64,000 nt of DNA from Stenotrophomonas sp. 169 (GTDB taxonomy: Bacteria; Pseudomonadota; Gammaproteobacteria; Xanthomonadales; Xanthomonadaceae), in NCBI RefSeq assembly GCF_014621775.1, contig NZ_CP061204.1, positions 2,376,501 through 2,440,500 of the forward strand, read 5' to 3'. Both the position numbers and the translations under genes were made by a program. Each line of letters begins with the position of its first letter. The stretch's first letter is position 1. Under the pieces are notes generated by a model that did not search any database, was not told where the DNA came from, and worked only from the letters and a program-made list of their open reading frames with translations. Shown piece after piece: positions 1 to 64,000 of this stretch.

Positions 1-2
1 CG

Positions 3-641
3 CCCACCCATGCCCTGATCGGCGATCCGTTCGTCCATGCCGAGTCGTTGCCGTTGTTCGCGCTGGGTTTCATCGGTGCCCGTTGGCAGCGCGGCTGGGA
101 CCTGCTGCTGCGCTGGCGCTGGCCCACGCTGTGGCTGGCCCTGGTGGGCCTGTGCCTCGAGTTGGGCATCCGCGCGCTGGGCCGGATGCCGGGCCTGGAC
201 GGAAGCGAGGCGTGGATGCTCGCACTGCCGTGGGCGCAGACCGAGCGCATCGCACGCGCGCTGTACACGTGGACCGCGCTGCTGGCCCTGTTCGGCTGGG
301 CACGGGCATGGCTGGACCGGCCGTTCCGATGGCTGCCCTATGCGCGCGAGGCGGTGTTCTGCCTCTATATCCTGCACCAGACCGTGCTGATCGTGCTGTT
401 GTACTGGCTGCGTCCACTGGCCCTGGGGCCTTGGCTGGAACCGATGCTGGTGCTGGCCGGCACGTTCGCCGGCAGCCTGCTGCTGCACGAGCTGTTGATC
501 CGCCGCGTGCCCCTGCTGCGGCCGCTGTTCGGCCTGCCGCGCCGGCATCCCGCTCGGAATCCAGCCAGTCCGTCTGCCGTCAACGCACCTCGAACTCGCC
601 CACCAGCACCGTATCCGCCTGATCCTTCAGCCGCAGGGTGA
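3..641 (+). CDS. Acyltransferase family 3 membrane protein, C-terminal part (5' end outside window)
   Basis: The reading frame is open from the window edge, so the start lies upstream; 212 residues are visible. They are almost all membrane-type sequence: several hydrophobic helices rich in Leu/Trp, and near the end FCLYILHQTVLIVLLYWL, the helix with the Tyr-x-x-His pattern typical of the last segments of acyltransferase-3 proteins (OafB/OpgC type, which O-acylate glycans at the inner membrane). OpgC-like glucan succinyltransferase is one possible identity, but the catalytic N-terminal half is missing. The last 20 or so residues are Pro/Ala-rich and antisense to the end of the convergent VIT-domain gene (62-bp overlap), so the tail looks like extension past an ancestral stop. 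Family call is fairly safe, exact substrate unknown. Confidence 0.7.
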   Translation, partial: PTHALIGDPFVHAESLPLFALGFIGARWQRGWDLLLRWRWPTLWLALVGLCLELGIRALGRMPGLDGSEAWMLALPWAQTERIARALYTWTALLALFGWARAWLDRPFRWLPYAREAVFCLYILHQTVLIVLLYWLRPLALGPWLEPMLVLAGTFAGSLLLHELLIRRVPLLRPLFGLPRRHPARNPASPSAVNAPRTRPPAPYPPDPSAAG

Positions 642-3492
642 CCTGCTGGTCCTGCTGCCGGGCAGTCCCCCAGTGCGTGCTCAGGCGCAGAGTAAGCGTG
701 GTCGCACCGGTCACCAGCTGCTCGCGGCTGCCGAAGAAATTGGCTTCCACCTTGTACACGCCGGGTTTGGCCTCGCGCAGTGAAAACTGCTCGGGCCCAT
801 ACCCGCCGGTGAAATCCTCCGACATCGCCCCGCCCTGGTAGGTCAATCGATTGCCGTAGTACGCGCGCTCGCCATTCGGGTCGGTCACCCACAGGTCCAT
901 GTCACTGTTGTCGCTGTCCCAGCCCAGCACCACGCGCAGGTCCAGTGGCATGGGGGCGCGCAGCCGCGGATCGATCAGACCGGCATCCAGCTGTTCGCGG
1001 GCCGCCAGGGTCGTGGCTTCATCCAGCGCGATCAGCGAAATGCCGCTGAAGCGTGCATCCCACGGCCGCAGCACCACTTCGTACAGCGCACTCAATGCGG
1101 CCGGATACTGGCCGTCCGCTTCCAACGCCAGCCCCAGGTCGCGGAAACTCTGCGGCTCCTCCTCGCCCAGTGCCAGCACGTCACGGAACACCGGCACCGC
1201 CTGCGCTGCGGCCCCTGCCTGCATCAGGCGATAGCCCAATACGCGCAGCACATGGCGGTTCTCCAGCTGCATCTCCGCCAGGTTGGACAGCACCCGCAGG
1301 GCCAATGCACGCTGGTCCTTGGCCAGCAGCAGATCAGCCACGTCCAGGTAGAACGCACTGCTGTCGGCATGCGCGGCACGTTCCTGCAGATAGGTGCGGT
1401 AGAGCTCTCCCGCACTGGCGGCACGCAGGCGCCGGGCGTAGTCGGAATCCGGTGCCCAGGGCGCAAGCGAAATGGCGATGGCGCCGCTATTGCTCGCGCG
1501 ATCCCCAGCCACGTCCATCGCCGGACGCCCGGCCGGAGCCGCTGCTGTCACCGCGATGGGCACCGGCGCCGGCGCCGGCGCCCTCATTTCATCGGCGGCA
1601 CGCGGTTCGGCGAATGCCTGCAGCGCCGCCACGGGGGCGCTCTCCCGCAGTGCCACCGGGCGGCTTTTCTGCTGCTCGACACGCGGGGGTGCCTGCTTCG
1701 GCCAGCGCGTCTCCCACCACCGGCGGCGTGCGGCCAGCTGCCCCGCGATCTGCTCCAGCCTGGCGCTGCGTGCGTGCGCGGCGTCGTCCACACCCAGTGC
1801 GTGCAGGCGGTCATAGTCGGCACGCAGCGGTGCCGGCGGGCGAATGCCGTTGGCCAGGTAGTCGTCCAGTGTTTCCAGCACGATCAAGGACGTATCTGCG
1901 CCGACCAGACCGAACTGCTGCGACAGCGAACGGATGCGCGCATCATGACGCGACGGATCGCCCGCCCAGTCGGCCAGCTTCGCCCTGGCCCACGCATGGG
2001 CAACAAGACCTCCGGCCACGTCGCGGGCGGCACTGACCGCAATGCGCTCGGTCACGATGCCACCGTCCGCCCCGCGCAGGCGCAGGATCACGGTCCCATT
2101 GTCATCGCGCACGGCACCGTGCACGCGCACCCACCCCTGCGCTGCATCGCTCACCTCGGCGACCAGTTGATCCACGCCGTGTCCTTCAAGCGACATCACC
2201 TGCACCCCCTGTTGCAGCAACTGCGGTGCCACGGTTGCGGCGTCGGCGGCACCGGTCAGTACCAGCACGCGCCCGGCGTGCGCCGACGTCCATGCGCGCA
2301 GGCGCGGCACGTCGGTGTTCTCGCCTGCGCCACTGATCGCGTACAACCGCTGGCCGGCCCGTAGTGCCGGCAGCGCACGTGCACCGTAGTTGGCCAGGCC
2401 ATCGCTCACCAGCACGTATTCCTCGATGTCCGCGCGCGGCGTCCACGCCCCCAGTGCGCTGGCACCGTCCAGCGGCAACGCCTGCAGGTACGCGCGCAGT
2501 GCCGACCAGTCGCCGCCGCGGATGGCAAAGTCACGCACGGGCTCGGCCTCGTCGCGCAGCACGGTCAGCTGCACCCGCCCCGTGCCGATGGCGCGGAAGT
2601 ACGCATCCAGGACCGCCAGCTCCGCCTCGCGGTTGCGCCGCACCGCAGACCCCGATGCATCCCACAACAGGCCGACGCGTGACGGCATCGTGCGCGCGCG
2701 GACCTGGCTGGCGACGGGCACCTGTGCCAGCAGATAACGCTGGCCCTCATGCGTTCCCGTCACTACATCGGCCTGGCGCACCTGCGGCACGGTCCATTGG
2801 GCCAGCGACGGCAACGCGGCCCCCGCGCCCTGCCAACGGGCGTGATAGCGACCATCGTGCAGGACGAAGGCCCAGTCCGCTGCGGACACCGGACGCGGTG
2901 TGCCGCCACCACTTGCCTGCAGGTGCACGTCCACCTGCTGCGCATTCCGGGCGAACTGTAGCGGCAGGCTCCAGCGCAGGCCCTGCGCATCGGCCGGCAA
3001 CGTCTGCCGCACCACCAGCGCAACGCGTCGGCTGCCGCGCGCGGGAATAGGATAGATGCGCAGGCGGAACTGATTGCCGGCGGTCTGCTCCAGCAGACCC
3101 GGGTCCACCCGGCGTCGTTCGATGGCCTCGAACACCTGCCGACCTTTGTCCTTCGCCACCGGCACCGCGTCACGCAACGTCCCGTCGATGTCCAACGCAA
3201 AGCCGGCCACCTGCTGACCATCCGCGAGCGGAAACGCCAGCTGCCCTTCCAGTACGCGCGCGCTGGGGTTGAAGAACTCCATCTCGATACGGGTTTCGCC
3301 GAGGCCGCCGGCGACCTGGCTGTCCACGCTGACCCGACGCAGCTGCACCGGCACCTCCGCGCCCTTTACCTGCAGCACCGGCGCGGTTACGGCGGCCACG
3401 GGCGGCAAGGGCGCGCGTGCGGCAACCGCTCCGCCGTGCAGGCCCGCGGCCAGACAGCAGAGCAGACCGATGCGGCGATGAAGAGATTCCAT
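580..3492 (-). CDS. VIT / von Willebrand A / DUF2135 secreted protein
   Basis: A 970-residue exported protein. I start it at the ATG at 3492 because AGGAG lies six bases upstream and the N-terminus then reads as a signal peptide (MESLHRRIGLLCCLAAGLHG); an ATG 90 bases further out has no such support. Domains in order: vault/inter-alpha-trypsin (VIT) domain about residues 50-170 with the typical FAEKLxxG-like region (FPLADGQQVAGFALDIDG); a VWA-like domain from about 280 with a MIDAS-type DASGS; a low-complexity Ala/Pro stretch; TPR-like helices about 690-830; and a C-terminal DUF2135 (YfaP-like) domain with DMDLWVTDPNGE. Such proteins are probably cell-surface or periplasmic and metal-dependent binders; the function is not established. 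It converges on the acyltransferase and diverges from the DUF1176 gene. Confidence 0.8.
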   Translation of the reverse strand: MESLHRRIGLLCCLAAGLHGGAVAARAPLPPVAAVTAPVLQVKGAEVPVQLRRVSVDSQVAGGLGETRIEMEFFNPSARVLEGQLAFPLADGQQVAGFALDIDGTLRDAVPVAKDKGRQVFEAIERRRVDPGLLEQTAGNQFRLRIYPIPARGSRRVALVVRQTLPADAQGLRWSLPLQFARNAQQVDVHLQASGGGTPRPVSAADWAFVLHDGRYHARWQGAGAALPSLAQWTVPQVRQADVVTGTHEGQRYLLAQVPVASQVRARTMPSRVGLLWDASGSAVRRNREAELAVLDAYFRAIGTGRVQLTVLRDEAEPVRDFAIRGGDWSALRAYLQALPLDGASALGAWTPRADIEEYVLVSDGLANYGARALPALRAGQRLYAISGAGENTDVPRLRAWTSAHAGRVLVLTGAADAATVAPQLLQQGVQVMSLEGHGVDQLVAEVSDAAQGWVRVHGAVRDDNGTVILRLRGADGGIVTERIAVSAARDVAGGLVAHAWARAKLADWAGDPSRHDARIRSLSQQFGLVGADTSLIVLETLDDYLANGIRPPAPLRADYDRLHALGVDDAAHARSARLEQIAGQLAARRRWWETRWPKQAPPRVEQQKSRPVALRESAPVAALQAFAEPRAADEMRAPAPAPVPIAVTAAAPAGRPAMDVAGDRASNSGAIAISLAPWAPDSDYARRLRAASAGELYRTYLQERAAHADSSAFYLDVADLLLAKDQRALALRVLSNLAEMQLENRHVLRVLGYRLMQAGAAAQAVPVFRDVLALGEEEPQSFRDLGLALEADGQYPAALSALYEVVLRPWDARFSGISLIALDEATTLAAREQLDAGLIDPRLRAPMPLDLRVVLGWDSDNSDMDLWVTDPNGERAYYGNRLTYQGGAMSEDFTGGYGPEQFSLREAKPGVYKVEANFFGSREQLVTGATTLTLRLSTHWGTARQQDQQVTLRLKDQADTVLVGEFEVR

Positions 3493-3627
3493 GGGGCGCT
3501 CCTGCGTAGTGGATGCTCCATTGAACGGCTGGTTGCGAGGAACGGGGTTGAGTGGATGCATGATGGGCCTGTACATCCGCATGAGCGACCATGTCGCTCC
3601 CTGATCGCCCTCCGGAACCTCCTTCCC

Positions 3628-4683
3628 ATGCGCCTACTCTGCCTGCTGCCGTCGTTGCTGCTCGCGCCGTTCACCGCAATCGCCGCACCTGCCATCGTGC
3701 CTGGCGTGGACTTCACCCATAACGACTGGACCCTGGCCTGCGACAACACCCGTACCTGCCGCGCGTCGGGCTACCAGAATGAAGAGCTGCCAGACAGCTT
3801 GCCGGTATCGGTGCTGTTGACCCGCTTGGGTGGGCCGGACCAACCGGTGACCGCCGAACTGATGCTGGGCCAGTACGAAGAGATCAAGCTGCCCGCGCGC
3901 CTCAGCCTGCAGATCGACGGGGTCGACCAAGGCCGCGTGGACTATGCCGGCCAGGAAGGCACGGCACGGTTTTCACCCAAGCAGGTGGCTGCACTGCTCA
4001 CCGCGCTCAGCGGTCAGGGCCGCATCGTGTTCACCGGCAACGAGGGCACGCAGTGGACGCTGTCCGGGCGCGGCGCGTCTGCAGTGCTGCTGAAGATGGA
4101 TGAGTTCCAGGGTCGCCTGGGCACGCCGGGTGCGCTCATGCGCAAGGGCAAGCGGGCCGAATCGTCGGTGCTGCCTGCGCTGCCGGTGCCGGTGGTGGTG
4201 CTGGGAACGCTGCCTGCCGCGCGCCCGTCCGATGCCGCGCTGGGCAGCTCAGCCGCGCTGCGTGCCGCATTGGTGGCGGCCACGCCGGCCGAGGACTGCG
4301 ATGGTATCCAACCGGACCAGACCGTCGTGCTGGACGATCCGGCACCGCCGTTGAACGTGCGGCGACTGAGCGCGGACAAGCTGCTGGTGTCGACGGTGTG
4401 CTGGCGCGGCGCCTACAACGAGGGCAGCGGCTATTGGGTGGTCAACGACCGCGCCCCGTATGCGCCCACGCTGGTGACGAATCTGGGCAACGATGACGAC
4501 GGGCGCAGCATCAGCGGCGCACACAAGGGGCGCGGACTGGGTGATTGCTGGTCGATGAACGGCTGGGGCTGGGATGGACGCCGGTTCGTTGCCACGGCGG
4601 TGTCCACCAGCGGCATGTGCCGGTTGGTGGCCGCAGGCGGTGCGTGGGATCTGCCGACGCTGGTGACCCACGTCAAGGAATAA
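3628..4683 (+). CDS. DUF1176 exported protein
   Basis: A 351-residue protein beginning MRLLCLLPSLLLAPFTAIAA, a clean signal peptide, which is why I use the ATG at 3628 and not the longer open frame. The mature part has the DUF1176 hallmarks: NDWTLACDNTRTCRASGYQ near the N-terminus, repeated Cys pairs, and a C-terminal GDCWSMNGWGWDGRRFV region. The family is periplasmic or secreted, with no known biochemical role. It is divergent from the VIT protein (135-bp gap) and convergent with recJ, from which it is separated by a terminator-like inverted repeat holding a GTAG element. Confidence 0.8.
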   Translation: MRLLCLLPSLLLAPFTAIAAPAIVPGVDFTHNDWTLACDNTRTCRASGYQNEELPDSLPVSVLLTRLGGPDQPVTAELMLGQYEEIKLPARLSLQIDGVDQGRVDYAGQEGTARFSPKQVAALLTALSGQGRIVFTGNEGTQWTLSGRGASAVLLKMDEFQGRLGTPGALMRKGKRAESSVLPALPVPVVVLGTLPAARPSDAALGSSAALRAALVAATPAEDCDGIQPDQTVVLDDPAPPLNVRRLSADKLLVSTVCWRGAYNEGSGYWVVNDRAPYAPTLVTNLGNDDDGRSISGAHKGRGLGDCWSMNGWGWDGRRFVATAVSTSGMCRLVAAGGAWDLPTLVTHVKE

Positions 4684-4701
4684 GAGTACGCGGAGGGTAT
4701 C

Positions 4702-4763
4702 GCGCGGCCTGATGCAGTATCTGTAGCGCCGAGCCCCGCTCGGCGGACTCCATCAGGCCGCGC
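4702..4763. terminator. 13-bp perfect inverted repeat with a GTAG element in its loop
   Basis: The 13 bases at 4702-4714 (GCGCGGCCTGATG) are perfectly mirrored at 4751-4763. The right arm covers the last codons of recJ, and the two flanking genes converge here. Between the arms lies a GTAG-REP hairpin (4723-4746). The arrangement suggests a bidirectional terminator hairpin whose loop received a REP. There is no T-run, so factor-independent termination is uncertain. Confidence 0.5.
4723..4746 (+). repeat. GTAG-type REP (SMAG element)
   Basis: GTAGCGCCGAGC followed by CCC and GCTCGGCGG: a short palindrome beginning with GTAG, as in the S. maltophilia SMAG family. It lies between the convergent DUF1176 and recJ genes. 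Confidence 0.75.
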
Positions 4764-6492
4764 TGCAATGCTCGACGATCAACTGGATCGCGGTGCCGCC
4801 GCGATAGTCGTCACAGGCCAGCCGATAGGCCAGGTGTACGTTGCGCGCGGGCGCATTGCCGGTCCAGCCGCCGAACTGGATTGCGTTCACCACACCGCTC
4901 ACGCCCGGTCGACGCAGTTCCAGCTTCAGGTGGCGCTCCTTCAGCACGCGCCAGTTCGTCACCTCGAAGTGCCCATCGAACAGCGGCTCGGGAAAGCCCT
5001 GCCCCCACGGGCCGGCAAGGCGCAGCGCATCAGCGTGCTGATGGTCCAGTTCGTCACTGCCGAGTTCGCCGTCACTGAGCAGTTGCTGTTGCAGCATCAC
5101 CGGGTCCAGCATCTGTTGTACGGCGGCGCAGAACGCGACATGAAACGCGGCCAGATGCGCATGCGGCATGCTCATGCCCGCCGCCATGGCATGGCCACCG
5201 AAACGCTCGATCAGCCCGGGGTGCCGTGCATCCACCAGGGCCAGCGCGTCGCGGATATGCAGGCCGGGGATCGAACGGGCCGATCCGCGCATCGCATCGC
5301 TCCCGGGCTCGGCCGGTGCGAACGCCACGACCGGCCGATGCAGACGATCCTTCATCTTCGACGCCACCAATCCCACCACGCCCGGGTGCCAGTCCGCATC
5401 GAACAGCACCGCCGCGATCGGCCGCTGGCCGTCATCATCCAGCACGACCTTGGCGACGGCTTTTTCGGCATCGTCGGTCATGGTCTGCTGCACGGCACGT
5501 CGTTCGGTGTTGATCTGTTCCAGTGTCTGCGCGATCTCGCGCGCCTGTCGCGGCTCGTCCGTCAGCAGCAACGCGATGCCGAGCGCCATGTCCTCCAGGC
5601 GACCGGCGGCGTTGAGCCGTGGCCCCAAGGCAAAGCCGATGTCCGTCGCGGTGAGCCGTGCGGCATCGCGACCGCTGGCTTCAATCAGGGCTTTTAGGCC
5701 GACGCAGCCCTGCCCCGCACGCAGCCGGCGCAGGCCGGCGCTGACCAGCGCACGGTTGTTGGCGTCCAGCGCGACCAGATCGGCGACGGTACCCACCGCG
5801 ACCAGGTCCAGCAGGACGGCAAGGTCCGGCCCCTTGCCATCGGCGAACACCTTCATTTCGCGCAGATGGCGGCGCAGCGCCAGCAGCACGTAGAAAATCA
5901 CGCCCACGCCCGCAAGCGACTTGCTGGGGAAGGCATCGTCCTGCAGGTTGGGGTCCACGATCACATCGGCAGGCGGCAACTGCGGCCCTGGCAGATGGTG
6001 GTCGGTGACCAGTACCTGCCAGCCCTTCGCCTTGGCCGCCGCAACGCCGGCATGGCAGGCGATGCCATGGTCGACGGTCACCAGCAGGTCCGGCTGCAGT
6101 GCGGCGAGTTCTTCCACCAGCGCGGGCGACAGGCCGTAGCCGTGCACCATGCGATTGGGCACCGCATGGGCCACGTGTCGCGCGCCGAGCATGCGCAGGC
6201 CGCGCACGCCGACCGCACAGGCGGTGGCCCCGTCGCAGTCGAAATCGCCGACCACCACGATGCGCTTGTCGTGCGCGATGGCCGCCGTCAGCAACGCGAC
6301 TGCGCCGTCGATGCCGCCCAGCAGTTCGGGCGCATGCAGGCTGCCCAGCTTGGGCAACGCCAGCTCCGGTGTCGTCGCGCCGCGGCTGGAATACAGCCGT
6401 GCCAACAAAGGGAGCGTGCCGTCGGGCCACGATCCCACCTCGGTGTGCTCACGGCGACGGATAAGCAGTGCAGGTTCGGCGGCAGGGGACAT
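4753..6492 (-). CDS. recJ: Single-stranded-DNA-specific exonuclease RecJ
   Basis: A 579-residue DHH-superfamily nuclease that degrades single-stranded DNA 5' to 3' in recombinational and mismatch repair. Visible motifs: VVVGDFDCDGATA (motif I aspartates), LLVTVDHGI (motif II), VLVTDHHLPG (DHH, motif III), VGTVADLVAL (motif IV), NAAGRLED, and a C-terminal DHHA1 signature FGGHAMAAGMSM, followed by an OB-like region. Length is normal for RecJ. It lies downstream of rpfE in the same direction, after a 199-bp gap with repeats. The recJ-rpfE-greA-carB order is the one known from Xanthomonas around the rpf region. Confidence 0.97.
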   Translation of the reverse strand: MSPAAEPALLIRRREHTEVGSWPDGTLPLLARLYSSRGATTPELALPKLGSLHAPELLGGIDGAVALLTAAIAHDKRIVVVGDFDCDGATACAVGVRGLRMLGARHVAHAVPNRMVHGYGLSPALVEELAALQPDLLVTVDHGIACHAGVAAAKAKGWQVLVTDHHLPGPQLPPADVIVDPNLQDDAFPSKSLAGVGVIFYVLLALRRHLREMKVFADGKGPDLAVLLDLVAVGTVADLVALDANNRALVSAGLRRLRAGQGCVGLKALIEASGRDAARLTATDIGFALGPRLNAAGRLEDMALGIALLLTDEPRQAREIAQTLEQINTERRAVQQTMTDDAEKAVAKVVLDDDGQRPIAAVLFDADWHPGVVGLVASKMKDRLHRPVVAFAPAEPGSDAMRGSARSIPGLHIRDALALVDARHPGLIERFGGHAMAAGMSMPHAHLAAFHVAFCAAVQQMLDPVMLQQQLLSDGELGSDELDHQHADALRLAGPWGQGFPEPLFDGHFEVTNWRVLKERHLKLELRRPGVSGVVNAIQFGGWTGNAPARNVHLAYRLACDDYRGGTAIQLIVEHCSAA

Positions 6493-6576
6493 CGGCGACG
6501 CCGGTTGCAGGAAGACAGCGCATGATACCGCGCTGGCAGCGCCCCGCCGAACGAACGGGCCACAGTTGTGACCTCG

Positions 6577-6602
6577 GTAGAGCCGACTTCAGTCGGCTCT
6601 AC
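6577..6602. repeat. GTAG-type REP, perfect 12-bp stem
   Basis: A palindrome from GTAGAGCCGACT to AGTCGGCTCTAC with two bases between the arms, in the rpfE-recJ gap. It belongs to the GTAGAGCCGACT subgroup that recurs at about 15.0 and 53.4 kb. Confidence 0.8.
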
Positions 6603-6618
6603 CTTGTCGGCCGTCTTT

Positions 6619-6729
6619 CATGAAGCCGACGGACGTTGTCCCGTCAGCCGTTCTACATGAAGCAGACGAAAGTCATCCCGTCGCCCGTTCTTCATCCAGC
6701 CGACGAACGTTCGTCGTGCAGTTGGCGCG
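6619..6729. repeat. Degenerate 37-bp tandem repeat running into the 3' end of rpfE
   Basis: Units begin at 6619, 6656 and 6693. The first two share CATGAAGC, GACG and a CCCGTC-GCCGTTCT core; the third (CATCCAGCCGACGAACG) is more diverged and covers the last rpfE codons. The arrangement suggests local duplication of the rpfE 3' end followed by decay. Confidence 0.6.
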
Positions 6730-7630
6730 GTTTCTTCCAGAAGCTCCAGCGCTGCGAGCGCATGAAGACAAACTGCGTGCCATCTTCGAAATCCAGTACC
6801 AGTTGGCGCAGTTCACCGCGCTGCAGGGCAGCCAGCAACGGGGTGATCGCATCGCGACCCAACTGCTCCAGCGAGCGCAGCTGGCGCAGGTCCACCAGCG
6901 CATCCACGGTCTGTTCGCCATCGATCTGCACGCCCGCGGCCTGCGCCAGCGCGCGCAGCAGGGCATCGCGGCTGCGCACCTGGGCATGCGGCGTAGTCAC
7001 CGTGGCGGGGAGGGCGCCCGCTCCCCAGAACCACAGCGAATTGATCGGAGAACTGCCGGCAGCGATGCGCTCGGCGTTCCACGGGTGAGTGTGCAGCACG
7101 ACCTGCGTTTCCGTCAGCAGGGCACGCCAACGGCGTCCCTCCCCGCCAGATGGCAGATGCGAGAACAGATCATCCCCCAGCACGACCTCCGGGCTGGCGA
7201 AGCGCGGCAGCGGCATGTCGGCGGGCACCTGCAGATACCACCGCGATGCAACGGGTGCGTCCAGTACCAGGCCATGATCGGCGAACAGTGGCTGCAGGGC
7301 AGGCAGCAGCGCCACCACATCATCGTGGCCGGGCCGCAGCGTGTCGCCATGGCCCATCATGCGGGCGCCGTGCATGTCCGGCACCACATGGGCCGGATCG
7401 GCGCGCAGCCAGAGGTGTCCTTGCGCATCCCCGGCATCGAGTTGCCGCGTCAGGGCGGCGGCGGGCATCTCGCCCGCCGGCGTCACGGTGAAGTGGCGCT
7501 GCAGTTGCGCCGCCTCCCCTGGCTCGCGAACGTGGTGCTGGGCACGGCCCAGCGCACGTGCGACGTCATCGGGCAACGCTGCCGCGGGAAACCGGCTCCG
7601 CGCTGGCAGCAGCAGCGTTGCGTTGGCCAC
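6692..7630 (-). CDS. rpfE: RpfE-type protein (phosphoglycerate-mutase-like family)
   Basis: A 312-residue cytosolic protein of the family annotated as cofactor-independent phosphoglycerate mutase or 'RpfE-type regulatory protein' in xanthomonads. Recognised mainly by overall sequence and by position between greA and recJ, where rpfE sits in Xanthomonas campestris. Visible conserved stretches are LWLRADPAHVVPDMHGARM, WYLQVPADMPLP, LHTHPWN and NSLWFWGAGALP. In X. campestris rpfE affects production of extracellular enzymes; the enzymatic reaction is not established. It starts only three bases after the greA stop, so it is probably cotranscribed with carB-greA. The 3' end is followed by decayed copies of itself and a GTAG repeat. 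Confidence 0.8.
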   Translation of the reverse strand: MANATLLLPARSRFPAAALPDDVARALGRAQHHVREPGEAAQLQRHFTVTPAGEMPAAALTRQLDAGDAQGHLWLRADPAHVVPDMHGARMMGHGDTLRPGHDDVVALLPALQPLFADHGLVLDAPVASRWYLQVPADMPLPRFASPEVVLGDDLFSHLPSGGEGRRWRALLTETQVVLHTHPWNAERIAAGSSPINSLWFWGAGALPATVTTPHAQVRSRDALLRALAQAAGVQIDGEQTVDALVDLRQLRSLEQLGRDAITPLLAALQRGELRQLVLDFEDGTQFVFMRSQRWSFWKKPRQLHDERSSAG

Positions 7631-7633
7631 CGA

Positions 7634-8106
7634 TCAGCCTTCGTAGCTGACGCTGACGATTTCGTACTCGCGCTGGCCAGCAGGCGCATCGATGGTGATG
7701 CTGTCGCCCTCCAGCTTGCCGATCATCGCGCGCGCGACAGGCGAGGAGATGGCGATCAGGCCCAGCTTGATGTCCGCTTCGAGGTCACCGACGATCTGGT
7801 ACTTCTTCTCTTCGTCGGTTTCCACGTCGGCCAGCGTCACCGATGCGCCGAACACCACCTTCGAGCCCGCGTTGAGCTTGGACACGTCGATGATCTCGGC
7901 ATGGGAAAGCTCACCTTCAAGCTGCTTGATGCGGCCTTCGATGAAGCCCTGCTCCTCGCGCGCGGCGTGGTACTCGGCGTTCTCCTTCAAGTCGCCGTGT
8001 TCACGTGCTTCGGCGATCGCCGCGATGACCTTCGGGCGCTTGACCGACTTCAGGTGGTCCAGCTCGTCGCGCAGACGCTGCGCGCCCTTCATCGTGATGG
8101 GAGCTC

Positions 8107-8110
<4 letters not shown>
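7634..8110 (-). CDS. greA: Transcription elongation factor GreA
   Basis: A 158-residue protein that rescues backtracked RNA polymerase by stimulating cleavage of the nascent RNA. The N-terminal coiled coil carries the acidic tip in [20 protein letters not shown], followed by the FKBP-like C-terminal domain ([20 protein letters not shown]). Length matches the family exactly. Its ATG overlaps the carB stop as ATGA (8107-8110), indicating translational coupling; the carB-greA pairing is also known from Pseudomonas. Confidence 0.97.
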
Positions 8111-11349
<3,239 letters not shown>

Positions 11350-11368
11350 TTTCTTCTCTAGGTCGGTA

Positions 11369-11399
11369 CAGCGTGACAAGGGGGAGTGATCGCACGCTG
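11369..11399. other. 7-bp inverted repeat in the leader of carB
   Basis: CAGCGTG at 11369-11375 is mirrored by CACGCTG at 11393-11399, 20 to 50 bases ahead of the carB start. It could form a weak hairpin in the transcript between the small gene and carB. No T-run follows, and a regulatory role is only a possibility. Confidence 0.3.
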
Positions 11400-11403
11400 A
11401 CGA

Positions 11404-11958
11404 TCAGGACATCTGTTCCGGGTCGAAATCGATGCGGCATTCGCGCTTCAGCGCGCCGGACATCGCTTCGCCGATGTTCTCCGGCATCCCGCCGTCGGCA
11501 CTGATTCCTTCGATGAAACGTTGAAATGCAGGCGTGCCCATGAACCGGGCGATTTCCACCTTGTTCGCTTCGCTTACCTGCGGTGCTTCGGCGTTCGCAC
11601 CCTGTTGCGCCGCGGCGCTGGCCTGGAAGGTGCGACCCATGTCCTTGCCGGCAGGCGTGGCCAGGAACTGCGTGAACTCAACGACCAGTGCCGCGCCGTC
11701 GTCACCCAGGTTGCCGGCGATCTGCTGCTGGAAATGCGCATCCAGCAGCTTGCCGATCTGTGTGGCGGCGCAGTCGCGTCCGCTGTCGTCGAGCGCCTGC
11801 AACGTGGGCGACACACTGAACAGCACGTCCGCGCTGTTCCGGCCCAGGCCTTCCATGCCGAGCTGATGCATGATGACCGCCACCTCGGCCGGGGTGGCCG
11901 GCTGTGCGCTGGCGGCGCCGGCCAGCAACAGCCCGGCCAGCAGTGCAGGAACGCGCAT
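11404..11958 (-). CDS. Small exported protein between carA and carB, unknown function
   Basis: A 184-residue protein with a signal peptide ([19 protein letters not shown]). The mature part is helical and acidic, with two Cys residues (GRDCAATQ and the near-terminal KRECRIDF) that could form a disulfide. The stretch FLATPAGKDMGRTF together with FMGTPAFQRFIEGI looks like the paired helices of DUF2059-type proteins, but I cannot assign a family with confidence. Its ATG shares one base with the carA stop (TGATG), so it is translationally coupled to carA despite having no obvious link to carbamoyl phosphate. Confidence 0.75.
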   Translation of the reverse strand: MRVPALLAGLLLAGAASAQPATPAEVAVIMHQLGMEGLGRNSADVLFSVSPTLQALDDSGRDCAATQIGKLLDAHFQQQIAGNLGDDGAALVVEFTQFLATPAGKDMGRTFQASAAAQQGANAEAPQVSEANKVEIARFMGTPAFQRFIEGISADGGMPENIGEAMSGALKRECRIDFDPEQMS

Positions 11959-13088
11959 CAGGCGCGGGCTCCCGCCATCAGGGTCACGAAACGATCGAAC
12001 AGCGGGCCGACATCGGTCGGGCCGGGCGACGCTTCGGGATGGCCCTGGAACGAGAACGCCGGCACGTCGGTGCGCGCGATGCCTTGGTTGGTACCGTCGA
12101 ACAGCGACCGGTGGGTGACCCGCAACGTGGCCGGCAGGGTCGCCTCATCCACCGCGAAACCGTGGTTCTGCGAGGTGATCATCACCCGGCCCGTGTCCAG
12201 ATCCTGCACCGGGTGGTTGGCACCGTGGTGGCCAAGGCCCATCTTCATCGTGCTGGCACCAGAGGCCAGCGCGAGCAGCTGGTGGCCCAGGCAGATGCCG
12301 AAGGTCGGCACCTTGGCGTCCAGTACGGTCTTGATCGCCGCAATCGCGTAGTCGCACGGTTCCGGATCACCCGGGCCGTTGGACAGGAACACGCCGTCGG
12401 GCTTCATCGCCAGCACATCGGCCGCCGGCGTCTGTGCAGGCACCACGGTGACCTCGCAGCCGCGCTCGGCCAGCATGCGCAGGATATTGGTCTTCACGCC
12501 GTAGTCGTAGGCCACGACCTTGTACTGCGACGGCACGCTGACGAACGTGTTGGCGTCCAGGTCCAGCTGGCCTTCGGTCCACGTATAGGTCGTTTCGGTC
12601 GACACGACCTTGGCCAGGTCCATGCCCTTCAAACCGGGGAAGCTGCGCGCCGCCTCCAGTGCCTTTTCCACGCTGAGGCCTTCACCAGCCATCAGCGCGC
12701 CGTTCTGCGCACCCTTCTCGCGCAGGATGCGGGTCAGCTTGCGGGTGTCGATGCCGGAGATGGCCACCACGCCGCGCTGCAGCAGCCAGTCCTGCAGCGA
12801 AACCTGGCTGCGCCAGCTGCTGGGCCGGCGCGGCACATCGCGCACGATCAGGCCGGCGGACCACACCTTGGACGCTTCATTGTCCTGATCGGTCATGCCG
12901 GTGTTGCCGATGTGCGGGTAGGTCAGCGTGACCATCTGCCGGGCGTAGGACGGGTCGGTCAGGACTTCCTGATAACCGGTCATGGCGGTGTTGAACACCA
13001 CTTCGCCAACGGACAGGCCGGGCGCGCCTACGGATTCGCCCTCGAATACGGTGCCGTCTTCGAGGACGAGGATTGCGGCTTGGGTCAC
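11958..13088 (-). CDS. carA: Carbamoyl-phosphate synthase, small (glutaminase) subunit
   Basis: A 376-residue class I glutamine amidotransferase that hydrolyses glutamine and channels ammonia to CarB. The start codon is GTG (13088). The N-terminal CarA domain runs to about residue 185 ([27 protein letters not shown]). The glutaminase domain carries the catalytic Cys in [16 protein letters not shown], with the His/Glu pair in [13 protein letters not shown]. Its stop is shared with the start of the small exported protein. It lies 280 bp downstream of dapB, with a GTAG element and a candidate promoter between. Confidence 0.97.
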
Positions 13089-13216
13089 GGAAATCTCACT
13101 TTGGCTACCGATGGGGTACCGAAGGTCACGCCTGCGCTCACGGTAAAAACCGGTTGCAAAAAAGCGCGGACGTACGGTTCTGGACCGGTCCGGCTATCGT
13201 GTTTCGGCGAGTGCGA

Positions 13217-13222
13217 ATTGTA
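13217..13222 (-). promoter_or_regulatory. Candidate -10 element (TACAAT) for carA
   Basis: On the minus strand TACAAT lies about 130 bases before the carA GTG. No good TTGACA-like hexamer lies 16-18 bases upstream, where the sequence is very GC-rich, so this is a weak prediction. The roughly 120-base leader it implies holds no recognisable riboswitch or attenuator. Confidence 0.35.
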
Positions 13223-13305
13223 GACGCATGTGGGCGCGCGCGCCAGCGCTGCGTTGCGGAAAGGCGGGCCGGTCGCGCGGGCCCACCGGCATCGCAGGCC
13301 CACCG

Positions 13306-13328
13306 GTAGCGCCGAGCCATGCTCGGCG
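13306..13328 (+). repeat. GTAG-type REP (SMAG element)
   Basis: GTAGCGCCGAGC, CAT, GCTCGGCG: the commonest SMAG form in this window, in the dapB-carA gap and followed by GAGCGCAGCGG, a flank also seen after the copies at 33286 and 63501. Confidence 0.8.
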
Positions 13329-13368
13329 AGCGCAGCGGGCCGTCCGGCCCGGATCCCCGCCCTCCCGT

Positions 13369-14091
13369 TCAGCCGTTCAGCAGATCCCGCACGCGATAGC
13401 TGCCCGGGGCCTTGCCGGCCAACTGCCCGGCGGCGAACAACGCGCCCCGGGCGAAGATGTCCCGGTTGCTCGCGCGATGCACCAGTTCGATGCGCTCGCC
13501 CAGGCCGGTGAACTGCACCAGGTGCTCGCCGATGATGTCGCCGGCACGCAGGCTGGCGTAATGGGGGTGTGCCCCACCCCGCTCCGCTGCGGCGCCCAGT
13601 GTCAGCGCGGTCCCCGAGGGGGCATCCAGCTTGCGGATATGGTGGGATTCGACGATATCGCAGTCCCAGCCAGCCACCGCCTGCGCCGCGCGCTCGACCA
13701 GCTCATCCAGCACCGCCACGCCGAGGCTGAAATTGGAGGCCCACACCAGCGGGATGGCCTGCCCAGCCTTCGCCAACGTGTCCTGTTGGACGTCGCTGAT
13801 CCCGGTCGTGCCCGACACCAATCCAGCACCGCGCTGTACGCACAGTGCCAGGATCGCATCGAACCCGGCCGGCAGGCTGAAATCGATGGCCACGTCGAAC
13901 GGCGGTGCACCCGCCAGTTCGCTGGCGGCGAAGTGCGGGACGCCCTCGATGACACGCTGGGCCGGCGAGCGCCCGGTGAAGGCAGCCACCACCTGCACGT
14001 GCTGGGAGTTCTCGGCGGCGAGACGCAACAGGGCCTGGCCCATGCGGCCAGAGGCGCCGTGGATAAGCAAACGTAGCGGAGTCGGATTCAT
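13369..14091 (-). CDS. dapB: 4-hydroxy-tetrahydrodipicolinate reductase
   Basis: A 240-residue NAD(P)H-dependent enzyme of the diaminopimelate/lysine pathway. The N-terminal Rossmann motif is LLIHGASGRMGQALLRLA, SGTTGISDVQQ lies in the middle, and the catalytic and substrate-binding signature is ESHHIRKLDAPSGTALTLG, with the catalytic His and Lys present. It is about 30 residues shorter than E. coli DapB because surface loops are trimmed, as is usual in this family branch. It is the first gene of the minus-strand dapB-carA-carB-greA-rpfE run. It diverges from the SDR gene at 14217; a TAGCCT hexamer six bases before the ATG is at best a weak -10. Confidence 0.96.
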   Translation of the reverse strand: MNPTPLRLLIHGASGRMGQALLRLAAENSQHVQVVAAFTGRSPAQRVIEGVPHFAASELAGAPPFDVAIDFSLPAGFDAILALCVQRGAGLVSGTTGISDVQQDTLAKAGQAIPLVWASNFSLGVAVLDELVERAAQAVAGWDCDIVESHHIRKLDAPSGTALTLGAAAERGGAHPHYASLRAGDIIGEHLVQFTGLGERIELVHRASNRDIFARGALFAAGQLAGKAPGSYRVRDLLNG

Positions 14092-14216
14092 GCACAGAGG
14101 CTAGCGGTTGGCCACCTGTTTGCACAGGGGGCTGGAGACCCGATCCGGTCACTGCACGCGCCCTCACGCAGCAGCTTGCTAGTCTGCGCGCCCGCCTCAC
14201 GATCCTGCGCCCTACC

Positions 14217-14978
14217 ATGAAGATTGAAGAACAGCTGGTGCTGGTCACCGGCGCAGCACGCGGCCTGGGCCAGCACATCGCCCGCGCGTTCGCCGTGCAG
14301 GGTGCGCAGGTGATCATCAACTACCACCGCAGCAGCGACGCCGCCCGCGCGCTGGCGCAGGAGCTTGGTGACCAGGGACTGGCCGTACAGGCCGATGTCA
14401 CCGACCGCCACCAGGTGGACACCCTGATGACGCTGGCACAGGCACATTTCGGCCGCCCGGTGACCACTGTCGTCAACAATGCGCTGGCGAACTTTTCTTT
14501 CAACGGCGAAGCACGCGAGAAGGCCGACACCATCAGCTGGAGCAGCTTCCAGACGCAGTTCGACGGCAGCGTCCGCGGCGCGCTGAACACGGTGCAGGCC
14601 GCCATTCCGGGCATGCGCAGCCAGCAGTTCGGACGCATCATCAACATCGGGACCAACCTCTTCCAGCTTCCGGTCGTGCCTTATCACGATTACACCGCCG
14701 CCAAAGCGGCATTGCTGGCACTCACGCGCACCCTGGCAGGTGACCTGGGGCCCGACGGCATAACGGTGAACATGCTATCCGGCGGACTGCTGCGCATGAC
14801 CGATGCCAGCGCGGCCACGCCGGAGGCCGTGTTCGATTACATCGCCAGTGCCACCCCGCTGCGCCGCGTCACCACCCCGGCAGAGTTCGCCGATGCGGTG
14901 CTGTTCTTCGCGTCACCGTGGTCGCGCGCCGTTACCGGCCAGAACCTGGTGGTGGATGGCGGGTTGGTGCGGAACTGA
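14217..14978 (+). CDS. SDR family oxidoreductase (FabG-like)
   Basis: A 253-residue classical short-chain dehydrogenase/reductase. The N-terminal cofactor motif is VLVTGAARGLGQHIA, with NNALA in the place of NNAG. The catalytic pair is present as YTAAK. The position 13 residues before the Tyr, normally Ser, is Thr (NIGTN). The C-terminal PWSRAVTGQNLVVDGG is typical of 3-oxoacyl-ACP-reductase-like enzymes. The substrate cannot be told from sequence. It is a single gene divergent from dapB and is followed by a cluster of GTAG repeats that separates it from the convergent feo operon. Confidence 0.85.
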   Translation: MKIEEQLVLVTGAARGLGQHIARAFAVQGAQVIINYHRSSDAARALAQELGDQGLAVQADVTDRHQVDTLMTLAQAHFGRPVTTVVNNALANFSFNGEAREKADTISWSSFQTQFDGSVRGALNTVQAAIPGMRSQQFGRIINIGTNLFQLPVVPYHDYTAAKAALLALTRTLAGDLGPDGITVNMLSGGLLRMTDASAATPEAVFDYIASATPLRRVTTPAEFADAVLFFASPWSRAVTGQNLVVDGGLVRN

Positions 14979-14995
14979 CTGCGGGCAAGTGAGGG

Positions 14996-15081
14996 GTAGA
15001 GGCGACTTCAGTCGGCCGCATCCAGCCGACTGAAGTCGGCTCTACCTGCTGCAAGGAGCAGCCGACTGAAGTCGGCTCTAC
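14996..15081. repeat. Cluster of three GTAG-type REPs
   Basis: One GTAG-first copy starts at 14996 (GTAGAGGCGACTTCAGTCGG). Two copies in the opposite sense end with CTAC at 15045 and 15081 (each GCCGACTGAAGTCGGCTCTAC with at most one base of flank). They fill the gap between the convergent SDR gene and the feo operon. Confidence 0.75.
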
Positions 15082-15112
15082 CGGTCCGAGGGAGGAGCCG
15101 CCACGTCACTGG

Positions 15113-15367
15113 TCAGTGCGCCTTCGGCGGGGTGGGCCCGCAGCTGTCACAACCGCCGCAGGCGCCAGCGCTGCCAGTGGCCGGCGGGGCGATGCGCCGC
15201 CCCAGCGACTGACGCCAGCCCTCCGTTCCGGGCCGCAACAGGCGCACGGCAATCGCGCCGCGTGCCTTGCGCACGACGCCCGGGAACTGCTTCTTCAGCA
15301 CCACCCACGCGCTGACCAGCACGGCCACGGCGATGATCAGGTACTGCAGCAGCAGGCCGGCCTCCAT
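15113..15367 (-). CDS. Small FeoB-associated Cys-rich membrane protein
   Basis: An 84-residue protein whose ATG shares one base with the feoB stop (TGATG), so I read it as the third gene of the feo operon. It has one N-terminal membrane helix (LLLQYLIIAVAVLVSAWVVL), a basic middle and a C-terminal Cys cluster, GACGGCDSCGPTPP. That layout matches the FeoB-associated Cys-rich membrane proteins and the DUF6587 proteins of xanthomonads. The cysteines may handle ferrous iron or sense it, but this has not been shown. It is not the winged-helix FeoC of enterobacteria. Confidence 0.75.
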   Translation of the reverse strand: MEAGLLLQYLIIAVAVLVSAWVVLKKQFPGVVRKARGAIAVRLLRPGTEGWRQSLGRRIAPPATGSAGACGGCDSCGPTPPKAH

Positions 15368-17229
15368 CAGCCGCCCCCCAGCGCCACGGTCACCTGGTAG
15401 GTGATGAGCGCCGCGATGTACGCGGCCGCGAACAGATACACCGTCGCGAAGCTCACCTGCTTCCACGAGTTGGTCTCGCGCTTGATGGTGGCCAGCGTGG
15501 AAATGCACATCGGCGCGTAGATGAACCACACCAGCAACGACAGACCGGTCGCCAACGACCAGCCATCGCTGACGATCGGCGTCAGTGCCGAGATGGCGGC
15601 ATCGTCATCCGCCGCGGACAGCGCATAGATGGTCGCCAGCGAAGACACCGCCACTTCGCGCGCGCCCATGCCCGGGATCAACGCGATACAGATCTGCCAG
15701 TTGAAACCCAGCGGGGCGAAGATCGCCGTCATCGCGTGGCCCAGCTGGCCGGCGTAGCTGTAATCGATGGCCGGCATGGTCGCGTTCGCCGGCGCACCTG
15801 GGAACGACAACAGGAACCACAGCAGGATGGTCAGCGACAGGATGATGCCGCCCACGCGCTTCAGGAAGATCATGCCGCGCTCGTACAGGCCCACCGCCAG
15901 GTCACGCGGATGCGGGATCCGGTAGGACGGCAGCTCCAGCATCAGCGGATGCTCGCTCTTGTCGCGGCGCCACTTCTTCATCACCCACGACATCAGCAGC
16001 GCGCTGAGGATGCCGGCAATGTACAGGCCGAACAGGACCAGGCCCTGCTGGTTGAAGATGCCGACTTTTTCATCCGGGATGAACGCGCCGATCAGCAAGG
16101 CATACACCGGCAGGCGCGCTGAACAGGTCATCAGCGGCGCGACCAGAATGGTCGCCAGGCGGTCGCGCGGGTCCTGGATGCTGCGCGTGGCCATGATCCC
16201 GGGCACCGCGCAGGCAAAGCTCGACAGCAGCGGAATGAACGACCGTCCGGACAGGCCGGCCGATGCCATCATGCGATCCAGCAGGAACGCCGCGCGCGGC
16301 AGGTAGCCGGATTCTTCCAGCGCCAGGATGAAGGCGAACAGGATCAGGATCTGCGGCAGGAACACCACCACACCGCCCAGGCCGGCAATGATGCCGTCGG
16401 TGATCAGGCTGGCCAGCGGGCCTTCCGGCAGCACCGCACCGGCCTGCTCCCCCAGCCAACCGAACAACGCTTCGATGCCGTCCATCATCGGCGTGGCCCA
16501 GGCAAACACCGCCTGGAAAATCAGGAACATCACCACGACCAGGGTCACCAGGCCGAACACCGGATGCAGCAGCCAGCGGTCCAGCGTGTCGTCGATCTTC
16601 GCGGTGCGGGTGGGCATGCTGACCGAGGCGTCGAGGATGGCGCGCACCTGCGCGTGGTAATCCGCGCCCTGCCCATCCACGGCAACGACCGGTGCCCCGA
16701 GGTGCGGCACCATCGCGTCCAGCCGCTCCACCAGGGCCTGCGCACCGTGCTTGCGCACGGCGACCGTTTCCACCACGGGTACGCCCAGCGCGCGCTCCAG
16801 CGCCGCCACGTCGATCTGGATGCCACGACGCTGCGCGGCATCCACCATGTTCAGCGCGACCACCATCGGCTTGCCCAGCTCGCGCAGTTCCAGCGCGAAG
16901 CGCAGGTGCAGCCGCAGGTTGGTGGCATCGATCACGCACAGCAGCACGTCCGGCGCGGCCTCACCGGGGTAGAAACCGCGGCACAGGTCGCGGGTGATCG
17001 CCTCGTCCAGGCTGGCCGGCTGCAGGCTGTAGGCACCCGGCAGATCGAGGATGGCGAACTCGCGACCGGACGGCGCACGCATGCGGCCTTCTTTCCGTTC
17101 CACGGTCACGCCGGTGTAGTTGGCCACCTTCTGCCGACTGCCGGTCAGCTGGTTGAACAGTGCCGTCTTGCCGCTGTTCGGGTTACCGACCAGAGCAACG
17201 CGCAGCGGCAGGTCCGCAGCAGGGCTCAT
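15367..17229 (-). CDS. feoB: Ferrous iron transporter FeoB
   Basis: A 620-residue inner-membrane Fe(II) transporter. The N-terminal G domain has G1 LVGNPNSGKTALFNQ, the G2 threonine in NYTGVTVE, G3 LDLPG and G4 ALNMVD. A helical linker precedes the membrane part, which contains the two Gate-type repeats (FIPLLSSFACAVPGIMATRS and IALIPGMGAREVAVSSLAT) and a set of hydrophobic helices to the C-terminus. Length is at the short end for FeoB, as in other xanthomonads. It overlaps feoA by ATGA and the small Cys-rich gene by TGATG, so the three are one translationally coupled unit. Confidence 0.97.
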   Translation of the reverse strand: MSPAADLPLRVALVGNPNSGKTALFNQLTGSRQKVANYTGVTVERKEGRMRAPSGREFAILDLPGAYSLQPASLDEAITRDLCRGFYPGEAAPDVLLCVIDATNLRLHLRFALELRELGKPMVVALNMVDAAQRRGIQIDVAALERALGVPVVETVAVRKHGAQALVERLDAMVPHLGAPVVAVDGQGADYHAQVRAILDASVSMPTRTAKIDDTLDRWLLHPVFGLVTLVVVMFLIFQAVFAWATPMMDGIEALFGWLGEQAGAVLPEGPLASLITDGIIAGLGGVVVFLPQILILFAFILALEESGYLPRAAFLLDRMMASAGLSGRSFIPLLSSFACAVPGIMATRSIQDPRDRLATILVAPLMTCSARLPVYALLIGAFIPDEKVGIFNQQGLVLFGLYIAGILSALLMSWVMKKWRRDKSEHPLMLELPSYRIPHPRDLAVGLYERGMIFLKRVGGIILSLTILLWFLLSFPGAPANATMPAIDYSYAGQLGHAMTAIFAPLGFNWQICIALIPGMGAREVAVSSLATIYALSAADDDAAISALTPIVSDGWSLATGLSLLVWFIYAPMCISTLATIKRETNSWKQVSFATVYLFAAAYIAALITYQVTVALGGG

Positions 17230-17477
17230 GCCAACGCTCCCGGCTGGGCGCTCAGCTGCACGCGTGCTGCCTCGCTGCGGCGCAGGGCGAAACGGGTAAA
17301 CCCGACCTGCACCAGCAACGGCTCACCGCCGATGGGGCCGCGCGCGACCAGGCGCACGGACTCGCCCTTGACGAAGCCCAGCTCCCTCAGACGACGGGCG
17401 ATGGTGTCATTGGCATGCGTGTCATGGACAGTTTCGACCACGGCATTGGTTTGCAAGGGCAGATCGGACAGCGTCAC
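17226..17477 (-). CDS. feoA: Ferrous iron transport protein FeoA
   Basis: An 83-residue cytosolic SH3-like protein that supports FeoB. Typical features are LRELGFVKGESVRLVARGPIGGEPLLVQVGFTRFAL in outline, here seen as RRLRELGFVKGESVRL and the basic ALRRSEAARV end. It is the first gene of the feo operon, with its TGA overlapping the feoB ATG. A Fur box and a TAGAAT -10 hexamer lie 17-40 bases upstream. Confidence 0.93.
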   Translation of the reverse strand: MTLSDLPLQTNAVVETVHDTHANDTIARRLRELGFVKGESVRLVARGPIGGEPLLVQVGFTRFALRRSEAARVQLSAQPGALA

Positions 17478-17493
17478 TCGCGCACGTCTCAGT

Positions 17494-17512
17494 GATAAGA
17501 ATGGTTCTCAAT
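17494..17512 (-). promoter_or_regulatory. Fur box over the feoA promoter
   Basis: Read on the minus strand, the core at 17496-17510 is TGAGAACCATTCTTA, matching 13 of 15 positions of the palindrome TGAGAATCATTCTCA used by Fur. It begins inside a candidate -10 (TAGAAT, 17511-17516) and extends downstream of it, ending 16 bases before the feoA ATG. Fe-loaded Fur bound here would block transcription when iron is plentiful. The site lies 80 bases from the divergent enoyl-CoA hydratase start and might touch that promoter as well. Confidence 0.8.
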
Positions 17513-17591
17513 TCTACCATCGCCGCGCCGCGTCATGGCCCATGACCTTCGGCCCGCTATGATCCATACAGGTATGTACCCACGGCTGAAA

Positions 17592-18380
17592 ATGACCGAT
17601 TCCCTGCTGATCGAGCGCTCCGGCGCCACCCTTACCCTGCGCCTGAACCGGCCGGAGCTGCACAACGCCTTCGATGCCGGCCTGATTGCCGACCTGACCG
17701 CCGCCCTGCGTCAGGCCGGCAATGACCCCGACGTGCGCGTTGTCGTGCTGGCCGGCGAAGGCCGCTCTTTCTCCGCCGGTGCCGACCTGCACTGGATGCG
17801 CGGGATGGCTGCGGCCAGCGAGGCGGACAACCGCGTCGATGCACTGGCACTGGCGGCCCTGATGCGCACCCTGGATGAACTGCCCAAGCCGACCATCGCC
17901 CGCGTGCAGGGCGCCGCCTTCGGGGGCGGGGTCGGTCTGGTGGCCTGCTGCGACATCGCCATCGGCGTCGACACGGCACGCTTCGGCCTGACCGAGAGCC
18001 GGTTGGGCCTGCTGCCGGCGGTCATATCACCGTATGTCGTGGCCGCCATCGGCCCGCGCCAGTCGCGTCGATGGTTCGCCACCGCCGAGCAGTTCGATGC
18101 CGCCGCGGCCCTGCAGATGGGCTTGCTGCACCAGGTGGTCACCGCCGGGCAGCTGGATGCGGCTGTGGCCGGACAGGTCAGCCTGCTGCAGAAAGCCGGA
18201 CCCATCGCCGCAGCCAGCGCCAAGCGCTTGGTAAGCCAGGTGCTGGCCAGCCATGACCGCGACGCACTGGATGCGGCCAACGCGGACCTGATCGCACGCC
18301 TGCGGGTGTCGGCCGAGGGCCAGGAAGGCCTGGGGGCTTTTCTGGAAAAACGGTCGCCGAGCTGGGCCGCAGACGCCTGA
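17592..18380 (+). CDS. Enoyl-CoA hydratase/isomerase, probable methylglutaconyl-CoA hydratase (LiuC-like)
   Basis: A 262-residue crotonase-fold enzyme. I choose MTDSLLIERSG (17592); an in-frame ATG at 17574 and another at 17535 give implausible N-termini. Oxyanion-hole stretches are FSAGADLHWMRGM and GAAFGGGVGLVACCDIAIG, with Glu in LTESRLGLLPAV. The SAGADLxWM pattern and the HMG-CoA lyase gene next door point to hydration of 3-methylglutaconyl-CoA in leucine breakdown. A TATGAT hexamer at 17559-17564 is a reasonable -10. Other acyclic-terpenoid or enoyl-CoA substrates are possible. Confidence 0.8.
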   Translation: MTDSLLIERSGATLTLRLNRPELHNAFDAGLIADLTAALRQAGNDPDVRVVVLAGEGRSFSAGADLHWMRGMAAASEADNRVDALALAALMRTLDELPKPTIARVQGAAFGGGVGLVACCDIAIGVDTARFGLTESRLGLLPAVISPYVVAAIGPRQSRRWFATAEQFDAAAALQMGLLHQVVTAGQLDAAVAGQVSLLQKAGPIAAASAKRLVSQVLASHDRDALDAANADLIARLRVSAEGQEGLGAFLEKRSPSWAADA

Positions 18381-18622
18381 TCCGCGCATTCTTCACGCAT
18401 TGCCGCCCGGTACGCGCGGATCCTACGCTGCAACGCGGCGGGCCGGGCCTGAAACCAAACGATTCATTCCCCACGCTGGCCGTTTGTCACCGTGGCCCGC
18501 GTGTATTTCCCTCGTGGCTGCCGCGCTGCGCGCCACCTCGCTGACAGGACGTTCCGTGATCGCTGATTTCCGCCCCTCATTCCGCTGTTCCCTCTCCTTC
18601 CCGAACCGCGGGAGGCTGTGCG

Positions 18623-19516
18623 ATGTCTGATGCCGTCCGCATCGTCGAGGTCGGTCCACGCGATGGACTGCAGAATGAAAAACAGCCGGTCAGCACCGCC
18701 GACAAGATCACCCTGATCGACCGCCTGTCCGCTACGGGGCTGCGCAGCATCGAGGCCACCAGCTTCGTCAGCCCGCGCTGGGTACCGCAGCTGGCCGACG
18801 CCGCCGAGGTCTACGCCGGCATCACCCGCCATGCGGGCGTGGCCTATCCGGTACTGGTGCCCAACGAGCAGGGCTACGACCGTGCATTGGCTGCCGGCGT
18901 ACAGGAAGTGGCCGTGTTCACCGCCGCCTCGGAAACCTTCAACCGCACCAACACCAACGCCGGCATCGACGAGTCGCTGGCACGATTCCAGCCCATCCTG
19001 CAGCGTGCTGCACACGATGGCGTGCGCGTGCGCGGCTACGTCTCCACCGTGCTCGGCTGCCCCTATCAGGGGGAGGTGCCGGTCAGCGAAGTGGTCCGCG
19101 TGGCAAAGGCGCTGCACGCGATGGGCTGTTATGAGATCTCGCTGGGTGACACGATCGGGGTCGGCACGCCGCTGAAGGCGCGCGCGATGCTGCTGGCCGT
19201 GGCGGCCGAGGTGCCGATGCAGGCGTTGGCCGTGCATTTCCACGACACCTACGGCCAGGCCATCGCCAACATCGCCAGCTGCGTGGAAGCGGGCGTGCGG
19301 GTGGTGGACAGTGCGGTTTCCGGTGCCGGCGGCTGCCCCTACGCGAAGGGCGCAAGCGGCAACGTCGCCAGCGAAGACGTGGTGTACCTGATGCGCGGCC
19401 TGGGCCTGGAGACCGGCGTGGACCTGGACGAACTGGCCGCGATCGGCCGCTGGCTGGCGGAGCGGCTTGGCCGAACGACCGGCAGCCGCACCGGCAAAGC
19501 CCTGGCGCCTGCATGA
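18623..19516 (+). CDS. mvaB: Hydroxymethylglutaryl-CoA lyase
   Basis: A 297-residue enzyme that splits HMG-CoA into acetoacetate and acetyl-CoA, the last step of leucine catabolism (also called liuE). Signatures: VEVGPRDGLQNEKQ (start of the TIM barrel, metal ligand Asp), VHFHDTYGQA (metal-binding His pair), and the active-site loop GAGGCPYAKGASGNVASED with the catalytic Cys. GGGAGG seven bases before the ATG fixes the start. A 242-bp gap separates it from the hydratase gene and holds no gene I can support. The stop overlaps the next gene as ATGA. Confidence 0.95.
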   Translation: MSDAVRIVEVGPRDGLQNEKQPVSTADKITLIDRLSATGLRSIEATSFVSPRWVPQLADAAEVYAGITRHAGVAYPVLVPNEQGYDRALAAGVQEVAVFTAASETFNRTNTNAGIDESLARFQPILQRAAHDGVRVRGYVSTVLGCPYQGEVPVSEVVRVAKALHAMGCYEISLGDTIGVGTPLKARAMLLAVAAEVPMQALAVHFHDTYGQAIANIASCVEAGVRVVDSAVSGAGGCPYAKGASGNVASEDVVYLMRGLGLETGVDLDELAAIGRWLAERLGRTTGSRTGKALAPA

Positions 19517-22068
19517 GCAGCCGCGGCCCGTGCGACGATCTGGCCGCTGGCGGACACCCCGCCACGCAGAACGACGCACTGGCCGCTCTGGACCATGCAC
19601 TCGCGCAGCCCCATCGGGCCGAGCATCACGCCCTGCTGCAGCAGGCACGCCACGCGCTGACCGAGTCCATGCAACACCGCCAGGACGCCGAGCAGCGCTA
19701 TGCCGCCCTGTTCGACGCGGTGCCCGACCCGGTCAGCATCCTCAGCTCGGCCGGGGTGGTGCTGGACCTCAACCGTGCCGGCGTGCGTGCTTACGGCCGT
19801 CCGCGCGAGGCGATCATCGGCCAGCCCATCGAACTGTTGAACCCCGACCTGCCCAGTGACCACCTCGAACCGGTGTGGGCCGCCTTCCAACGCGGCGATA
19901 CCTATGTCATCGAAGTCACCAACATGCGTGGTGACGGCAGCCGGTTTCCCGTCGAAGTGCACTCGGCCGGCTTCGAACTGCAGGGCGCGCCGTGCATCGT
20001 AGCCGTAGCCCGTGACCTGAGCGGGCGCTGGCAGGCCGAGTCGCGCTATCGCCTGCTGATGGAGTCGATCGACAAGGGCGTGATCCTCTTCGACCGGGAA
20101 CTGCACGTCGTGTCGGCCAATCCGGCGGCGCACCGCATCCTCGGCACGGCCGGTACCGGTGCCAGCCTGCAGACCCTGCTCGATCCGCAGGACTGGATCG
20201 TGGTCGACGAACATGGCCACCTGCTCAGTCGTGAGCACTGGCCGGCGAACCGGTGCTTCCAGGCCGGTCGGGTCATCCGCAGCACCATCATCGGCCTGTA
20301 CCACCGCCCGCGTGGCCGGATGTTGTGGCTGTCGATGACCAACGTACCTGTGTTCGGCAATGGCCGGGACCACGCCGATCATGTGTTCGCGATGTTCAGC
20401 GACATCACCGAGCTGAAGCGCAACAACGCCCTGTTCGACCGTGCGCAATCGCTGGCCCACATCGGCGGATGGGAGTGGGACCGTGGGCTGGCACGGTTGT
20501 ACCTGACCGAAGAGGCGCGCCGCATCCTCGGCCAGGACCTGCCGATGGACGACATGCCCGACCTGATGGACTGCCTGCGCAACGAAGATCGACTGGCCCT
20601 GCAGCAGGCGCTGGCGAACTCGGTGGACGCCCGCAGCGGCTTCACGCTGGAACTGCGCGGCCAGCGCGCGGATGGGCACAGCTTCTGGATCCGGATGATC
20701 GGCGAGGTATCCGAGGGCGATGTCGAGGCCGCGCGCATCGCCGGCACCGTGCAGGACATCACCGAGCGCAAGCAGGCCGAAGAGACGTTGCGCATCCAGG
20801 CCCGGACCGACCCGCTGACCGGCATCATGAACCGCGACGCCGTGCTCAGCGACCTCGGCGTGCGCCTGGCCAACCCGACCCACTGCAAGGCCGCGGTGCT
20901 GTACATCGACCTGGACCGCTTCAAGACCGTCAACGACCTGCTGGGCCACAACGCCGGTGACGAACTGCTGGTGGAAGCCACACGCCGCATCGGCGGCGCC
21001 ATCGGCACCGAGGGCCTGCTTGCGCGCTTCGGCGGTGACGAGTTCCTTGTGGTCTGTGATACCCGCGACCAGGCCGACCAACCCGAGCAGTTGGCCGAGC
21101 GCATCACCGCCGCGTTCGTGCCGCCCTTCGTGTTCGGCAACGATGAGTTCGTCGTGACCGCGAGCATCGGCATCGCCTGCGCACCGCGCGACGGCGTACG
21201 TCCGCAGCAGCTCATCCAGAATGCCGACACCGCGATGTATGACTGCAAGCGACGCACGCGCAACGGCTGGCAGGTGTTTTCGCCCGAACTGGCACAGCGC
21301 CAGAACGACCGCCTGCAGATCGAAAGCCGCCTGCATCGCGCCCTTGAAGGCGACGAGTTCCGCCTGGTGTACCAGCCGCAGGTCAACCTGCGCACCGGCG
21401 AGGTGATCGCCGCCGAGGCGCTGATCCGTTGGCAGAACGAACAGTTGGGCGAAATGCGGCCGGACCTGTTCATCGCCCATGCCGAGAGCACCGGCGACAT
21501 CGTGCGCATCGGCCAATGGGCACTGCGCGAGGCCTGCCGCCAGGTGCGGGAGTGGCAGAACCAGGGGCTGGGTCTGGTACGCGTGGCGGTGAACGTGTCC
21601 TATCGCCAGTTCACCGGCGATGACCTGGCACTGAAGGTGCGCCAGGCACTGGATGAGTTCCATCTGCCGGGTACCGCGCTGGAACTGGAGTTTACCGAGC
21701 GCGTACTGATCGAGGATGCGCCGGACACCCTGCGCACCTTCGCCCGCCTGCGCGAGATGGGGGTGATGCTGGCCATCGACGATTTCGGCGAAGGCTACAG
21801 CGCCCTCAACTACCTGCGCCGGCTACCCATCGACGGGCTGAAGCTGAGCCAGCTGTTCACCGAAGGCGTCCCCGGTGACCGCTCCGACACCGCGATCTGC
21901 GAAGCCGTCTGCGGAATCGCCCGCAGCCTCGGGCTCGGCGTTGTCGCCGAAGGCATCGAATCCGAAGCCCAGCGCCGCTACCTGATCGGACTGGGCGTCA
22001 ACGTCGGCCAAGGTTTCCTGTTCGCCCCCGGCCTCACCCCCGAAGAATTCGTGCGCAAACTACGGTAG
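19513..22068 (+). CDS. PAS-PAS-PAS-GGDEF-EAL cyclic-di-GMP protein
   Basis: An 851-residue soluble signalling protein; no membrane helix is visible. After a helical lead come three PAS-type sensor domains (about residues 60-170, 180-300 and 310-425), the last ending in the PAC motif GTVQDITERKQAEETL. The GGDEF domain (about 425-590) has an intact ARFGGDEFLVV; the inhibitory-site position reads GTEG in place of RxxD, so product feedback is probably lost. The EAL domain (about 600-851) keeps EALIRW, FTERVLIED, IDDFGEGYS, VVAEGIES and a late Gln, so phosphodiesterase activity is plausible. The start overlaps the HMG-CoA lyase stop (ATGA). The stop TAG is part of the GTAG repeat that follows. Confidence 0.92.
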   Translation: MSSRGPCDDLAAGGHPATQNDALAALDHALAQPHRAEHHALLQQARHALTESMQHRQDAEQRYAALFDAVPDPVSILSSAGVVLDLNRAGVRAYGRPREAIIGQPIELLNPDLPSDHLEPVWAAFQRGDTYVIEVTNMRGDGSRFPVEVHSAGFELQGAPCIVAVARDLSGRWQAESRYRLLMESIDKGVILFDRELHVVSANPAAHRILGTAGTGASLQTLLDPQDWIVVDEHGHLLSREHWPANRCFQAGRVIRSTIIGLYHRPRGRMLWLSMTNVPVFGNGRDHADHVFAMFSDITELKRNNALFDRAQSLAHIGGWEWDRGLARLYLTEEARRILGQDLPMDDMPDLMDCLRNEDRLALQQALANSVDARSGFTLELRGQRADGHSFWIRMIGEVSEGDVEAARIAGTVQDITERKQAEETLRIQARTDPLTGIMNRDAVLSDLGVRLANPTHCKAAVLYIDLDRFKTVNDLLGHNAGDELLVEATRRIGGAIGTEGLLARFGGDEFLVVCDTRDQADQPEQLAERITAAFVPPFVFGNDEFVVTASIGIACAPRDGVRPQQLIQNADTAMYDCKRRTRNGWQVFSPELAQRQNDRLQIESRLHRALEGDEFRLVYQPQVNLRTGEVIAAEALIRWQNEQLGEMRPDLFIAHAESTGDIVRIGQWALREACRQVREWQNQGLGLVRVAVNVSYRQFTGDDLALKVRQALDEFHLPGTALELEFTERVLIEDAPDTLRTFARLREMGVMLAIDDFGEGYSALNYLRRLPIDGLKLSQLFTEGVPGDRSDTAICEAVCGIARSLGLGVVAEGIESEAQRRYLIGLGVNVGQGFLFAPGLTPEEFVRKLR

Positions 22069-22087
22069 CGCCGAGCCATGCTCGGCG
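22065..22087 (+). repeat. GTAG-type REP supplying a stop codon
   Basis: GTAGCGCCGAGC, CAT, GCTCGGCG. The TAG of its terminal GTAG (22066-22068) is the stop codon of the PAS-GGDEF-EAL gene. Confidence 0.8.
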
Positions 22088-22137
22088 GCTCTATGCCTCA
22101 TGTCCCACCCCACTATTTCCCCTCCCCTGACGCATCC

Positions 22138-22160
22138 CGCCGACCATGGGTCGGCGCTAC
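22138..22160 (-). repeat. GTAG-type REP, reverse orientation
   Basis: CGCCGACC, ATG, GGTCGGCG, CTAC: opposite orientation to the copy at 22065, fifty bases away. The pair resembles a dimeric REP unit. Confidence 0.7.
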
Positions 22161-22216
22161 CGCTGTGCGCACGCCCGACGATTTCATGGCCACCGTGGAC
22201 CGGTCGAAGGTGGGGT

Positions 22217-22316
22217 GGGGCGGGGTGGGCTGGCGGGGGTGTTGAGCGCCATGGATGGCGCGAAACAAGGCACGCAGGAGCGGCTCCTGCCGTCCCCCGC
22301 CAGCCCACCCCGCCCC
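22217..22316. repeat. Large structured element: 23-bp perfect inverted repeat enclosing two hairpins
   Basis: The 386-bp gap between the EAL gene and the SDR gene holds no ORF I can support. It does hold a perfect 23-bp inverted repeat (22217-22239 with 22294-22316, G-run/C-run rich). Inside are two perfect 7-bp hairpins: GCGCCAT/ATGGCGC at 22246-22261 and GCAGGAG/CTCCTGC at 22274-22290 with loop CGG. The outer stem extends a few more bases with mismatches. The whole would fold as a cloverleaf-like RNA or cruciform. It could be a composite REP/MITE, a terminator or a structured RNA; the sequence alone does not decide. Confidence 0.7.
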
Positions 22317-22418
22317 GCCCAACAGGACGCCCTGCCGCTTCGGCTGTTGCTGTTGCCTTTGCTTCGGCCGCGCCGCAGGCGCAACGCACTGCACAACAGC
22401 CCTGCCCCCACCATCCGC

Positions 22419-22424
22419 TAGAAT
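22419..22424 (+). promoter_or_regulatory. Candidate -10 element (TAGAAT)
   Basis: TAGAAT lies 31 bases before the ATG of the SDR gene at 22455. No convincing -35 hexamer is visible, which is common in GC-rich xanthomonad promoters. Confidence 0.35.
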
Positions 22425-22454
22425 CGCGGGCTCTTGAACCTGCAGGACCGCGCA

Positions 22455-23225
22455 ATGCAGTTGAGCAACGTACGTGCCGTCATCACCGGCGGTGTCTCCG
22501 GCCTGGGCCTTGCCGTGGCCGAACATCTGGTGGGCCAGGGCGCGAAGGTCGTCCTGTTCGACCTCAATGACAACAAGGGCGCCGCCGCCGTCGCCGCGCT
22601 CGGCGACGAAAACGCCCACTACCTGCAGGTCAACGTCAGCGACGAAGCGGCCGTCACCCAAGCCATCGAACAGGCCCACACCTTCCTCGGCGGCCTCAAC
22701 GTCGCAGTGAACTGCGCCGGCATCCTCGGCGCCGGCCGCGTGCTCGGCAAGGAAGGCCCGATGCCGCTGGCCGGCTTCCAGGGCACGGTGATGGTCAACC
22801 TGGTCGGCAGCTTCAACGTCGCCAAGGCCGCCGCCAACCGCATGCAGCACAACGAGGCCGGCGTCGACGGCGAGCGCGGGGCGATCATCAACACCGCCAG
22901 CATCGCCGCCTACGAAGGCCAGATCGGCCAGGCCGCCTACGCGGCCTCCAAGGGCGGCGTCGTCTCGATGACCCTGCCGATGGCACGCGAACTCTCGCGC
23001 TTCGGCATCCGGGTCAACACGATTGCGCCGGGTGTCTTCTGGACCCCGATGGTGGATGGCATGCCGCCCGCCGTGCAGGAATCGCTGGCCGCGTCGATCC
23101 CGTTCCCTTCGCGCCTGGGCAAACCGGAAGACTTTGCCAGCCTGGTCGCTTACATTCTGGGAAACACCTATCTCAACGGCGAGACCATCCGCCTGGACGG
23201 CGCCACCCGGCTCGGTCCGAAGTGA
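22455..23225 (+). CDS. SDR dehydrogenase, 3-hydroxyacyl-CoA dehydrogenase type 2-like
   Basis: A 256-residue short-chain dehydrogenase. I start at [13 protein letters not shown] (22455), with AGGA eight bases upstream, and not at an ATG seven codons earlier. The cofactor motif is [17 protein letters not shown], the acidic residue after beta-2 (FDLND) favours NAD, NCAGI follows, and the catalytic residues are Ser in [10 protein letters not shown] and YAASK. The whole chain resembles HSD17B10-type enzymes (2-methyl-3-hydroxybutyryl-CoA or 3-hydroxyacyl-CoA dehydrogenase), as in isoleucine or fatty-acid breakdown. It stands alone, followed by a GGGCGCC/GGCGCCC hairpin before efpL. Confidence 0.85.
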
Positions 23226-23232
23226 TTCCCCC

Positions 23233-23251
23233 GGGCGCCGGGACGGCGCCC
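23233..23251 (+). terminator. GC hairpin between the SDR gene and efpL
   Basis: GGGCGCC (23233-23239), loop GGGAC, GGCGCCC (23245-23251). A C-rich tract, not a T-run, follows, so it is a weak or factor-dependent terminator at best. It ends 26 bases before efpL. Confidence 0.4.
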
Positions 23252-23277
23252 TACCCCCCCAATCAAGCCATACGATC

Positions 23278-23844
23278 ATGAAAGCCAGCGATATCAAGAA
23301 GGGCAACGTCGTCGAATACAACAACGGCGTGTACCAGATCCGCGACATCGAGCGCAGCTCGCCGCAGGGACGCGGCGGCAACGTCCGCTTCCGCTTCATC
23401 ATGTACAGCGTGCCGGGCGGCAACAAGCTCGATGCCAGCTTCGATTCCGACGACAACCTGCCGGAAGTCGAACTGCTGCGCCGGCTGTCCACGTACTCGT
23501 ACAAGGACGGCGACGCCTTCGTGTTCATGGATGACGAGGACTACACCCCCTACACCCTGGATGCGGACGTGATCGGCGACGACGCCGGCTACATCACCGA
23601 TGGCGTTACCGGCATCTATGTACAGGTGATCGACGACCAGCCGGTGGCCATCCAACTGCCCACCAGCGTCGTACTGGAAGTGATCGAGACCCCGCCGGAA
23701 ATGAAGGGCGGCACCGCCACCAAGCGCCCGAAGCCGGCCAAGCTGAGCACCGGCCTGGAGATCATGGTGCCGGAGTACATCGCCAACGGCGAACGCGTGC
23801 TGGTCAACACCGCAACCGGTGAATTCGGCGGTCGCGCCGACTGA
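23278..23844 (+). CDS. efpL: Elongation factor P-like protein EfpL (YeiP)
   Basis: A 188-residue EF-P paralogue that binds ribosomes stalled at difficult peptide motifs. The N-terminal KOW-like domain carries the tip loop SSPQGRGG with an Arg at residue 32, as in the EfpL subfamily, where this Arg is not modified like the EF-P lysine. Further subfamily signatures are [24 protein letters not shown] and the C-terminal GRAD. The ATG at 23278 is the only start that gives the family length; the longer open frame upstream overlaps the SDR gene and is not coding. Confidence 0.95.
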
Positions 23845-23854
23845 GTGTGGCGGG

Positions 23855-23929
23855 CGCGCCGAGCCATGCTCGGCGCAAACCTTCCGACCTCGTCACCAGG
23901 CAGCCGCGCCGACCTTGGGCCGGCGCTAC
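23855..23929. repeat. Pair of degenerate GTAG-type REPs
   Basis: A palindrome GCGCCGAGC, CAT, GCTCGGCGC (23855-23875) that has lost its GTAG end, and a reverse copy ending CTAC (23907-23929, GCCGACCTTGGGCCGGCGCTAC). They lie between the convergent efpL and lipoprotein genes. Confidence 0.6.
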
Positions 23930-23934
23930 CGCGC

Positions 23935-24390
23935 CTACGGCGCGCTGAAGCTCCCACACCCGTGCAACTGGCGCGCTCCCACCGTCAGCATCGCCTTGGC
24001 GTCGAACGAATCGCCGCTCATGGTGTCCTGGCAGGGTACGCGCTCGATGCTCAACTTCACCGGCGTGCCATCCGTCGCGGTACCCGCCCACCCGTCGGCA
24101 CCCTGCGTGGGTGCCGCCACGTCGTACGTCGTCTGGCCATGATCCACCTCGACGCGCAGGCCGACATGGCCGTCTGTGCCGACCTGGGCCAGCCAACCGG
24201 GCTCGTTGCCGGTTGCACGAAAGGCCTGCGGTGCGGTGCCGCTGGCGGTATCCGCTGAAGCGGGTGATGCCACGGGCGCGGCGGCGGGCTGCACCACGGC
24301 AGCGGGCGCGGCCGGCTCATTACCGGACTGGCAGGCGACCGCCAAGGCCACTACGGCAAGCGTGGGCAACAAAAAAAGAGAGGGGCGCAT
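23935..24390 (-). CDS. Predicted lipoprotein (COG3650-like)
   Basis: A 151-residue protein with a clear lipobox: LLPTLAVVALAVACQSG, Cys at residue 20. The start at 24390 has an excellent AAGGAG site seven bases upstream. After an Ala/Pro linker the mature domain begins FRATGNEPGWLAQVG and ends with a Cys pair (VPCQDTMSG and LHGCGSF). GNEPGW is the signature of a widespread envelope domain annotated as COG3650, often next to META/HslJ-type modules. The function is unknown; envelope location is well supported. Confidence 0.8.
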   Translation of the reverse strand: MRPSLFLLPTLAVVALAVACQSGNEPAAPAAVVQPAAAPVASPASADTASGTAPQAFRATGNEPGWLAQVGTDGHVGLRVEVDHGQTTYDVAAPTQGADGWAGTATDGTPVKLSIERVPCQDTMSGDSFDAKAMLTVGARQLHGCGSFSAP

Positions 24391-24439
24391 GTAAGCTCCT
24401 TGTGTTATAGCTACACACAGGACGCTAACATCCGCACCG

Positions 24440-26251
24440 TCAACGCAAGGGCAATGCCGCGTCCTGCGGTTCAGCCGGCAGCATCGGCACCGCCGCCAGA
24501 TCACGCAGCCGCGCGCGCAGCGACACCAGGTTCGTTTCCAGCGTATCGAGCTCGGCGCGCTGTGCGTCCGGCAACTGCCTGCGCATCTGCGTGCGCAGCA
24601 GTTTCCAGGCGTCAGGTGCGTTTGCGGCGATGTCGTGCAGCGTCGGCTGCAACGCCGTGAGCTCTGCGGCCTGCGGCAGGCCATAGCCGTTTCCGGTCAG
24701 CAAGCCCGCCGGTCGCAGCCACTGGCCCGATTCCTCCAACAGCGTCTGCAACTGGCGCGCGCCCTCGCTGTCCGGCTGTTTCAGCAGCGCGTGTTTCAGT
24801 TGATCGCGCGCCCGCAGTTCAGCACGCGCGAAGGCTGCCTGCTCCAGCAGCAGCAGGCCCGCCGTGGCCCGCAGGCCGCCACGCTGCAGCCACGGCGTAC
24901 GCTGATCCGCATCAAGGTCGATCCACGCCCGTGCGTCGCGCGCGGGCAGATTCACCTCCGCGCGGGCGGCAGCAAACAAGGTCGCGAAGTAGCGGTCACT
25001 GGACGGGAAGTAGTAGCCGTCACGGATCGCCGCCGCCTGATCGTCCAGCACCGTTTCATCCAGCCGGCCCAGCCGATCCAATCGGCGACGCAGGCCGCGC
25101 GGACTGATCCGCTCGATGCCCGGTTCCTGCAGCGCAGGCACGCCGGCCTGCAGCAGCTTGGCGGTCTCGACCGCGCAGTTGTTGCTGATGAAGTAGTAGC
25201 GACCGTCATAGCCCCAGTGCACCTGCGCGGTACGCTCGAGCAGGCCGCTGATCTCCGCCGGCGAAAGCTGCAACGGGATCGATGCGAGCCCGCGCAGCTC
25301 GACCTTGGTGTATTCGTCGACCACCTGCTGCAGCGGCAGCACGAACAGACGTGACGGATAACCGCCGGTCAATCCGCGCCAGCTGGACAGTTCCACGTCT
25401 CCCACGAAGGCGCGGAAAGACAGGACACGGTGCTGGTCCAGGTCCAGCCGGCAGTCGGGCCCCGGCGCCCTGCCTTCGCGGCAGATCACCAAGCGCAGCA
25501 TGCTGTGCCCCCAGCGGCTCATCGGCACGCGGCCGCCTTCGGCGAACAGGTAATCCACTGCGTACACGCGGGCCGGATCCAGCTGCATCAAGGCGACAGC
25601 ACCCTCCTCTTCGCTGGCCTGCACCAGCGGCAGCGTGGAAGCGCAGGGCGTCGCCTGCAGCGGCGCCGCACCGAAGGTCGTACTGAACCACGCAGCCAAT
25701 GCCGGACGCCGGCAGGCAAACTCCGCATCCAGCAGCCAGTGTTCGGCATTGACGGCCAGATACTCCGCCGCACTCTGCCGCTCGTAGGCATCCGGATTTC
25801 GATCGGTGAAGTGGTTGGCCCCTCGGCCGAGCTTCCACACCCGGCGCTGCCATCCGGCGAGCTCACGCAGGCGCGGGCTGCGCGACCAGCCGCCACCGGC
25901 AGACCGGTCGGCGACGTGCATCAGTTCGTGGATCAACGTGGATCGCAGGGCATCTGCCGCCGCGGGGTCACTGCCGGTGAGCATGCGGCGCGGAAGCAGG
26001 ATCACGCCGGCAAGCGCCCGCCCGGCCACGTGGGCAGGCAACGTGTCGGAAACGCGCAACGGCACGTCCACCGGCAGTGCGGCCAGCAGCCCGGCCGGCA
26101 GACGGGGCACGACATCGGCTATCGCCTGGTCCAGGCGCGCACGTTCTTCGACGCGCAGGCCTGCATCGGTCGGCGTCAGCTGAACCGCCTGAACGGCGGA
26201 CGACAGGCACAACAGCCCCCACGCCAACCACGCGCGGGGACGGGCCCGCAT
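24440..26251 (-). CDS. DUF4105 protein with N-terminal zincin-like domain
   Basis: A 603-residue exported protein (signal MRARPRAWLAWGLLCLSSAVQA). About residues 30-190 form a metalloprotease-like domain with TLIHELMHVADRSAG, the HExxH zinc motif. The DUF4105 (Lnb-like) domain follows, with VPMSRWGHSMLRLVIC and YYFISNNCAVETAKLLQAG; its conserved His and Asn-Cys suggest a papain/NlpC-like core. The C-terminal 150 residues are helical. In Pseudomonas and xanthomonads DUF4105 and DUF2388 genes occur side by side, as here: the ATG shares one base with the stop of the upstream DUF2388 gene (TGATG). The substrate is unknown; a cell-envelope peptide or lipid is possible. Confidence 0.82.
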   Translation of the reverse strand: MRARPRAWLAWGLLCLSSAVQAVQLTPTDAGLRVEERARLDQAIADVVPRLPAGLLAALPVDVPLRVSDTLPAHVAGRALAGVILLPRRMLTGSDPAAADALRSTLIHELMHVADRSAGGGWSRSPRLRELAGWQRRVWKLGRGANHFTDRNPDAYERQSAAEYLAVNAEHWLLDAEFACRRPALAAWFSTTFGAAPLQATPCASTLPLVQASEEEGAVALMQLDPARVYAVDYLFAEGGRVPMSRWGHSMLRLVICREGRAPGPDCRLDLDQHRVLSFRAFVGDVELSSWRGLTGGYPSRLFVLPLQQVVDEYTKVELRGLASIPLQLSPAEISGLLERTAQVHWGYDGRYYFISNNCAVETAKLLQAGVPALQEPGIERISPRGLRRRLDRLGRLDETVLDDQAAAIRDGYYFPSSDRYFATLFAAARAEVNLPARDARAWIDLDADQRTPWLQRGGLRATAGLLLLEQAAFARAELRARDQLKHALLKQPDSEGARQLQTLLEESGQWLRPAGLLTGNGYGLPQAAELTALQPTLHDIAANAPDAWKLLRTQMRRQLPDAQRAELDTLETNLVSLRARLRDLAAVPMLPAEPQDAALPLR

Positions 26252-26565
26252 CAGCGTGCGAGCAGGGACTGCGCCAGGGCCAGGTCGCTGCGCTCACGCG
26301 CGGCGGCATCGTGCTCGCGCAGATGTACCAGCGCAGCCTGCAGCCGTGCGCCGCGGATCTGGCCATCGCTGGCCACGAAAGCGGCTGCATCGTCGCGGGC
26401 CGCCACGACCACCTTGTCATCGCCGGAGCTGCTGCCCGACGAATTCGACGACGCGCCCGACGCCGAACCGGCCGACGTACCAGCAAAGCTGGAAGCACCC
26501 GCTGCCAGCGGCAGGACCAGCAGGGACAGCGCCAAGGGAACCAGCGGCGAAGGCAATCGGGTCAT
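26251..26565 (-). CDS. DUF2388 small exported protein
   Basis: A 104-residue protein: signal peptide to about residue 24, a Ser/Gly-rich stretch (SSFAGTSAGSASGASSNSSG) and a conserved end, KVVVAARDDAAAFVASDG followed by IRGARLQAALVHLRE. This RDDAAxFVASDGxIRGA pattern is the DUF2388 signature. It is translationally coupled to the DUF4105 gene. The function is unknown; conserved pairing suggests it serves the DUF4105 protein. Confidence 0.78.
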   Translation of the reverse strand: MTRLPSPLVPLALSLLVLPLAAGASSFAGTSAGSASGASSNSSGSSSGDDKVVVAARDDAAAFVASDGQIRGARLQAALVHLREHDAAARERSDLALAQSLLAR

Positions 26566-26626
26566 CGTCGGGTTACTCGTGAAGGGTGTGTGCAGAGCGT
26601 ACCCGACCCATCGCGCGAACGGCGCG

Positions 26627-28015
26627 TCACAGATCGAAGACCTTGCCGGGGTTCAGCCGCCCTTGCGGATCAAACGCGCGCTTGACCGCTTTCATCAGTG
26701 CGATCTCGGCCGGCCCGCGCGTGCTGTCCAGGTACTTCTTCTTGACCAGCCCGATACCGTGTTCGGCGGAGATACTGCCGTCGAAACGCGCAAGCACCTG
26801 CGCCAGCAACGTGGTGACGTGCTCGCACTGCTGCACGAATTCCGCGTCGCTGGTGCCTTCCGGCTTGAGCACGTTGATGTGCAGGTTGCCATCGCCGATG
26901 TGGCCGAACCACACCACCTCGAACTGCGGGTACGCCTCCCCGATCAGCGCCTGTGTTTCCGCAAGGAAAGCAGGCATCGCCGAGATGCGCACCGATACAT
27001 CGTTCTTGTAGGGCGTGTAACGCGCCACCGCCTCGGTGATGCCCTCGCGCAAGCGCCACAGCTGCGCCGCCTGCGCGTCGCTGGCACTGACCACGCCATC
27101 ACTGACCCAGCCATTGCCCATGCAATCCTCGAACGCAGCCATCGCGGCGGCTTCCTGCGCCTCGTCGCCAGCGGCGAACTCGGTCACCACGTAGAACGGA
27201 TGCACCTCGGCAAAGGGAGCTTGGGCACCATGTGCCAGCACGTGCCGGAGTGCCTTGTCGGTGAAGAATTCAAACGCCTGCAGCTGCAGCCGCGCGCGGA
27301 ACGCGGAGAACACCTGCATCAGCACGTCGAAGCTGGGCACCGCCAGCAGCATCACGTTGCTCGCCGGTGGCGGGTCGGTCAGCTTGACGGTCGCCTCGAC
27401 GATCACGCCAAGCGTGCCTTCCGAGCCGATCAGCAGCTGGCGGAAGTCGTAGCCGCTGGAGTTCTTGATCAGACCTTTGTTGAGTTCCAGCAGATCACCC
27501 TGCGCGGTCACTACCTTCAGCCCGGCGATCCACTCACGCGTGTTGCCGTAGCGGATCACCCGGATGCCGCCGGCATTGGTGGCGATGTTGCCGCCGATCG
27601 AACACGAACCGCGTGCAGCGAAATCCACCGGATAGATCAGCCCGTGCTCCAGCGCCGCGTTGTGCAGCGCCTCCAGCGGCATGCCCGCCTGCACCACCAG
27701 CGTGCGATCCACCGCATCGTAGTGCAGCGCCGCGTTCATCCGTTCCAGGCTCAGCACCAACTCGCCGTTGGCGGCGACCGCACCACCCGACAGCCCGGTG
27801 CGACCGCCGGATGGCACCACCGCGACGCCTTCGGCCGCACTCCAGCGCATCACCGCCTGCACCTCCTCGACACTGCCCGGCAAGGCAATGGCCAGCGGCG
27901 CCGGCGTCCAGCGCCGTGTCCAGTCGCGGCCGTAATGCTCCAGGTCGGCAGCATCGGTCTTCAACCGCAGTCCGGGAACGGCCTGCAGCAGGGAAGCAAG
28001 GCGGGAATCGGTCAT
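26627..28015 (-). CDS. D-2-hydroxyglutarate dehydrogenase (FAD-linked)
   Basis: A 462-residue FAD-binding oxidoreductase (VAO/GlcD type). I start at MTDSRLASLL (28015), with GGA upstream. FAD-binding motifs are VVPSGGRTGLSGGAV and CSIGGNIATNAGGIRV; the C-terminal metal and substrate site has WFGHIGDGNLHINV and SAEHGIGLVKK, ending RLNPGKVFDL. The key clue is its neighbour: it is divergent from serA, and in Pseudomonas D2HGDH removes the D-2-hydroxyglutarate made by SerA while it uses 2-oxoglutarate as hydride acceptor. D-lactate or glycolate dehydrogenase is a less likely alternative. Confidence 0.85.
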   Translation of the reverse strand: MTDSRLASLLQAVPGLRLKTDAADLEHYGRDWTRRWTPAPLAIALPGSVEEVQAVMRWSAAEGVAVVPSGGRTGLSGGAVAANGELVLSLERMNAALHYDAVDRTLVVQAGMPLEALHNAALEHGLIYPVDFAARGSCSIGGNIATNAGGIRVIRYGNTREWIAGLKVVTAQGDLLELNKGLIKNSSGYDFRQLLIGSEGTLGVIVEATVKLTDPPPASNVMLLAVPSFDVLMQVFSAFRARLQLQAFEFFTDKALRHVLAHGAQAPFAEVHPFYVVTEFAAGDEAQEAAAMAAFEDCMGNGWVSDGVVSASDAQAAQLWRLREGITEAVARYTPYKNDVSVRISAMPAFLAETQALIGEAYPQFEVVWFGHIGDGNLHINVLKPEGTSDAEFVQQCEHVTTLLAQVLARFDGSISAEHGIGLVKKKYLDSTRGPAEIALMKAVKRAFDPQGRLNPGKVFDL

Positions 28016-28186
28016 GTCAGTCCAGCGCGGCGCACGAATAGCACGCAAGCGTGCCAGCGGTCGCGTCCAGCGTCCAGCCCCGCTGGAGCTATCGATTGGC
28101 TACGGATGCAACCATTTCCGCAGCGCACCATCGCCTTCGCCATCTGGCATAGTGGACAGCCCTTGCCCCACTGGCCGTGCCGTCCC

Positions 28187-29428
28187 ATGTCGCCGAAGAA
28201 GACCTCCTACCCCAAGCAGGATATCCGCGTGCTGTTGCTGGAGGGGGTTAGCCAGACCGCCGTGGATGTGTTCACCGCGGCCGGTTACAGCCAGATCGAA
28301 CTGCATTCCAAGGCGCTGCCCGAGGCCGAGCTGAAGGCCCGCATCGCCGAAGCGCACATTGTCGGCATCCGCTCACGCAGCCAGTTGTCGGCCGACGTAC
28401 TGGCCGAGGCCAAGCGGGTGATCGCGGTGGGCTGTTTCTGCATCGGCACCAACCAGGTCGACCTGGACGCCGCCGAGCTGGCCGGCATCCCGGTGTTCAA
28501 CGCGCCCTACTCCAATACCCGCAGCGTGGCCGAACTGGTGATTGCCGAGGCGATCATGCTGACCCGCGGCATCCCGCAGAAGAACGCCGAGTGCCATCGC
28601 GGTGGCTGGTCGAAGTCGGCCGCCGGCAGCCACGAAGTCCGCGGCAAGACGCTGGGCATCATCGGCTATGGTCATATCGGCACCCAGGTCGGCGTGCTGG
28701 CCGAATCCCTTGGCCTGCAGGTGATCTTCCATGACGTGGAAGCCAAGCTGGCGCTGGGCAACGCGCGTGCCGCCGCCAGCCTGGATGACCTGCTGGCGCG
28801 TTCGGACATCATCACCCTGCACGTGCCGGAAACCGCTGCTACGCAGTGGATGATCGGCGCGACCGAGCTGGCGAAGATGCGCCGCGGCGCGCACGTCATC
28901 AATGCCGCGCGCGGCACCATCGTGGACATCGACGCGCTGGACGCAGCACTGCAATCCGGCCATATCGGCGGCGCCGCACTGGATGTGTTCCCGGTGGAGC
29001 CCAAGGGCAACGGCGATGCCTTCGAAAGCCCGTTGACCGCGCACGACAACGTGATCCTGACCCCGCACGTGGGCGGCAGCACGCTGGAAGCCCAGGACAA
29101 CATCGGCATCGAAGTGGCCGCCAAGCTGGTGCGTTACAGCGACAACGGCAGCACGCTGTCGGCGGTGAACTTCCCGGAAGTGACCCTGCCCGAGCACCAC
29201 GGCAGCCTGCGCCTGCTGCACATCCATCGCAACGTGCCCGGCGTGCTGTCCAAGGTCAACGAGATCTTCTCGCGCCACAACGTGAACATCGACGGGCAGT
29301 TCCTGCGCACCGACGCCAAGGTCGGCTACGTGGTGATCGACATCACCGCCAGCGTCGAACAAGCCGCCGCCGTCCGCGACGAACTCGCCGCGATCACCGG
29401 TACCCTGCGCACCCGCGTGCTGTACTGA
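28187..29428 (+). CDS. serA: D-3-phosphoglycerate dehydrogenase
   Basis: A 413-residue enzyme that starts serine synthesis from 3-phosphoglycerate. It begins MSPKKTSYPKQDIRVLLLEG. The NAD fold is IIGYGHIGTQVGVLAESLG; catalytic Arg and His are in NAARGTIVDID and LTPHVGGSTLEAQ; and a C-terminal ACT domain of about 75 residues (HIHRNVPGVLSKVNEIF) gives serine feedback. Length and layout match E. coli SerA. No Shine-Dalgarno is obvious. A long open frame continues upstream but lies antisense to the dehydrogenase and is not coding. It converges with the Nudix gene over a strong hairpin. Confidence 0.96.
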   Translation: MSPKKTSYPKQDIRVLLLEGVSQTAVDVFTAAGYSQIELHSKALPEAELKARIAEAHIVGIRSRSQLSADVLAEAKRVIAVGCFCIGTNQVDLDAAELAGIPVFNAPYSNTRSVAELVIAEAIMLTRGIPQKNAECHRGGWSKSAAGSHEVRGKTLGIIGYGHIGTQVGVLAESLGLQVIFHDVEAKLALGNARAAASLDDLLARSDIITLHVPETAATQWMIGATELAKMRRGAHVINAARGTIVDIDALDAALQSGHIGGAALDVFPVEPKGNGDAFESPLTAHDNVILTPHVGGSTLEAQDNIGIEVAAKLVRYSDNGSTLSAVNFPEVTLPEHHGSLRLLHIHRNVPGVLSKVNEIFSRHNVNIDGQFLRTDAKVGYVVIDITASVEQAAAVRDELAAITGTLRTRVLY

Positions 29429-29430
29429 TA

Positions 29431-29512
29431 AAAAAGGGGACGGAGGGGATTAAGTCGTTATCGGCCCGCTGCACGCGGCGGATAACGACTTAATCCCCTC
29501 CGTCCCCTTTTT
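29431..29512. terminator. 32-bp perfect inverted repeat, bidirectional terminator or REP-type element
   Basis: 29431-29462 and 29481-29512 are perfect complements, starting AAAAAGGGGACGGAGGGG and ending with five T. An 18-base GC-rich loop can itself pair (CCGC/GCGG). It lies two bases after the serA stop and four bases before the end of the convergent Nudix gene, so it can terminate both. The GGGGACGGAGG-TTAAGTCG core recurs in gammaproteobacterial palindromes near IS200-like transposases, so a mobile origin is likely. Confidence 0.75.
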
Positions 29513-29516
29513 CGGC

Positions 29517-30080
29517 CTACCGCCAGCGCTGGGCCATGCGCTGCAGTGAGGGGTCGGCTTCGGGGTCCGCAGCGATCTGTGCGATGTCGCGCCAGGCCAG
29601 TTCCAGTGACTCTTCGCTGACGACGAAGGCTTCTGAAGTGCCGGCACGCACCACGAAACGCACGTCGTAATGCCAGTGCCCCGGCACGTCGGTACGCGCG
29701 GGTATCCAGTGCTTGTCCAGATCGAAGATCGCGGGGTGCTCCAATCGGAGCCCGTCCAGGCCGGACTCTTCTTCCGCTTCGTTCAGTGCCACACGCGCCA
29801 GGTCGCGATCGCCATCCGCATGCCCGCCCAACTGCAGCCAACGCGCCAGTTTGCGGTGATGCGTCAGCAGCACGCGTCGCCCGTCGGCGCTCACCAGCCA
29901 CGCGCTGCCGGTGAAGTGGCCGGAGAGACGCTCGCGCAGGAAGGGATTGAGGGGATCGTCCAGAAGTGTGCTGAATTCGTCAGCGAGCCCGGCTTGATCA
30001 GGTACTCGGAGCGCATGATCCCGCAACAATTGACGAAGCTGATCGTCAAGCGCGGCAACGGTTGTAGTTGTTTCCGACAT
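29517..30080 (-). CDS. Nudix hydrolase family protein
   Basis: A 187-residue protein with a Nudix fold. The Nudix box is GHADGDRDLARVALNEAEEE followed by SGL. The catalytic NE-A-EE acidic residues are present, but the usual first Glu is Arg and the usual Arg of the REUXEE core is Asn, so the box departs from consensus at two places. The N-terminal helical part (DQLRQLLRDHALRVPDQ) and WLQLGGHADG resemble a Nudix subgroup of unknown substrate. It converges with serA, and its upstream region is divergent from the permease gene. Confidence 0.8.
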   Translation of the reverse strand: MSETTTTVAALDDQLRQLLRDHALRVPDQAGLADEFSTLLDDPLNPFLRERLSGHFTGSAWLVSADGRRVLLTHHRKLARWLQLGGHADGDRDLARVALNEAEEESGLDGLRLEHPAIFDLDKHWIPARTDVPGHWHYDVRFVVRAGTSEAFVVSEESLELAWRDIAQIAADPEADPSLQRMAQRWR

Positions 30081-30261
30081 GTCCTATGCGTGTTCAGCAA
30101 ACCAATCGGCCATTATCGCCACAAAATGTTGCACATGCGGCTTGTGCATCACCTTCAGCTTTGGCTAAGGTACAGCGAGCCATTCGCATGGCCTTCATTC
30201 ACCACACGCGTCGACGGCCATGTATCGCCGACTGCTCCACGATGACTTAGGGAAGTACCGC

Positions 30262-31737
30262 ATGCTGAAAGCTCTGTTGAGGGTCAAACCGGTTGAGCCA
30301 GCCGGACACGTAGACGCTGGCGAACCCATCGAAGGCAGCCTGGACGGCGAAGCCACCCTGAAACGGACGCTCACGGCAAAACACCTGATCCTGCTCGGCA
30401 TTGGTGCCGTGATCGGTGCGGGCATCTTCGTACTCACCGGACAGGCAGCCGCCAATCATGCCGGCCCCGCGATCATGCTGTCCTTCGTGCTGGCGGGCCT
30501 GGCCTGCGCACTGGCGGGCCTGTGCTACGCAGAGTTCGCCGCGATGATGCCGGTGTCCGGCAGCGCGTACTCCTACTCCTATGCCACCCTCGGCGAAGGC
30601 ATGGCCTGGTTCATCGGCTGGTGCCTGGTGCTGGAATACCTGTTCGCCTCGGCCTCGGTCGCGGTCGGCTGGTCGGCCTATCTGATCAGCTTCATCACCA
30701 CCACGCTCAACATGCCGTTCCCGGATGCGCTGAGCGCAGCGCCGATCGCGTGGACCGGCCAGGAGTTCATTGCCTCGGGCAAGCTGTTCAACCTGCCGGC
30801 CGTGCTGATCGTGGCGGCCGTCTCCGGGCTGTTGTACGTGGGCATCACCCAGTCGGCCTTCGTCAACGCGATCATCGTGGCGATCAAGGTCACCGTCATC
30901 TGCCTGTTCATCGGCTTTGGCGCGACGCACATCGATCCGGCGAACTGGACGCCCTTCATCCCCGAGAACACCGGCGTGAGCGGCGAGTTCGGCTGGAGCG
31001 GCGTGTTCCGCGCCGCCACCATCGTGTTCTTCGCCTACATCGGTTTCGATGCGGTCTCCACCGCGGCGGGCGAAACCAAGGACCCCCAGCGCAACATGCC
31101 GATCGGCCTGCTGGGCTCGCTGGCGGTGTGCACCATCGTCTACATCATCGTCTGCGCCGTGCTGACAGGCATGATGCCGTACCAACTGCTCGGCACCGAC
31201 AAGCCGGTTGCCACCGCGCTGGAGCCGTATGCCAGCTTGAGCTGGTTGAAGACCGCCGTGGAGATCGGCGCCATTGCCGGCCTGTCGTCGGTGGTGCTGG
31301 TGATGATGATGGGCCAGACCCGCATCGCGTACACCATTTCCCGCGACGGTCTGCTGCCGAAGTTCTTCGGCAAGATCCACCCGCGTTTCCACACCCCGTA
31401 CTGGGCCACGATCGTGGTGGGCGTGCTGGCCGCCGCGCTGGCCGGCATGGTGCCGCTGAACGTGCTGGGTGAACTGGTGTCGATGGGGACCCTGCTGGCC
31501 TTCGCCACGGTGTGCGTGGGCGTGCTGGTGCTGCGTTATACCCGCCCGGAACTGGAGCGTCCGTTCCGCGTGCCGCTGGTCTGGGTCATCTGCCCGCTCG
31601 GTGCGGCGATGTGCCTGTTCCTGTTCTGGCAGGCCTTCGTGGTGCATTGGCATCTGTTCCTCGGCTGGACCTTCCTGGGCCTGCTGATCTACTTCGGCTA
31701 CGGCATGCGTAACAGCAAGCTCGCCAAGTCACCCTGA
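30262..31737 (+). CDS. Amino acid permease, APC superfamily (CAT-like), first of a tandem pair
   Basis: A 491-residue inner-membrane transporter. I start at MLKALLRVKP (30262), with GGGAAG ten bases upstream. There are about 12 to 13 membrane helices. TM1 has LLGIGAVIGAGIFVLTGQAA, the unwound GAGIF motif of APC transporters that contacts substrate. TM6 has ATIVFFAYIGFDAVSTAAGE and the cytosolic loop has KDPQRNMP. This is the cationic-amino-acid-transporter-like branch (YfnA type). The substrate is not determinable. The 181-bp upstream gap is relatively AT-rich; I found no clear operator in it. Confidence 0.9.
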   Translation: MLKALLRVKPVEPAGHVDAGEPIEGSLDGEATLKRTLTAKHLILLGIGAVIGAGIFVLTGQAAANHAGPAIMLSFVLAGLACALAGLCYAEFAAMMPVSGSAYSYSYATLGEGMAWFIGWCLVLEYLFASASVAVGWSAYLISFITTTLNMPFPDALSAAPIAWTGQEFIASGKLFNLPAVLIVAAVSGLLYVGITQSAFVNAIIVAIKVTVICLFIGFGATHIDPANWTPFIPENTGVSGEFGWSGVFRAATIVFFAYIGFDAVSTAAGETKDPQRNMPIGLLGSLAVCTIVYIIVCAVLTGMMPYQLLGTDKPVATALEPYASLSWLKTAVEIGAIAGLSSVVLVMMMGQTRIAYTISRDGLLPKFFGKIHPRFHTPYWATIVVGVLAAALAGMVPLNVLGELVSMGTLLAFATVCVGVLVLRYTRPELERPFRVPLVWVICPLGAAMCLFLFWQAFVVHWHLFLGWTFLGLLIYFGYGMRNSKLAKSP

Positions 31738-31744
31738 TGCATCG

Positions 31745-31770
31745 ACGGGCCGGCTCCTTTGCCGGCCCGT
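31745..31770 (+). terminator. 10-bp hairpin between the tandem permease genes
   Basis: ACGGGCCGGC, loop TCCTTT, GCCGGCCCGT, starting just after the stop of the first permease. No T-run follows, so termination is probably partial; the second permease has its own TATCAT hexamer at 31775. Confidence 0.55.
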
Positions 31771-31792
31771 TCGGTATCATGCCGCACCCTTT

Positions 31793-31810
31793 GCAGGCCC
31801 TTCGGCCTGC
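31793..31810 (+). other. Stable tetraloop hairpin in the leader of the second permease
   Basis: GCAGGCC, loop CTTC, GGCCTGC, ending 23 bases before the ATG and downstream of a candidate -10 (TATCAT, 31775-31780). It may only stabilise the mRNA 5' end. Confidence 0.4.
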
Positions 31811-31833
31811 CCGCACCGAAAGACCATCACACC

Positions 31834-33261
31834 ATGCTCAAGCAACTGTGGGCCACCAAGCATCCGCACGCCGCCCATGAAGACGCCAACGGTCTCAGTC
31901 TGACCCGTACCCTGGGGCCATGGGGACTGACGGCGCTGGGCATCGGTGCGGTGATCGGCGGTGGCATCTTCGTCATCACCGGCCAGGCCGCCGCCAACCA
32001 CGCCGGGCCGGCGATCATGCTGTCCTTCGTGCTGGCCGCCATCTGCTGCGGCTTCTGTGCACTGGCCTACGCCGAGTTCGCCGCGATGGTGCCGGTATCC
32101 GGCAGTGCCTACAGCTACACCTACGCGACCTTCGGCGAGCTGGCGGCCTGGTTCATCGGCTGGATGCTGGTGCTGGAATACGGCGTATCCGCGTCGGCCG
32201 TCGCGGTCAGCTGGACCGGCTACTTCCTCAGTCTGCTGAGCCACTTCGACGTCCACCTGCCTGCCGCGCTGGTCAGCGCACCGCTGGATGGGCAGCTGCG
32301 CCCGACCGGTGCCATCGCCAACGTGCCTGCCGCGCTGCTGGTGCTGGCGCTGACATGGCTGTGCTACCACGGCATCCGCAAGTCGTCGGCGATGAACATG
32401 GCGATGGTGATCCTGAAGACGGGCCTGATCGTGCTGGTCATCGCCGTGGGCTGGAAGTACGTCGACACCGCCAACTGGCATCCCTTCATCCCGGAAAACA
32501 CCGGTCCCGGCCAGTTCGGCATGGAAGGTGTGCTGCGCGGCGCGGCGATGGTGTTCTTCGCCTACATCGGCTTTGAAGCGGTGTCCGTGGCGGCGCAGGA
32601 ATCGCATCGTCCGCAGCGCGACATGCCGATCGGCATGATGCTCTCACTGGTGATCTGCACGGTGCTGTACATCGCCATGGCCGCGGTGATGACCGGCCTG
32701 GTGCCGTATCAGCTGCTGGGTACCGATGAGCCGGTGGTCACCGCCGTAGCCGCCCACCCGACGCTCGGCTGGTTGCGCGTCGTCGTGGAAATCGGCGCCC
32801 TGGTGGGCCTGTCGTCGGTGGTGCTGGTGATGATCATCGGCCAGCCGCGCATCTTCATGATCATGGGCCGCGACGGCCTGCTGCCGCCGTTGTTCACCAA
32901 GATCCATCCGAAGTACCGCACCCCGCACATCAACACCGTGATCACCGGCATCGGCATTGCGCTGCTGGCGGCGCTGTTCCCGCTGGACGTGCTGGGTGAG
33001 CTGACCTCGATGGGCACCCTGATCGCCTTCGCGGCGGTGTGCGCCGGCGTGCTGGTGCTGCGCCACACCCAGCCGGACCTGCCGCGGCCCTTCCGCATCC
33101 GCGCCGCGTGGCTGGTGTGCAGTCTGGGCGTGCTGAGCTGCCTGGCGCTGCTGTCGGCCATGACGTTCCATAACTGGATGCTGATGGGCGTGTGGACGGC
33201 GGTGGGCTTTGCGATCTACTTCGGCTACGGCTACCGCCACAGCCGCCTGCGCGGGAAGTAA
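31834..33261 (+). CDS. Amino acid permease, APC superfamily (CAT-like), second of a tandem pair
   Basis: A 475-residue paralogue of the preceding gene, starting MLKQLWATKHPHA. It shares LGIGAVIGGGIFVITGQAAA and VFFAYIGFEAVSVAAQES, and the two align along their whole length, so the pair arose by tandem duplication. Differences include GGGIF for GAGIF in TM1 and a distinct extracellular loop between TM4 and TM5, which suggest different substrates. It is followed by a GTAG repeat and then the methionine-salvage genes. Confidence 0.9.
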   Translation: MLKQLWATKHPHAAHEDANGLSLTRTLGPWGLTALGIGAVIGGGIFVITGQAAANHAGPAIMLSFVLAAICCGFCALAYAEFAAMVPVSGSAYSYTYATFGELAAWFIGWMLVLEYGVSASAVAVSWTGYFLSLLSHFDVHLPAALVSAPLDGQLRPTGAIANVPAALLVLALTWLCYHGIRKSSAMNMAMVILKTGLIVLVIAVGWKYVDTANWHPFIPENTGPGQFGMEGVLRGAAMVFFAYIGFEAVSVAAQESHRPQRDMPIGMMLSLVICTVLYIAMAAVMTGLVPYQLLGTDEPVVTAVAAHPTLGWLRVVVEIGALVGLSSVVLVMIIGQPRIFMIMGRDGLLPPLFTKIHPKYRTPHINTVITGIGIALLAALFPLDVLGELTSMGTLIAFAAVCAGVLVLRHTQPDLPRPFRIRAAWLVCSLGVLSCLALLSAMTFHNWMLMGVWTAVGFAIYFGYGYRHSRLRGK

Positions 33262-33285
33262 TCAGGGTATCGCCGAGCGGTGTCG

Positions 33286-33308
33286 GTAGCGCCGAGCCAT
33301 GCTCGGCG
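33286..33308 (+). repeat. GTAG-type REP (SMAG element)
   Basis: GTAGCGCCGAGC, CAT, GCTCGGCG, followed by AGCGCAGCGG as at 13306. It lies between the second permease and mtnB. Confidence 0.8.
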
Positions 33309-33395
33309 AGCGCAGCGGCCAAGGCCTGAAGCGGACGGCCAGCGGCCGTCACTACCGAGGCAGGCACAGCCCCCAACGTGGTCGGCGGGACCGGA

Positions 33396-33401
33396 TAGAA
33401 T
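33396..33401 (+). promoter_or_regulatory. Candidate -10 of a leaderless mtnB transcript
   Basis: TAGAAT ends seven bases before the mtnB ATG, which would place the transcription start at or next to the start codon. No Shine-Dalgarno precedes the ATG, which fits leaderless translation. The -35 position is not consensus-like. Confidence 0.45.
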
Positions 33402-33408
33402 GTGGGCC

Positions 33409-34050
33409 ATGAACGCGCCCACTTTCCCCTACGACACCCAGCGCCTGAGTGAACTGGCGCAGCTGCTGATCGACAACATCCGCGAGCTGGCCCAGGCCGG
33501 CTGGACGCCGGCGACCAGCAGCAACTTCTCCCATCGGCTGGACGACCACCATGCCGCGATCACGGTCTCCGGCCGCGACAAGGGCCGGCTGATCGAAGAC
33601 GACATCATGGTCGTCGACTTCGACGGCAAGGCCGTCGGCCGCCCGCTGCGCCCGTCCGCGGAAACCCTGCTGCATACCCAGCTGTATCGCCGCTTTCCGG
33701 AAGTGGGCTGCGTGCTGCATACGCATTCGCCGGTGCAGACGATCGCCTCGCGCCTGTATGCACCGCAGGGCCACATCCGCCTGGAAGGCTATGAGCTGCT
33801 GAAGGCCTTCGCCGGCAACAGCACGCATGAAATGGCCATCGACGTGCCGGTGTTCGCCAATACCCAGGACATGGACGTGCTGTCGGCACAGGTCGATGCC
33901 CTGCTGGACACGCAGTGCCTGTGGGGCTACCTGATCGATGGCCACGGCCTGTACGCATGGGGCCGCGACATGGCCGAAGCGCGGCGCCATCTGGAAGCCT
34001 TCGAGTTCCTGTTCCACTGCGAGCTGGAACTGCGCCGCCTGCGCAACTGA
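33409..34050 (+). CDS. mtnB: Methylthioribulose-1-phosphate dehydratase
   Basis: A 213-residue class II aldolase-fold enzyme of methionine salvage. It turns 5-methylthioribulose-1-phosphate into 2,3-diketo-5-methylthiopentyl-1-phosphate. The start is [13 protein letters not shown]. Zinc-site histidines are in [10 protein letters not shown] and [11 protein letters not shown], and [11 protein letters not shown] and [10 protein letters not shown] are conserved. It opens the mtnB-mtnD-mtnC cluster, with 96 bp to mtnD. mtnA is not in the window. Confidence 0.95.
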
Positions 34051-34146
34051 CACGCCGTGGGTGCCGGGTCAGATGCCGGATTGGAATCTGACCCCCGCCC
34101 GCCGCGCTGCTACCCTGTCTTCCCCCACCTTGTTCGAGCTGCCGCC

Positions 34147-34701
34147 ATGAGCCGACTGCGCATCTACAACGACACTGCCCCCGACACGCCGCTGCTGGAT
34201 ACCCAGGACGGTGCGCAGATTGCCGCCGAACTGCAGAAGATCGGCGTGACCTTCGAGCGCTGGACCGCCAGCCAGCCCGTCGCCCCCGGCGCCAGCCAGG
34301 ACGAGGTGTTTGCCGCCTACCGCAGCGACATCGATCGGCTGGTCGCCGAGCGCGGCTTCAAGAGCGTGGACGTGGCCTCGATCGCGCCGGACAATCCGAA
34401 CCGCGCCGAGCTGCGGAAGAAATTCCTCGACGAACACTTCCACAAGGAGGACGAAGTGCGTTTCTTCGTCGCCGGCTCCGGGCTGTTCACCCTGCACGTG
34501 GACGAGAAGGTCTACGAGATCGAGTGCGTCAAGAACGACCTGATCGCCGTGCCGGACAGTGTCAATCACTGGTTCGACATGGGCGATGAGCCGAGCTTCG
34601 TGGCGATCCGCTTCTTCACCGAAGCCGATGGCTGGGTCGGGCATTTCACCGGCACCGACATCGCGCAGAAGTTCCCCCGCTACGTGCCTACCCAGGACTG
34701 A
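34147..34701 (+). CDS. mtnD: Acireductone dioxygenase
   Basis: A 184-residue cupin that oxidises acireductone to 2-keto-4-methylthiobutyrate and formate (Fe form) in methionine salvage. Metal ligands are seen in [16 protein letters not shown] (His-x-His and Glu) and the later His of SVNHWFDMG. The order with mtnC six bases downstream suggests one transcript. The length is normal. Confidence 0.96.
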
Positions 34702-34707
34702 ATCGCC

Positions 34708-35403
34708 ATGCAGCCCCGCGTCATCCTCACCGATATCGAAGGCACCACCAGCAGCATCTCCTTCGTCAAGAACGTGCTGTTCCCGTATGCGCGCAAGGCG
34801 CTGCCCGGTTTCATCGCGACCCACGGCAACGAACCGGACGTGCGGCGGTGGCTGGACGCCGTAGCGACCGAAATCGGCGGTGCCTGCCAGGACAGCCTGG
34901 TGGCGGAAACGCTGCAGGGCTGGATCGACCAGGACCGCAAGCACACCGCGCTGAAAGCGCTGCAGGGCAAGATCTGGGAAACCGGCTACCGCAATGGCGA
35001 TTACAAGGCGCACTTCTATCCGGAAGTGGCCGCCGTACTGAAGGGCTGGCATGCCGCGGGATTGCCGCTGTATGTGTATTCGTCCGGATCGGTGCCGGCG
35101 CAGAAGCAGTTCTTCGGTTTCAGCGACGCCGGTGACCTGACCGCCCTGGTATCGGGCTGGTTCGACACGGAAATCGGTGGCAAGCGCGAGGCGGAAAGCT
35201 ACCGCCGCATTGTCGATGCGATCGGCGTACCGGCCGGCGAGATCCTGTTCCTGTCCGATGTGGTGGAAGAGCTCGATGCCGCGCGCGACGCTGGATTGCA
35301 GACGCGGCTGTTGGATCGGTTGGACGACTACCCGCTGCCACGCAGCGGTGAAGCGACGCACGGCCACGAGCGCGTGGAGAATTTCCAGCAAATCGCGTTC
35401 TGA
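34708..35403 (+). CDS. mtnC: Enolase-phosphatase MtnC
   Basis: A 231-residue HAD-superfamily enzyme that enolises and dephosphorylates the diketo intermediate to give acireductone, the substrate of MtnD. HAD motif I appears as [15 protein letters not shown] (Asp-x-Glu variant typical of MtnC), motif II as [12 protein letters not shown], motif III Lys in GGKREAESY and motif IV as [13 protein letters not shown]. It ends 18 bases before a stretch of GTAG repeats that closes the cluster. Confidence 0.96.
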
Positions 35404-35421
35404 CGGTCTCGCCGCTGCGCT

Positions 35422-35444
35422 CGCCGAGCACGGCTCGGCGCTAC
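35422..35444 (-). repeat. GTAG-type REP, reverse orientation
   Basis: CGCCGAGC, ACG, GCTCGGCG, CTAC, directly after mtnC; the first of three REPs in the mtnC to beta-mannosidase gap. Confidence 0.8.
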
Positions 35445-35463
35445 CACACCCGATAAACCGGTG

Positions 35464-35567
35464 ACGGCGGCATTCCCGATATCGCGGCAACGGCGGCATT
35501 CCCGTTATCCCGGCAACGGCGGCATTCCCGATATCGCGGCAACGGCGCCACCCGCGATATCCCGGTA
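35464..35567. repeat. 26-bp tandem repeat, three good copies and one decayed
   Basis: Units start at 35464, 35490, 35516 and 35542. Each good copy opens ACGGCGGCATTCCCG and contains GATATC or TTATCC. Copies 1 and 3 are identical, copy 2 differs at two bases, copy 4 is diverged. The array lies between two GTAG elements and has no reading frame of interest. Confidence 0.85.
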
Positions 35568-35587
35568 GCGCCGAGCCATGCTCGGCG
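35565..35587 (+). repeat. GTAG-type REP (SMAG element)
   Basis: GTAGCGCCGAGC, CAT, GCTCGGCG, beginning at the end of the last 26-bp repeat unit. Confidence 0.8.
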
Positions 35588-35606
35588 GGGGCCTTCCCAC
35601 GAAGAT

Positions 35607-35630
35607 CCGCCGAGCACGGCTCGGCGCTAC
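35607..35630 (-). repeat. GTAG-type REP supplying a stop codon
   Basis: CGCCGAGC, ACG, GCTCGGCG, CTAC. On the minus strand its GTAG contains the TAG stop (35627-35629) of the beta-mannosidase gene. Confidence 0.8.
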
Positions 35631-38272
35631 CGCACTGCGTGTACCCTGAGAATATCGCCGAGCGTCTGCACGCGCAGCGCCGCGCGCAGCGTCGCGGCGT
35701 CACGGTCAGATCGTGCGCGCAGCACACGGCGCTCCCCCGGCAGCAGGTCCAGCAGGTTGTCTTCCAGCACCACCTCGTGCAGTCCGAAGTCGATCCACGC
35801 CGCACGCACCAGACCCCGCGCCTGCAGCACCACCTCAAGCTGATCGCCCTCGCCCTGCAGGCTCGCCTTCACCTGGTCGGCCTGCAGCGCCTGATCGCGC
35901 GCTTCGACGAAGCTGACCACCTGCCGCGACACTACCCGCTCGTCCTGCAGCAGCTCGACCACGGCAATCGTGCGCGCAGGGTCCTCCACCCCCAGCAGTC
36001 GGGCATCCCCCAGCCGCCCGACCTCGGTCGCAGAACCGGGCGCGAGCACGACGGCCTGTTGCCTACGGCTTATCTCACGACCGTCCAAGGCCATTACCCG
36101 CAGCCGCCAGTCGACCCGCTGCGGTGTGGGCGTATCGTTCAACAGGCTGATCCGGGTCACGCCGTCATCGCGCAACGCCGCCACCGCAAGGTCGGCGAAG
36201 AAGCGCCGCGCCTGGAAATGCAGCGCCTTCCAGTGGCCGTCATGGTCCAGGCCGGACCACGAAGCGCCCGGCCACACATCGTTGAGCTGCCAGTAAAGCG
36301 AGCCCATCGTGTAGGGGCGCGATGCGCGATGGTGCAGCGCGGCCAATTGGATGCCCTCCGCCTGCATCACTTGGCCGAGATACAGGAACGCGGCGAAATC
36401 CCGCGGTTCACCGTAGCTCAGGCGGATGTAGTGCAACAGCCGTTCGTTGCCCTGCCCGGCCATGAACTTCTGATGCGCCTGGATCACCGGGCTGTCGATA
36501 CGCTGTTCCGCGCGCGGCGCAATGCGGTCGACCATCGCCTGCGACGGCCATGACTGCAGGCCGTATTCGGACATGAACCGGGGTGTCTCGCGCAGGTACG
36601 CCGTCACCGGCAGCGCCGGATTACCCCATACCTGCCAGTAGTGCTTGTCGCCCCGCGTGGAGTCGTTGGCCTTCGTGTCCAGATCGTTGCTCGGCGAGCT
36701 GGACCAGTACGGCACCCCCAGCGCTTCCTCAGCCACGACCCGGCGCAGGTCGTTGCCGAACAGATCGACATAGCCCTGCCACACCTTGGCGGCGAACACA
36801 GGATCGGCCTTCGCCAGATCGCGGCCATGCCCCCAATCCTTCCAGGCCGTCTCTTCTTCGTTGTTGCCACACCACAACACGATGCTGGGGTGGTGACGCA
36901 GGCGGCGGACGTTGTCGCGCGCTTCCGCTACCACGCTCTGACGGAACGCCGGATCGTAGCCCGGCTGCATGCCGCCACCGAACATGAAGTCCTGCCAGAC
37001 CAGCAGGCCGAGCTCATCGGCGATGTCGAAGAAGGCGTCGTCCTCGTAATAGCCACCGCCCCAGTTGCGCAGCATGTTCATGTTGGCGTCGCGCGCTGCG
37101 GTCAGGATCGTGCGCAGACGCGACGTGTCCACCCGCGCAGGGAACGCGTCGAACGGAATGACGTTGGCCCCCTTGGCGAATATCTCGCGTCCGTTGATCA
37201 CGAAGGCAAAGCCTTGCCCACCGTCGGCATCGTCCTGCCGCCGCAGTTCAATGCTGCGCAGCCCGATGCGGCGTTCTGCGCGCAACGCGGGATCCTCATC
37301 GCGACCGAGTGACGCATGCACGGTATAGCGGTCCTGCGCGCCCTGGCCGGCCGGCCACCAGCGGCGGGGCTGGTCGATCTGCAGGGGCACGTCGATCTGC
37401 TGCTCGCCCGGCTGCAACAACGCGTTGTGCTGTGCACGCGCCACGATGCGGCCCTCCGGGTCACGCACGTCCACGTCGAGCAGCGCCGAGGCCGCCGCGC
37501 CTTCGTGCCGCACCGTAACCTGCGCGGTCAACAGTGCCGCATCCGCATCCAGCCGGTCCGTGCGCACGGCGAGGTCGTCGATACGGTGCGCGCCCCAGGT
37601 CTCCAGCCGGACCGGACGCCACACACCCGCCGTGACGTAACGCGGGCCCCAGTCCCAGCCGAAGTGATACGCCGGCTTGCGCACGAAGTTGCCCACCATC
37701 GCATCGCGCGGCTCGTCGCCATAGGGCGACGGATAATTGCCGGCGATCTTGTGCGGCATCGCCTGCACGCTCGGCAGCAGCGTGGTGATCGGCGAGCGGA
37801 ACACGATGCGCAGCGTGTTGCCACGTGGCTGCAGCCGCCCCTCCACCCGTGCGATCCAGGTGCGATGCGCGTTGTCGGCACGCAGCAACGGCTGGCCGTT
37901 GAGTTCGACCTCGGCAAAGGTATCAAGCCCCTCGAATACCAGCTCGGCATGGGGGCGCGCCAGGGTTGCGGCCGCGACATCAAAGGTGGCGCGGTATTCC
38001 CAGTCGGCCAGGCCGATCCACTGCAGCGATGCTTCGGGTGCGCCGACATAGGGATCCGGGATCAGTGCATGGGCCAGCAGGTCGGTGTGTACGCTGCCGG
38101 GCACCTGCGCCGTTCGCCAGGCGCTGGCGCGGGGATGCGCCGACGCCTGCGCGTTGCCGGGCAGCAGGCGGAACTCCCACCGTGCGTCCAGGACCGCAGC
38201 GGGCGCCTGCGCTGGCATGAGCAGCAGCATCACGGCAATGGCCAAGCACCACGAGGTGATTCTGTTCTGCAT
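35627..38272 (-). CDS. Beta-mannosidase, glycoside hydrolase family 2
   Basis: An 881-residue exported enzyme that would remove beta-linked mannose, such as the core mannose of N-glycans. I start at MQNRITSWCLAIAVMLLL (38272), which gives a signal peptide and has AGGT upstream. Domain order is GH2: sugar-binding jelly roll (LDTFAEVELNGQPLL, GWDWGPRYVTAGVWRPV), immunoglobulin-like domain, TIM barrel, and two C-terminal beta domains. The acid/base Glu is in LWCGNNEEETAW and the nucleophile Glu in RFMSEYGLQSWPS. It is the last gene of a minus-strand run and takes its stop codon from a GTAG repeat. Confidence 0.92.
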   Translation of the reverse strand: MQNRITSWCLAIAVMLLLMPAQAPAAVLDARWEFRLLPGNAQASAHPRASAWRTAQVPGSVHTDLLAHALIPDPYVGAPEASLQWIGLADWEYRATFDVAAATLARPHAELVFEGLDTFAEVELNGQPLLRADNAHRTWIARVEGRLQPRGNTLRIVFRSPITTLLPSVQAMPHKIAGNYPSPYGDEPRDAMVGNFVRKPAYHFGWDWGPRYVTAGVWRPVRLETWGAHRIDDLAVRTDRLDADAALLTAQVTVRHEGAAASALLDVDVRDPEGRIVARAQHNALLQPGEQQIDVPLQIDQPRRWWPAGQGAQDRYTVHASLGRDEDPALRAERRIGLRSIELRRQDDADGGQGFAFVINGREIFAKGANVIPFDAFPARVDTSRLRTILTAARDANMNMLRNWGGGYYEDDAFFDIADELGLLVWQDFMFGGGMQPGYDPAFRQSVVAEARDNVRRLRHHPSIVLWCGNNEEETAWKDWGHGRDLAKADPVFAAKVWQGYVDLFGNDLRRVVAEEALGVPYWSSSPSNDLDTKANDSTRGDKHYWQVWGNPALPVTAYLRETPRFMSEYGLQSWPSQAMVDRIAPRAEQRIDSPVIQAHQKFMAGQGNERLLHYIRLSYGEPRDFAAFLYLGQVMQAEGIQLAALHHRASRPYTMGSLYWQLNDVWPGASWSGLDHDGHWKALHFQARRFFADLAVAALRDDGVTRISLLNDTPTPQRVDWRLRVMALDGREISRRQQAVVLAPGSATEVGRLGDARLLGVEDPARTIAVVELLQDERVVSRQVVSFVEARDQALQADQVKASLQGEGDQLEVVLQARGLVRAAWIDFGLHEVVLEDNLLDLLPGERRVLRARSDRDAATLRAALRVQTLGDILRVHAVR

Positions 38273-38317
38273 GTCGATACCTGGAAGGTGGGCGGGCTTG
38301 CGCCGCCGGGTGGACAT

Positions 38318-38341
38318 CCGCCGGGCATGGCCCGGCGTTAC
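38318..38341. repeat. Degenerate GTAG-type REP
   Basis: CCGCCGGGC, ATG, GCCCGGCG, TTAC: same architecture as the SMAG copies, but the end is GTAA in place of GTAG on the minus strand. It lies between the AGE-family gene and the beta-mannosidase. Confidence 0.5.
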
Positions 38342-38355
38342 CGACAGCTCCGGTT

Positions 38356-39546
38356 TCAGGCCTTGGGCCGGACCACGTTCAGCACTTCGTAGCAGGCCCC
38401 CATGGTGTGGTAATCCACCTTGCCGGCCGGGCTCTTTTCGTCACTGTACTTGCGGTTGTCCGCGTCGAGGATGCGGAACCATGCGCCGTACTGGTGATCG
38501 ACGAAATGTTCCCACGAATAGGCCCAAAGCCGGTCGTACCACGTCCAGTACTGCGCGTCACCGGTGCGTTGCGCCAGCACCGCGGCGGTGGCCAGCGTCT
38601 CGGCCTGCACCCAGAAATACTTGTCGTCGTCGCAGACGCTGCCATCGGGAGCGAAGCCGTAATACAGGCCACCGCGCTCGCGGTCCCAGCTGCGCTCCAC
38701 CGCCACGTCGAACAGATGGCGTGCCAACGGCACCAGCCAGTCCGCTTGCACATGACGGTCCAGGATCAGCAGCAGCTTGGCCCACTCGGTCTGATGGCCC
38801 GGCTGGAAGCCCCACGGGCGGAACAGGTGCTTGGGATCATCCAGGTTGTACTTCCAGTCGACATTCCACTCGCTGTCGTAGTGTTCCCATACCAGGCCGT
38901 CGGCCTTGGCCGCCTGGCGGCGCGTCATGATGTCGGCCAACTGCAATGCACGATCCAGGTAGCGCTGTTCGCCACTGCTCTCGTACGCCGCCAGCATCGC
39001 TTCGCACATGTGCATGTTGGCGTTCTGGCCGCGGTAGCCACTGAAATTCCACTGCGCGTCGGCTTCATCGCGGTACAGCCCGTACGGCGCTTCGTAGAAT
39101 CGCGTCTCCAGCAACTGCCAGGTTTCATCCATCCAGCCGCGCGCTTCTTCGATGCCGGCCTTCAGTGCGCAGCTGTAGGCCAGCAGCACGAACGCCACGC
39201 CGTAGCAATGGTTGGTATCGTCTTCCACCACACCATCGCGCAGCGTCCAGGCATAGCCGCCTGTCGCGGGATTGCGATGCACATCGCGCAGGTAACGCAC
39301 GCCGTGGGTGACGCCTTCCAGGTAGGCGGCATCGCCGAACTCGCGGTAGGCCATCGCATAGTCGAAGACAAAGCGGGTGCTGCTGACCAGGTGCCGATGC
39401 CCTGCGTCGTAGACGCTGCCATCGTCACGGAAGTAGTGGAAGAAGCCGCCCTGCGGATCGATGCAGCGCGGATGGTAGAACGCCATCGTGTGGGCGATGT
39501 GGCCGCGCAGGAAGGCGGGCGAACGGAAGTCCGGGGTCTGCGTCAT
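38356..39546 (-). CDS. AGE-family mannose isomerase
   Basis: A 396-residue (alpha/alpha)6-barrel protein of the N-acylglucosamine 2-epimerase family. Conserved parts are FYHPRCIDPQGGFFHYF, STRFVFDYAMAYREFG, GQNANMHMCEAMLAAYE and WGFQPGHQTEWAKLLLIL, with the paired His residues expected for isomerisation. Xanthomonad members of this subgroup interconvert D-mannose and D-fructose. The fructokinase gene immediately upstream (TGATG overlap) and the mannosidases around it support that over cellobiose or GlcNAc epimerase. It would turn released mannose into fructose without prior phosphorylation. Confidence 0.87.
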   Translation of the reverse strand: MTQTPDFRSPAFLRGHIAHTMAFYHPRCIDPQGGFFHYFRDDGSVYDAGHRHLVSSTRFVFDYAMAYREFGDAAYLEGVTHGVRYLRDVHRNPATGGYAWTLRDGVVEDDTNHCYGVAFVLLAYSCALKAGIEEARGWMDETWQLLETRFYEAPYGLYRDEADAQWNFSGYRGQNANMHMCEAMLAAYESSGEQRYLDRALQLADIMTRRQAAKADGLVWEHYDSEWNVDWKYNLDDPKHLFRPWGFQPGHQTEWAKLLLILDRHVQADWLVPLARHLFDVAVERSWDRERGGLYYGFAPDGSVCDDDKYFWVQAETLATAAVLAQRTGDAQYWTWYDRLWAYSWEHFVDHQYGAWFRILDADNRKYSDEKSPAGKVDYHTMGACYEVLNVVRPKA

Positions 39547-40541
39547 CAGTGGGTCTCCTCGGGTTGCTGCAACAAGGCATCGACTTCGGCGCGCGACGGC
39601 ATGGCCGCGAACGCACCCTTGCGGGTCACCGCCAATGCCCCGACGGCAGCGCCGAAGCGCAGCACCGCGCGCATCGCCGTGGGATCAGCGCAGAACGCAG
39701 GCAGTCCGGCGGCATCCACGCCACGCTCTACCAGGGCGGTCAGCAGGCCACCGACGAACGCATCACCGGCGGCGGTACTGTCCACCGTCGGCACGCTGAA
39801 GCTTTCCACCTGGCCGCTGCTGTCACGGGCATGCCACTGCAGCGGCGCCGCTCCGTCAGTGACCACCACCCAACGTGCGTGCGCGCCCAGCAATCGCTGC
39901 AGCACCTGCTCGGCACCCTGGGCCCCCAGCGGGGCCGCGAGGTAGTCCAGTTCCTCGCGCGAGAGCTTGACCACGTCGGCCAGTTCCAGCGCCTGCCACA
40001 GCGTCGGCAGCGGGTCAGCGTCGGTCGGCCACAGCGCCGGGCGCAGGTTGAGGTCCAGGCTGACCAGCGCACCCGAAGCGCGCGCACGCTGCATGCCCTC
40101 GAACGTGGTCCGTGCGATCTCCGCCTCGGTCAGGCTGTTGGAACAGACATGGAAGCAGCTCGCCTGGTCGAAGCACCCTGCCTGGAAATCGGCGGCGCGG
40201 AACAACAGATCCGCAGCCGGCGGGCGGTAGAAGCTGAAACTGCGCTCACCGTGTGCATCCAGCGCCACGAAGGCCAGCGCGGTCTTCGCCGCGTCGGTGC
40301 GCGCAATGAAGTCGGTTCCCACGCCATGCTGCTGCAGGCTGTCGGCCAGGAAATCGCCGAACATGTCACGCCCCAGCATGCCGACGAACTGGGTGCCCAC
40401 GCCAAGCCGGGCAGCGGCCACGGCGACGTTGGCCGGCGCGCCGCCGGCGTACTGCAGGAAGGCCCGCGGCTGCTCGGGCGATGCCGGAGGCTGCGCTAAT
40501 AGATCGATCAAAATCTCGCCGAAGCAGACAATGTTGCCCAT
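39546..40541 (-). CDS. Fructokinase, PfkB family
   Basis: A 331-residue sugar kinase. The start at MGNIVCFGEILIDLLAQ (40541) fits the family; an ATG 26 codons upstream would run back over the transporter gene. Substrate-binding YAGGAPANVAVAAARLG and the catalytic anion-hole motif VDSTAAGDAFVGGLL are present. It overlaps the isomerase gene by one base, so the two steps mannose to fructose to fructose-6-phosphate are coexpressed. Codons 10-15 read ATT TTG ATC GAT CTA TTA and contain an operator-like palindrome; CTA and TTA are rare leucine codons in this genome. Confidence 0.9.
   Translation of the reverse strand: MGNIVCFGEILIDLLAQPPASPEQPRAFLQYAGGAPANVAVAAARLGVGTQFVGMLGRDMFGDFLADSLQQHGVGTDFIARTDAAKTALAFVALDAHGERSFSFYRPPAADLLFRAADFQAGCFDQASCFHVCSNSLTEAEIARTTFEGMQRARASGALVSLDLNLRPALWPTDADPLPTLWQALELADVVKLSREELDYLAAPLGAQGAEQVLQRLLGAHARWVVVTDGAAPLQWHARDSSGQVESFSVPTVDSTAAGDAFVGGLLTALVERGVDAAGLPAFCADPTAMRAVLRFGAAVGALAVTRKGAFAAMPSRAEVDALLQQPEETH
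40498..40513. promoter_or_regulatory. Operator-like GATCGAT palindrome inside the fructokinase gene
   Basis: AATAGATCGATCAAAA on the plus strand matches 12 of 16 positions of the site at 45762 and shares the AGATCGAT core of the three LacI-type sites at the GH92/TonB-receptor promoter. It is centred 36 bases downstream of the fructokinase start codon. Binding here could act as a roadblock, or as an auxiliary operator for the kinase-isomerase-mannosidase transcript. Confidence 0.45.
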
Positions 40542-40546
40542 CTGAC

Positions 40547-41863
40547 TCAGCCTCCGCGCGGTGCGATGGCCGGCAGGCGGGCGCCTGACAGGCCGAAGAA
40601 GATCACGTAGCCGTAGCACAGCAGCGGCAGGATGAAGCTCGGCTGCAGACCGATATGGTCAGCCAGCACGCCCTGCAGGTACGGCACCAGCGCGCCACCG
40701 ACGATGGCCATGATCAGCAGGCTCGACGCCTTGTTGGTCAGCGGTCCCAGACGCTCGATGCCGAGCGCGAAGATGGTCGGGAACATGATCGAGTTGAACA
40801 GGCCGATGGCCACCACCGAGTACAGCGCGACCTGGCCCGAACTGGCCATGGTGGTGCCCAGCAGCACCACGTTGATGGCGGCGAACAGGGCCAGCATGTG
40901 GCGTGGCGAGTAACGGGTCAGCAGCGCCGAGCCAGCGAAACGGCCGATCATCGCCATGGTCCAGTACGCAGACACGTAATGGGTGGCCTGCTGCTCGGTG
41001 AAGCCGCCGATGGTCGGCATCGACAGGTAGTTGACCAGGAAGCTGCCGATGGACACTTCGGCGCCGACGTAGAAGAAGATACCCAGCACCGCGAACAGCA
41101 GGTGGCGGTGACGCAACGCGGCGCCGTAGCTCTGCTGCGGGCCATCGTCCACCTTCTCCGCAGCCTCGCTCAGCGTGGGCAGGCGGAACAGATAGACGAA
41201 CAACGCCAGCAGCACCAGCGCGATCGCCAGGCCGATGTACGGGCCCTGCACCGACTGCGCTTCGGCGGCGCGGTAAGCCGCTTGTTCGGCCACCGACAGT
41301 GCATTGATTTCATCGGCACTCTTCACCGTGTTGCCGAGGATCAACAACCCGCCGAAGATCGGTGCGATGGCCGTGCCCAGCGAGTTCAGCGCCTGCGCAA
41401 GGGTCAAGCGGCTGGAACTGGTTTCCACCGGCCCCAGCAGCGCGACGTACGGGTTGGCGGCCACCTGCAGCACGGTGATGCCGGTAGCAAGCACGAACAG
41501 CGCGCCCAGGAACGCACTGTACTCACGCAGCTCGGCCGCAGGCCAGAAGCCCAGCGCGCCCACGCCGGCGATCAGCAGGCCGGCCACGATGCCTTTCTTG
41601 TAGCCCAGGTGGGCCACCAGCCGGCCCGCAGGCAGCGACATCAGGAAGTAGGCACCGAAGAAGGTGAACTGCACGAGCATCGCGCGCGCATAGTTGAGCT
41701 CGAATACCGCCTTGAGATGCGGGATCAGGATGTCGTTGAGGCAGGTCAGGAAGCCCCACATGAAGAAGATCGTGGTGGCTACGCCCAGCGCCATGCGGGT
41801 GTTGACCGGCGGTGCGCCTTGCCCGGGCGTGGTGTTGAAACGGGGCGTTGATGAAATCGGCAT
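40547..41863 (-). CDS. Sugar:proton symporter, FucP/GluP-type MFS permease
   Basis: A 438-residue 12-helix major facilitator protein. The N-terminal helix has FFMWGFLTCLNDILIPHLK, the FucP-branch signature in which Asn/Asp residues contact the hexose. VLQVAANPYVALLGP and RLTLAQALNSLGTAIAP are also diagnostic of the fucose/glucose/galactose permease group. In this locus the most likely cargo is mannose, or fructose. It lies just upstream of the fructokinase (five bases between) and downstream of the LacI gene, all on the minus strand. Confidence 0.9.
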   Translation of the reverse strand: MPISSTPRFNTTPGQGAPPVNTRMALGVATTIFFMWGFLTCLNDILIPHLKAVFELNYARAMLVQFTFFGAYFLMSLPAGRLVAHLGYKKGIVAGLLIAGVGALGFWPAAELREYSAFLGALFVLATGITVLQVAANPYVALLGPVETSSSRLTLAQALNSLGTAIAPIFGGLLILGNTVKSADEINALSVAEQAAYRAAEAQSVQGPYIGLAIALVLLALFVYLFRLPTLSEAAEKVDDGPQQSYGAALRHRHLLFAVLGIFFYVGAEVSIGSFLVNYLSMPTIGGFTEQQATHYVSAYWTMAMIGRFAGSALLTRYSPRHMLALFAAINVVLLGTTMASSGQVALYSVVAIGLFNSIMFPTIFALGIERLGPLTNKASSLLIMAIVGGALVPYLQGVLADHIGLQPSFILPLLCYGYVIFFGLSGARLPAIAPRGG

Positions 41864-41907
41864 GCGGGTTCGCGCCTCGGTGCGCGTAGGTTGAATGTGG
41901 AAGGGAG

Positions 41908-42963
41908 TCAGTTCGGACGGGCCGCGCTGCTTTCGCGGATGCGCAGCTGCACGGGGGCAACGGTGCGCACGGGCGGCGCATCGGGAGACTGTACGCGCTG
42001 CAGCAGCAGCTCGGCGGCTTGCCGACCGCGCGCGCGCGGGTCGACGGTCAGCGTGGTCAGCGGCGGCACCGCCACCGATGCTTCGGGAATGTCATCGAAC
42101 CCGGTCACGGCGAAGTCGCCGCCCGGACGGATGCCGCGTGAGGTCAGGCCCAGCATCAGGCCCAGCGCCACGGTGTCGTTGTAGCAGACGGCTGCGCTCG
42201 GACGCAGGCCATCGACAAACAGCTCATCCACCCGCCGCGCCGCTTCAAGGCGGTTGGGCGCTGATTCGATCAGCCATTGCGGCGTCACCGCAAGGTTCGC
42301 TTCAGCCAGCGCCTGCTGATAACCGGCGCGGCGCTGCTCGCAGGAACTGGAATCGGCGTGACCGCCGAAGAAGGCGATGTCACGGTGTCCGCGCTCGATC
42401 AGGTGGCGGGTCGCCAGGTACGCGCCCTGCTGGTTGTCCAGCGCCAGGAAATCCCAGTCCGCCCCGACCAGCGCACGATTGAACAGCAGCACATTGGCCG
42501 TGGGGCCCAACGCCTGGCGTACCTGTGCCGTGTCGCTGCCCTCGGCCGGCGACAGGATCAGGCCCGCCGGCGTGTGCTCCATCAGCGTGCCCAGCACGGC
42601 CTGCTGGCGCTGCGGCGATTCACCCGTACTGCCCAGCAGCGTCACGTACCCCTGCTCGCCCAGCGCCTCGTCCACGCCCGCGGCGAATTCCGCGAAGAAC
42701 GGGTTGGACAGGTCGTTGATCACCAGCGCCACGCTGGACGAGGTGCGACGGCGCAGGTTCGCCGCCGCACGGTTGTAGACATACCGCTGTCGCCGCAGCT
42801 CGGCTTCCACCTTGGCGCGCGTATCCACGTTCACCAAGGGGCTGCCCCGCAGCACCAGCGATACGGTCGCCCGTGACACGCCGATCGCCTGGGCGATGTC
42901 GGTCACGGTGACGGCACGCTCCCCGCCTTTGCGCGGGGGCTTTGTGCTGCTGGCGTCATTCAT
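41908..42963 (-). CDS. LacI-family transcriptional regulator of the mannoside locus
   Basis: A 351-residue regulator. The N-terminal helix-turn-helix is VTVTDIAQAIGVSRATVSLV, followed by the hinge helix RAAANLRRRTSSS. A periplasmic-binding-protein-like effector domain runs to the C-terminus (VALVINDLSNPFFAEFAAGV, FAVTGFDDIPEASVAVPPL). Its genes lie on both sides: the permease-kinase-isomerase-mannosidase run downstream and the GH92 gene upstream, so it is the obvious candidate to bind the GATCGAT palindromes of the locus. The effector is probably a mannose or fructose derivative; I infer this from context only. Confidence 0.9.
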   Translation of the reverse strand: MNDASSTKPPRKGGERAVTVTDIAQAIGVSRATVSLVLRGSPLVNVDTRAKVEAELRRQRYVYNRAAANLRRRTSSSVALVINDLSNPFFAEFAAGVDEALGEQGYVTLLGSTGESPQRQQAVLGTLMEHTPAGLILSPAEGSDTAQVRQALGPTANVLLFNRALVGADWDFLALDNQQGAYLATRHLIERGHRDIAFFGGHADSSSCEQRRAGYQQALAEANLAVTPQWLIESAPNRLEAARRVDELFVDGLRPSAAVCYNDTVALGLMLGLTSRGIRPGGDFAVTGFDDIPEASVAVPPLTTLTVDPRARGRQAAELLLQRVQSPDAPPVRTVAPVQLRIRESSAARPN

Positions 42964-43057
42964 CCTGGAATGGACCCTGGGATCGGATAGGTACCTGAAT
43001 CATAGCGGGCGCAGCCTGCCATGCCACGGGTGCATGCAGCGAAGGCATCGCAACGCT

Positions 43058-45514
43058 TCATTCCAGCACGCTGCCCGGCGCGGCGCAGTAAGACACCGGC
43101 AGGTCCTTGGTCGCGGTTCCCCAGCCCTGCTGCGGTGCCTGCGCACCCAGTGTCCAGGTGATGTCTGCGCCACTGCGCAGGGTTTCCCAGTCCAGCCACA
43201 CGGCCGAATGCGCCTTGCCATCCACGTCCACGCCCTGCACGTACTGCAGCGCACGACCGTCCGCGCCAGGGGCCCGCAGGGTCAGCTGACGGCCATTGCC
43301 GAGGGCGACATCCACCTTGGCGAAGCGCGGCGCGTGCAGCAGGAACTCACCGCTGCCCGGCACGGCCGGATACAGGCCGAGCGCACTGAACAGGTACCAC
43401 GCCGACATGGTGCCCAGGTCGTCGTTGCCGGTCACGCCATTGGGTGCGTTGGTGAACAACTGCTGCGCGGCACGCACCACCGTGGCCGTCTTCCAGGGCT
43501 GCCCGATCAGCGTATACATCCACGGTGCGTGCAGGTCCGGTTCGTTGTTGGGGTTGTAGCGGTACTGGTTGTAATAGCTGTATGGGCCCACCACCCATTC
43601 CTTGCGCGCGGCCTGCAGCGGATCGGCCAGCAGGGCATCCATCGCGAAGAACGCATCCAGTCGCTTGCCGGCCTGCTCGCGGCCGTGCATCGCGTCCACC
43701 AGTCCGGGGACGTCCTGCTGCGCCAGCCACTGGTACTGCCACGCGGTGCCCTCATGGAAGCCATGGTGCGAACGCGGGCTGTAGTGACCATCGGACGGGG
43801 TGTACCACTGTTCGCCCTCGGTGCGCGGCCGCGGGAAGCCGGTAAACCCGGTCTCTTCGTCGCGCACCGACACGTCCCACACATTGCGCCAGTTACGCCC
43901 ACGCTGACGCAGGATGGCCGCGTCGGCGGCATGCCCCAGGCCATCGGCCATCTGCGCGAGCGCGCAGTCGGCCAATGCATATTCCAGGGTCGCCGAGCCA
44001 CCATGGTGCGGATCCACGTCCATGCCCTTGGACGGGAATGCGCGGTCATACACCACATACCCCTTGTCGAGGTAGGACGGGTTTCCCGAGCGGCCGGCCG
44101 CACGGGAGTTCAACGGCGGCACGTCGAAGGCGTTGCGACGCAGCGCCGACCACGCTTCCTGCTCACGGCCTTCAAACGCACCGAAACGCCACAGGTCGGC
44201 CATGAACGGCGTTACCGGGTCACCGGTCATGATGTTGGTTTCGAAGTTGGCATAGCCCCAGCGCGGCAGCCAGCCCCCTTGCTCGTCGATGGCCAGCAAC
44301 GTGCGGCCGATATCGCGCGCCACCTTCGGCCGGGTCAGCGCCAGCCACTGGTTCTGCGCGCGGTAGGTATCCCACAGCGAGAAATACTCGTAATACGTCC
44401 AGCCGTCGGCGCGATGGATCACATCGTCGTAGCCCCGGTAACGACCATCAGCATCACTGCCGGTCAGCGGCTGCAGCAGCGCGTGGTACAGCGCGGTGTA
44501 CAACACGGTGCGGTCATCCTTGCTGCCGCCGTCCAGTTTCACCGTCGACAGTTCCTCGCGCCACGCCTCCTGCGCGAGGCCGCGCATGCGGTCGAAGCTG
44601 AGCAGCTTGCCGCCCTGCATGCCGTCGCTGCGCAGGTTGGTGCGCGCACCTTCCGCGTCCACGTGCGAGATCGCGCTGACCGCTGTCACTGCACGGCCCT
44701 TCGCCATGTCGAAGCTCAACCACGCACCGTTCGGCTTGGCCTCGCCTTCCATGCTGTGGCGTGCGCCGGCCAGGCCGCGCTCTTCGCCCCACACCCCGTG
44801 GGCCTTGAACGGACGATCGAACTCGATGCGGAACCACGTCGTGTACTGATGGCCACCGCAGAAGCTCTTGGTGACCAGCTTGCCTTCCACCACGCGATCA
44901 CCGACCACATCAATCACGCTGCCGATCACCGAATGGCGTTCGTTGGCCTGGCCGACGTTGACCAGCACGTGACCTTCTTTCTGGCCTGCCGCGAAGGTGT
45001 AGCGCTCGGCGGCGGCACGCGTGCGCGCGGTCGCTTCGGCATCGATGCCGCCGTAGCTCGTCAGCTTCACCCGGTAGTAACCGGCCTGCCCCACTTCACC
45101 GGCGTGGTCGTAGGTGGAGGCATACGCCTTGTGGTCGAAGGCCTTGGGATTGGTGATGTCGAAATCGCCGCCCGCGCCGATGGTGCCGGTGACCGGCAAC
45201 ACGGAGACCTGGCCCCCCTGCTCCCAGCATCCTGCGCCGGACAGGAACGAATGGCCGAAGCCGCGGATTTTCTCGTCGTCGTAGCGCCAGCCGGCATAGT
45301 GGCTGCCGATCGGGCTGACCTGGATCAGGCCGAACGGTGCCGAGGCACCCGGGTACGTGTTGCCGTCGTCCTTGCTGCCGATGAAAGTGTTCACTTCGCG
45401 CTCGAGCGCAGCCGGTGCCGCCTGCAGCGCGGGTGCGACGGACAGGGCGATCACGCACGCCAGTGAGGCGAGAGGCGTGAAGACACGCAGGGGGGAACAA
45501 CGTCGGAAGGTCAC
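43058..45514 (-). CDS. GH92 alpha-mannosidase, first copy
   Basis: An 818-residue exported enzyme of family GH92, calcium-dependent inverting exo-alpha-mannosidases. The open frame reaches an ATG at 45625, but that start would run through an operator site. The GTG at 45514 has AAGGAG nine bases upstream and opens a good signal peptide (VTFRRCSPLRVFTPLAS); a GTG at 45520 is the alternative. Family motifs: EVNTFIGSKDDGNTYPGASA, GHSFLSGAGCWEQGG, WDTYRAQNQW, HEGTAWQYQWLAQ and GNDDLGTMSAWYLFSALGLY; the Asp pair and the Glu of HEGTAW are likely catalytic. Likely substrates are alpha-1,2-mannosides of N-glycans. It is divergent from the TonB receptor. Confidence 0.92.
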   Translation of the reverse strand: MTFRRCSPLRVFTPLASLACVIALSVAPALQAAPAALEREVNTFIGSKDDGNTYPGASAPFGLIQVSPIGSHYAGWRYDDEKIRGFGHSFLSGAGCWEQGGQVSVLPVTGTIGAGGDFDITNPKAFDHKAYASTYDHAGEVGQAGYYRVKLTSYGGIDAEATARTRAAAERYTFAAGQKEGHVLVNVGQANERHSVIGSVIDVVGDRVVEGKLVTKSFCGGHQYTTWFRIEFDRPFKAHGVWGEERGLAGARHSMEGEAKPNGAWLSFDMAKGRAVTAVSAISHVDAEGARTNLRSDGMQGGKLLSFDRMRGLAQEAWREELSTVKLDGGSKDDRTVLYTALYHALLQPLTGSDADGRYRGYDDVIHRADGWTYYEYFSLWDTYRAQNQWLALTRPKVARDIGRTLLAIDEQGGWLPRWGYANFETNIMTGDPVTPFMADLWRFGAFEGREQEAWSALRRNAFDVPPLNSRAAGRSGNPSYLDKGYVVYDRAFPSKGMDVDPHHGGSATLEYALADCALAQMADGLGHAADAAILRQRGRNWRNVWDVSVRDEETGFTGFPRPRTEGEQWYTPSDGHYSPRSHHGFHEGTAWQYQWLAQQDVPGLVDAMHGREQAGKRLDAFFAMDALLADPLQAARKEWVVGPYSYYNQYRYNPNNEPDLHAPWMYTLIGQPWKTATVVRAAQQLFTNAPNGVTGNDDLGTMSAWYLFSALGLYPAVPGSGEFLLHAPRFAKVDVALGNGRQLTLRAPGADGRALQYVQGVDVDGKAHSAVWLDWETLRSGADITWTLGAQAPQQGWGTATKDLPVSYCAAPGSVLE

Positions 45515-45602
45515 GTTCACTGGCTCCTTGAGGGCGTCGGGGCGTCGGATCCGAACCGGCAACACGTCCGCGAAGATCCGGGCGGCATCCATGTTCGGGC
45601 GA

Positions 45603-45618
45603 TTTAGATCGATTGAAG
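45603..45618. promoter_or_regulatory. LacI-type operator, site A (GH92 side)
   Basis: TTTAGATCGATTGAAG, an imperfect palindrome centred on CG at 45610-45611, about 90 bases upstream of the GH92 start. Confidence 0.6.
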
Positions 45619-45761
45619 TAAACATGAACGATCGCCGCCGTGCATCCTGCAGCGCAACATCACGCCCCGTGCGGGCGGGCCAATAGCGTCTGCAAACGTT
45701 TTCATATTGCGCAGCAGCATGCCAGTTGCGTCGGGCCGTGTTAAAAAATGCGCGCCAATCG

Positions 45762-45777
45762 TTTAGATCGATCCAAC
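45762..45777. promoter_or_regulatory. LacI-type operator, site B (middle)
   Basis: TTTAGATCGATCCAAC, centred 159 bases from site A and 111 from site C. The three sites lie in the 416-bp gap between the GH92 and TonB-receptor genes, which otherwise holds no gene. Confidence 0.6.
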
Positions 45778-45872
45778 TTCAAACGGTCACGATTGCCGGG
45801 TTCGGAATCCGACAGCAACGCCATCAGGTGCCCTGTCTCTCCTGCCCCACGCTTGCGGTCTCGCGTCGACAC

Positions 45873-45888
45873 ATAAGATCGATTCAAG
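45873..45888. promoter_or_regulatory. LacI-type operator, site C (TonB-receptor side)
   Basis: ATAAGATCGATTCAAG, centred 50 bases upstream of the TonB-receptor ATG, where a repressor could block that promoter. Sites A, B and C share the AGATCGAT core. Confidence 0.6.
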
Positions 45889-45930
45889 TATTTCGTATCA
45901 GCCAACGGTTCGATCCAGGAGAGGGAGAGA

Positions 45931-48900
45931 ATGAATTACATGTCACACAACTACGGTCGCCACACCTTGTCGGCAGCCATTGCATTCGCCTTGGCGGCCA
46001 GCGTGGCGCCGGCGTCTGCCCAGGATGCTGCGCCGTCCACGCCCGCCGCATCGCCCAGCGCCACCACGCTGGACAGCGTCAACGTCACCGGCTACCGCTA
46101 TGCGATCGAAAAGAGCCTGCAGCAGAAGCGCGACGCCAATGCCGTGGTGGAAGTCATCACTGCCGAAGACGTGGGCAAGTTCCCCGACAAGAACGTCGCC
46201 GACGCACTGCAACGCGTGCCGGGCGTGGTGATCACGCGCGACGGCGGCGAAGGCAAGAATGTCAGCGTGCGTGGCCTGGATTCGGATCTCACCCTGACCC
46301 AGCTCAATGGCAACTACGTCGCCACCTCGGAAACCAACAACGAGGCCTCGCGTTCGTTCAACTACACCCTGCTGCCGTCGAACATGCTGGAGAGCGCGGA
46401 GCTGTTCAAGTCGCCCGAAGCCCGCATCGATGAAGGTGGCATCGGCGGCACGGTGATCCTGCATACCCGCCGCCCGCTGGACATGGAGGCCAACTCCGGC
46501 TTCCTCAATCTGGAAGGCGTGTCGTCCGACACCAGCGACGGGATCGATCCGCAGATGTCGGCGCTGTATTCCTGGCATAGCAACGATGAGCGCTTCGGCG
46601 TGCTGATCGGGGCCACCAAGCAGAAGCGCACCAACCGCAGCATGGAAGTCAACGTCGATGACTACCAGTGGTACGGCAACGGTACCGACGCGGTGGACGC
46701 CTATGGCAACAAGATCACCCAGGGTGGCGTGAAGTACTGGTGGGGCGAGTCCGGCTTCAACAACCAGACCGGGCAGAATTACAGCGAATTCTTCATGCCC
46801 ACCGCAGTGGGCTTCGGCGTACGCGAAGAAGAGCGCGAGCGCACCGGCGGCCAGTTCACGTTCCAGTTCAAGCCGGTGGACAGCCTCACCCTGACCGCCA
46901 ATTACTTCCGCTTCGAGCTGTCCGGCGACTACAAGCTCAACCGCGCAGCCATCCCCGAGTGGAACATCGCGCGCTTCAACGGCGACGGCAACTGGGCCGG
47001 CGGACGCCTGCTCAATGGCCTGGACTTCGATTCCAGTGGCAGCGTCGTCACCGGCGCCCAGTATGAAAAGCTGGCGGGCAAGGCCTATTACTGCAACGAG
47101 GCCGAAGCGGCCGCCGCCGGCATGGCGCCCGGTGGCTGGGGCCCGGATGACTGCACCATCCCCACCCCGCAGCTGACCGGCACCTACAGCAAGGAAAAAG
47201 CGCTGTCGCAGACCGCCGACCTGACCGTCGACTGGGACATCAGCACGCTGACCAAGGCCACCTTCAAGGGCGGCCGTACGTGGTCCGAGGGTGGCCCGTC
47301 CCTCAACTTCCGCATGTCGGCCAAGCCGCGCCGGCAGGTCGATGGTGCCTGGCAGAACGGCAACAGCTACAGCGCGTGGGACCTGACCGGGACACCCACG
47401 GCCACCTTCTCGCCTGACCTGCAGCAGCAGCTGATGGCCGGCATCGCCGAGATCGACACCGGGTCGACCGATTCGTCATGGCGCGAAACCAGCATTGAGC
47501 AGAACTACTTCCAGGCCGACGTCACCCGCATGTTCGAGTCGGGCTGGATGGATTCGATCCAGTTCGGCCTGAAGTACCGCGACAGCAAGGTGCACCGCAA
47601 TACCGGCAACACCTACTGGGTGTGCCAAGGCGCTGACCCGGCCGATTACGAGGCCCGCTACCAGTTCAAGAACTGCAACGATCCGCAGAAGGACGTGGCC
47701 CAGCCGGGCTTCTTCCTGTCCAACCCGATCGACAACATCGCAGGCGGCTTCAACGCCAATGTACTGCCGGGCGTGAACTACCCGGCCTACATCGACTACC
47801 TCAACGATCGCTATGGCGGCATGCAGAACCGCCGCGAACCCGACTTCGTCTACGACGTGGGCGAGAAGGTCTACTCGGGCTATTTCCAGGCGAACTTCCG
47901 TACCGAGCGCCTGCGCGGCAACATCGGCGTACGCATCGCGCAGACCCGCCAGCACGCCGCTTCGAGTGACTCGGTCGAGCGCTTCGAGGACTATTTCGTC
48001 GATGGCGCCGACGGTAATCCGCTGGCCTGCCCGCCGACCGGTGCGCCGGCCGGCACCGTCTGCGAATCGGGCTTCGTCCGCTCCGACGTCCGCGAAAAGT
48101 CGTACGCGCTCTCATCGCTGGACAAGACGTACACCGATGTACTGCCCAGCTTCAACATTGCCTGGGACATCACCGACAACCTGGTCCTGCGCGGTGCCGC
48201 GTCGAAGGTGATCGCCCGCCCGGGCTACACCAGCATCGCCTACCCCGGCGGCCTGGAGTACATCAGCGAGGAATACAGCAACGACCGTCGCGTGGCCGGT
48301 GGCACCTTGACTCCGGGCTGGTACGGGTCGGGCAGCAACAAGCAGCTGGAGCCGTTTGAAGCCCTGCAGTACGACCTGGGCCTGGAGTACTACTTCCAGC
48401 CCGGCGCGGTCGCCGGTGTCGCGCTGTTCCGCAAGGACGTGGACAACTTCACCGTACCGGTGGTGGCCGACCAGCAGATGATGGTCGGCGGTGAACTGGT
48501 GACGGTGCAGAACTATTCCACCGAAGCCAACGGCCGTGATGGTGTGTCGCAGGGCGTGGAAGTCTACGGTCAGTACACCTTCGACATGGGCTTCGGCGTG
48601 CAGGCCAACTACACCTACAACGACACCAACCTCGCCTCGATCGTGCTGGATGGCGAGAACATCGGCGCATCGCCGCTGGTAGGCAGCGCCAAGAACCAGG
48701 CCAACGTGACCTTGTTCTACGAGAATGACAAGTTCCTGGCGCGCGCTTCGTACAACCGTCGCGGTGAAGTGGTCGGCGGCCTGAACAACGGCATGACGGT
48801 GTTCACCGAGCCCTACGATCAGCTGGACCTCAACGCGGCCTACAACCTGACCGAAGCGCTGACCGTTACTGCATCGGTGCTCAACGCCACAAAGTCCGAA

Positions 48901-48996
48901 CAGCGCACCCACCTGGGCGGTGACACCAAGGCCCGCCTGATCTCCAACATCTACAGCGGCCGTCAGCTGTACTTCGGGCTCAACTACAAGTTCTGA
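45931..48996 (+). CDS. TonB-dependent outer-membrane receptor for glycans
   Basis: A 1021-residue outer-membrane receptor. GGAGAGGGAGAG directly before the ATG is a strong ribosome site. A signal peptide (cleavage near ASAQDAA) is followed by a TonB-box-like segment (DSVNVTGYR). The plug domain has KFPDKNVADALQRVPGVVI and GKNVSVRGLDSDLTLTQLNG, and a 22-strand barrel ends in an aromatic residue (LYFGLNYKF). It belongs to the large TonB-receptor subfamily typical of Xanthomonas and Caulobacter carbohydrate loci. No STN domain is present, so signalling is left to the LacI regulator. Flanked by two GH92 genes, it most likely imports N-glycans or mannosides. Confidence 0.93.
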   Translation: MNYMSHNYGRHTLSAAIAFALAASVAPASAQDAAPSTPAASPSATTLDSVNVTGYRYAIEKSLQQKRDANAVVEVITAEDVGKFPDKNVADALQRVPGVVITRDGGEGKNVSVRGLDSDLTLTQLNGNYVATSETNNEASRSFNYTLLPSNMLESAELFKSPEARIDEGGIGGTVILHTRRPLDMEANSGFLNLEGVSSDTSDGIDPQMSALYSWHSNDERFGVLIGATKQKRTNRSMEVNVDDYQWYGNGTDAVDAYGNKITQGGVKYWWGESGFNNQTGQNYSEFFMPTAVGFGVREEERERTGGQFTFQFKPVDSLTLTANYFRFELSGDYKLNRAAIPEWNIARFNGDGNWAGGRLLNGLDFDSSGSVVTGAQYEKLAGKAYYCNEAEAAAAGMAPGGWGPDDCTIPTPQLTGTYSKEKALSQTADLTVDWDISTLTKATFKGGRTWSEGGPSLNFRMSAKPRRQVDGAWQNGNSYSAWDLTGTPTATFSPDLQQQLMAGIAEIDTGSTDSSWRETSIEQNYFQADVTRMFESGWMDSIQFGLKYRDSKVHRNTGNTYWVCQGADPADYEARYQFKNCNDPQKDVAQPGFFLSNPIDNIAGGFNANVLPGVNYPAYIDYLNDRYGGMQNRREPDFVYDVGEKVYSGYFQANFRTERLRGNIGVRIAQTRQHAASSDSVERFEDYFVDGADGNPLACPPTGAPAGTVCESGFVRSDVREKSYALSSLDKTYTDVLPSFNIAWDITDNLVLRGAASKVIARPGYTSIAYPGGLEYISEEYSNDRRVAGGTLTPGWYGSGSNKQLEPFEALQYDLGLEYYFQPGAVAGVALFRKDVDNFTVPVVADQQMMVGGELVTVQNYSTEANGRDGVSQGVEVYGQYTFDMGFGVQANYTYNDTNLASIVLDGENIGASPLVGSAKNQANVTLFYENDKFLARASYNRRGEVVGGLNNGMTVFTEPYDQLDLNAAYNLTEALTVTASVLNATKSEQRTHLGGDTKARLISNIYSGRQLYFGLNYKF

Positions 48997-49011
48997 TCCA
49001 ATGGTTTCCGG

Positions 49012-49046
49012 GGCAGCCGCGCCGTGCTGGGCGGCTGTCTTTTTTT
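49012..49046 (+). terminator. Rho-independent terminator of the TonB-receptor gene
   Basis: Nine-pair stem (49012-49020 GGCAGCCGC with 49031-49039 GCGGCTGTC, one G-U pair) and a run of seven T at 49040-49046, starting 15 bases after the stop codon. Confidence 0.85.
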
Positions 49047-49084
49047 GTTCCGGCAACGCCGCAACCTGCGCGGCGCCTATTCCG

Positions 49085-51541
49085 TCACGGCGTGGACGCC
49101 GACGTCGATGCACAACGCGAGACAGGCAGATCCGCGGCGCGGGTACCCCAGCCATCCACCGGTGGTACCGTGCTGAGATCGAAGTCGATGCTGCGCGCGG
49201 CCCGGAGCTGAGCCCAGTCCACCCACACCGGGTGATGCTGGCGTCCATCGATCCGCACGCCGCTCACGTACTGCACGTCCCCGCCGCTGGCACCCGGCGC
49301 CCGCAGGGACAGACGGCCAGACGCCTCGCCAAGATCCAGCGTCACACCGGGAAAGCGAGGGGCATGCAGAAGAAACTGCCCACTGCCCGGCACGGCAGGA
49401 AAAATGCCCAACGCACTGAACAGGTACCACGCCGACATCGCGCCCAGATCATCGTTGCCGGTCACCCCGGCGGGCCCTTCGGTAAACAGATGCTGCGCAG
49501 CGCGGACGACGGTTGCGGTCTTCCACGGTGTCGCCAGCAGCGTGTACATCCAGGGCGCATGCAGGTCGGCCTCGTTGTTGGGGTTGTAACGGTACTGGTT
49601 GTAATAATCGTACGGGCCAACCACCCACTCCCTGCGCGCCGCACCGGCCGGGTCGGCCTGCAGCGCGGGATAGGCGAAGAAGTCATCAAGCCGCTTCACC
49701 GCCGAATCGCGCCCGCCCATGGCCTGGGATAGTCCCACCACGTCGTGCTGGGCCAGCCACTGATACTGCCATGCGGTTCCTTCGTGGAACCCGCCTTCCG
49801 AGCGTGGTGTGTAGTCCCTTCCGCCGTACCAGCTGCCGTCGGCTATGCGCGGCCGCGGAAACCCGATATGCCCCAGGTCCGCGTCGCGCAGGGTGTCGTC
49901 CCAGATGCTTTTCCAGTTCTGGCTGCGCGCGCGCAGCACGGTGGCGTCCTGCGTCTGCCCCAGTGCATCGGCGAACTGCGAAAGTGCACAGTCGGCCAGC
50001 GCATACTCCAGCGTCGCCGACGCGCCGTAATGGGGATCGGCATCCATGCCTTTGGCAGGCCAGCGCTTGTCGAACTGCACGAAGCCGTTCGGCAGGTAGC
50101 TCACATTGCCGGACCGGCCGGCGTGACGTGATGCAGCGGGCGGCATCTCGAAGGCATTTCTGCGAAGCGCGTGCCACGCGTCCTCCTCTCGGCGCCGCAG
50201 GGCGCCAGCGCGCCAGAGGTCAACGAGGAACGGCGTTATGGGGTCCCCGGTCATGATGTTCGTTTCGAAGTTCGCATAGCCCCAACGCGGCAACCAGCCC
50301 CCTTCCCGCTCGATGGCCAACAAGCTCTGCGCGATGTCGCGTGCCACCTGCGGGCGCACGAGGGCCAGCCATTGGTTCTGTGCCCGGTAGGTGTCCCATA
50401 ACGAGAAGTACGCGTAATACGTCCATCCGGCCGCGGAATGCAGCGCGTTGTCGTAGCCGCGATAGCGGCCATCAGCGTCGCTGGCCGTCAACGGCTGCAG
50501 GTGGGCGTGATACTGCGCCGTTCTGAAGACCGTCCGATCACTCGCGTTGCCCCCGTCCAACGCCACCAGATCCAGCTCCTGCTTCCAACGGGCGCGCGCC
50601 AGGCCGTGCATCTGCTCGAAGGAACGCAGCCCCCGCTCATCGTGGCCCTCCGCCACCAGATTGTTGCGTGCGCCTTCGCCATCCACAAGGGACAACGCGC
50701 TGACAACCTCTACCGCACGATCGCGCCCCAGATCGAATGTCAGCCACGCGCCGTTCAGGCCGTAAGTGTTCGTACTGTCGCCGCTTCCCTCTACGCCACC
50801 GGCCCCGTTCCAGGTTCCCTTTGCAGTGAACGGACGGTTGAACTGCAGCCGGAACCATGTGGTGTAGCGCGTCCCCCCACAGAAGCTCTGGGTGACGACA
50901 CTGCCCTCCACTGCGTTGTCATCCACCACATGGATGTCGCTGGAAACGACCTGGTGTCGCTCGTTCGCCTGTCCGACATTGACCAGGATGTGCGCTGTCT
51001 CGGCGCTTCCCGCAAAGGTGTATCGCTCCGCCGCCGCGTGCGTAAGCGCTGTCGCTTCCACATCGATGCCGCCGTAGTCGACAAGTCGGGTCCGGTAGTA
51101 GCCGGCGCGGCCCACTTCGCCGTCATGGGTTGACCGGGCGGCATAGCGGCGATGGTCAAAGCTTTCCGGCCGACGGGTGTCGAACTGCTTGCCGGGACCA
51201 ATGCTGCCCGTGACCGGCAGCACCGACACGTGGCCGCCCTGCTCCCAGCAACCGGCGCCGGACAGAAACGAGTGGCCGAACCCGCGAATACGTGCTTCGT
51301 CGTACTTCCACCCCGCCCAGTGCTCTGCCGTAGGGCTGACCTGGATCATGCCAAAGGGCGCGGACGCGCCGGGAAACGTGTTGCCGTCGTCCTGGGTGCC
51401 GATGAACGTGTTGACCTCGTCGGGTGATTCCACCGCCAAGGCGACAGAAACCGCGCCGACGAGCAGCATGAGCGCCCCGCAGGTGGCGCGCACGCCCCTG
51501 CTCAGCAGGCGTGGTGATGACAGTGTCCAATGGCGGCACAT
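49085..51541 (-). CDS. GH92 alpha-mannosidase, second copy
   Basis: An 818-residue paralogue of the GH92 gene at 43058, collinear throughout. It has a signal peptide (MCRHWTLSSPRLLSRGVRAT then a hydrophobic core) and a GAGGA site eight bases before the ATG. It keeps EVNTFIGTQDDGNTFPGASA, WDTYRAQNQW, HEGTAWQYQWLAQ and GNDDLGAMSAWYLFSALGIF. Differences in the loops around the GYDNALHSAAGW and GGRDYTPRSEGG regions may change linkage preference. It lies downstream of the phosphoesterase gene in the same direction (102-bp gap), so these two may be cotranscribed. It converges with the TonB receptor. Confidence 0.92.
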   Translation of the reverse strand: MCRHWTLSSPRLLSRGVRATCGALMLLVGAVSVALAVESPDEVNTFIGTQDDGNTFPGASAPFGMIQVSPTAEHWAGWKYDEARIRGFGHSFLSGAGCWEQGGHVSVLPVTGSIGPGKQFDTRRPESFDHRRYAARSTHDGEVGRAGYYRTRLVDYGGIDVEATALTHAAAERYTFAGSAETAHILVNVGQANERHQVVSSDIHVVDDNAVEGSVVTQSFCGGTRYTTWFRLQFNRPFTAKGTWNGAGGVEGSGDSTNTYGLNGAWLTFDLGRDRAVEVVSALSLVDGEGARNNLVAEGHDERGLRSFEQMHGLARARWKQELDLVALDGGNASDRTVFRTAQYHAHLQPLTASDADGRYRGYDNALHSAAGWTYYAYFSLWDTYRAQNQWLALVRPQVARDIAQSLLAIEREGGWLPRWGYANFETNIMTGDPITPFLVDLWRAGALRRREEDAWHALRRNAFEMPPAASRHAGRSGNVSYLPNGFVQFDKRWPAKGMDADPHYGASATLEYALADCALSQFADALGQTQDATVLRARSQNWKSIWDDTLRDADLGHIGFPRPRIADGSWYGGRDYTPRSEGGFHEGTAWQYQWLAQHDVVGLSQAMGGRDSAVKRLDDFFAYPALQADPAGAARREWVVGPYDYYNQYRYNPNNEADLHAPWMYTLLATPWKTATVVRAAQHLFTEGPAGVTGNDDLGAMSAWYLFSALGIFPAVPGSGQFLLHAPRFPGVTLDLGEASGRLSLRAPGASGGDVQYVSGVRIDGRQHHPVWVDWAQLRAARSIDFDLSTVPPVDGWGTRAADLPVSRCASTSASTP

Positions 51542-51643
51542 GGGCGGATTCCTCGACCTGGGCTGAGAAATCCACAGTGCGCGCCTACCGCATCCCCGCC
51601 TATCAGCGCATGCCCCGCTCCGGCGTCGGCGGGCGGGTCGGCG

Positions 51644-53236
51644 TCAGGGCGTGGCGGTGGCCAGACTGTAACGGGTGTTCGCCGTGAACACCGATCCATC
51701 CGGCTGGGTCGCACGCACATCGACTTTGTGCTCGCCGACCGCCAGATCGGTGGGCAGTGCGCCGCGCCACAGATGCGGCGACGCCGTGGCTTCAGGGGAC
51801 CGGTCGTAACCGCGCAACGTCGTCGCCAGGTCATCGGCCACGTTCTCCTGCTGCAGCCGCGGATCGCCTTGCCGCACCTGCTTCATCGGCTGCCATGCAC
51901 CACCGTCGACGCGGAACTCCACCCGGGTGGCATCCTCGCCCATGTACACATTGGCGAACACGCCCCACGCCGGATACGCACCCTGGCGCAGTACCTTCGG
52001 TGCATGCAGGCCGATCTGGTCGGTGTCGGCTGCACCCGCCACACGGTACTGCAGGCGATAGCTGCCGTTGCCGGCAACATCCAGCAGCGCATAGCCCTTT
52101 GGCGTGCCATCACTCATCGTGCTGTCCGGCACGCCATGACGGTCTTTCACCCCCGACCAGAACGCGCCGCAGTTCGCGCCTACGTTGTACTCGTGCAGCG
52201 GTTTTTCGCCGTGCCAGCCGTCGGCAGCGGCATGATAATAGTGCTGCTGGGTGTGGCTGTGGCCGCTCAGCACCAGCACATTGCTGAAATCCTTCAGCAG
52301 GTCGAACAGGCGCTGGCGGTCAGCGTGACGGAACGTCTCGCGCCCCGGTGCCGCGTCGAACAGCGGGATATGCATGCCCAGCACCAACAGCCGATCGTGG
52401 CGCAGGCCCTTCAGATACTGTGCGATGAAGGCGAACTGGTCTTCGCGCAGCCCTCCGATGTAGGTCGGCTTGGCATTCGGGTCATAGACCACGTCGTCGA
52501 GGAACAGGAAGCTGGCACCGCCCTCCTCCACCGCATAGGTGTCCGGGCCGTACACGGCGCGCCAGCTGTCCAGCGAATGGGCATCCGTGGCGGCATCGAA
52601 GTCCAGATCATGGTTGCCCGGCACGTGGAACCACGGCACGCCCATCTGTGTGGTGACCTTGTTGATCGCCGGGTACAACGACAGGTCGTCGTTGACGATG
52701 TCACCCAGCGTCGTGCCCAGGCGTGCCTTGGTCCGGCCCGCGAGCGGCTTGACGATCGACTGCTCGTAGTACCCGATGTCGCGCAACGTGGCGGTCTGCG
52801 GGTCGGTGAACACCAGCATCTGGAAGCCGCGCCGAACGTCATGCTTGTCCGGTGTCAGCGCGAAATCGTAGGCATTGACCGGTGTGACCGTCGGCGCGAT
52901 ACCGTTGTACTTCAGCGCAGGCGAACCCTGTGGCGCGTAGTGCCGCCAGAACGCCGGCAGGCCATCGGGGCCGACCGCCATCCGGTAGCCATCGGGCTTG
53001 ATGATGAAGACCGTGTCACCCGCTTCGACCGGCAGGCGATAGCTGCCGTCGGCGCTGGTACGCACGATGCTGCGGCCATTGGAGACCTGCACACCGCCCA
53101 TGCCCGGGTCGGTGGCACCGCGCCCCGGCTTGCCGTCGCGGTCCTGGTATACCCGTCCACTGACGGTGATCGCATCTGCGAATGCGGGCGCGCTGGTGAG
53201 CAGCAGGCAGCACAGCCAGGCGGCAGAGAGTTTCAT
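51644..53236 (-). CDS. Calcineurin-like metallophosphoesterase, exported
   Basis: A 530-residue secreted or periplasmic phosphoesterase. I start at MKLSAAWLCCLLLTSAPAFA (53236), a clear signal peptide; the frame stays open upstream through low-complexity repeat DNA, which I do not count. Domains: N-terminal Cna-B-like beta domain (VSGRVYQDRDGKPG), metallophosphoesterase core from about residue 140 (MLVFTDPQ, TTLGDIVNDD, VPGNHDLDF, LVLGMHIPLFD, VLSGHSHTQQHYY, covering the metal-binding motifs) and a C-terminal beta domain (FRVDGGAWQPM). The first motif reads FTDPQ where most have D-x-H, usual for this subgroup. Its position before GH92 suggests it clears phosphate from mannosides. Confidence 0.88.
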   Translation of the reverse strand: MKLSAAWLCCLLLTSAPAFADAITVSGRVYQDRDGKPGRGATDPGMGGVQVSNGRSIVRTSADGSYRLPVEAGDTVFIIKPDGYRMAVGPDGLPAFWRHYAPQGSPALKYNGIAPTVTPVNAYDFALTPDKHDVRRGFQMLVFTDPQTATLRDIGYYEQSIVKPLAGRTKARLGTTLGDIVNDDLSLYPAINKVTTQMGVPWFHVPGNHDLDFDAATDAHSLDSWRAVYGPDTYAVEEGGASFLFLDDVVYDPNAKPTYIGGLREDQFAFIAQYLKGLRHDRLLVLGMHIPLFDAAPGRETFRHADRQRLFDLLKDFSNVLVLSGHSHTQQHYYHAAADGWHGEKPLHEYNVGANCGAFWSGVKDRHGVPDSTMSDGTPKGYALLDVAGNGSYRLQYRVAGAADTDQIGLHAPKVLRQGAYPAWGVFANVYMGEDATRVEFRVDGGAWQPMKQVRQGDPRLQQENVADDLATTLRGYDRSPEATASPHLWRGALPTDLAVGEHKVDVRATQPDGSVFTANTRYSLATATP

Positions 53237-53320
53237 GGTTGGACAGGTCCAGATCAAAGTCGGGGGCATTGTAAAGCCCATGCCCCGTACAAGCGTGTTA
53301 CGCGCGCCGATGTCGGCCGC

Positions 53321-53385
53321 CTCTGCGGCCTCTGCCTCCGCGTCGGCCTCTGCGGCTGCGCCCGCGGCTGCGGCTGCGGCTGCGG
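53321..53385. repeat. Imperfect CTGCGG hexamer repeat
   Basis: A run of CTGCGG/CTCTGC units upstream of the phosphoesterase gene, with three clean GGCTGC copies at its 3' end just before a GTAG element. Such a microsatellite can vary in length between strains. The 288-bp gap between phosphoesterase and hisIE holds nothing else that I recognise apart from the REP pair. Confidence 0.6.
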
Positions 53386-53440
53386 TAGAGCCGACTTCAG
53401 TCGGCTGCTTGTATCCGCAGGCGACTGAAGTCGGCTCTAC
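53385..53440. repeat. Dimeric GTAG-type REP, 19-bp perfect arms
   Basis: 53385-53403 begins GTAGAGCCGACTTCAGTCG and is perfectly mirrored at 53422-53440, which ends CTAC. Each arm is itself a palindrome, so the unit can fold as two hairpins or one long one. It lies at the 3' side of the his operon. Confidence 0.8.
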
Positions 53441-53524
53441 CAGATCCACACCACGTCCGAGAAGGGTCCGTTCGTGATCATCCGCACGCCGGTGGGAGGC
53501 GAACAACCCACCAGCCCAAACAAC

Positions 53525-54160
53525 TCAGCGGTGCCGTGCCTGCAGCAGATCGCGCACATCCTGCAGGCCCAGCCCGCGTGCCCGCAGCAGCACCAGCAGA
53601 TGGAACACCAGATCGGCGGCTTCGCCCAGCAGTTCTTCGTCACCCTGCGCAACTGCGGCCAACGCGGCTTCCACTCCCTCCTCACCCACCTTCTGGGCGA
53701 TGCGGCGGATGCCCCCATCGAACAGCGACGTCGTATAGCTGCCCGCCGGGCGCTCCGCTTCGCGTGTACGCACCAGCTGGTCAAGTTCGCCGATGAAGTC
53801 CTTTGCGGCCTGCGGGAAGCAGCTTTCCGCACCGGTGTGGCAGGTCGGTCCTGCCGGCCGCGCCATCACCAGCAACGTATCCGCGTCGCAGTCAACCGCG
53901 ATGGACTGCACCACCAGCACGTTGCCGGACTGCTCGCCCTTGGTCCACAAGCGATCCTTGCTACGGCTGAAGAAGGTCATGTGACCGTGCTGCAGAGTGA
54001 CCTGCAGTGACTCGGCGTTGACGTAACCCAGCATCAGCACCTGCAGGCTGTCGGCATCCTGCACGACGGCAGGCAGCAGCCCATCGCCCTTGCCCCAGTC
54101 CAGGCCCGCCAGCGCCGCACGGTCGGGCAGCACGTTGATGATTGCAACTTCAGTAGACAT
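53525..54160 (-). CDS. hisI: Bifunctional phosphoribosyl-AMP cyclohydrolase / phosphoribosyl-ATP pyrophosphatase
   Basis: A 211-residue fusion (HisIE) carrying out steps 2 and 3 of histidine synthesis. The HisI part (to about residue 120) has [15 protein letters not shown], metal and zinc ligands in [12 protein letters not shown] and CHTGAESCF. The HisE part has [18 protein letters not shown] and [15 protein letters not shown]. It is the last gene of the operon and overlaps hisF by 11 bases. Confidence 0.96.
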
Positions 54161-54926
54161 CCCGCACCTCGATCTGTTGTTCGCGCAGATAGCGCTTCAA
54201 TTCGGGAATGGCGATGGCGCCGCTGTGGAACACGCTGGCGGCCAAGGCCCCATCCACGTCCGCCTGGTCGAAGACCTGGGCGAAATGTTCCGGCGTACCT
54301 GCCCCACCCGATGCGATCAGCGGCACGTGGCAGGCCGCGCGCGCATGGCGCAGCTGCTCCACGTCATACCCGCGCCGCACCCCATCACTGTCCATGCAGT
54401 TCAGCACGATCTCACCGGCACCGCGCTGCTGCACCTCACGCACCCAGTCCAGCGTACGCAGCGCCACCGCCTGCGTCTTGGACGGGTCGCCGGTGAAGCG
54501 GCGCACCCGCCACTGTCCGTCGGGCTCGCGCACCGAATCGATACCCACCACCACGCATTGCACGCCAAATGCCTCGGCCAGCTCGCTGATCAGCTCAGGC
54601 CGACCCAATGCCGGGGAGTTGATCGAGATCTTGTCCGCACCGGCATGCAGCACGCACCGCGCGGTCTCCACGTCACTGATGCCGCCAGCAACGCAGAACG
54701 GGATGTCGATCAGCCGCGCGATGCGCTCGATCCATGCGACGTCCACGCTGCGCCCGTCCGGGCTGGCACCGATGTCATAGAACACCAGCTCGTCCGCGCC
54801 CTGATCGCGATAGCGAAGCGCCAGTTCGGCGATATCGCCCATGTCCACGTGGTCGCGGAAGCGCACGCCTTTCACCACGCGGCCATCGCGTACGTCCAGG
54901 CACGGAATGATGCGGCGACTCAACAT
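54150..54926 (-). CDS. hisF: Imidazole glycerol phosphate synthase, cyclase subunit
   Basis: A 258-residue TIM-barrel subunit that uses ammonia from HisH to form imidazole glycerol phosphate and AICAR. It begins [20 protein letters not shown] with the catalytic Asp; the second catalytic Asp is in [10 protein letters not shown], and phosphate sites are [12 protein letters not shown] and [14 protein letters not shown]. It overlaps hisA by seven and hisIE by 11 bases. Confidence 0.97.
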
Positions 54927-55654
54927 GCCAGTGCCTCGGCCAGGTCCATGCGCTGCTCCAGCAGCGCCTTGCCCAGGATCGCGCCGCTGCAGCCTGCCGC
55001 TCGCGCGGCGACCACATCGGACACGTCGCGGATGCCACCGGAGGCCTGGATCGCGACGCCGGGCAGCAGCGCGGCGAGGTGCCGATAGAGGTCGATGTTG
55101 GGTCCGGCCAGCATGCCGTCACGGGCGATGTCCGTGCACAGCAGGTGGCGCATCCCGGCGGCAGCGTAACGCTGCGCCAGCGCATCCAGGGTGACACCGG
55201 CATTCTCGGTCCAGCCATGGATCGGCAGCTGCCAGGTGCCCGCCTCATCCTGGCGGGCGTCCAGCGCGATCGTGATGCGTTCGGCGCCGAACTCCGCCAG
55301 CCAGCCGATCACCGCCTCCGGCTCACGCACGGCCAGCGACCCCACCACGACGCGGCTCGCGCCTGCGTCAAGGATACGTACCACGTCATCGCGGCCGCGC
55401 ACGCCGCCGCCGGTCTGCACGTCCAACCCAGCCTCGGCACGGATCTGCCTCAGCAGCGGTGCCAGCGTGTAGCCACCGGCGCGTGCAGCGTCCAGATCCA
55501 CCAGATGCATCCAGCCCGCGCCCTGTGCGGCGAAGGCCTGCGCACGCGGAAGCGGATCATCGCCGTAACGGGTTTCCTGTGCGTAGTCGCCCTGGCGCAG
55601 GCGCACCACGCGGCCTTCGCGGATATCAAGGGCGGGATAGACAATGAAGCTCAT
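54920..55654 (-). CDS. hisA: Phosphoribosyl-formimino-AICAR-phosphate isomerase
   Basis: A 244-residue TIM barrel paralogous to HisF, performing the Amadori isomerisation (ProFAR to PRFAR). It begins [21 protein letters not shown] with the catalytic Asp. The second Asp is in [16 protein letters not shown], and the phosphate-binding glycines are in [12 protein letters not shown] and [11 protein letters not shown]. It overlaps hisH by ATGA and hisF by seven bases. Confidence 0.97.
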
Positions 55655-56253
55655 GCGGCGGTGTCCTGCAGGAAGTTTTGCAACAGCAATGCGCCGGTAT
55701 CACCGGAACGCTCGGGGTGATACTGCGCACCGAAATAGCGACCATGCTCGACCACCGCGCTGAACAGCCCGCCATGGTCACAGGCGGCGACCGTGTGGGC
55801 ATTCAAGGGCGCCGCGTAGCTGTGCACGAAGTAGGCACTGGCGCGCTCCGGGATACCGCGCAGCAACGGCGACTCACGCAGCGGCAACAGGCGGTTCCAG
55901 CCCATGTGCGGCACGCGTATGCCGGTGGCGGGCACCAGCTTGCGCACCGTGCCGGGGATCAGTCCCAGCGTCTCGACGCCGCCCTCTTCCGATCGCTCGA
56001 ACAGCAACTGCATGCCCAGACAAATGCCCAACAACGGAACCTGCAACTGACGCAGTGGCTCGAACAGGCCTTGCCCATGCAGCCGCTGCATTGCCGGCAC
56101 CGCGGCGCCCACGCCAGGCAGGATCACCCGTGTTGCGCCGCGCAGTTCGTCGGCGTTGCGCACCAGGCGCACCTCTGCACCCAGACGTTCCAGCGCGTAG
56201 CGGACCGAGCCGAGGTTGGCCCCGCCCGCATCGATCAGCGCAACGGCACTCAC
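55651..56253 (-). CDS. hisH: Imidazole glycerol phosphate synthase, glutaminase subunit
   Basis: A 200-residue class I amidotransferase supplying ammonia to HisF. The nucleophile Cys is in [19 protein letters not shown], and the His/Glu pair in [13 protein letters not shown]. The start codon is GTG, overlapping the hisB stop as GTGA; the other starts in this operon are ATG. The stop overlaps hisA by ATGA. Confidence 0.97.
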
Positions 56254-57323
56254 AGCGCCCCCTTGGTGCTGGGCAGGTCGGTGCCCTGGCGGGCCACGGC
56301 CGTGCGCAGTGCACGGGCGAGTGCCTTGAAACAGGCTTCGACCTTATGGTGATCGTTGTCGCCGCGCACCTGCAGGTTGAGGTTCAACCCGGCCGCGTCG
56401 CACAGAGAACGGAAGAAGTGCGGCACCAGTTCGGTTGGCAGGTCACCCACCCGCTCGCGCTTGAACTCGCCGTCGAAGACGAAATACGGACGGCCGCTGA
56501 AATCCAGCGCCGCACTGGCCAGGGTTTCGTCCATCGGCAGGGTGAAGCCGTAGCGGCCGATGCCCCGCTTGTCGCCCAGCGCCTCGCGCAGCGCCTGGCC
56601 CAGCGCAAGCCCCGTATCTTCGATGGTGTGGTGCTCGTCGATATGCAGGTCACCTTCGGTCTGGATCCGCACCGAGATGCCGCCGTGCTTGCCGATCTGT
56701 TCCAGCATGTGGTCGAAGAACGGCAGGCCCGTGTGTATCTGCGGCTCCGCTGCTTTGTCCAGATCCAGCTCCACGCGGATGCGCGTTTCCTTGGTGTTGC
56801 GCTGGAGGACAGCCGTGCGCGGTGCATCGGCAAGCGCGTGTGCGATACCGGGCCAGTCCCACTCGCCACCGAACTCTTCGGTACGTAACTGGAAGCCGCG
56901 GATGTTGAGGTTGTCGGCGAACTCGATATCGGTGGGGCGGTCGCCCACCATCGCCGAGCGTGTCCAGTCGATGCTCCGGTCCTGCAGATACCGCGTCATC
57001 AGGCCGATGCCGGGCTTGCGCGTGGGCAGGTTCTCATGCGGCCACGAACTGTCGATCAGTACGTCACGGAACCGGACGCCTTGGCTTTCGAAGACGTGCA
57101 TCATCAGCGCGTGCGGTGGATCGAAAACAGCGCGTGGATAGCTGTCGCTGCCGAGCCCATCCTGGTTGCTGACGATCACGAACTGCCAGCCCGCATCGCG
57201 CAGCCGGATCAGGGCAGGAATCACGTCCGGCACGAAGCGCAGCTTCTCGTAAGCGTCGATCTGGTGGTCGGCCGGTTCCTCGATCAGGGTGCCGTCGCGG
57301 TCGATGAACAGAATGGGGGTCAT
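56250..57323 (-). CDS. hisB: Bifunctional histidinol-phosphatase / imidazoleglycerol-phosphate dehydratase
   Basis: A 357-residue fusion. The N-terminal HAD phosphatase (to about 165) has [27 protein letters not shown] and [14 protein letters not shown]. The C-terminal dehydratase has [34 protein letters not shown] and a His-rich [12 protein letters not shown] manganese site. The fused form is typical of gammaproteobacteria. Four-base overlaps at both ends. Confidence 0.97.
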
Positions 57324-58414
57324 GCGGCAGCCCTCCGGGCCGAGAGCGCGGCAAGCACGCGTTGGTTTTCTTCAGGACTGCCGATGCTGATCCGCAGCGC
57401 GTCGCCCAGCTGCGGCGCTGCGCGCTGGTCGCGCACGACGATGTCGGCCGCCAACAGGGCATCGAACGCGGCCTGCGCATCATCAAAACGCACCAGCAGG
57501 TAGTTGCCGGCAGACCGGTAGACGCGGCGCACGCCGGGGGCTGCCTGCAAGGCATGGAACAGGCGCTCGCGCTCGGACACGACGCCGGCGATCCGGTCAC
57601 TGGTCTTCGCCAGTACCGCAGGCTGCAGCGCAGCCACCGCCAGTTCCGCACACGGCTGGGGCACGGGATACGGCGCTTGGCAGCGGCGCAGCACGGCAAT
57701 GAGCTCGGGCGCTGCAATCAGCGTACCGATGCGCGCCGCGGCCAACGCGTGCGCCTTGGACAGCGTGCGCAGCACGGCGATGTTGGGGTGCGCTGCCAGC
57801 AACGCAGTGGCCGAGGCCTGGCTGCTGTACTCGATGTAGGCCTCGTCCACCACCACTATGGCCTGGCCCTGCAATGCCTGTGCAGTACGCACGACATCCG
57901 CGGTGGCGATTTCGCTGCCGGCCGGATTCGAAGGGGAGCACAGGAACACCAGACGCGCACGATGTTCGCGTGCCAGGTCGATCACTGCGTCGATATCCAC
58001 CTGCAGCCCCGCAGGCGCATCCAGCAGCGGAATCTCCAGCAGCGGCGCACCCTGCAGGCGTGCGCACACGGCATACATGCCGAACACGGGCGGTGTCACC
58101 AGCACGGAATCGATGCCGGGACGGCAGAATGCACGCACCAGCAGGTCGATGGCCTCATCGCTGCCGCGGCCGACCAGCAACTGCGCGGGCTGCACGCCGT
58201 ACACATCGGCAAGTGCCCGCAGCAGTGCCGGCGGCTGCGGATCGGGATAGCGTCGGCTGCTGCCCTTCGCATCGGCCGGGTTCGGCCACGCCGATTCGTT
58301 GGCGTTCAACCAGACCGAGCCCTGCACGGCGCTGCTGCGCGCCGAACTGTAGCCGGCGAAGGACTGCAGGTCCGGGCGCAGCAGGTCCAGCACCGCCTGT
58401 ATGCCCTCGCTCAT
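57320..58414 (-). CDS. hisC: Histidinol-phosphate aminotransferase
   Basis: A 364-residue class II PLP aminotransferase. [11 protein letters not shown] near the start is the HisC N-terminal motif. PLP-binding features are [22 protein letters not shown] and the Schiff-base Lys in [16 protein letters not shown]. It makes histidinol phosphate from imidazole acetol phosphate. Overlaps of four bases with hisD and hisB. Confidence 0.96.
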
Positions 58415-59706
58415 GCCAGGGCCTCCATGCGCAGTGCCACGGCACGCTCATGCGCGTCCAGGCCCTCCGCACTGGCAAGAATGCGCGCGCAACCGCCGAT
58501 CGCCGTGATGCCTTCAGCGCTGGCGCTCTGCACACTGATGGTGTTCTGGAAACTGGCCACGCTGACCCCGCTCCAGGCGCGTGCCGCACCGGCCGTTGGC
58601 AGCACATGGTTGGTGCCACTGCAGTAGTCACCCAGTGCTTCGGGGGTGTAGTCACCCAGGAACACCGAACCGGCGGCCTGCACCTGGCCCAGCCACGCAC
58701 GCGGTTCGCGCAGCGCCAGGATCAAGTGCTCCGGCGCATAGCGGTTGCTGATATCGAAGGCATCCTGCAGGCGATCCACCTGGATCAACCGCGATGCCGA
58801 CAAGGCCTGGCGGGCAATGGTTTCGCGCGGCAGCAGCGCGACCTGGCGCTCCACCTCCGCTTCCACCGCCTGCAGCAGCGCCTCGTCATCGGTGAGCAGC
58901 AGCACCTGGGAATCCGGGCCGTGCTCGGCCTGCGACAGCAGGTCTGCGGCGACGAAGGCCGCGTTGGCGCCGGCATCGGCGATCACCAGCACTTCGGACG
59001 GGCCGGCCGGCATATCGATCGCCACCCTGCCGTCCTGCGCGACCTGCTGCTTGGCCTCGGTGACGAAGCTGTTGCCGGGGCCGAACAGTTTGTCGCACGC
59101 AGGCACGCTGGCCGTTCCGTACGCCATCGCAGCGATCGCCTGCGCGCCGCCCAGCTTGAACACGCGTTGCACACCGGTCAGACGCGCCGCGACCAGCACC
59201 GCCGGGTCAGCACTGCCATCAGCACGCGGCGGCGTGCACAGCACGACCTGCGGGCAACCGGCCAGCGCTGCCGGCACGCCGAGCATCAGCGCGGTGGATG
59301 GCAACGGGGCACTGCCCGCAGGCACGTACAGACCCACCCGGCCGATCGGCCGGATCATCCGCTCACAGTGCACGCCGGGGGCGGTTTCCACCGAATAGCC
59401 CTGGCTCATGCCGGCTTCGTGGAAGCGCGTGATGCGTGCCGCCGCTTCTTCCATCGCCGCACGCAGCGCGGCAGGCACGGCCTGCTCGGCGGCGTCGAAC
59501 TCGGCCACCGATACCTCGATGTCATCGAGCTGCACCCGGTCGAAACGCGCGGTGATCGCGCGCAGCGCGTCATCGCCGTCTGCACGCACCTGCGCGATCA
59601 ATGCCGCCACGGCCTCGCGCGTCTGCGCGGCAACGGCCTGCACGGGGCGCTGCAGCGCGTCGCTGCGCGACAGTTCATCCAGTTGGGACCACATCAGACG
59701 ATTCAT
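58411..59706 (-). CDS. hisD: Histidinol dehydrogenase
   Basis: A 431-residue zinc enzyme that oxidises histidinol to histidine in two NAD-linked steps. The start [19 protein letters not shown] (59706) overlaps the hisG stop by ATGA, which is better than an upstream ATG lying inside hisG. Conserved are [52 protein letters not shown], the metal and catalytic residues in [13 protein letters not shown] and APEHLIL, and a final SGTNHVLPT. Confidence 0.97.
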
Positions 59707-60614
59707 GCCAGCGACCGCTCCACGCTCAATACCATCAGGCCCTGCGCGCCTGCGCGCTCCAGTTCTTCCATCCGCTGCCACGACAGCGGCCCCGGGCACA
59801 TGGTCTGCAACCTCAGCGCACCGTCATCGGCGGGCAACCGCACCAGCGGCTCGGCATCGGCCAGCAGTGTTTCCAGTGCCGCGATGCGCGACGGATCGGC
59901 GCGGAACATCAGCAGCTTGCGATCCTGCACCTGCACCACGCCATCCAGCCTGCGCAGCAGCATGGCCAGCAACGCGCCGCGCGCGTCGTCGGGGGCATGC
60001 ACGGCGCCGGCCAGGACGGCTTCGCTCTCCAGCAGGGTCTCCACCGGCTTGAGCTGGTTGGCGCGCAAGGTGCCGCCGCTGGACACCAGGTCGCAGATCA
60101 GTTCGGCAGTTCCCAAGCGCGGTGCGATCTCCACCGAGCCGGACAGTTCGACCACCTGCGCGTCGATTCCGCGCGCAGCAAGCCAGTCTTTCAGGATGGC
60201 CGGATAGCTGGTGGCGATGCGGGTGCCGGCCACCTGCGCCGGACCCTCCCACTCCCATTCTTCGGGGACGGCCAGCATCAACCGGCAGGCACCGAAGCCC
60301 AACCCGCGCAGTGCCTGGAAGGCCGGCTTCAGGCCGCGCTGCACGCGCGCCGCGCCCTGCTCGTCCAGCTCGTTGCGGCCGACGATGCCAAGGTCGCACA
60401 CGCCATCGGCGATCAGCCCGGGGATGTCATCGTCGCGCACCAGCAGCAGATCCACCGGCAGTGATTCGCCATAGCAGAACAGCTTGTCGCGGCTCTCGCG
60501 CCAGCTCAGGCCACACGCGCTGAGCAGGTTGCGCGCGGGTTCGGCCAAGCGCCCGTTCTTCTGGATGGCGATACGCAGCCGGTCTCGTGCCGGGGCTGCC
60601 TGGAGTGCACTCAT
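59703..60614 (-). CDS. hisG: ATP phosphoribosyltransferase, long form
   Basis: A 303-residue first enzyme of histidine synthesis, condensing ATP with PRPP. I start at [19 protein letters not shown] (60614), with AAGAGA upstream. The catalytic part has [13 protein letters not shown] and the PRPP loop [17 protein letters not shown]. The last 80 or so residues form the ACT-like regulatory domain of the long HisG type, so histidine feedback on the enzyme is expected, with no need for HisZ. It is the first enzyme gene of the operon, 40 bp after the TrpR-type regulator. Confidence 0.96.
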
Positions 60615-60654
60615 GGGGGAAAGTCTCTTGGAATTCAGGGGTGGAGCATTCGGT

Positions 60655-60963
60655 TCAGCGCGTGGCGAGGCGCGCGATGGCGGCAGCGTAGCCACGGTGG
60701 CCATGCTCCAGTGAACGGGCCACGCGACCGGTAGTGGTCACGCTGACGCCGGTGCGCTCATGGATCTCGCGGTACGGCACGCCCTGCTGCAGCAACGGCA
60801 CCACTTTCCAGCGGTCGGCAATGGCTTCCAGTTCCGCCGGGGTGCACAGGTCACGCAGGAACGCGGCGACCTCCCCGACGTCATCCAGCGCGGCGAATGC
60901 GTCAGCGAGCGATGCAAGGTCGGCCTGGGTGTCTTTCGGGTTCGGGGCAGGACGGGCTTTCAT
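60655..60963 (-). CDS. TrpR/YerC-family regulator of the histidine operon (HisR-type)
   Basis: A 102-residue all-helical protein of the TrpR-related YerC/YecD family. The middle reads [18 protein letters not shown], the standard YerC motif. The DNA-binding helix-turn-helix is [20 protein letters not shown], with SLEHGHRGY after it, as in TrpR relatives. It is the first gene in front of hisG, and a TrpR-like operator and a promoter lie directly upstream of it. A histidine-responsive repressor called HisR has been proposed for this family in xanthomonads from comparative genomics, and the arrangement here fits an autoregulated repressor of the whole run. Confidence 0.88.
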
Positions 60964-60981
60964 GGGATCGCAGCAGGTATC

Positions 60982-61005
60982 AATGTAATAGCGTGCTAGT
61001 ACATT
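60982..61005. promoter_or_regulatory. TrpR-like operator of the histidine operon
   Basis: A 24-bp palindrome: AATGTAATAGCG and its mirror TGCTAGTACATT agree at 10 of 12 positions. The inner 18 bases (60985-61002) match the textbook TrpR operator GTACTAGTTAACTAGTAC at 13 of 18 positions, with both half-sites in register. It covers the -10/start region of the promoter and ends 19 bases before the regulator ATG. Confidence 0.75.
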
Positions 61006-61030
61006 ATCGCAAACCCCGGTGACCGGTCAA
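61003..61030 (-). promoter_or_regulatory. Promoter of the regulator-his operon
   Basis: On the minus strand: -35 TTGACC (61025-61030), 16-base spacer, -10 GATAAT (61003-61008). This is the best sigma-70 promoter I found in the window. The -10 overlaps the palindromic operator, so repressor and RNA polymerase would compete. Confidence 0.7.
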
Positions 61031-61039
61031 ATCCCGTGC

Positions 61040-61065
61040 AAAAAAAACCCACCGGTGAAGGTGGG
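61040..61065 (-). terminator. Rho-independent terminator downstream of hisS
   Basis: On the minus strand: CCCACC, loop TTCACC, GGTGGG, then eight T. It stands between the hisS stop (61134) and the his promoter, insulating the operon from hisS transcription. Confidence 0.8.
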
Positions 61066-61088
61066 GTGGTTCGGCGGCACGTGTCTTG

Positions 61089-61119
61089 GGGATCCCTCTC
61101 ACCGAGCGAAAGGGATCCC
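61089..61119 (-). other. 9-bp hairpin just after hisS
   Basis: GGGATCCCT at 61089-61097 is mirrored by AGGGATCCC at 61111-61119 with 13 bases between. It directly precedes the hisS terminator and may protect the 3' end of the mRNA. Confidence 0.45.
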
Positions 61120-61133
61120 ACCCCGGCCAACCC

Positions 61134-62531
61134 TCACGCCATGGCGCGGGCCTGCTCCAGTTCGACCTGCAGCGTGCTGGCCAGCTCGTCGCGGGATACT
61201 TCGAACTGCTGTTCGCGCAGCAGGTCTTTCACTGCCACCACGCCGCGCGCCAGCTCGTCTTCGCCGGCCAGGACGACAAAGCGGATACCCGCCTTGGCCG
61301 CGTACTGGAACTGCTTGCCGATCTTCTTCGCTTCCATCTGCACCTCGGTGTTGATGCCACCGATGCGCAGCCGGCGGGCGATGTCCAGCGACTGCGGCAT
61401 GCCCTGCTCGTCCATCAGGGCGACCAGCGCGTGCACGCTGCTGGCCTCGATCCCTTCGATCAGGCCGGCTTCGCGCAGCTGCCAGAACAGGCGGGTCAGG
61501 CCGATGGAAATGCCCACGCCCGGCAGCTTGGACCTGCTGTAGTGGCTGGCCAGGTCTTCATAGCGCCCACCCGAGCAGATCGAGCCGATCTGCGGGTGGT
61601 CGGTGAGCATCGTTTCATACACCGTGCCGGTGTAGTAATCCAGGCCGCGGGCGATGGAGAAGTTCAGGCAGTACGCCTGCTCCGGCACACCCAGCGCCTT
61701 CACCAGCTGCAGCACTTCGCGCAGCTCCGCCACGCCGGTGCGCAGCGTGTCCGTCGCCGCCGCGTCGGCCTCCAGCAGCGCCAGCTGCGCCAGTGCATCG
61801 TCGTGCCCCTGCGAGCGCACCGCCACGAAGGCAAGGATCCGCTCGACCTGATCGGCCGGGATGTTGAAGTCGGCGCCGACCAGCGTCTCGCGCACGTAGT
61901 CCGGTCCGCGCTTGTCCAGCTTGTCCACTTCCCGCAGCACGGCCAGCTGGCGTTCGCCCTCGGCTACGCCCAGGGTTTCGAAGAAGCCGCGCAGCAGCTT
62001 GCGGTTGTTCAACTGCACGGCGAAGTCACCGATGCGCAGTTCGGCGAATACCGCATGGATGACCGCCAGCACCTCCGCGTCGTAACGGATGCTGAGCGCA
62101 TCCTTGCCGATCACGTCGATGTCGCACTGGTAGAACTCACGGAAGCGCCCGCGCTGGGCCCGCTCGCCGCGGTAAACGCGCTGCATCTGGTAACGGCGGA
62201 ACGGGAACGTCAGGTCGTGTTCGTGCTCGGCCACGTAGCGGGCCAGCGGTACGGTCAGGTCGAAGCGCAGGGCCAGTTCCGGCAACGAGGCGTCCTCGGC
62301 CTGCGCTGCATTGGCCAAGGCACCGGTGGACTGGACGAAATACACCTGACGCTCGGTTTCACCACCGGATTTGGTCAGCAGCACGTCGGACAGCTCGAAC
62401 ACCGGCGTCTCCACCGGCAGGAACCCGAAGCGCTCGTAGTTGCGGCGGATGACGTCCAGCATGCGCTGGAACGCGATCTGCTCGCGCGGCAGCAGTTCCA
62501 TGATGCCGGGCGGGGTACGGGGCTTGATCAC
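61134..62531 (-). CDS. hisS: Histidyl-tRNA synthetase
   Basis: A 465-residue class II synthetase charging tRNA-His. I start at the GTG at 62531 because AGGAG lies six bases upstream; the ATG at 62564 has no ribosome site. Motif 2 is [20 protein letters not shown] and the histidine-binding stretches are [13 protein letters not shown] and [13 protein letters not shown]. The C-terminal anticodon-binding domain begins near [28 protein letters not shown] together with [16 protein letters not shown] is the wording of the eukaryotic-type HisRS branch, not the RPEGT...RYRQFHQ wording of E. coli. Gene length is slightly above the 425 residues of E. coli because of an insertion near residues 240-290. 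Confidence 0.95.
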
Positions 62532-62572
62532 GTGGGGCTCCTGCAGAAAACGGGGGAAGGGCAAGGGCGGTC

Positions 62573-62578
62573 ATTGTA
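62573..62578 (-). promoter_or_regulatory. Candidate -10 element (TACAAT) for hisS
   Basis: TACAAT on the minus strand, 42 bases before the hisS GTG, in the 142-bp gap shared with the divergent FNR-type gene. No clear -35 partner. For the divergent gene, TATCAT at 62630-62635 is the matching candidate. Confidence 0.35.
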
Positions 62579-62673
62579 GCGGCAGCGCCGCCCGCCGCGC
62601 CCGCGTCCGGGCGCATCGGCCACATGTCGTATCATGGCCACTTCCCCTCGCAGCGCGCTTTTCCCCCCACGCC

Positions 62674-63417
62674 ATGTCGCGGTTCGATTCCAGCCCTGCC
62701 GATGCCTTCCGCCCTGCCACGCCCGGCTGCTCGACATTGGACTGCATGCACTGTTCGGTACGCCATCTGGCGGTCTGCTCGGCGCTGTCACCAGAAGAAG
62801 GCCAGGCGCTGGAGGCCGTAACGGTGTCCCAGCAGGTGGCGATGGGCAGCACGCTGGCCCGCAGTGGTGAACCTCGCCACCATGTCTATACCTTGACGCA
62901 GGGCGCATTGCGGCTGGTGCGCACGCTGTCCGACGGGCGCCGGCAGATCAACGGGTTCGTCTTGCCCGGCGATTATCTGGGCCTGAGCGGCAGTGATCTC
63001 CACCGCCACGATGTCGAAGCGATCGCCGACAGCCGCGTCTGCCGCGTATCGGTGGCCCATATGCGCGAGCTGCGTGATCGCTACCCGCACCTGGAGCGAA
63101 AATTGTTGCAGCGTGCCTGCCAGGCGCTGGACGATGCGCAGGATGCAGCACTGTCGCTGGCACGCCTGCAGCCACCGGAGAAAGTGGCCGATTTCCTGCT
63201 GCGGCTGGCCGAGCGCGAAGTGCGCCTGGGGGGCGTGGCCCTGCGTGTCACCCTGCCGATGGGGCGTGGAGACATCGCCGATCATCTCGGGCTGACGATG
63301 GAAACCGTCAGCCGCACCTTCACCCGCCTTCGCCAGCAGGCGCTGATCGCCCTGCCCCATTTGAACGTCGTGGAGATTCTCGACGAACCCGCCCTGCGTC
63401 GACTGGCCACCGGCTGA
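62674..63417 (+). CDS. FNR/CRP-family transcriptional regulator with an Fe-S-type cysteine set
   Basis: A 247-residue regulator. N-terminal cysteines are at 19, 24, 27 and 35 (CSTLDCMHCSVRHLAVC), and a central Cys is at 123 (DSRVCRVSVAH), the position equivalent to Cys122 of E. coli FNR. The cyclic-nucleotide-like beta roll follows (YTLTQGALRLVRTLSDGRRQ). The C-terminal helix-turn-helix GDIADHLGLTMETVSRTFTR keeps the Glu-Ser-Arg of FNR that read TTGAT-ATCAA sites. It is therefore probably an oxygen sensor of FNR type. The Cys spacing C-x2-C-x7-C differs from E. coli (x2, x5). It is divergent from hisS; target genes are not indicated by the neighbours. Confidence 0.88.
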   Translation: MSRFDSSPADAFRPATPGCSTLDCMHCSVRHLAVCSALSPEEGQALEAVTVSQQVAMGSTLARSGEPRHHVYTLTQGALRLVRTLSDGRRQINGFVLPGDYLGLSGSDLHRHDVEAIADSRVCRVSVAHMRELRDRYPHLERKLLQRACQALDDAQDAALSLARLQPPEKVADFLLRLAEREVRLGGVALRVTLPMGRGDIADHLGLTMETVSRTFTRLRQQALIALPHLNVVEILDEPALRRLATG

Positions 63418-63436
63418 GCCGTTCAAGGCCGCGCAG

Positions 63437-63473
63437 CGTCGGACGGAATCCGCCGAGCGTGGCTCGGCGCTAC
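63437..63473 (-). repeat. GTAG-type REP with 13-base flank, copy 1 of an identical pair
   Basis: CGTCGGACGGAAT followed by CCGCCGAGC, GTG, GCTCGGCG, CTAC. All 37 bases are identical to 63558-63594. Confidence 0.8.
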
Positions 63474-63500
63474 GCGAATTGGCCGCTTCGTGATCATCGG

Positions 63501-63523
63501 GTAGCGCCGACCCATGGTCGGCG
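63501..63523 (+). repeat. GTAG-type REP (SMAG element)
   Basis: GTAGCGCCGACC, CAT, GGTCGGCG, in forward orientation between the two identical reverse copies, followed by AGCGCAGCGG. Confidence 0.8.
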
Positions 63524-63557
63524 AGCGCAGCGGCGCGGCCGACGGCGGGCACTACAA

Positions 63558-63594
63558 CGTCGGACGGAATCCGCCGAGCGTGGCTCGGCGCTAC
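63558..63594 (-). repeat. GTAG-type REP with 13-base flank, copy 2, supplying a stop codon
   Basis: Identical over 37 bases to 63437-63473. On the minus strand the terminal GTAG holds the TAG stop (63591-63593) of threonine synthase. Confidence 0.8.
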
Positions 63595-64000
63595 TGCTGC
63601 AACACCGCCCGCAGCGCGGCATAGTCCGCCGCCAGCGGCTCGGCATGCGTCGGCCGACGCAGCAGCGCCTCCAGTGCAGGCGGCACCTCCAGTGCGGTGC
63701 CGATCAACGGCTCCACCACCGATTCGAACTTCGCCGGATGCGCGGTGGCGACGACCGCCCAGTCCCCCTTGGCACCCTGCGTACGAAGATCATCCAGCAC
63801 CCGCACGGCCGTCGCGGTATGCGGACAGAACACCTCGCCGGTGCTGGCGAACGCACTGGCGATGGTCGCGCGGATCGCCACGTCGTCCACACTGTGTGCG
63901 GTGAACGCCTCCCGCAGCGCGCGATCATCCCCCGCGAACAGCCAGCGCAGCCGCTCGAAGTTGCTGGGCGCGCCGACGTCCATCGCATTGGCCGTCGTGG
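63591..64000 (-). CDS. thrC: Threonine synthase, C-terminal part (5' end outside window)
   Basis: The frame is open to the right edge; about 135 C-terminal residues are visible. TTANAMDVGAPSNFERLRWL is the characteristic end-region motif of threonine synthase (the PLP enzyme that makes threonine from O-phosphohomoserine). GEVFCPHTATAVRVLDDL and VVATAHPAKFESVVEPLIG complete the signature. The catalytic Lys lies outside the window. The stop codon TAG belongs to the adjacent GTAG repeat. Confidence 0.93.
   Translation of the reverse strand, partial: TTANAMDVGAPSNFERLRWLFAGDDRALREAFTAHSVDDVAIRATIASAFASTGEVFCPHTATAVRVLDDLRTQGAKGDWAVVATAHPAKFESVVEPLIGTALEVPPALEALLRRPTHAEPLAADYAALRAVLQQ

Follow-up and report, generated by a model that had tools for sequence, protein, structure and literature searches.

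A predicted HisR operator with putative tandem half-sites at the histidine operon of Stenotrophomonas sp. 169

A HisR regulon has been predicted for Proteobacteria, Xanthomonadales included (Ashniev et al. 2022, PMC9413887), and, going by the available text of that paper, autoregulation of the his operon by HisR in Xanthomonadales is already in print as a prediction. According to the same text, the motif of gamma- and alphaproteobacteria is TGTAnTArnnnnyTnTTACA, a 20-bp palindrome whose centre is unspecified, and the Firmicutes consensus cacTTTAnnnnnnTAAAgtg has half-sites that differ from the proteobacterial ones. Histidine-dependent DNA binding is described there for one Firmicutes HisR, that of R. 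gnavus. Also cited there is a study of Xanthomonas oryzae pv. oryzicola (Su et al. 2018) implicating a TrpR-like gene in control of the his operon in which it lies, a likeness to the present locus; by this account the sites and the effector were not studied. As far as the available part of PMC6337780 goes, the hisR of X. citri, there named trpR (XAC1827), is lowered by DSF quorum sensing along with the his genes that begin at hisG/XAC1828 (XAC1827-XAC1834 in all). Joint lowering of XAC1827 and the genes from XAC1828 onward fits one operon, and DSF is a possible second input to the X. citri his operon. Arrangement of TrpR dimers in tandem on synthetic operators has been described (PMC8745587). 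Our literature search on HisR and TrpR-like repressors of histidine genes found one HisR paper, and in the literature on tandem TrpR we recognised no HisR tandem operator, subscription papers being largely beyond the scope of both searches. Tandem TrpR dimers were reportedly also the subject of work by Lawson and Carey in 1993. HisR is not mentioned in the available part of PMC5343134.

We analyzed a 64,000-nucleotide stretch of the Stenotrophomonas sp. 169 genome, the whole of which is called the window below. It carries a histidine operon with the gene order hisR-hisG-D-C-B-H-A-F-IE, assigned with NCBIfam profiles:

60655..60963, minus strand: hisR, a 102-aa TrpR-fold repressor of the YerC/YecD family (PF01371, TIGR02531)
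59703..60614, minus strand: hisG (TIGR00070 on the open reading frame 59703-60704; the start at 60614 is our choice)
58411..59799, minus strand: hisD (TIGR00069; coordinates of the listed open reading frame, within which the true start may lie)
53525..58414, minus strand: hisC-hisB-hisH-hisA-hisF-hisIE (NCBIfam equivalogs, each above its cut-off)

Directly upstream of hisR, the promoter and a candidate operator occupy the same few dozen base pairs:

61048..61065, minus strand: terminator-like hairpin followed by a T run (one found; shuffles mean 0.2, sd 0.4)
61025..61030, minus strand: -35 box TTGACC, from the promoter scan
61003..61008, minus strand: -10 box GATAAT, separated from the -35 box by a 16-bp spacer and preceded by TG (extended -10)
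60994..60998, minus strand: likely transcription start, inside the operator, inferred from the -10 box and lying ~7 nt past it
60982-61005, minus strand: 24-bp palindrome with 10/12 complementary pairs
60984..61003, minus strand: predicted HisR operator core of 20 bp, TGTACTAGCACGCTATTACA, matching 14/14 specified bases of the published motif

An initial annotation of this DNA had described a palindrome overlapping a -10 box, with TTGACC upstream, in front of a TrpR/YerC-family gene that heads hisGDCBHAF(IE). The paired bases, the spacer and GATAAT at 61008-61003 were confirmed, as was the gene arrangement, by the TIGR02531 score and the NCBIfam order. The distance from the palindrome to the gene, given there as 19 bases, came to 18 when counted from the hisR start codon at 60963. 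The last base of GATAAT is also position 1 of the core. No other promoter-like match was found in 60800-61200 (shuffles mean 0.0, sd 0.1), and TTG is enriched at the -35 distance in 136 aligned upstream regions of the family.

The core reads 14/14 against the published gamma/alphaproteobacterial HisR consensus on one strand and 13/14 on the other. With at most one mismatch to that consensus, it is the single place in the 4.16-Mb genome (61003-60984 of the window). The locus resembles the HisR regulon as presented in the available text of PMC9413887 in that a repressor of the TrpR family leads the his operon, a site lies immediately upstream and the motif is matched in full. Symmetry alone, tried as a mark of significance for the palindrome, had to be rejected: 17 24-mers in the window have at least 10/12 pairs (10 or 11 in each, the palindrome at 60982-61005 among them), so palindromicity by itself is not above chance. 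What is above chance is the HisR motif and the conservation of the site.

The hairpin at 61048-61065 lies between hisS (61134-62564) and the hisR promoter and would part hisS from the his operon. Among the named relatives described below (best 80 of 577 confirmed candidates), 58 have hisS upstream in the same orientation, and in the other 22 no hisS was seen in the stretch covered. An open reading frame resembling the CRP/FNR family by eye (62440-63417, plus strand) is divergent from hisS. At the other end, an open reading frame that by eye resembles a secreted phosphoesterase (51644-53506, minus strand, as listed) begins 18 bases beyond hisIE and may share a transcript with the his operon.

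Conservation of the core was followed in 149 genomes of the family, our own included, leaving a second weak match in G129 out of the counts. Scores out of 14, here and in the two further genome sets below, refer to a symmetrised consensus, TGTAnTArnnnnyTAnTACA (14 bases), built from the published TGTAnTArnnnnyTnTTACA. We found hisR in 137/149 genomes (127/135 among the more complete ones) and hisG in 138/149; both genes are present in 137 and neither in 11, and the remaining genome (G030) shows hisG as a fragment, at the edge of a contig. A core site scoring 10-14 lies upstream of hisR in all 137 hisR-bearing genomes, at least 11 in 136 of them (14 in 81, 13 in 33, 12 in 17, 11 in 5 and 10 in 1). 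One mono-shuffle per upstream region gave a maximum of 10/14, reached in 10/137. The published pattern itself, at no more than one mismatch, matches in 108/149 genomes, all with hisR and none among the 12 that lack it, and misses 29/137 hisR-bearing genomes; a reversed control pattern matches in 17/149 (counted by hand). The centre, unspecified in the published motif, is conserved in the family alignment, mostly as CGCG or CACG, at 0.9-1.7 bits per position. Among the inner pairs, only positions 5/16 of the core (60999/60988) covary positively to a marked degree across the family: they are complementary in a fraction of 0.53 versus 0.38 in shuffles (z 3.7, a value that ignores relatedness).

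The named relatives, 80 in number and the best of 577 confirmed candidates, come from Stenotrophomonas, Xanthomonas, Lysobacter, Luteimonas, Pseudoxanthomonas and others, the nearest hisR among them being that of S. chelatiphaga (92%). The initial annotation would have counted loss of the palindrome in relatives of unchanged gene order against its proposal; such loss was checked for and not seen among these 80: hisG is directly downstream of hisR in 80/80, and the best cores score 14, 13, 12, 11 and 10 of 14 in 56, 18, 4, 1 and 1. Its central proposal, an autoregulated repressor of the his operon, gains support from sequence comparison through the promoter overlap, the linkage to hisR and the exact motif match. 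Setting the tandem arrangement discussed below aside, the site is very probably a HisR operator.

The lowest core scorer of the best 80 of 577, with a diverged operator, is a metagenome-assembled genome labelled Thermoanaerobaculia. It carries a xanthomonad-like hisR-hisG pair, the hisR 68% identical; misbinning of the contig or a transfer may account for it. Among the 12 family genomes lacking hisR, ten lack hisG and hisD too, and the other two (G030 and G114) keep hisD and break at a contig edge beside it. The ten without a match to any of the three genes (G002, G003, G034, G037, G047, G054, G075, G082, G102 and G142) suggest that histidine synthesis has been lost in seven genera, though two of the assemblies (G047 and G142) are incomplete, at 81% and 71%.

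In enterobacteria the his operon is known to be governed by attenuation (PMC9413887, available text), and were this the main control here the palindrome would be incidental. We consider this extremely unlikely. The leader from the likely start to the hisR start codon measures ~33 nt, which leaves no room for a His-rich leader peptide or a histidine attenuator; an Rfam search of 60500-61300 for RNA elements or attenuators, at E up to 1, gave no match; and conservation is centred on the palindrome. The his operon of this group appears to be run by repression and not by an enterobacterial attenuator, as the available text of PMC9413887 already predicts.

The identity of the repressor was judged from profiles and aligned residues. 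HisR contains the Trp_repressor domain PF01371 (E=6.6e-24, 84.2 bits, cut-off 27) and passes the YerC/YecD profile TIGR02531 (60.6 bits, cut-off 42.2). By sequence, its solved relatives are 3g1c (Eubacterium eligens), 3kor and 3frw. TrpR identity of the 102-aa protein was rejected on the score for the TrpR profile TIGR01321, 26.3 bits against a cut-off of 67.25. In TrpR, T44, R54, L41 and L43 have roles in the ligand pocket, L41 and L43 as residues lining it. We compared residues in an alignment of 11 rows reaching from HisR to E. coli TrpR, in which T41, R51, T77 and R80 of HisR are invariant through E. coli TrpR, and the TrpR columns L41, L43 and G85 hold D38, C40 and V81 in HisR. The shared residues, together with the likeness of the site to a TrpR operator already remarked on in the initial annotation (in our comparison, 13/16 specified bases of the TrpR consensus as printed in PMC9413887), would suit a true TrpR that answers to tryptophan and places the his operon under tryptophan control. 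We regard such a regulator as very improbable. Besides the profile scores, TrpR Gly85, said in print (available part of the source) to form the tryptophan pocket, is Val81 here; the genome scan with the HisR pattern found no second site at 0-1 mismatch; and hisG and hisD disappear along with hisR in 10/12 hisR-less family genomes. The changes at D38, C40 and V81 are a lead only, because the available text of PMC9413887 points to helix 2: the helix 3-4 contacts are all replaced in HisR, and acidic residues of helix 2 are indicated instead.

Returning to the predicted HisR operator, conservation continues past the 20-bp core in the flank alignment of 136 distinct upstream regions (the 137 less one duplicate). 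Numbering the core 1-20, the flank consensus is TGnrYTAA on the left (-7 to 0) and TTRRYnCR on the right (21 to 28). Each flank repeats its inner half, TGTAnTAR or YTAnTACA, in weaker form and at a shift of exactly 8 bp, and in the window the flanks correspond to two further features:

60976..60983, minus strand: proposed right outer half-site TTGATACC, 5/7, 8 bp outside the inner right half
61004..61011, minus strand: proposed left outer half-site TGCGATAA, 5/7, overlapping the extended -10 box

Judged from these comparisons, the operator appears to extend over 36 bp (60976-61011), each inner half being accompanied by a weaker half-site exactly 8 bp farther out. When the inner-half matrices were applied to the flanks of one genome for each of 50 genera, offset 8 stood out on both sides: on the right flank it scores -5.66, the other offsets -14.7 to -23.2; on the left flank it scores -1.11, the others -12.7 to -24.1. 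The left and right flanks also co-vary. Taking one genome per genus, the seven outer pairs are complementary at 2.80/7 within a genome versus 2.27 when flanks are drawn from other genera (1/2000 draws), and over all 136 rows at 3.02 versus 2.40 of 7 (0/300 draws). Sliding the seven pairs by 1-3 bases left no excess complementarity. Farther out, the pairs at -9 to -15 exceed the draws slightly when each genus contributes one genome (33/2000) but not over all rows (64/300), and a slid version of these reaches 11/300 in all rows, so the outer boundary and the null are not perfectly clean.

The published description, a plain 20-bp operator taking one dimer, would account for the left flank as -10 box and for the right flank as initially transcribed or translation-start sequence. 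It is unlikely, while still deserving serious weight. The published motif is 20 bp long; the left outer half lies partly on the extended -10 box, with which it has TAAT in common, and its conservation therefore has an alternative explanation. In most of the family the outer halves are degenerate, 5/7 or better being reached by the right in 54/136 regions and by the left in 63/136. The right outer half, unlike the left, is not confounded with the -10 box, and its signal is independent of the distance to the start codon: the mean is 4.23/7 where the start codon lies within 11 nt (n=78; TT in 66) and 3.93/7 where it lies farther or was not found (n=59; TT in 53). The covariation of the two flanks within genomes, which slid pairs do not reproduce, likewise speaks against a single dimer, as does recurrence of the 8-bp offset outside the family.

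That recurrence was seen in a class-wide sample of 229 genomes, 18 of which have a match and 14 a match over the cut-off, 3 of the 14 being in this family. The remaining 11 genomes, from nine other families, form the distant set, to which four below-cut-off matches were not counted. The best core upstream in each scores between 10 and 14 of 14, the lowest two (10 in L228 and 11 in L225) not clearly above chance, and hisG is downstream in 9/11 (within the stretch not in L224 or L236). At offset 8 the 11 distant sites average 5.36/7 on the right and 4.73/7 on the left, versus at most 3.1 at other offsets (0/5000 shuffles); the sites had been inspected by eye before scoring. E. coli TrpR, from the same Pfam family and with similar half-sites, offers a partial parallel: its trpE operator has an outer half at 8 bp, yet on one side only (6/7; other side 2/7), which counts against the tandem reading. 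The trpR operator has none (left 4, right 1 of 7), a point in favor of the one-dimer operator. E. coli TrpR differs from HisR in serving another pathway and, presumably, in its effector.

We infer that HisR dimers sit in tandem, as is known for TrpR. More generally, there is a fair probability that proteobacterial HisR operators comprise four half-sites in 8-bp register, bound cooperatively by two or three dimers, with the left outer half within the extended -10 box. The tandem mode would then be common to HisR and TrpR, perhaps from a shared ancestor, with the co-repressor and the recognition-helix residues having diverged. A conserved centre and outer half-sites 8 bp away set this locus apart from the HisR regulon in the available text of PMC9413887. 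The 8-bp tandem architecture is mentioned neither in that text nor in the literature we searched on HisR and tandem TrpR, and adds a new detail to a system of known kind.

The protein family, the operon, the overlap with the promoter, the conservation and the 8-bp outer half-sites can be read from the sequences themselves, and from them binding, repression and tandem occupancy by HisR are proposed as follows. With ample histidine, HisR dimers carrying it would occupy the -10 box together with the transcription start and shut out RNA polymerase, so that hisR and hisGDCBHAF(IE) fall silent. As histidine runs low, the repressor would come off the DNA, allowing expression of the operon. The role of histidine as co-repressor is carried over by analogy from the Firmicutes relative in R. 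gnavus. The 20-bp core would be the primary site, and the outer half-sites 8 bp out would admit one or two extra dimers in tandem, giving a full operator of ~36 bp that spans the extended -10 box to about +21. The reading as a whole, a HisR operator with histidine-dependent repression and tandem dimers on ~36 bp, seems to us moderately probable.

With one regulator, one ~36-bp operator and one operon, the locus is a compact test case, and tandem binding, if true, would provide a testable link to TrpR cooperativity. There is also a consequence for operator scoring, as 20-bp matrices omit outer halves that may set affinity. In the recognition helix, I79, A80 and T83 of TrpR correspond to V75, T76 and G79 of HisR. 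The A80 column holds Thr in 7/8 proteobacterial HisR rows of the alignment, and Ala in the remaining one (L224) and in both solved relatives included. This Thr, together with the differing proteobacterial and Firmicutes half-sites, is a basis for a specificity experiment.

A wider HisR regulon found no support in the genome scan at 2 mismatches, because the 3 places recovered elsewhere in the genome are outnumbered by 15 matches to the reversed-pattern control. One of the three (L004:1499-1522, around 1737994-1738013) is a palindrome of the form GGTG-N16-CACC, a motif known from operators of YtrA-like GntR regulators, and it lies upstream of an open reading frame that is GntR-type by eye (L004:852-1403, minus strand). 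Given that neighbor and the fit to GGTG-N16-CACC, it was rejected as a HisR target and is probably another protein's site. Sequences resembling GGTG-N16-CACC also occur among the pattern matches of two family genomes, G011 and G033.
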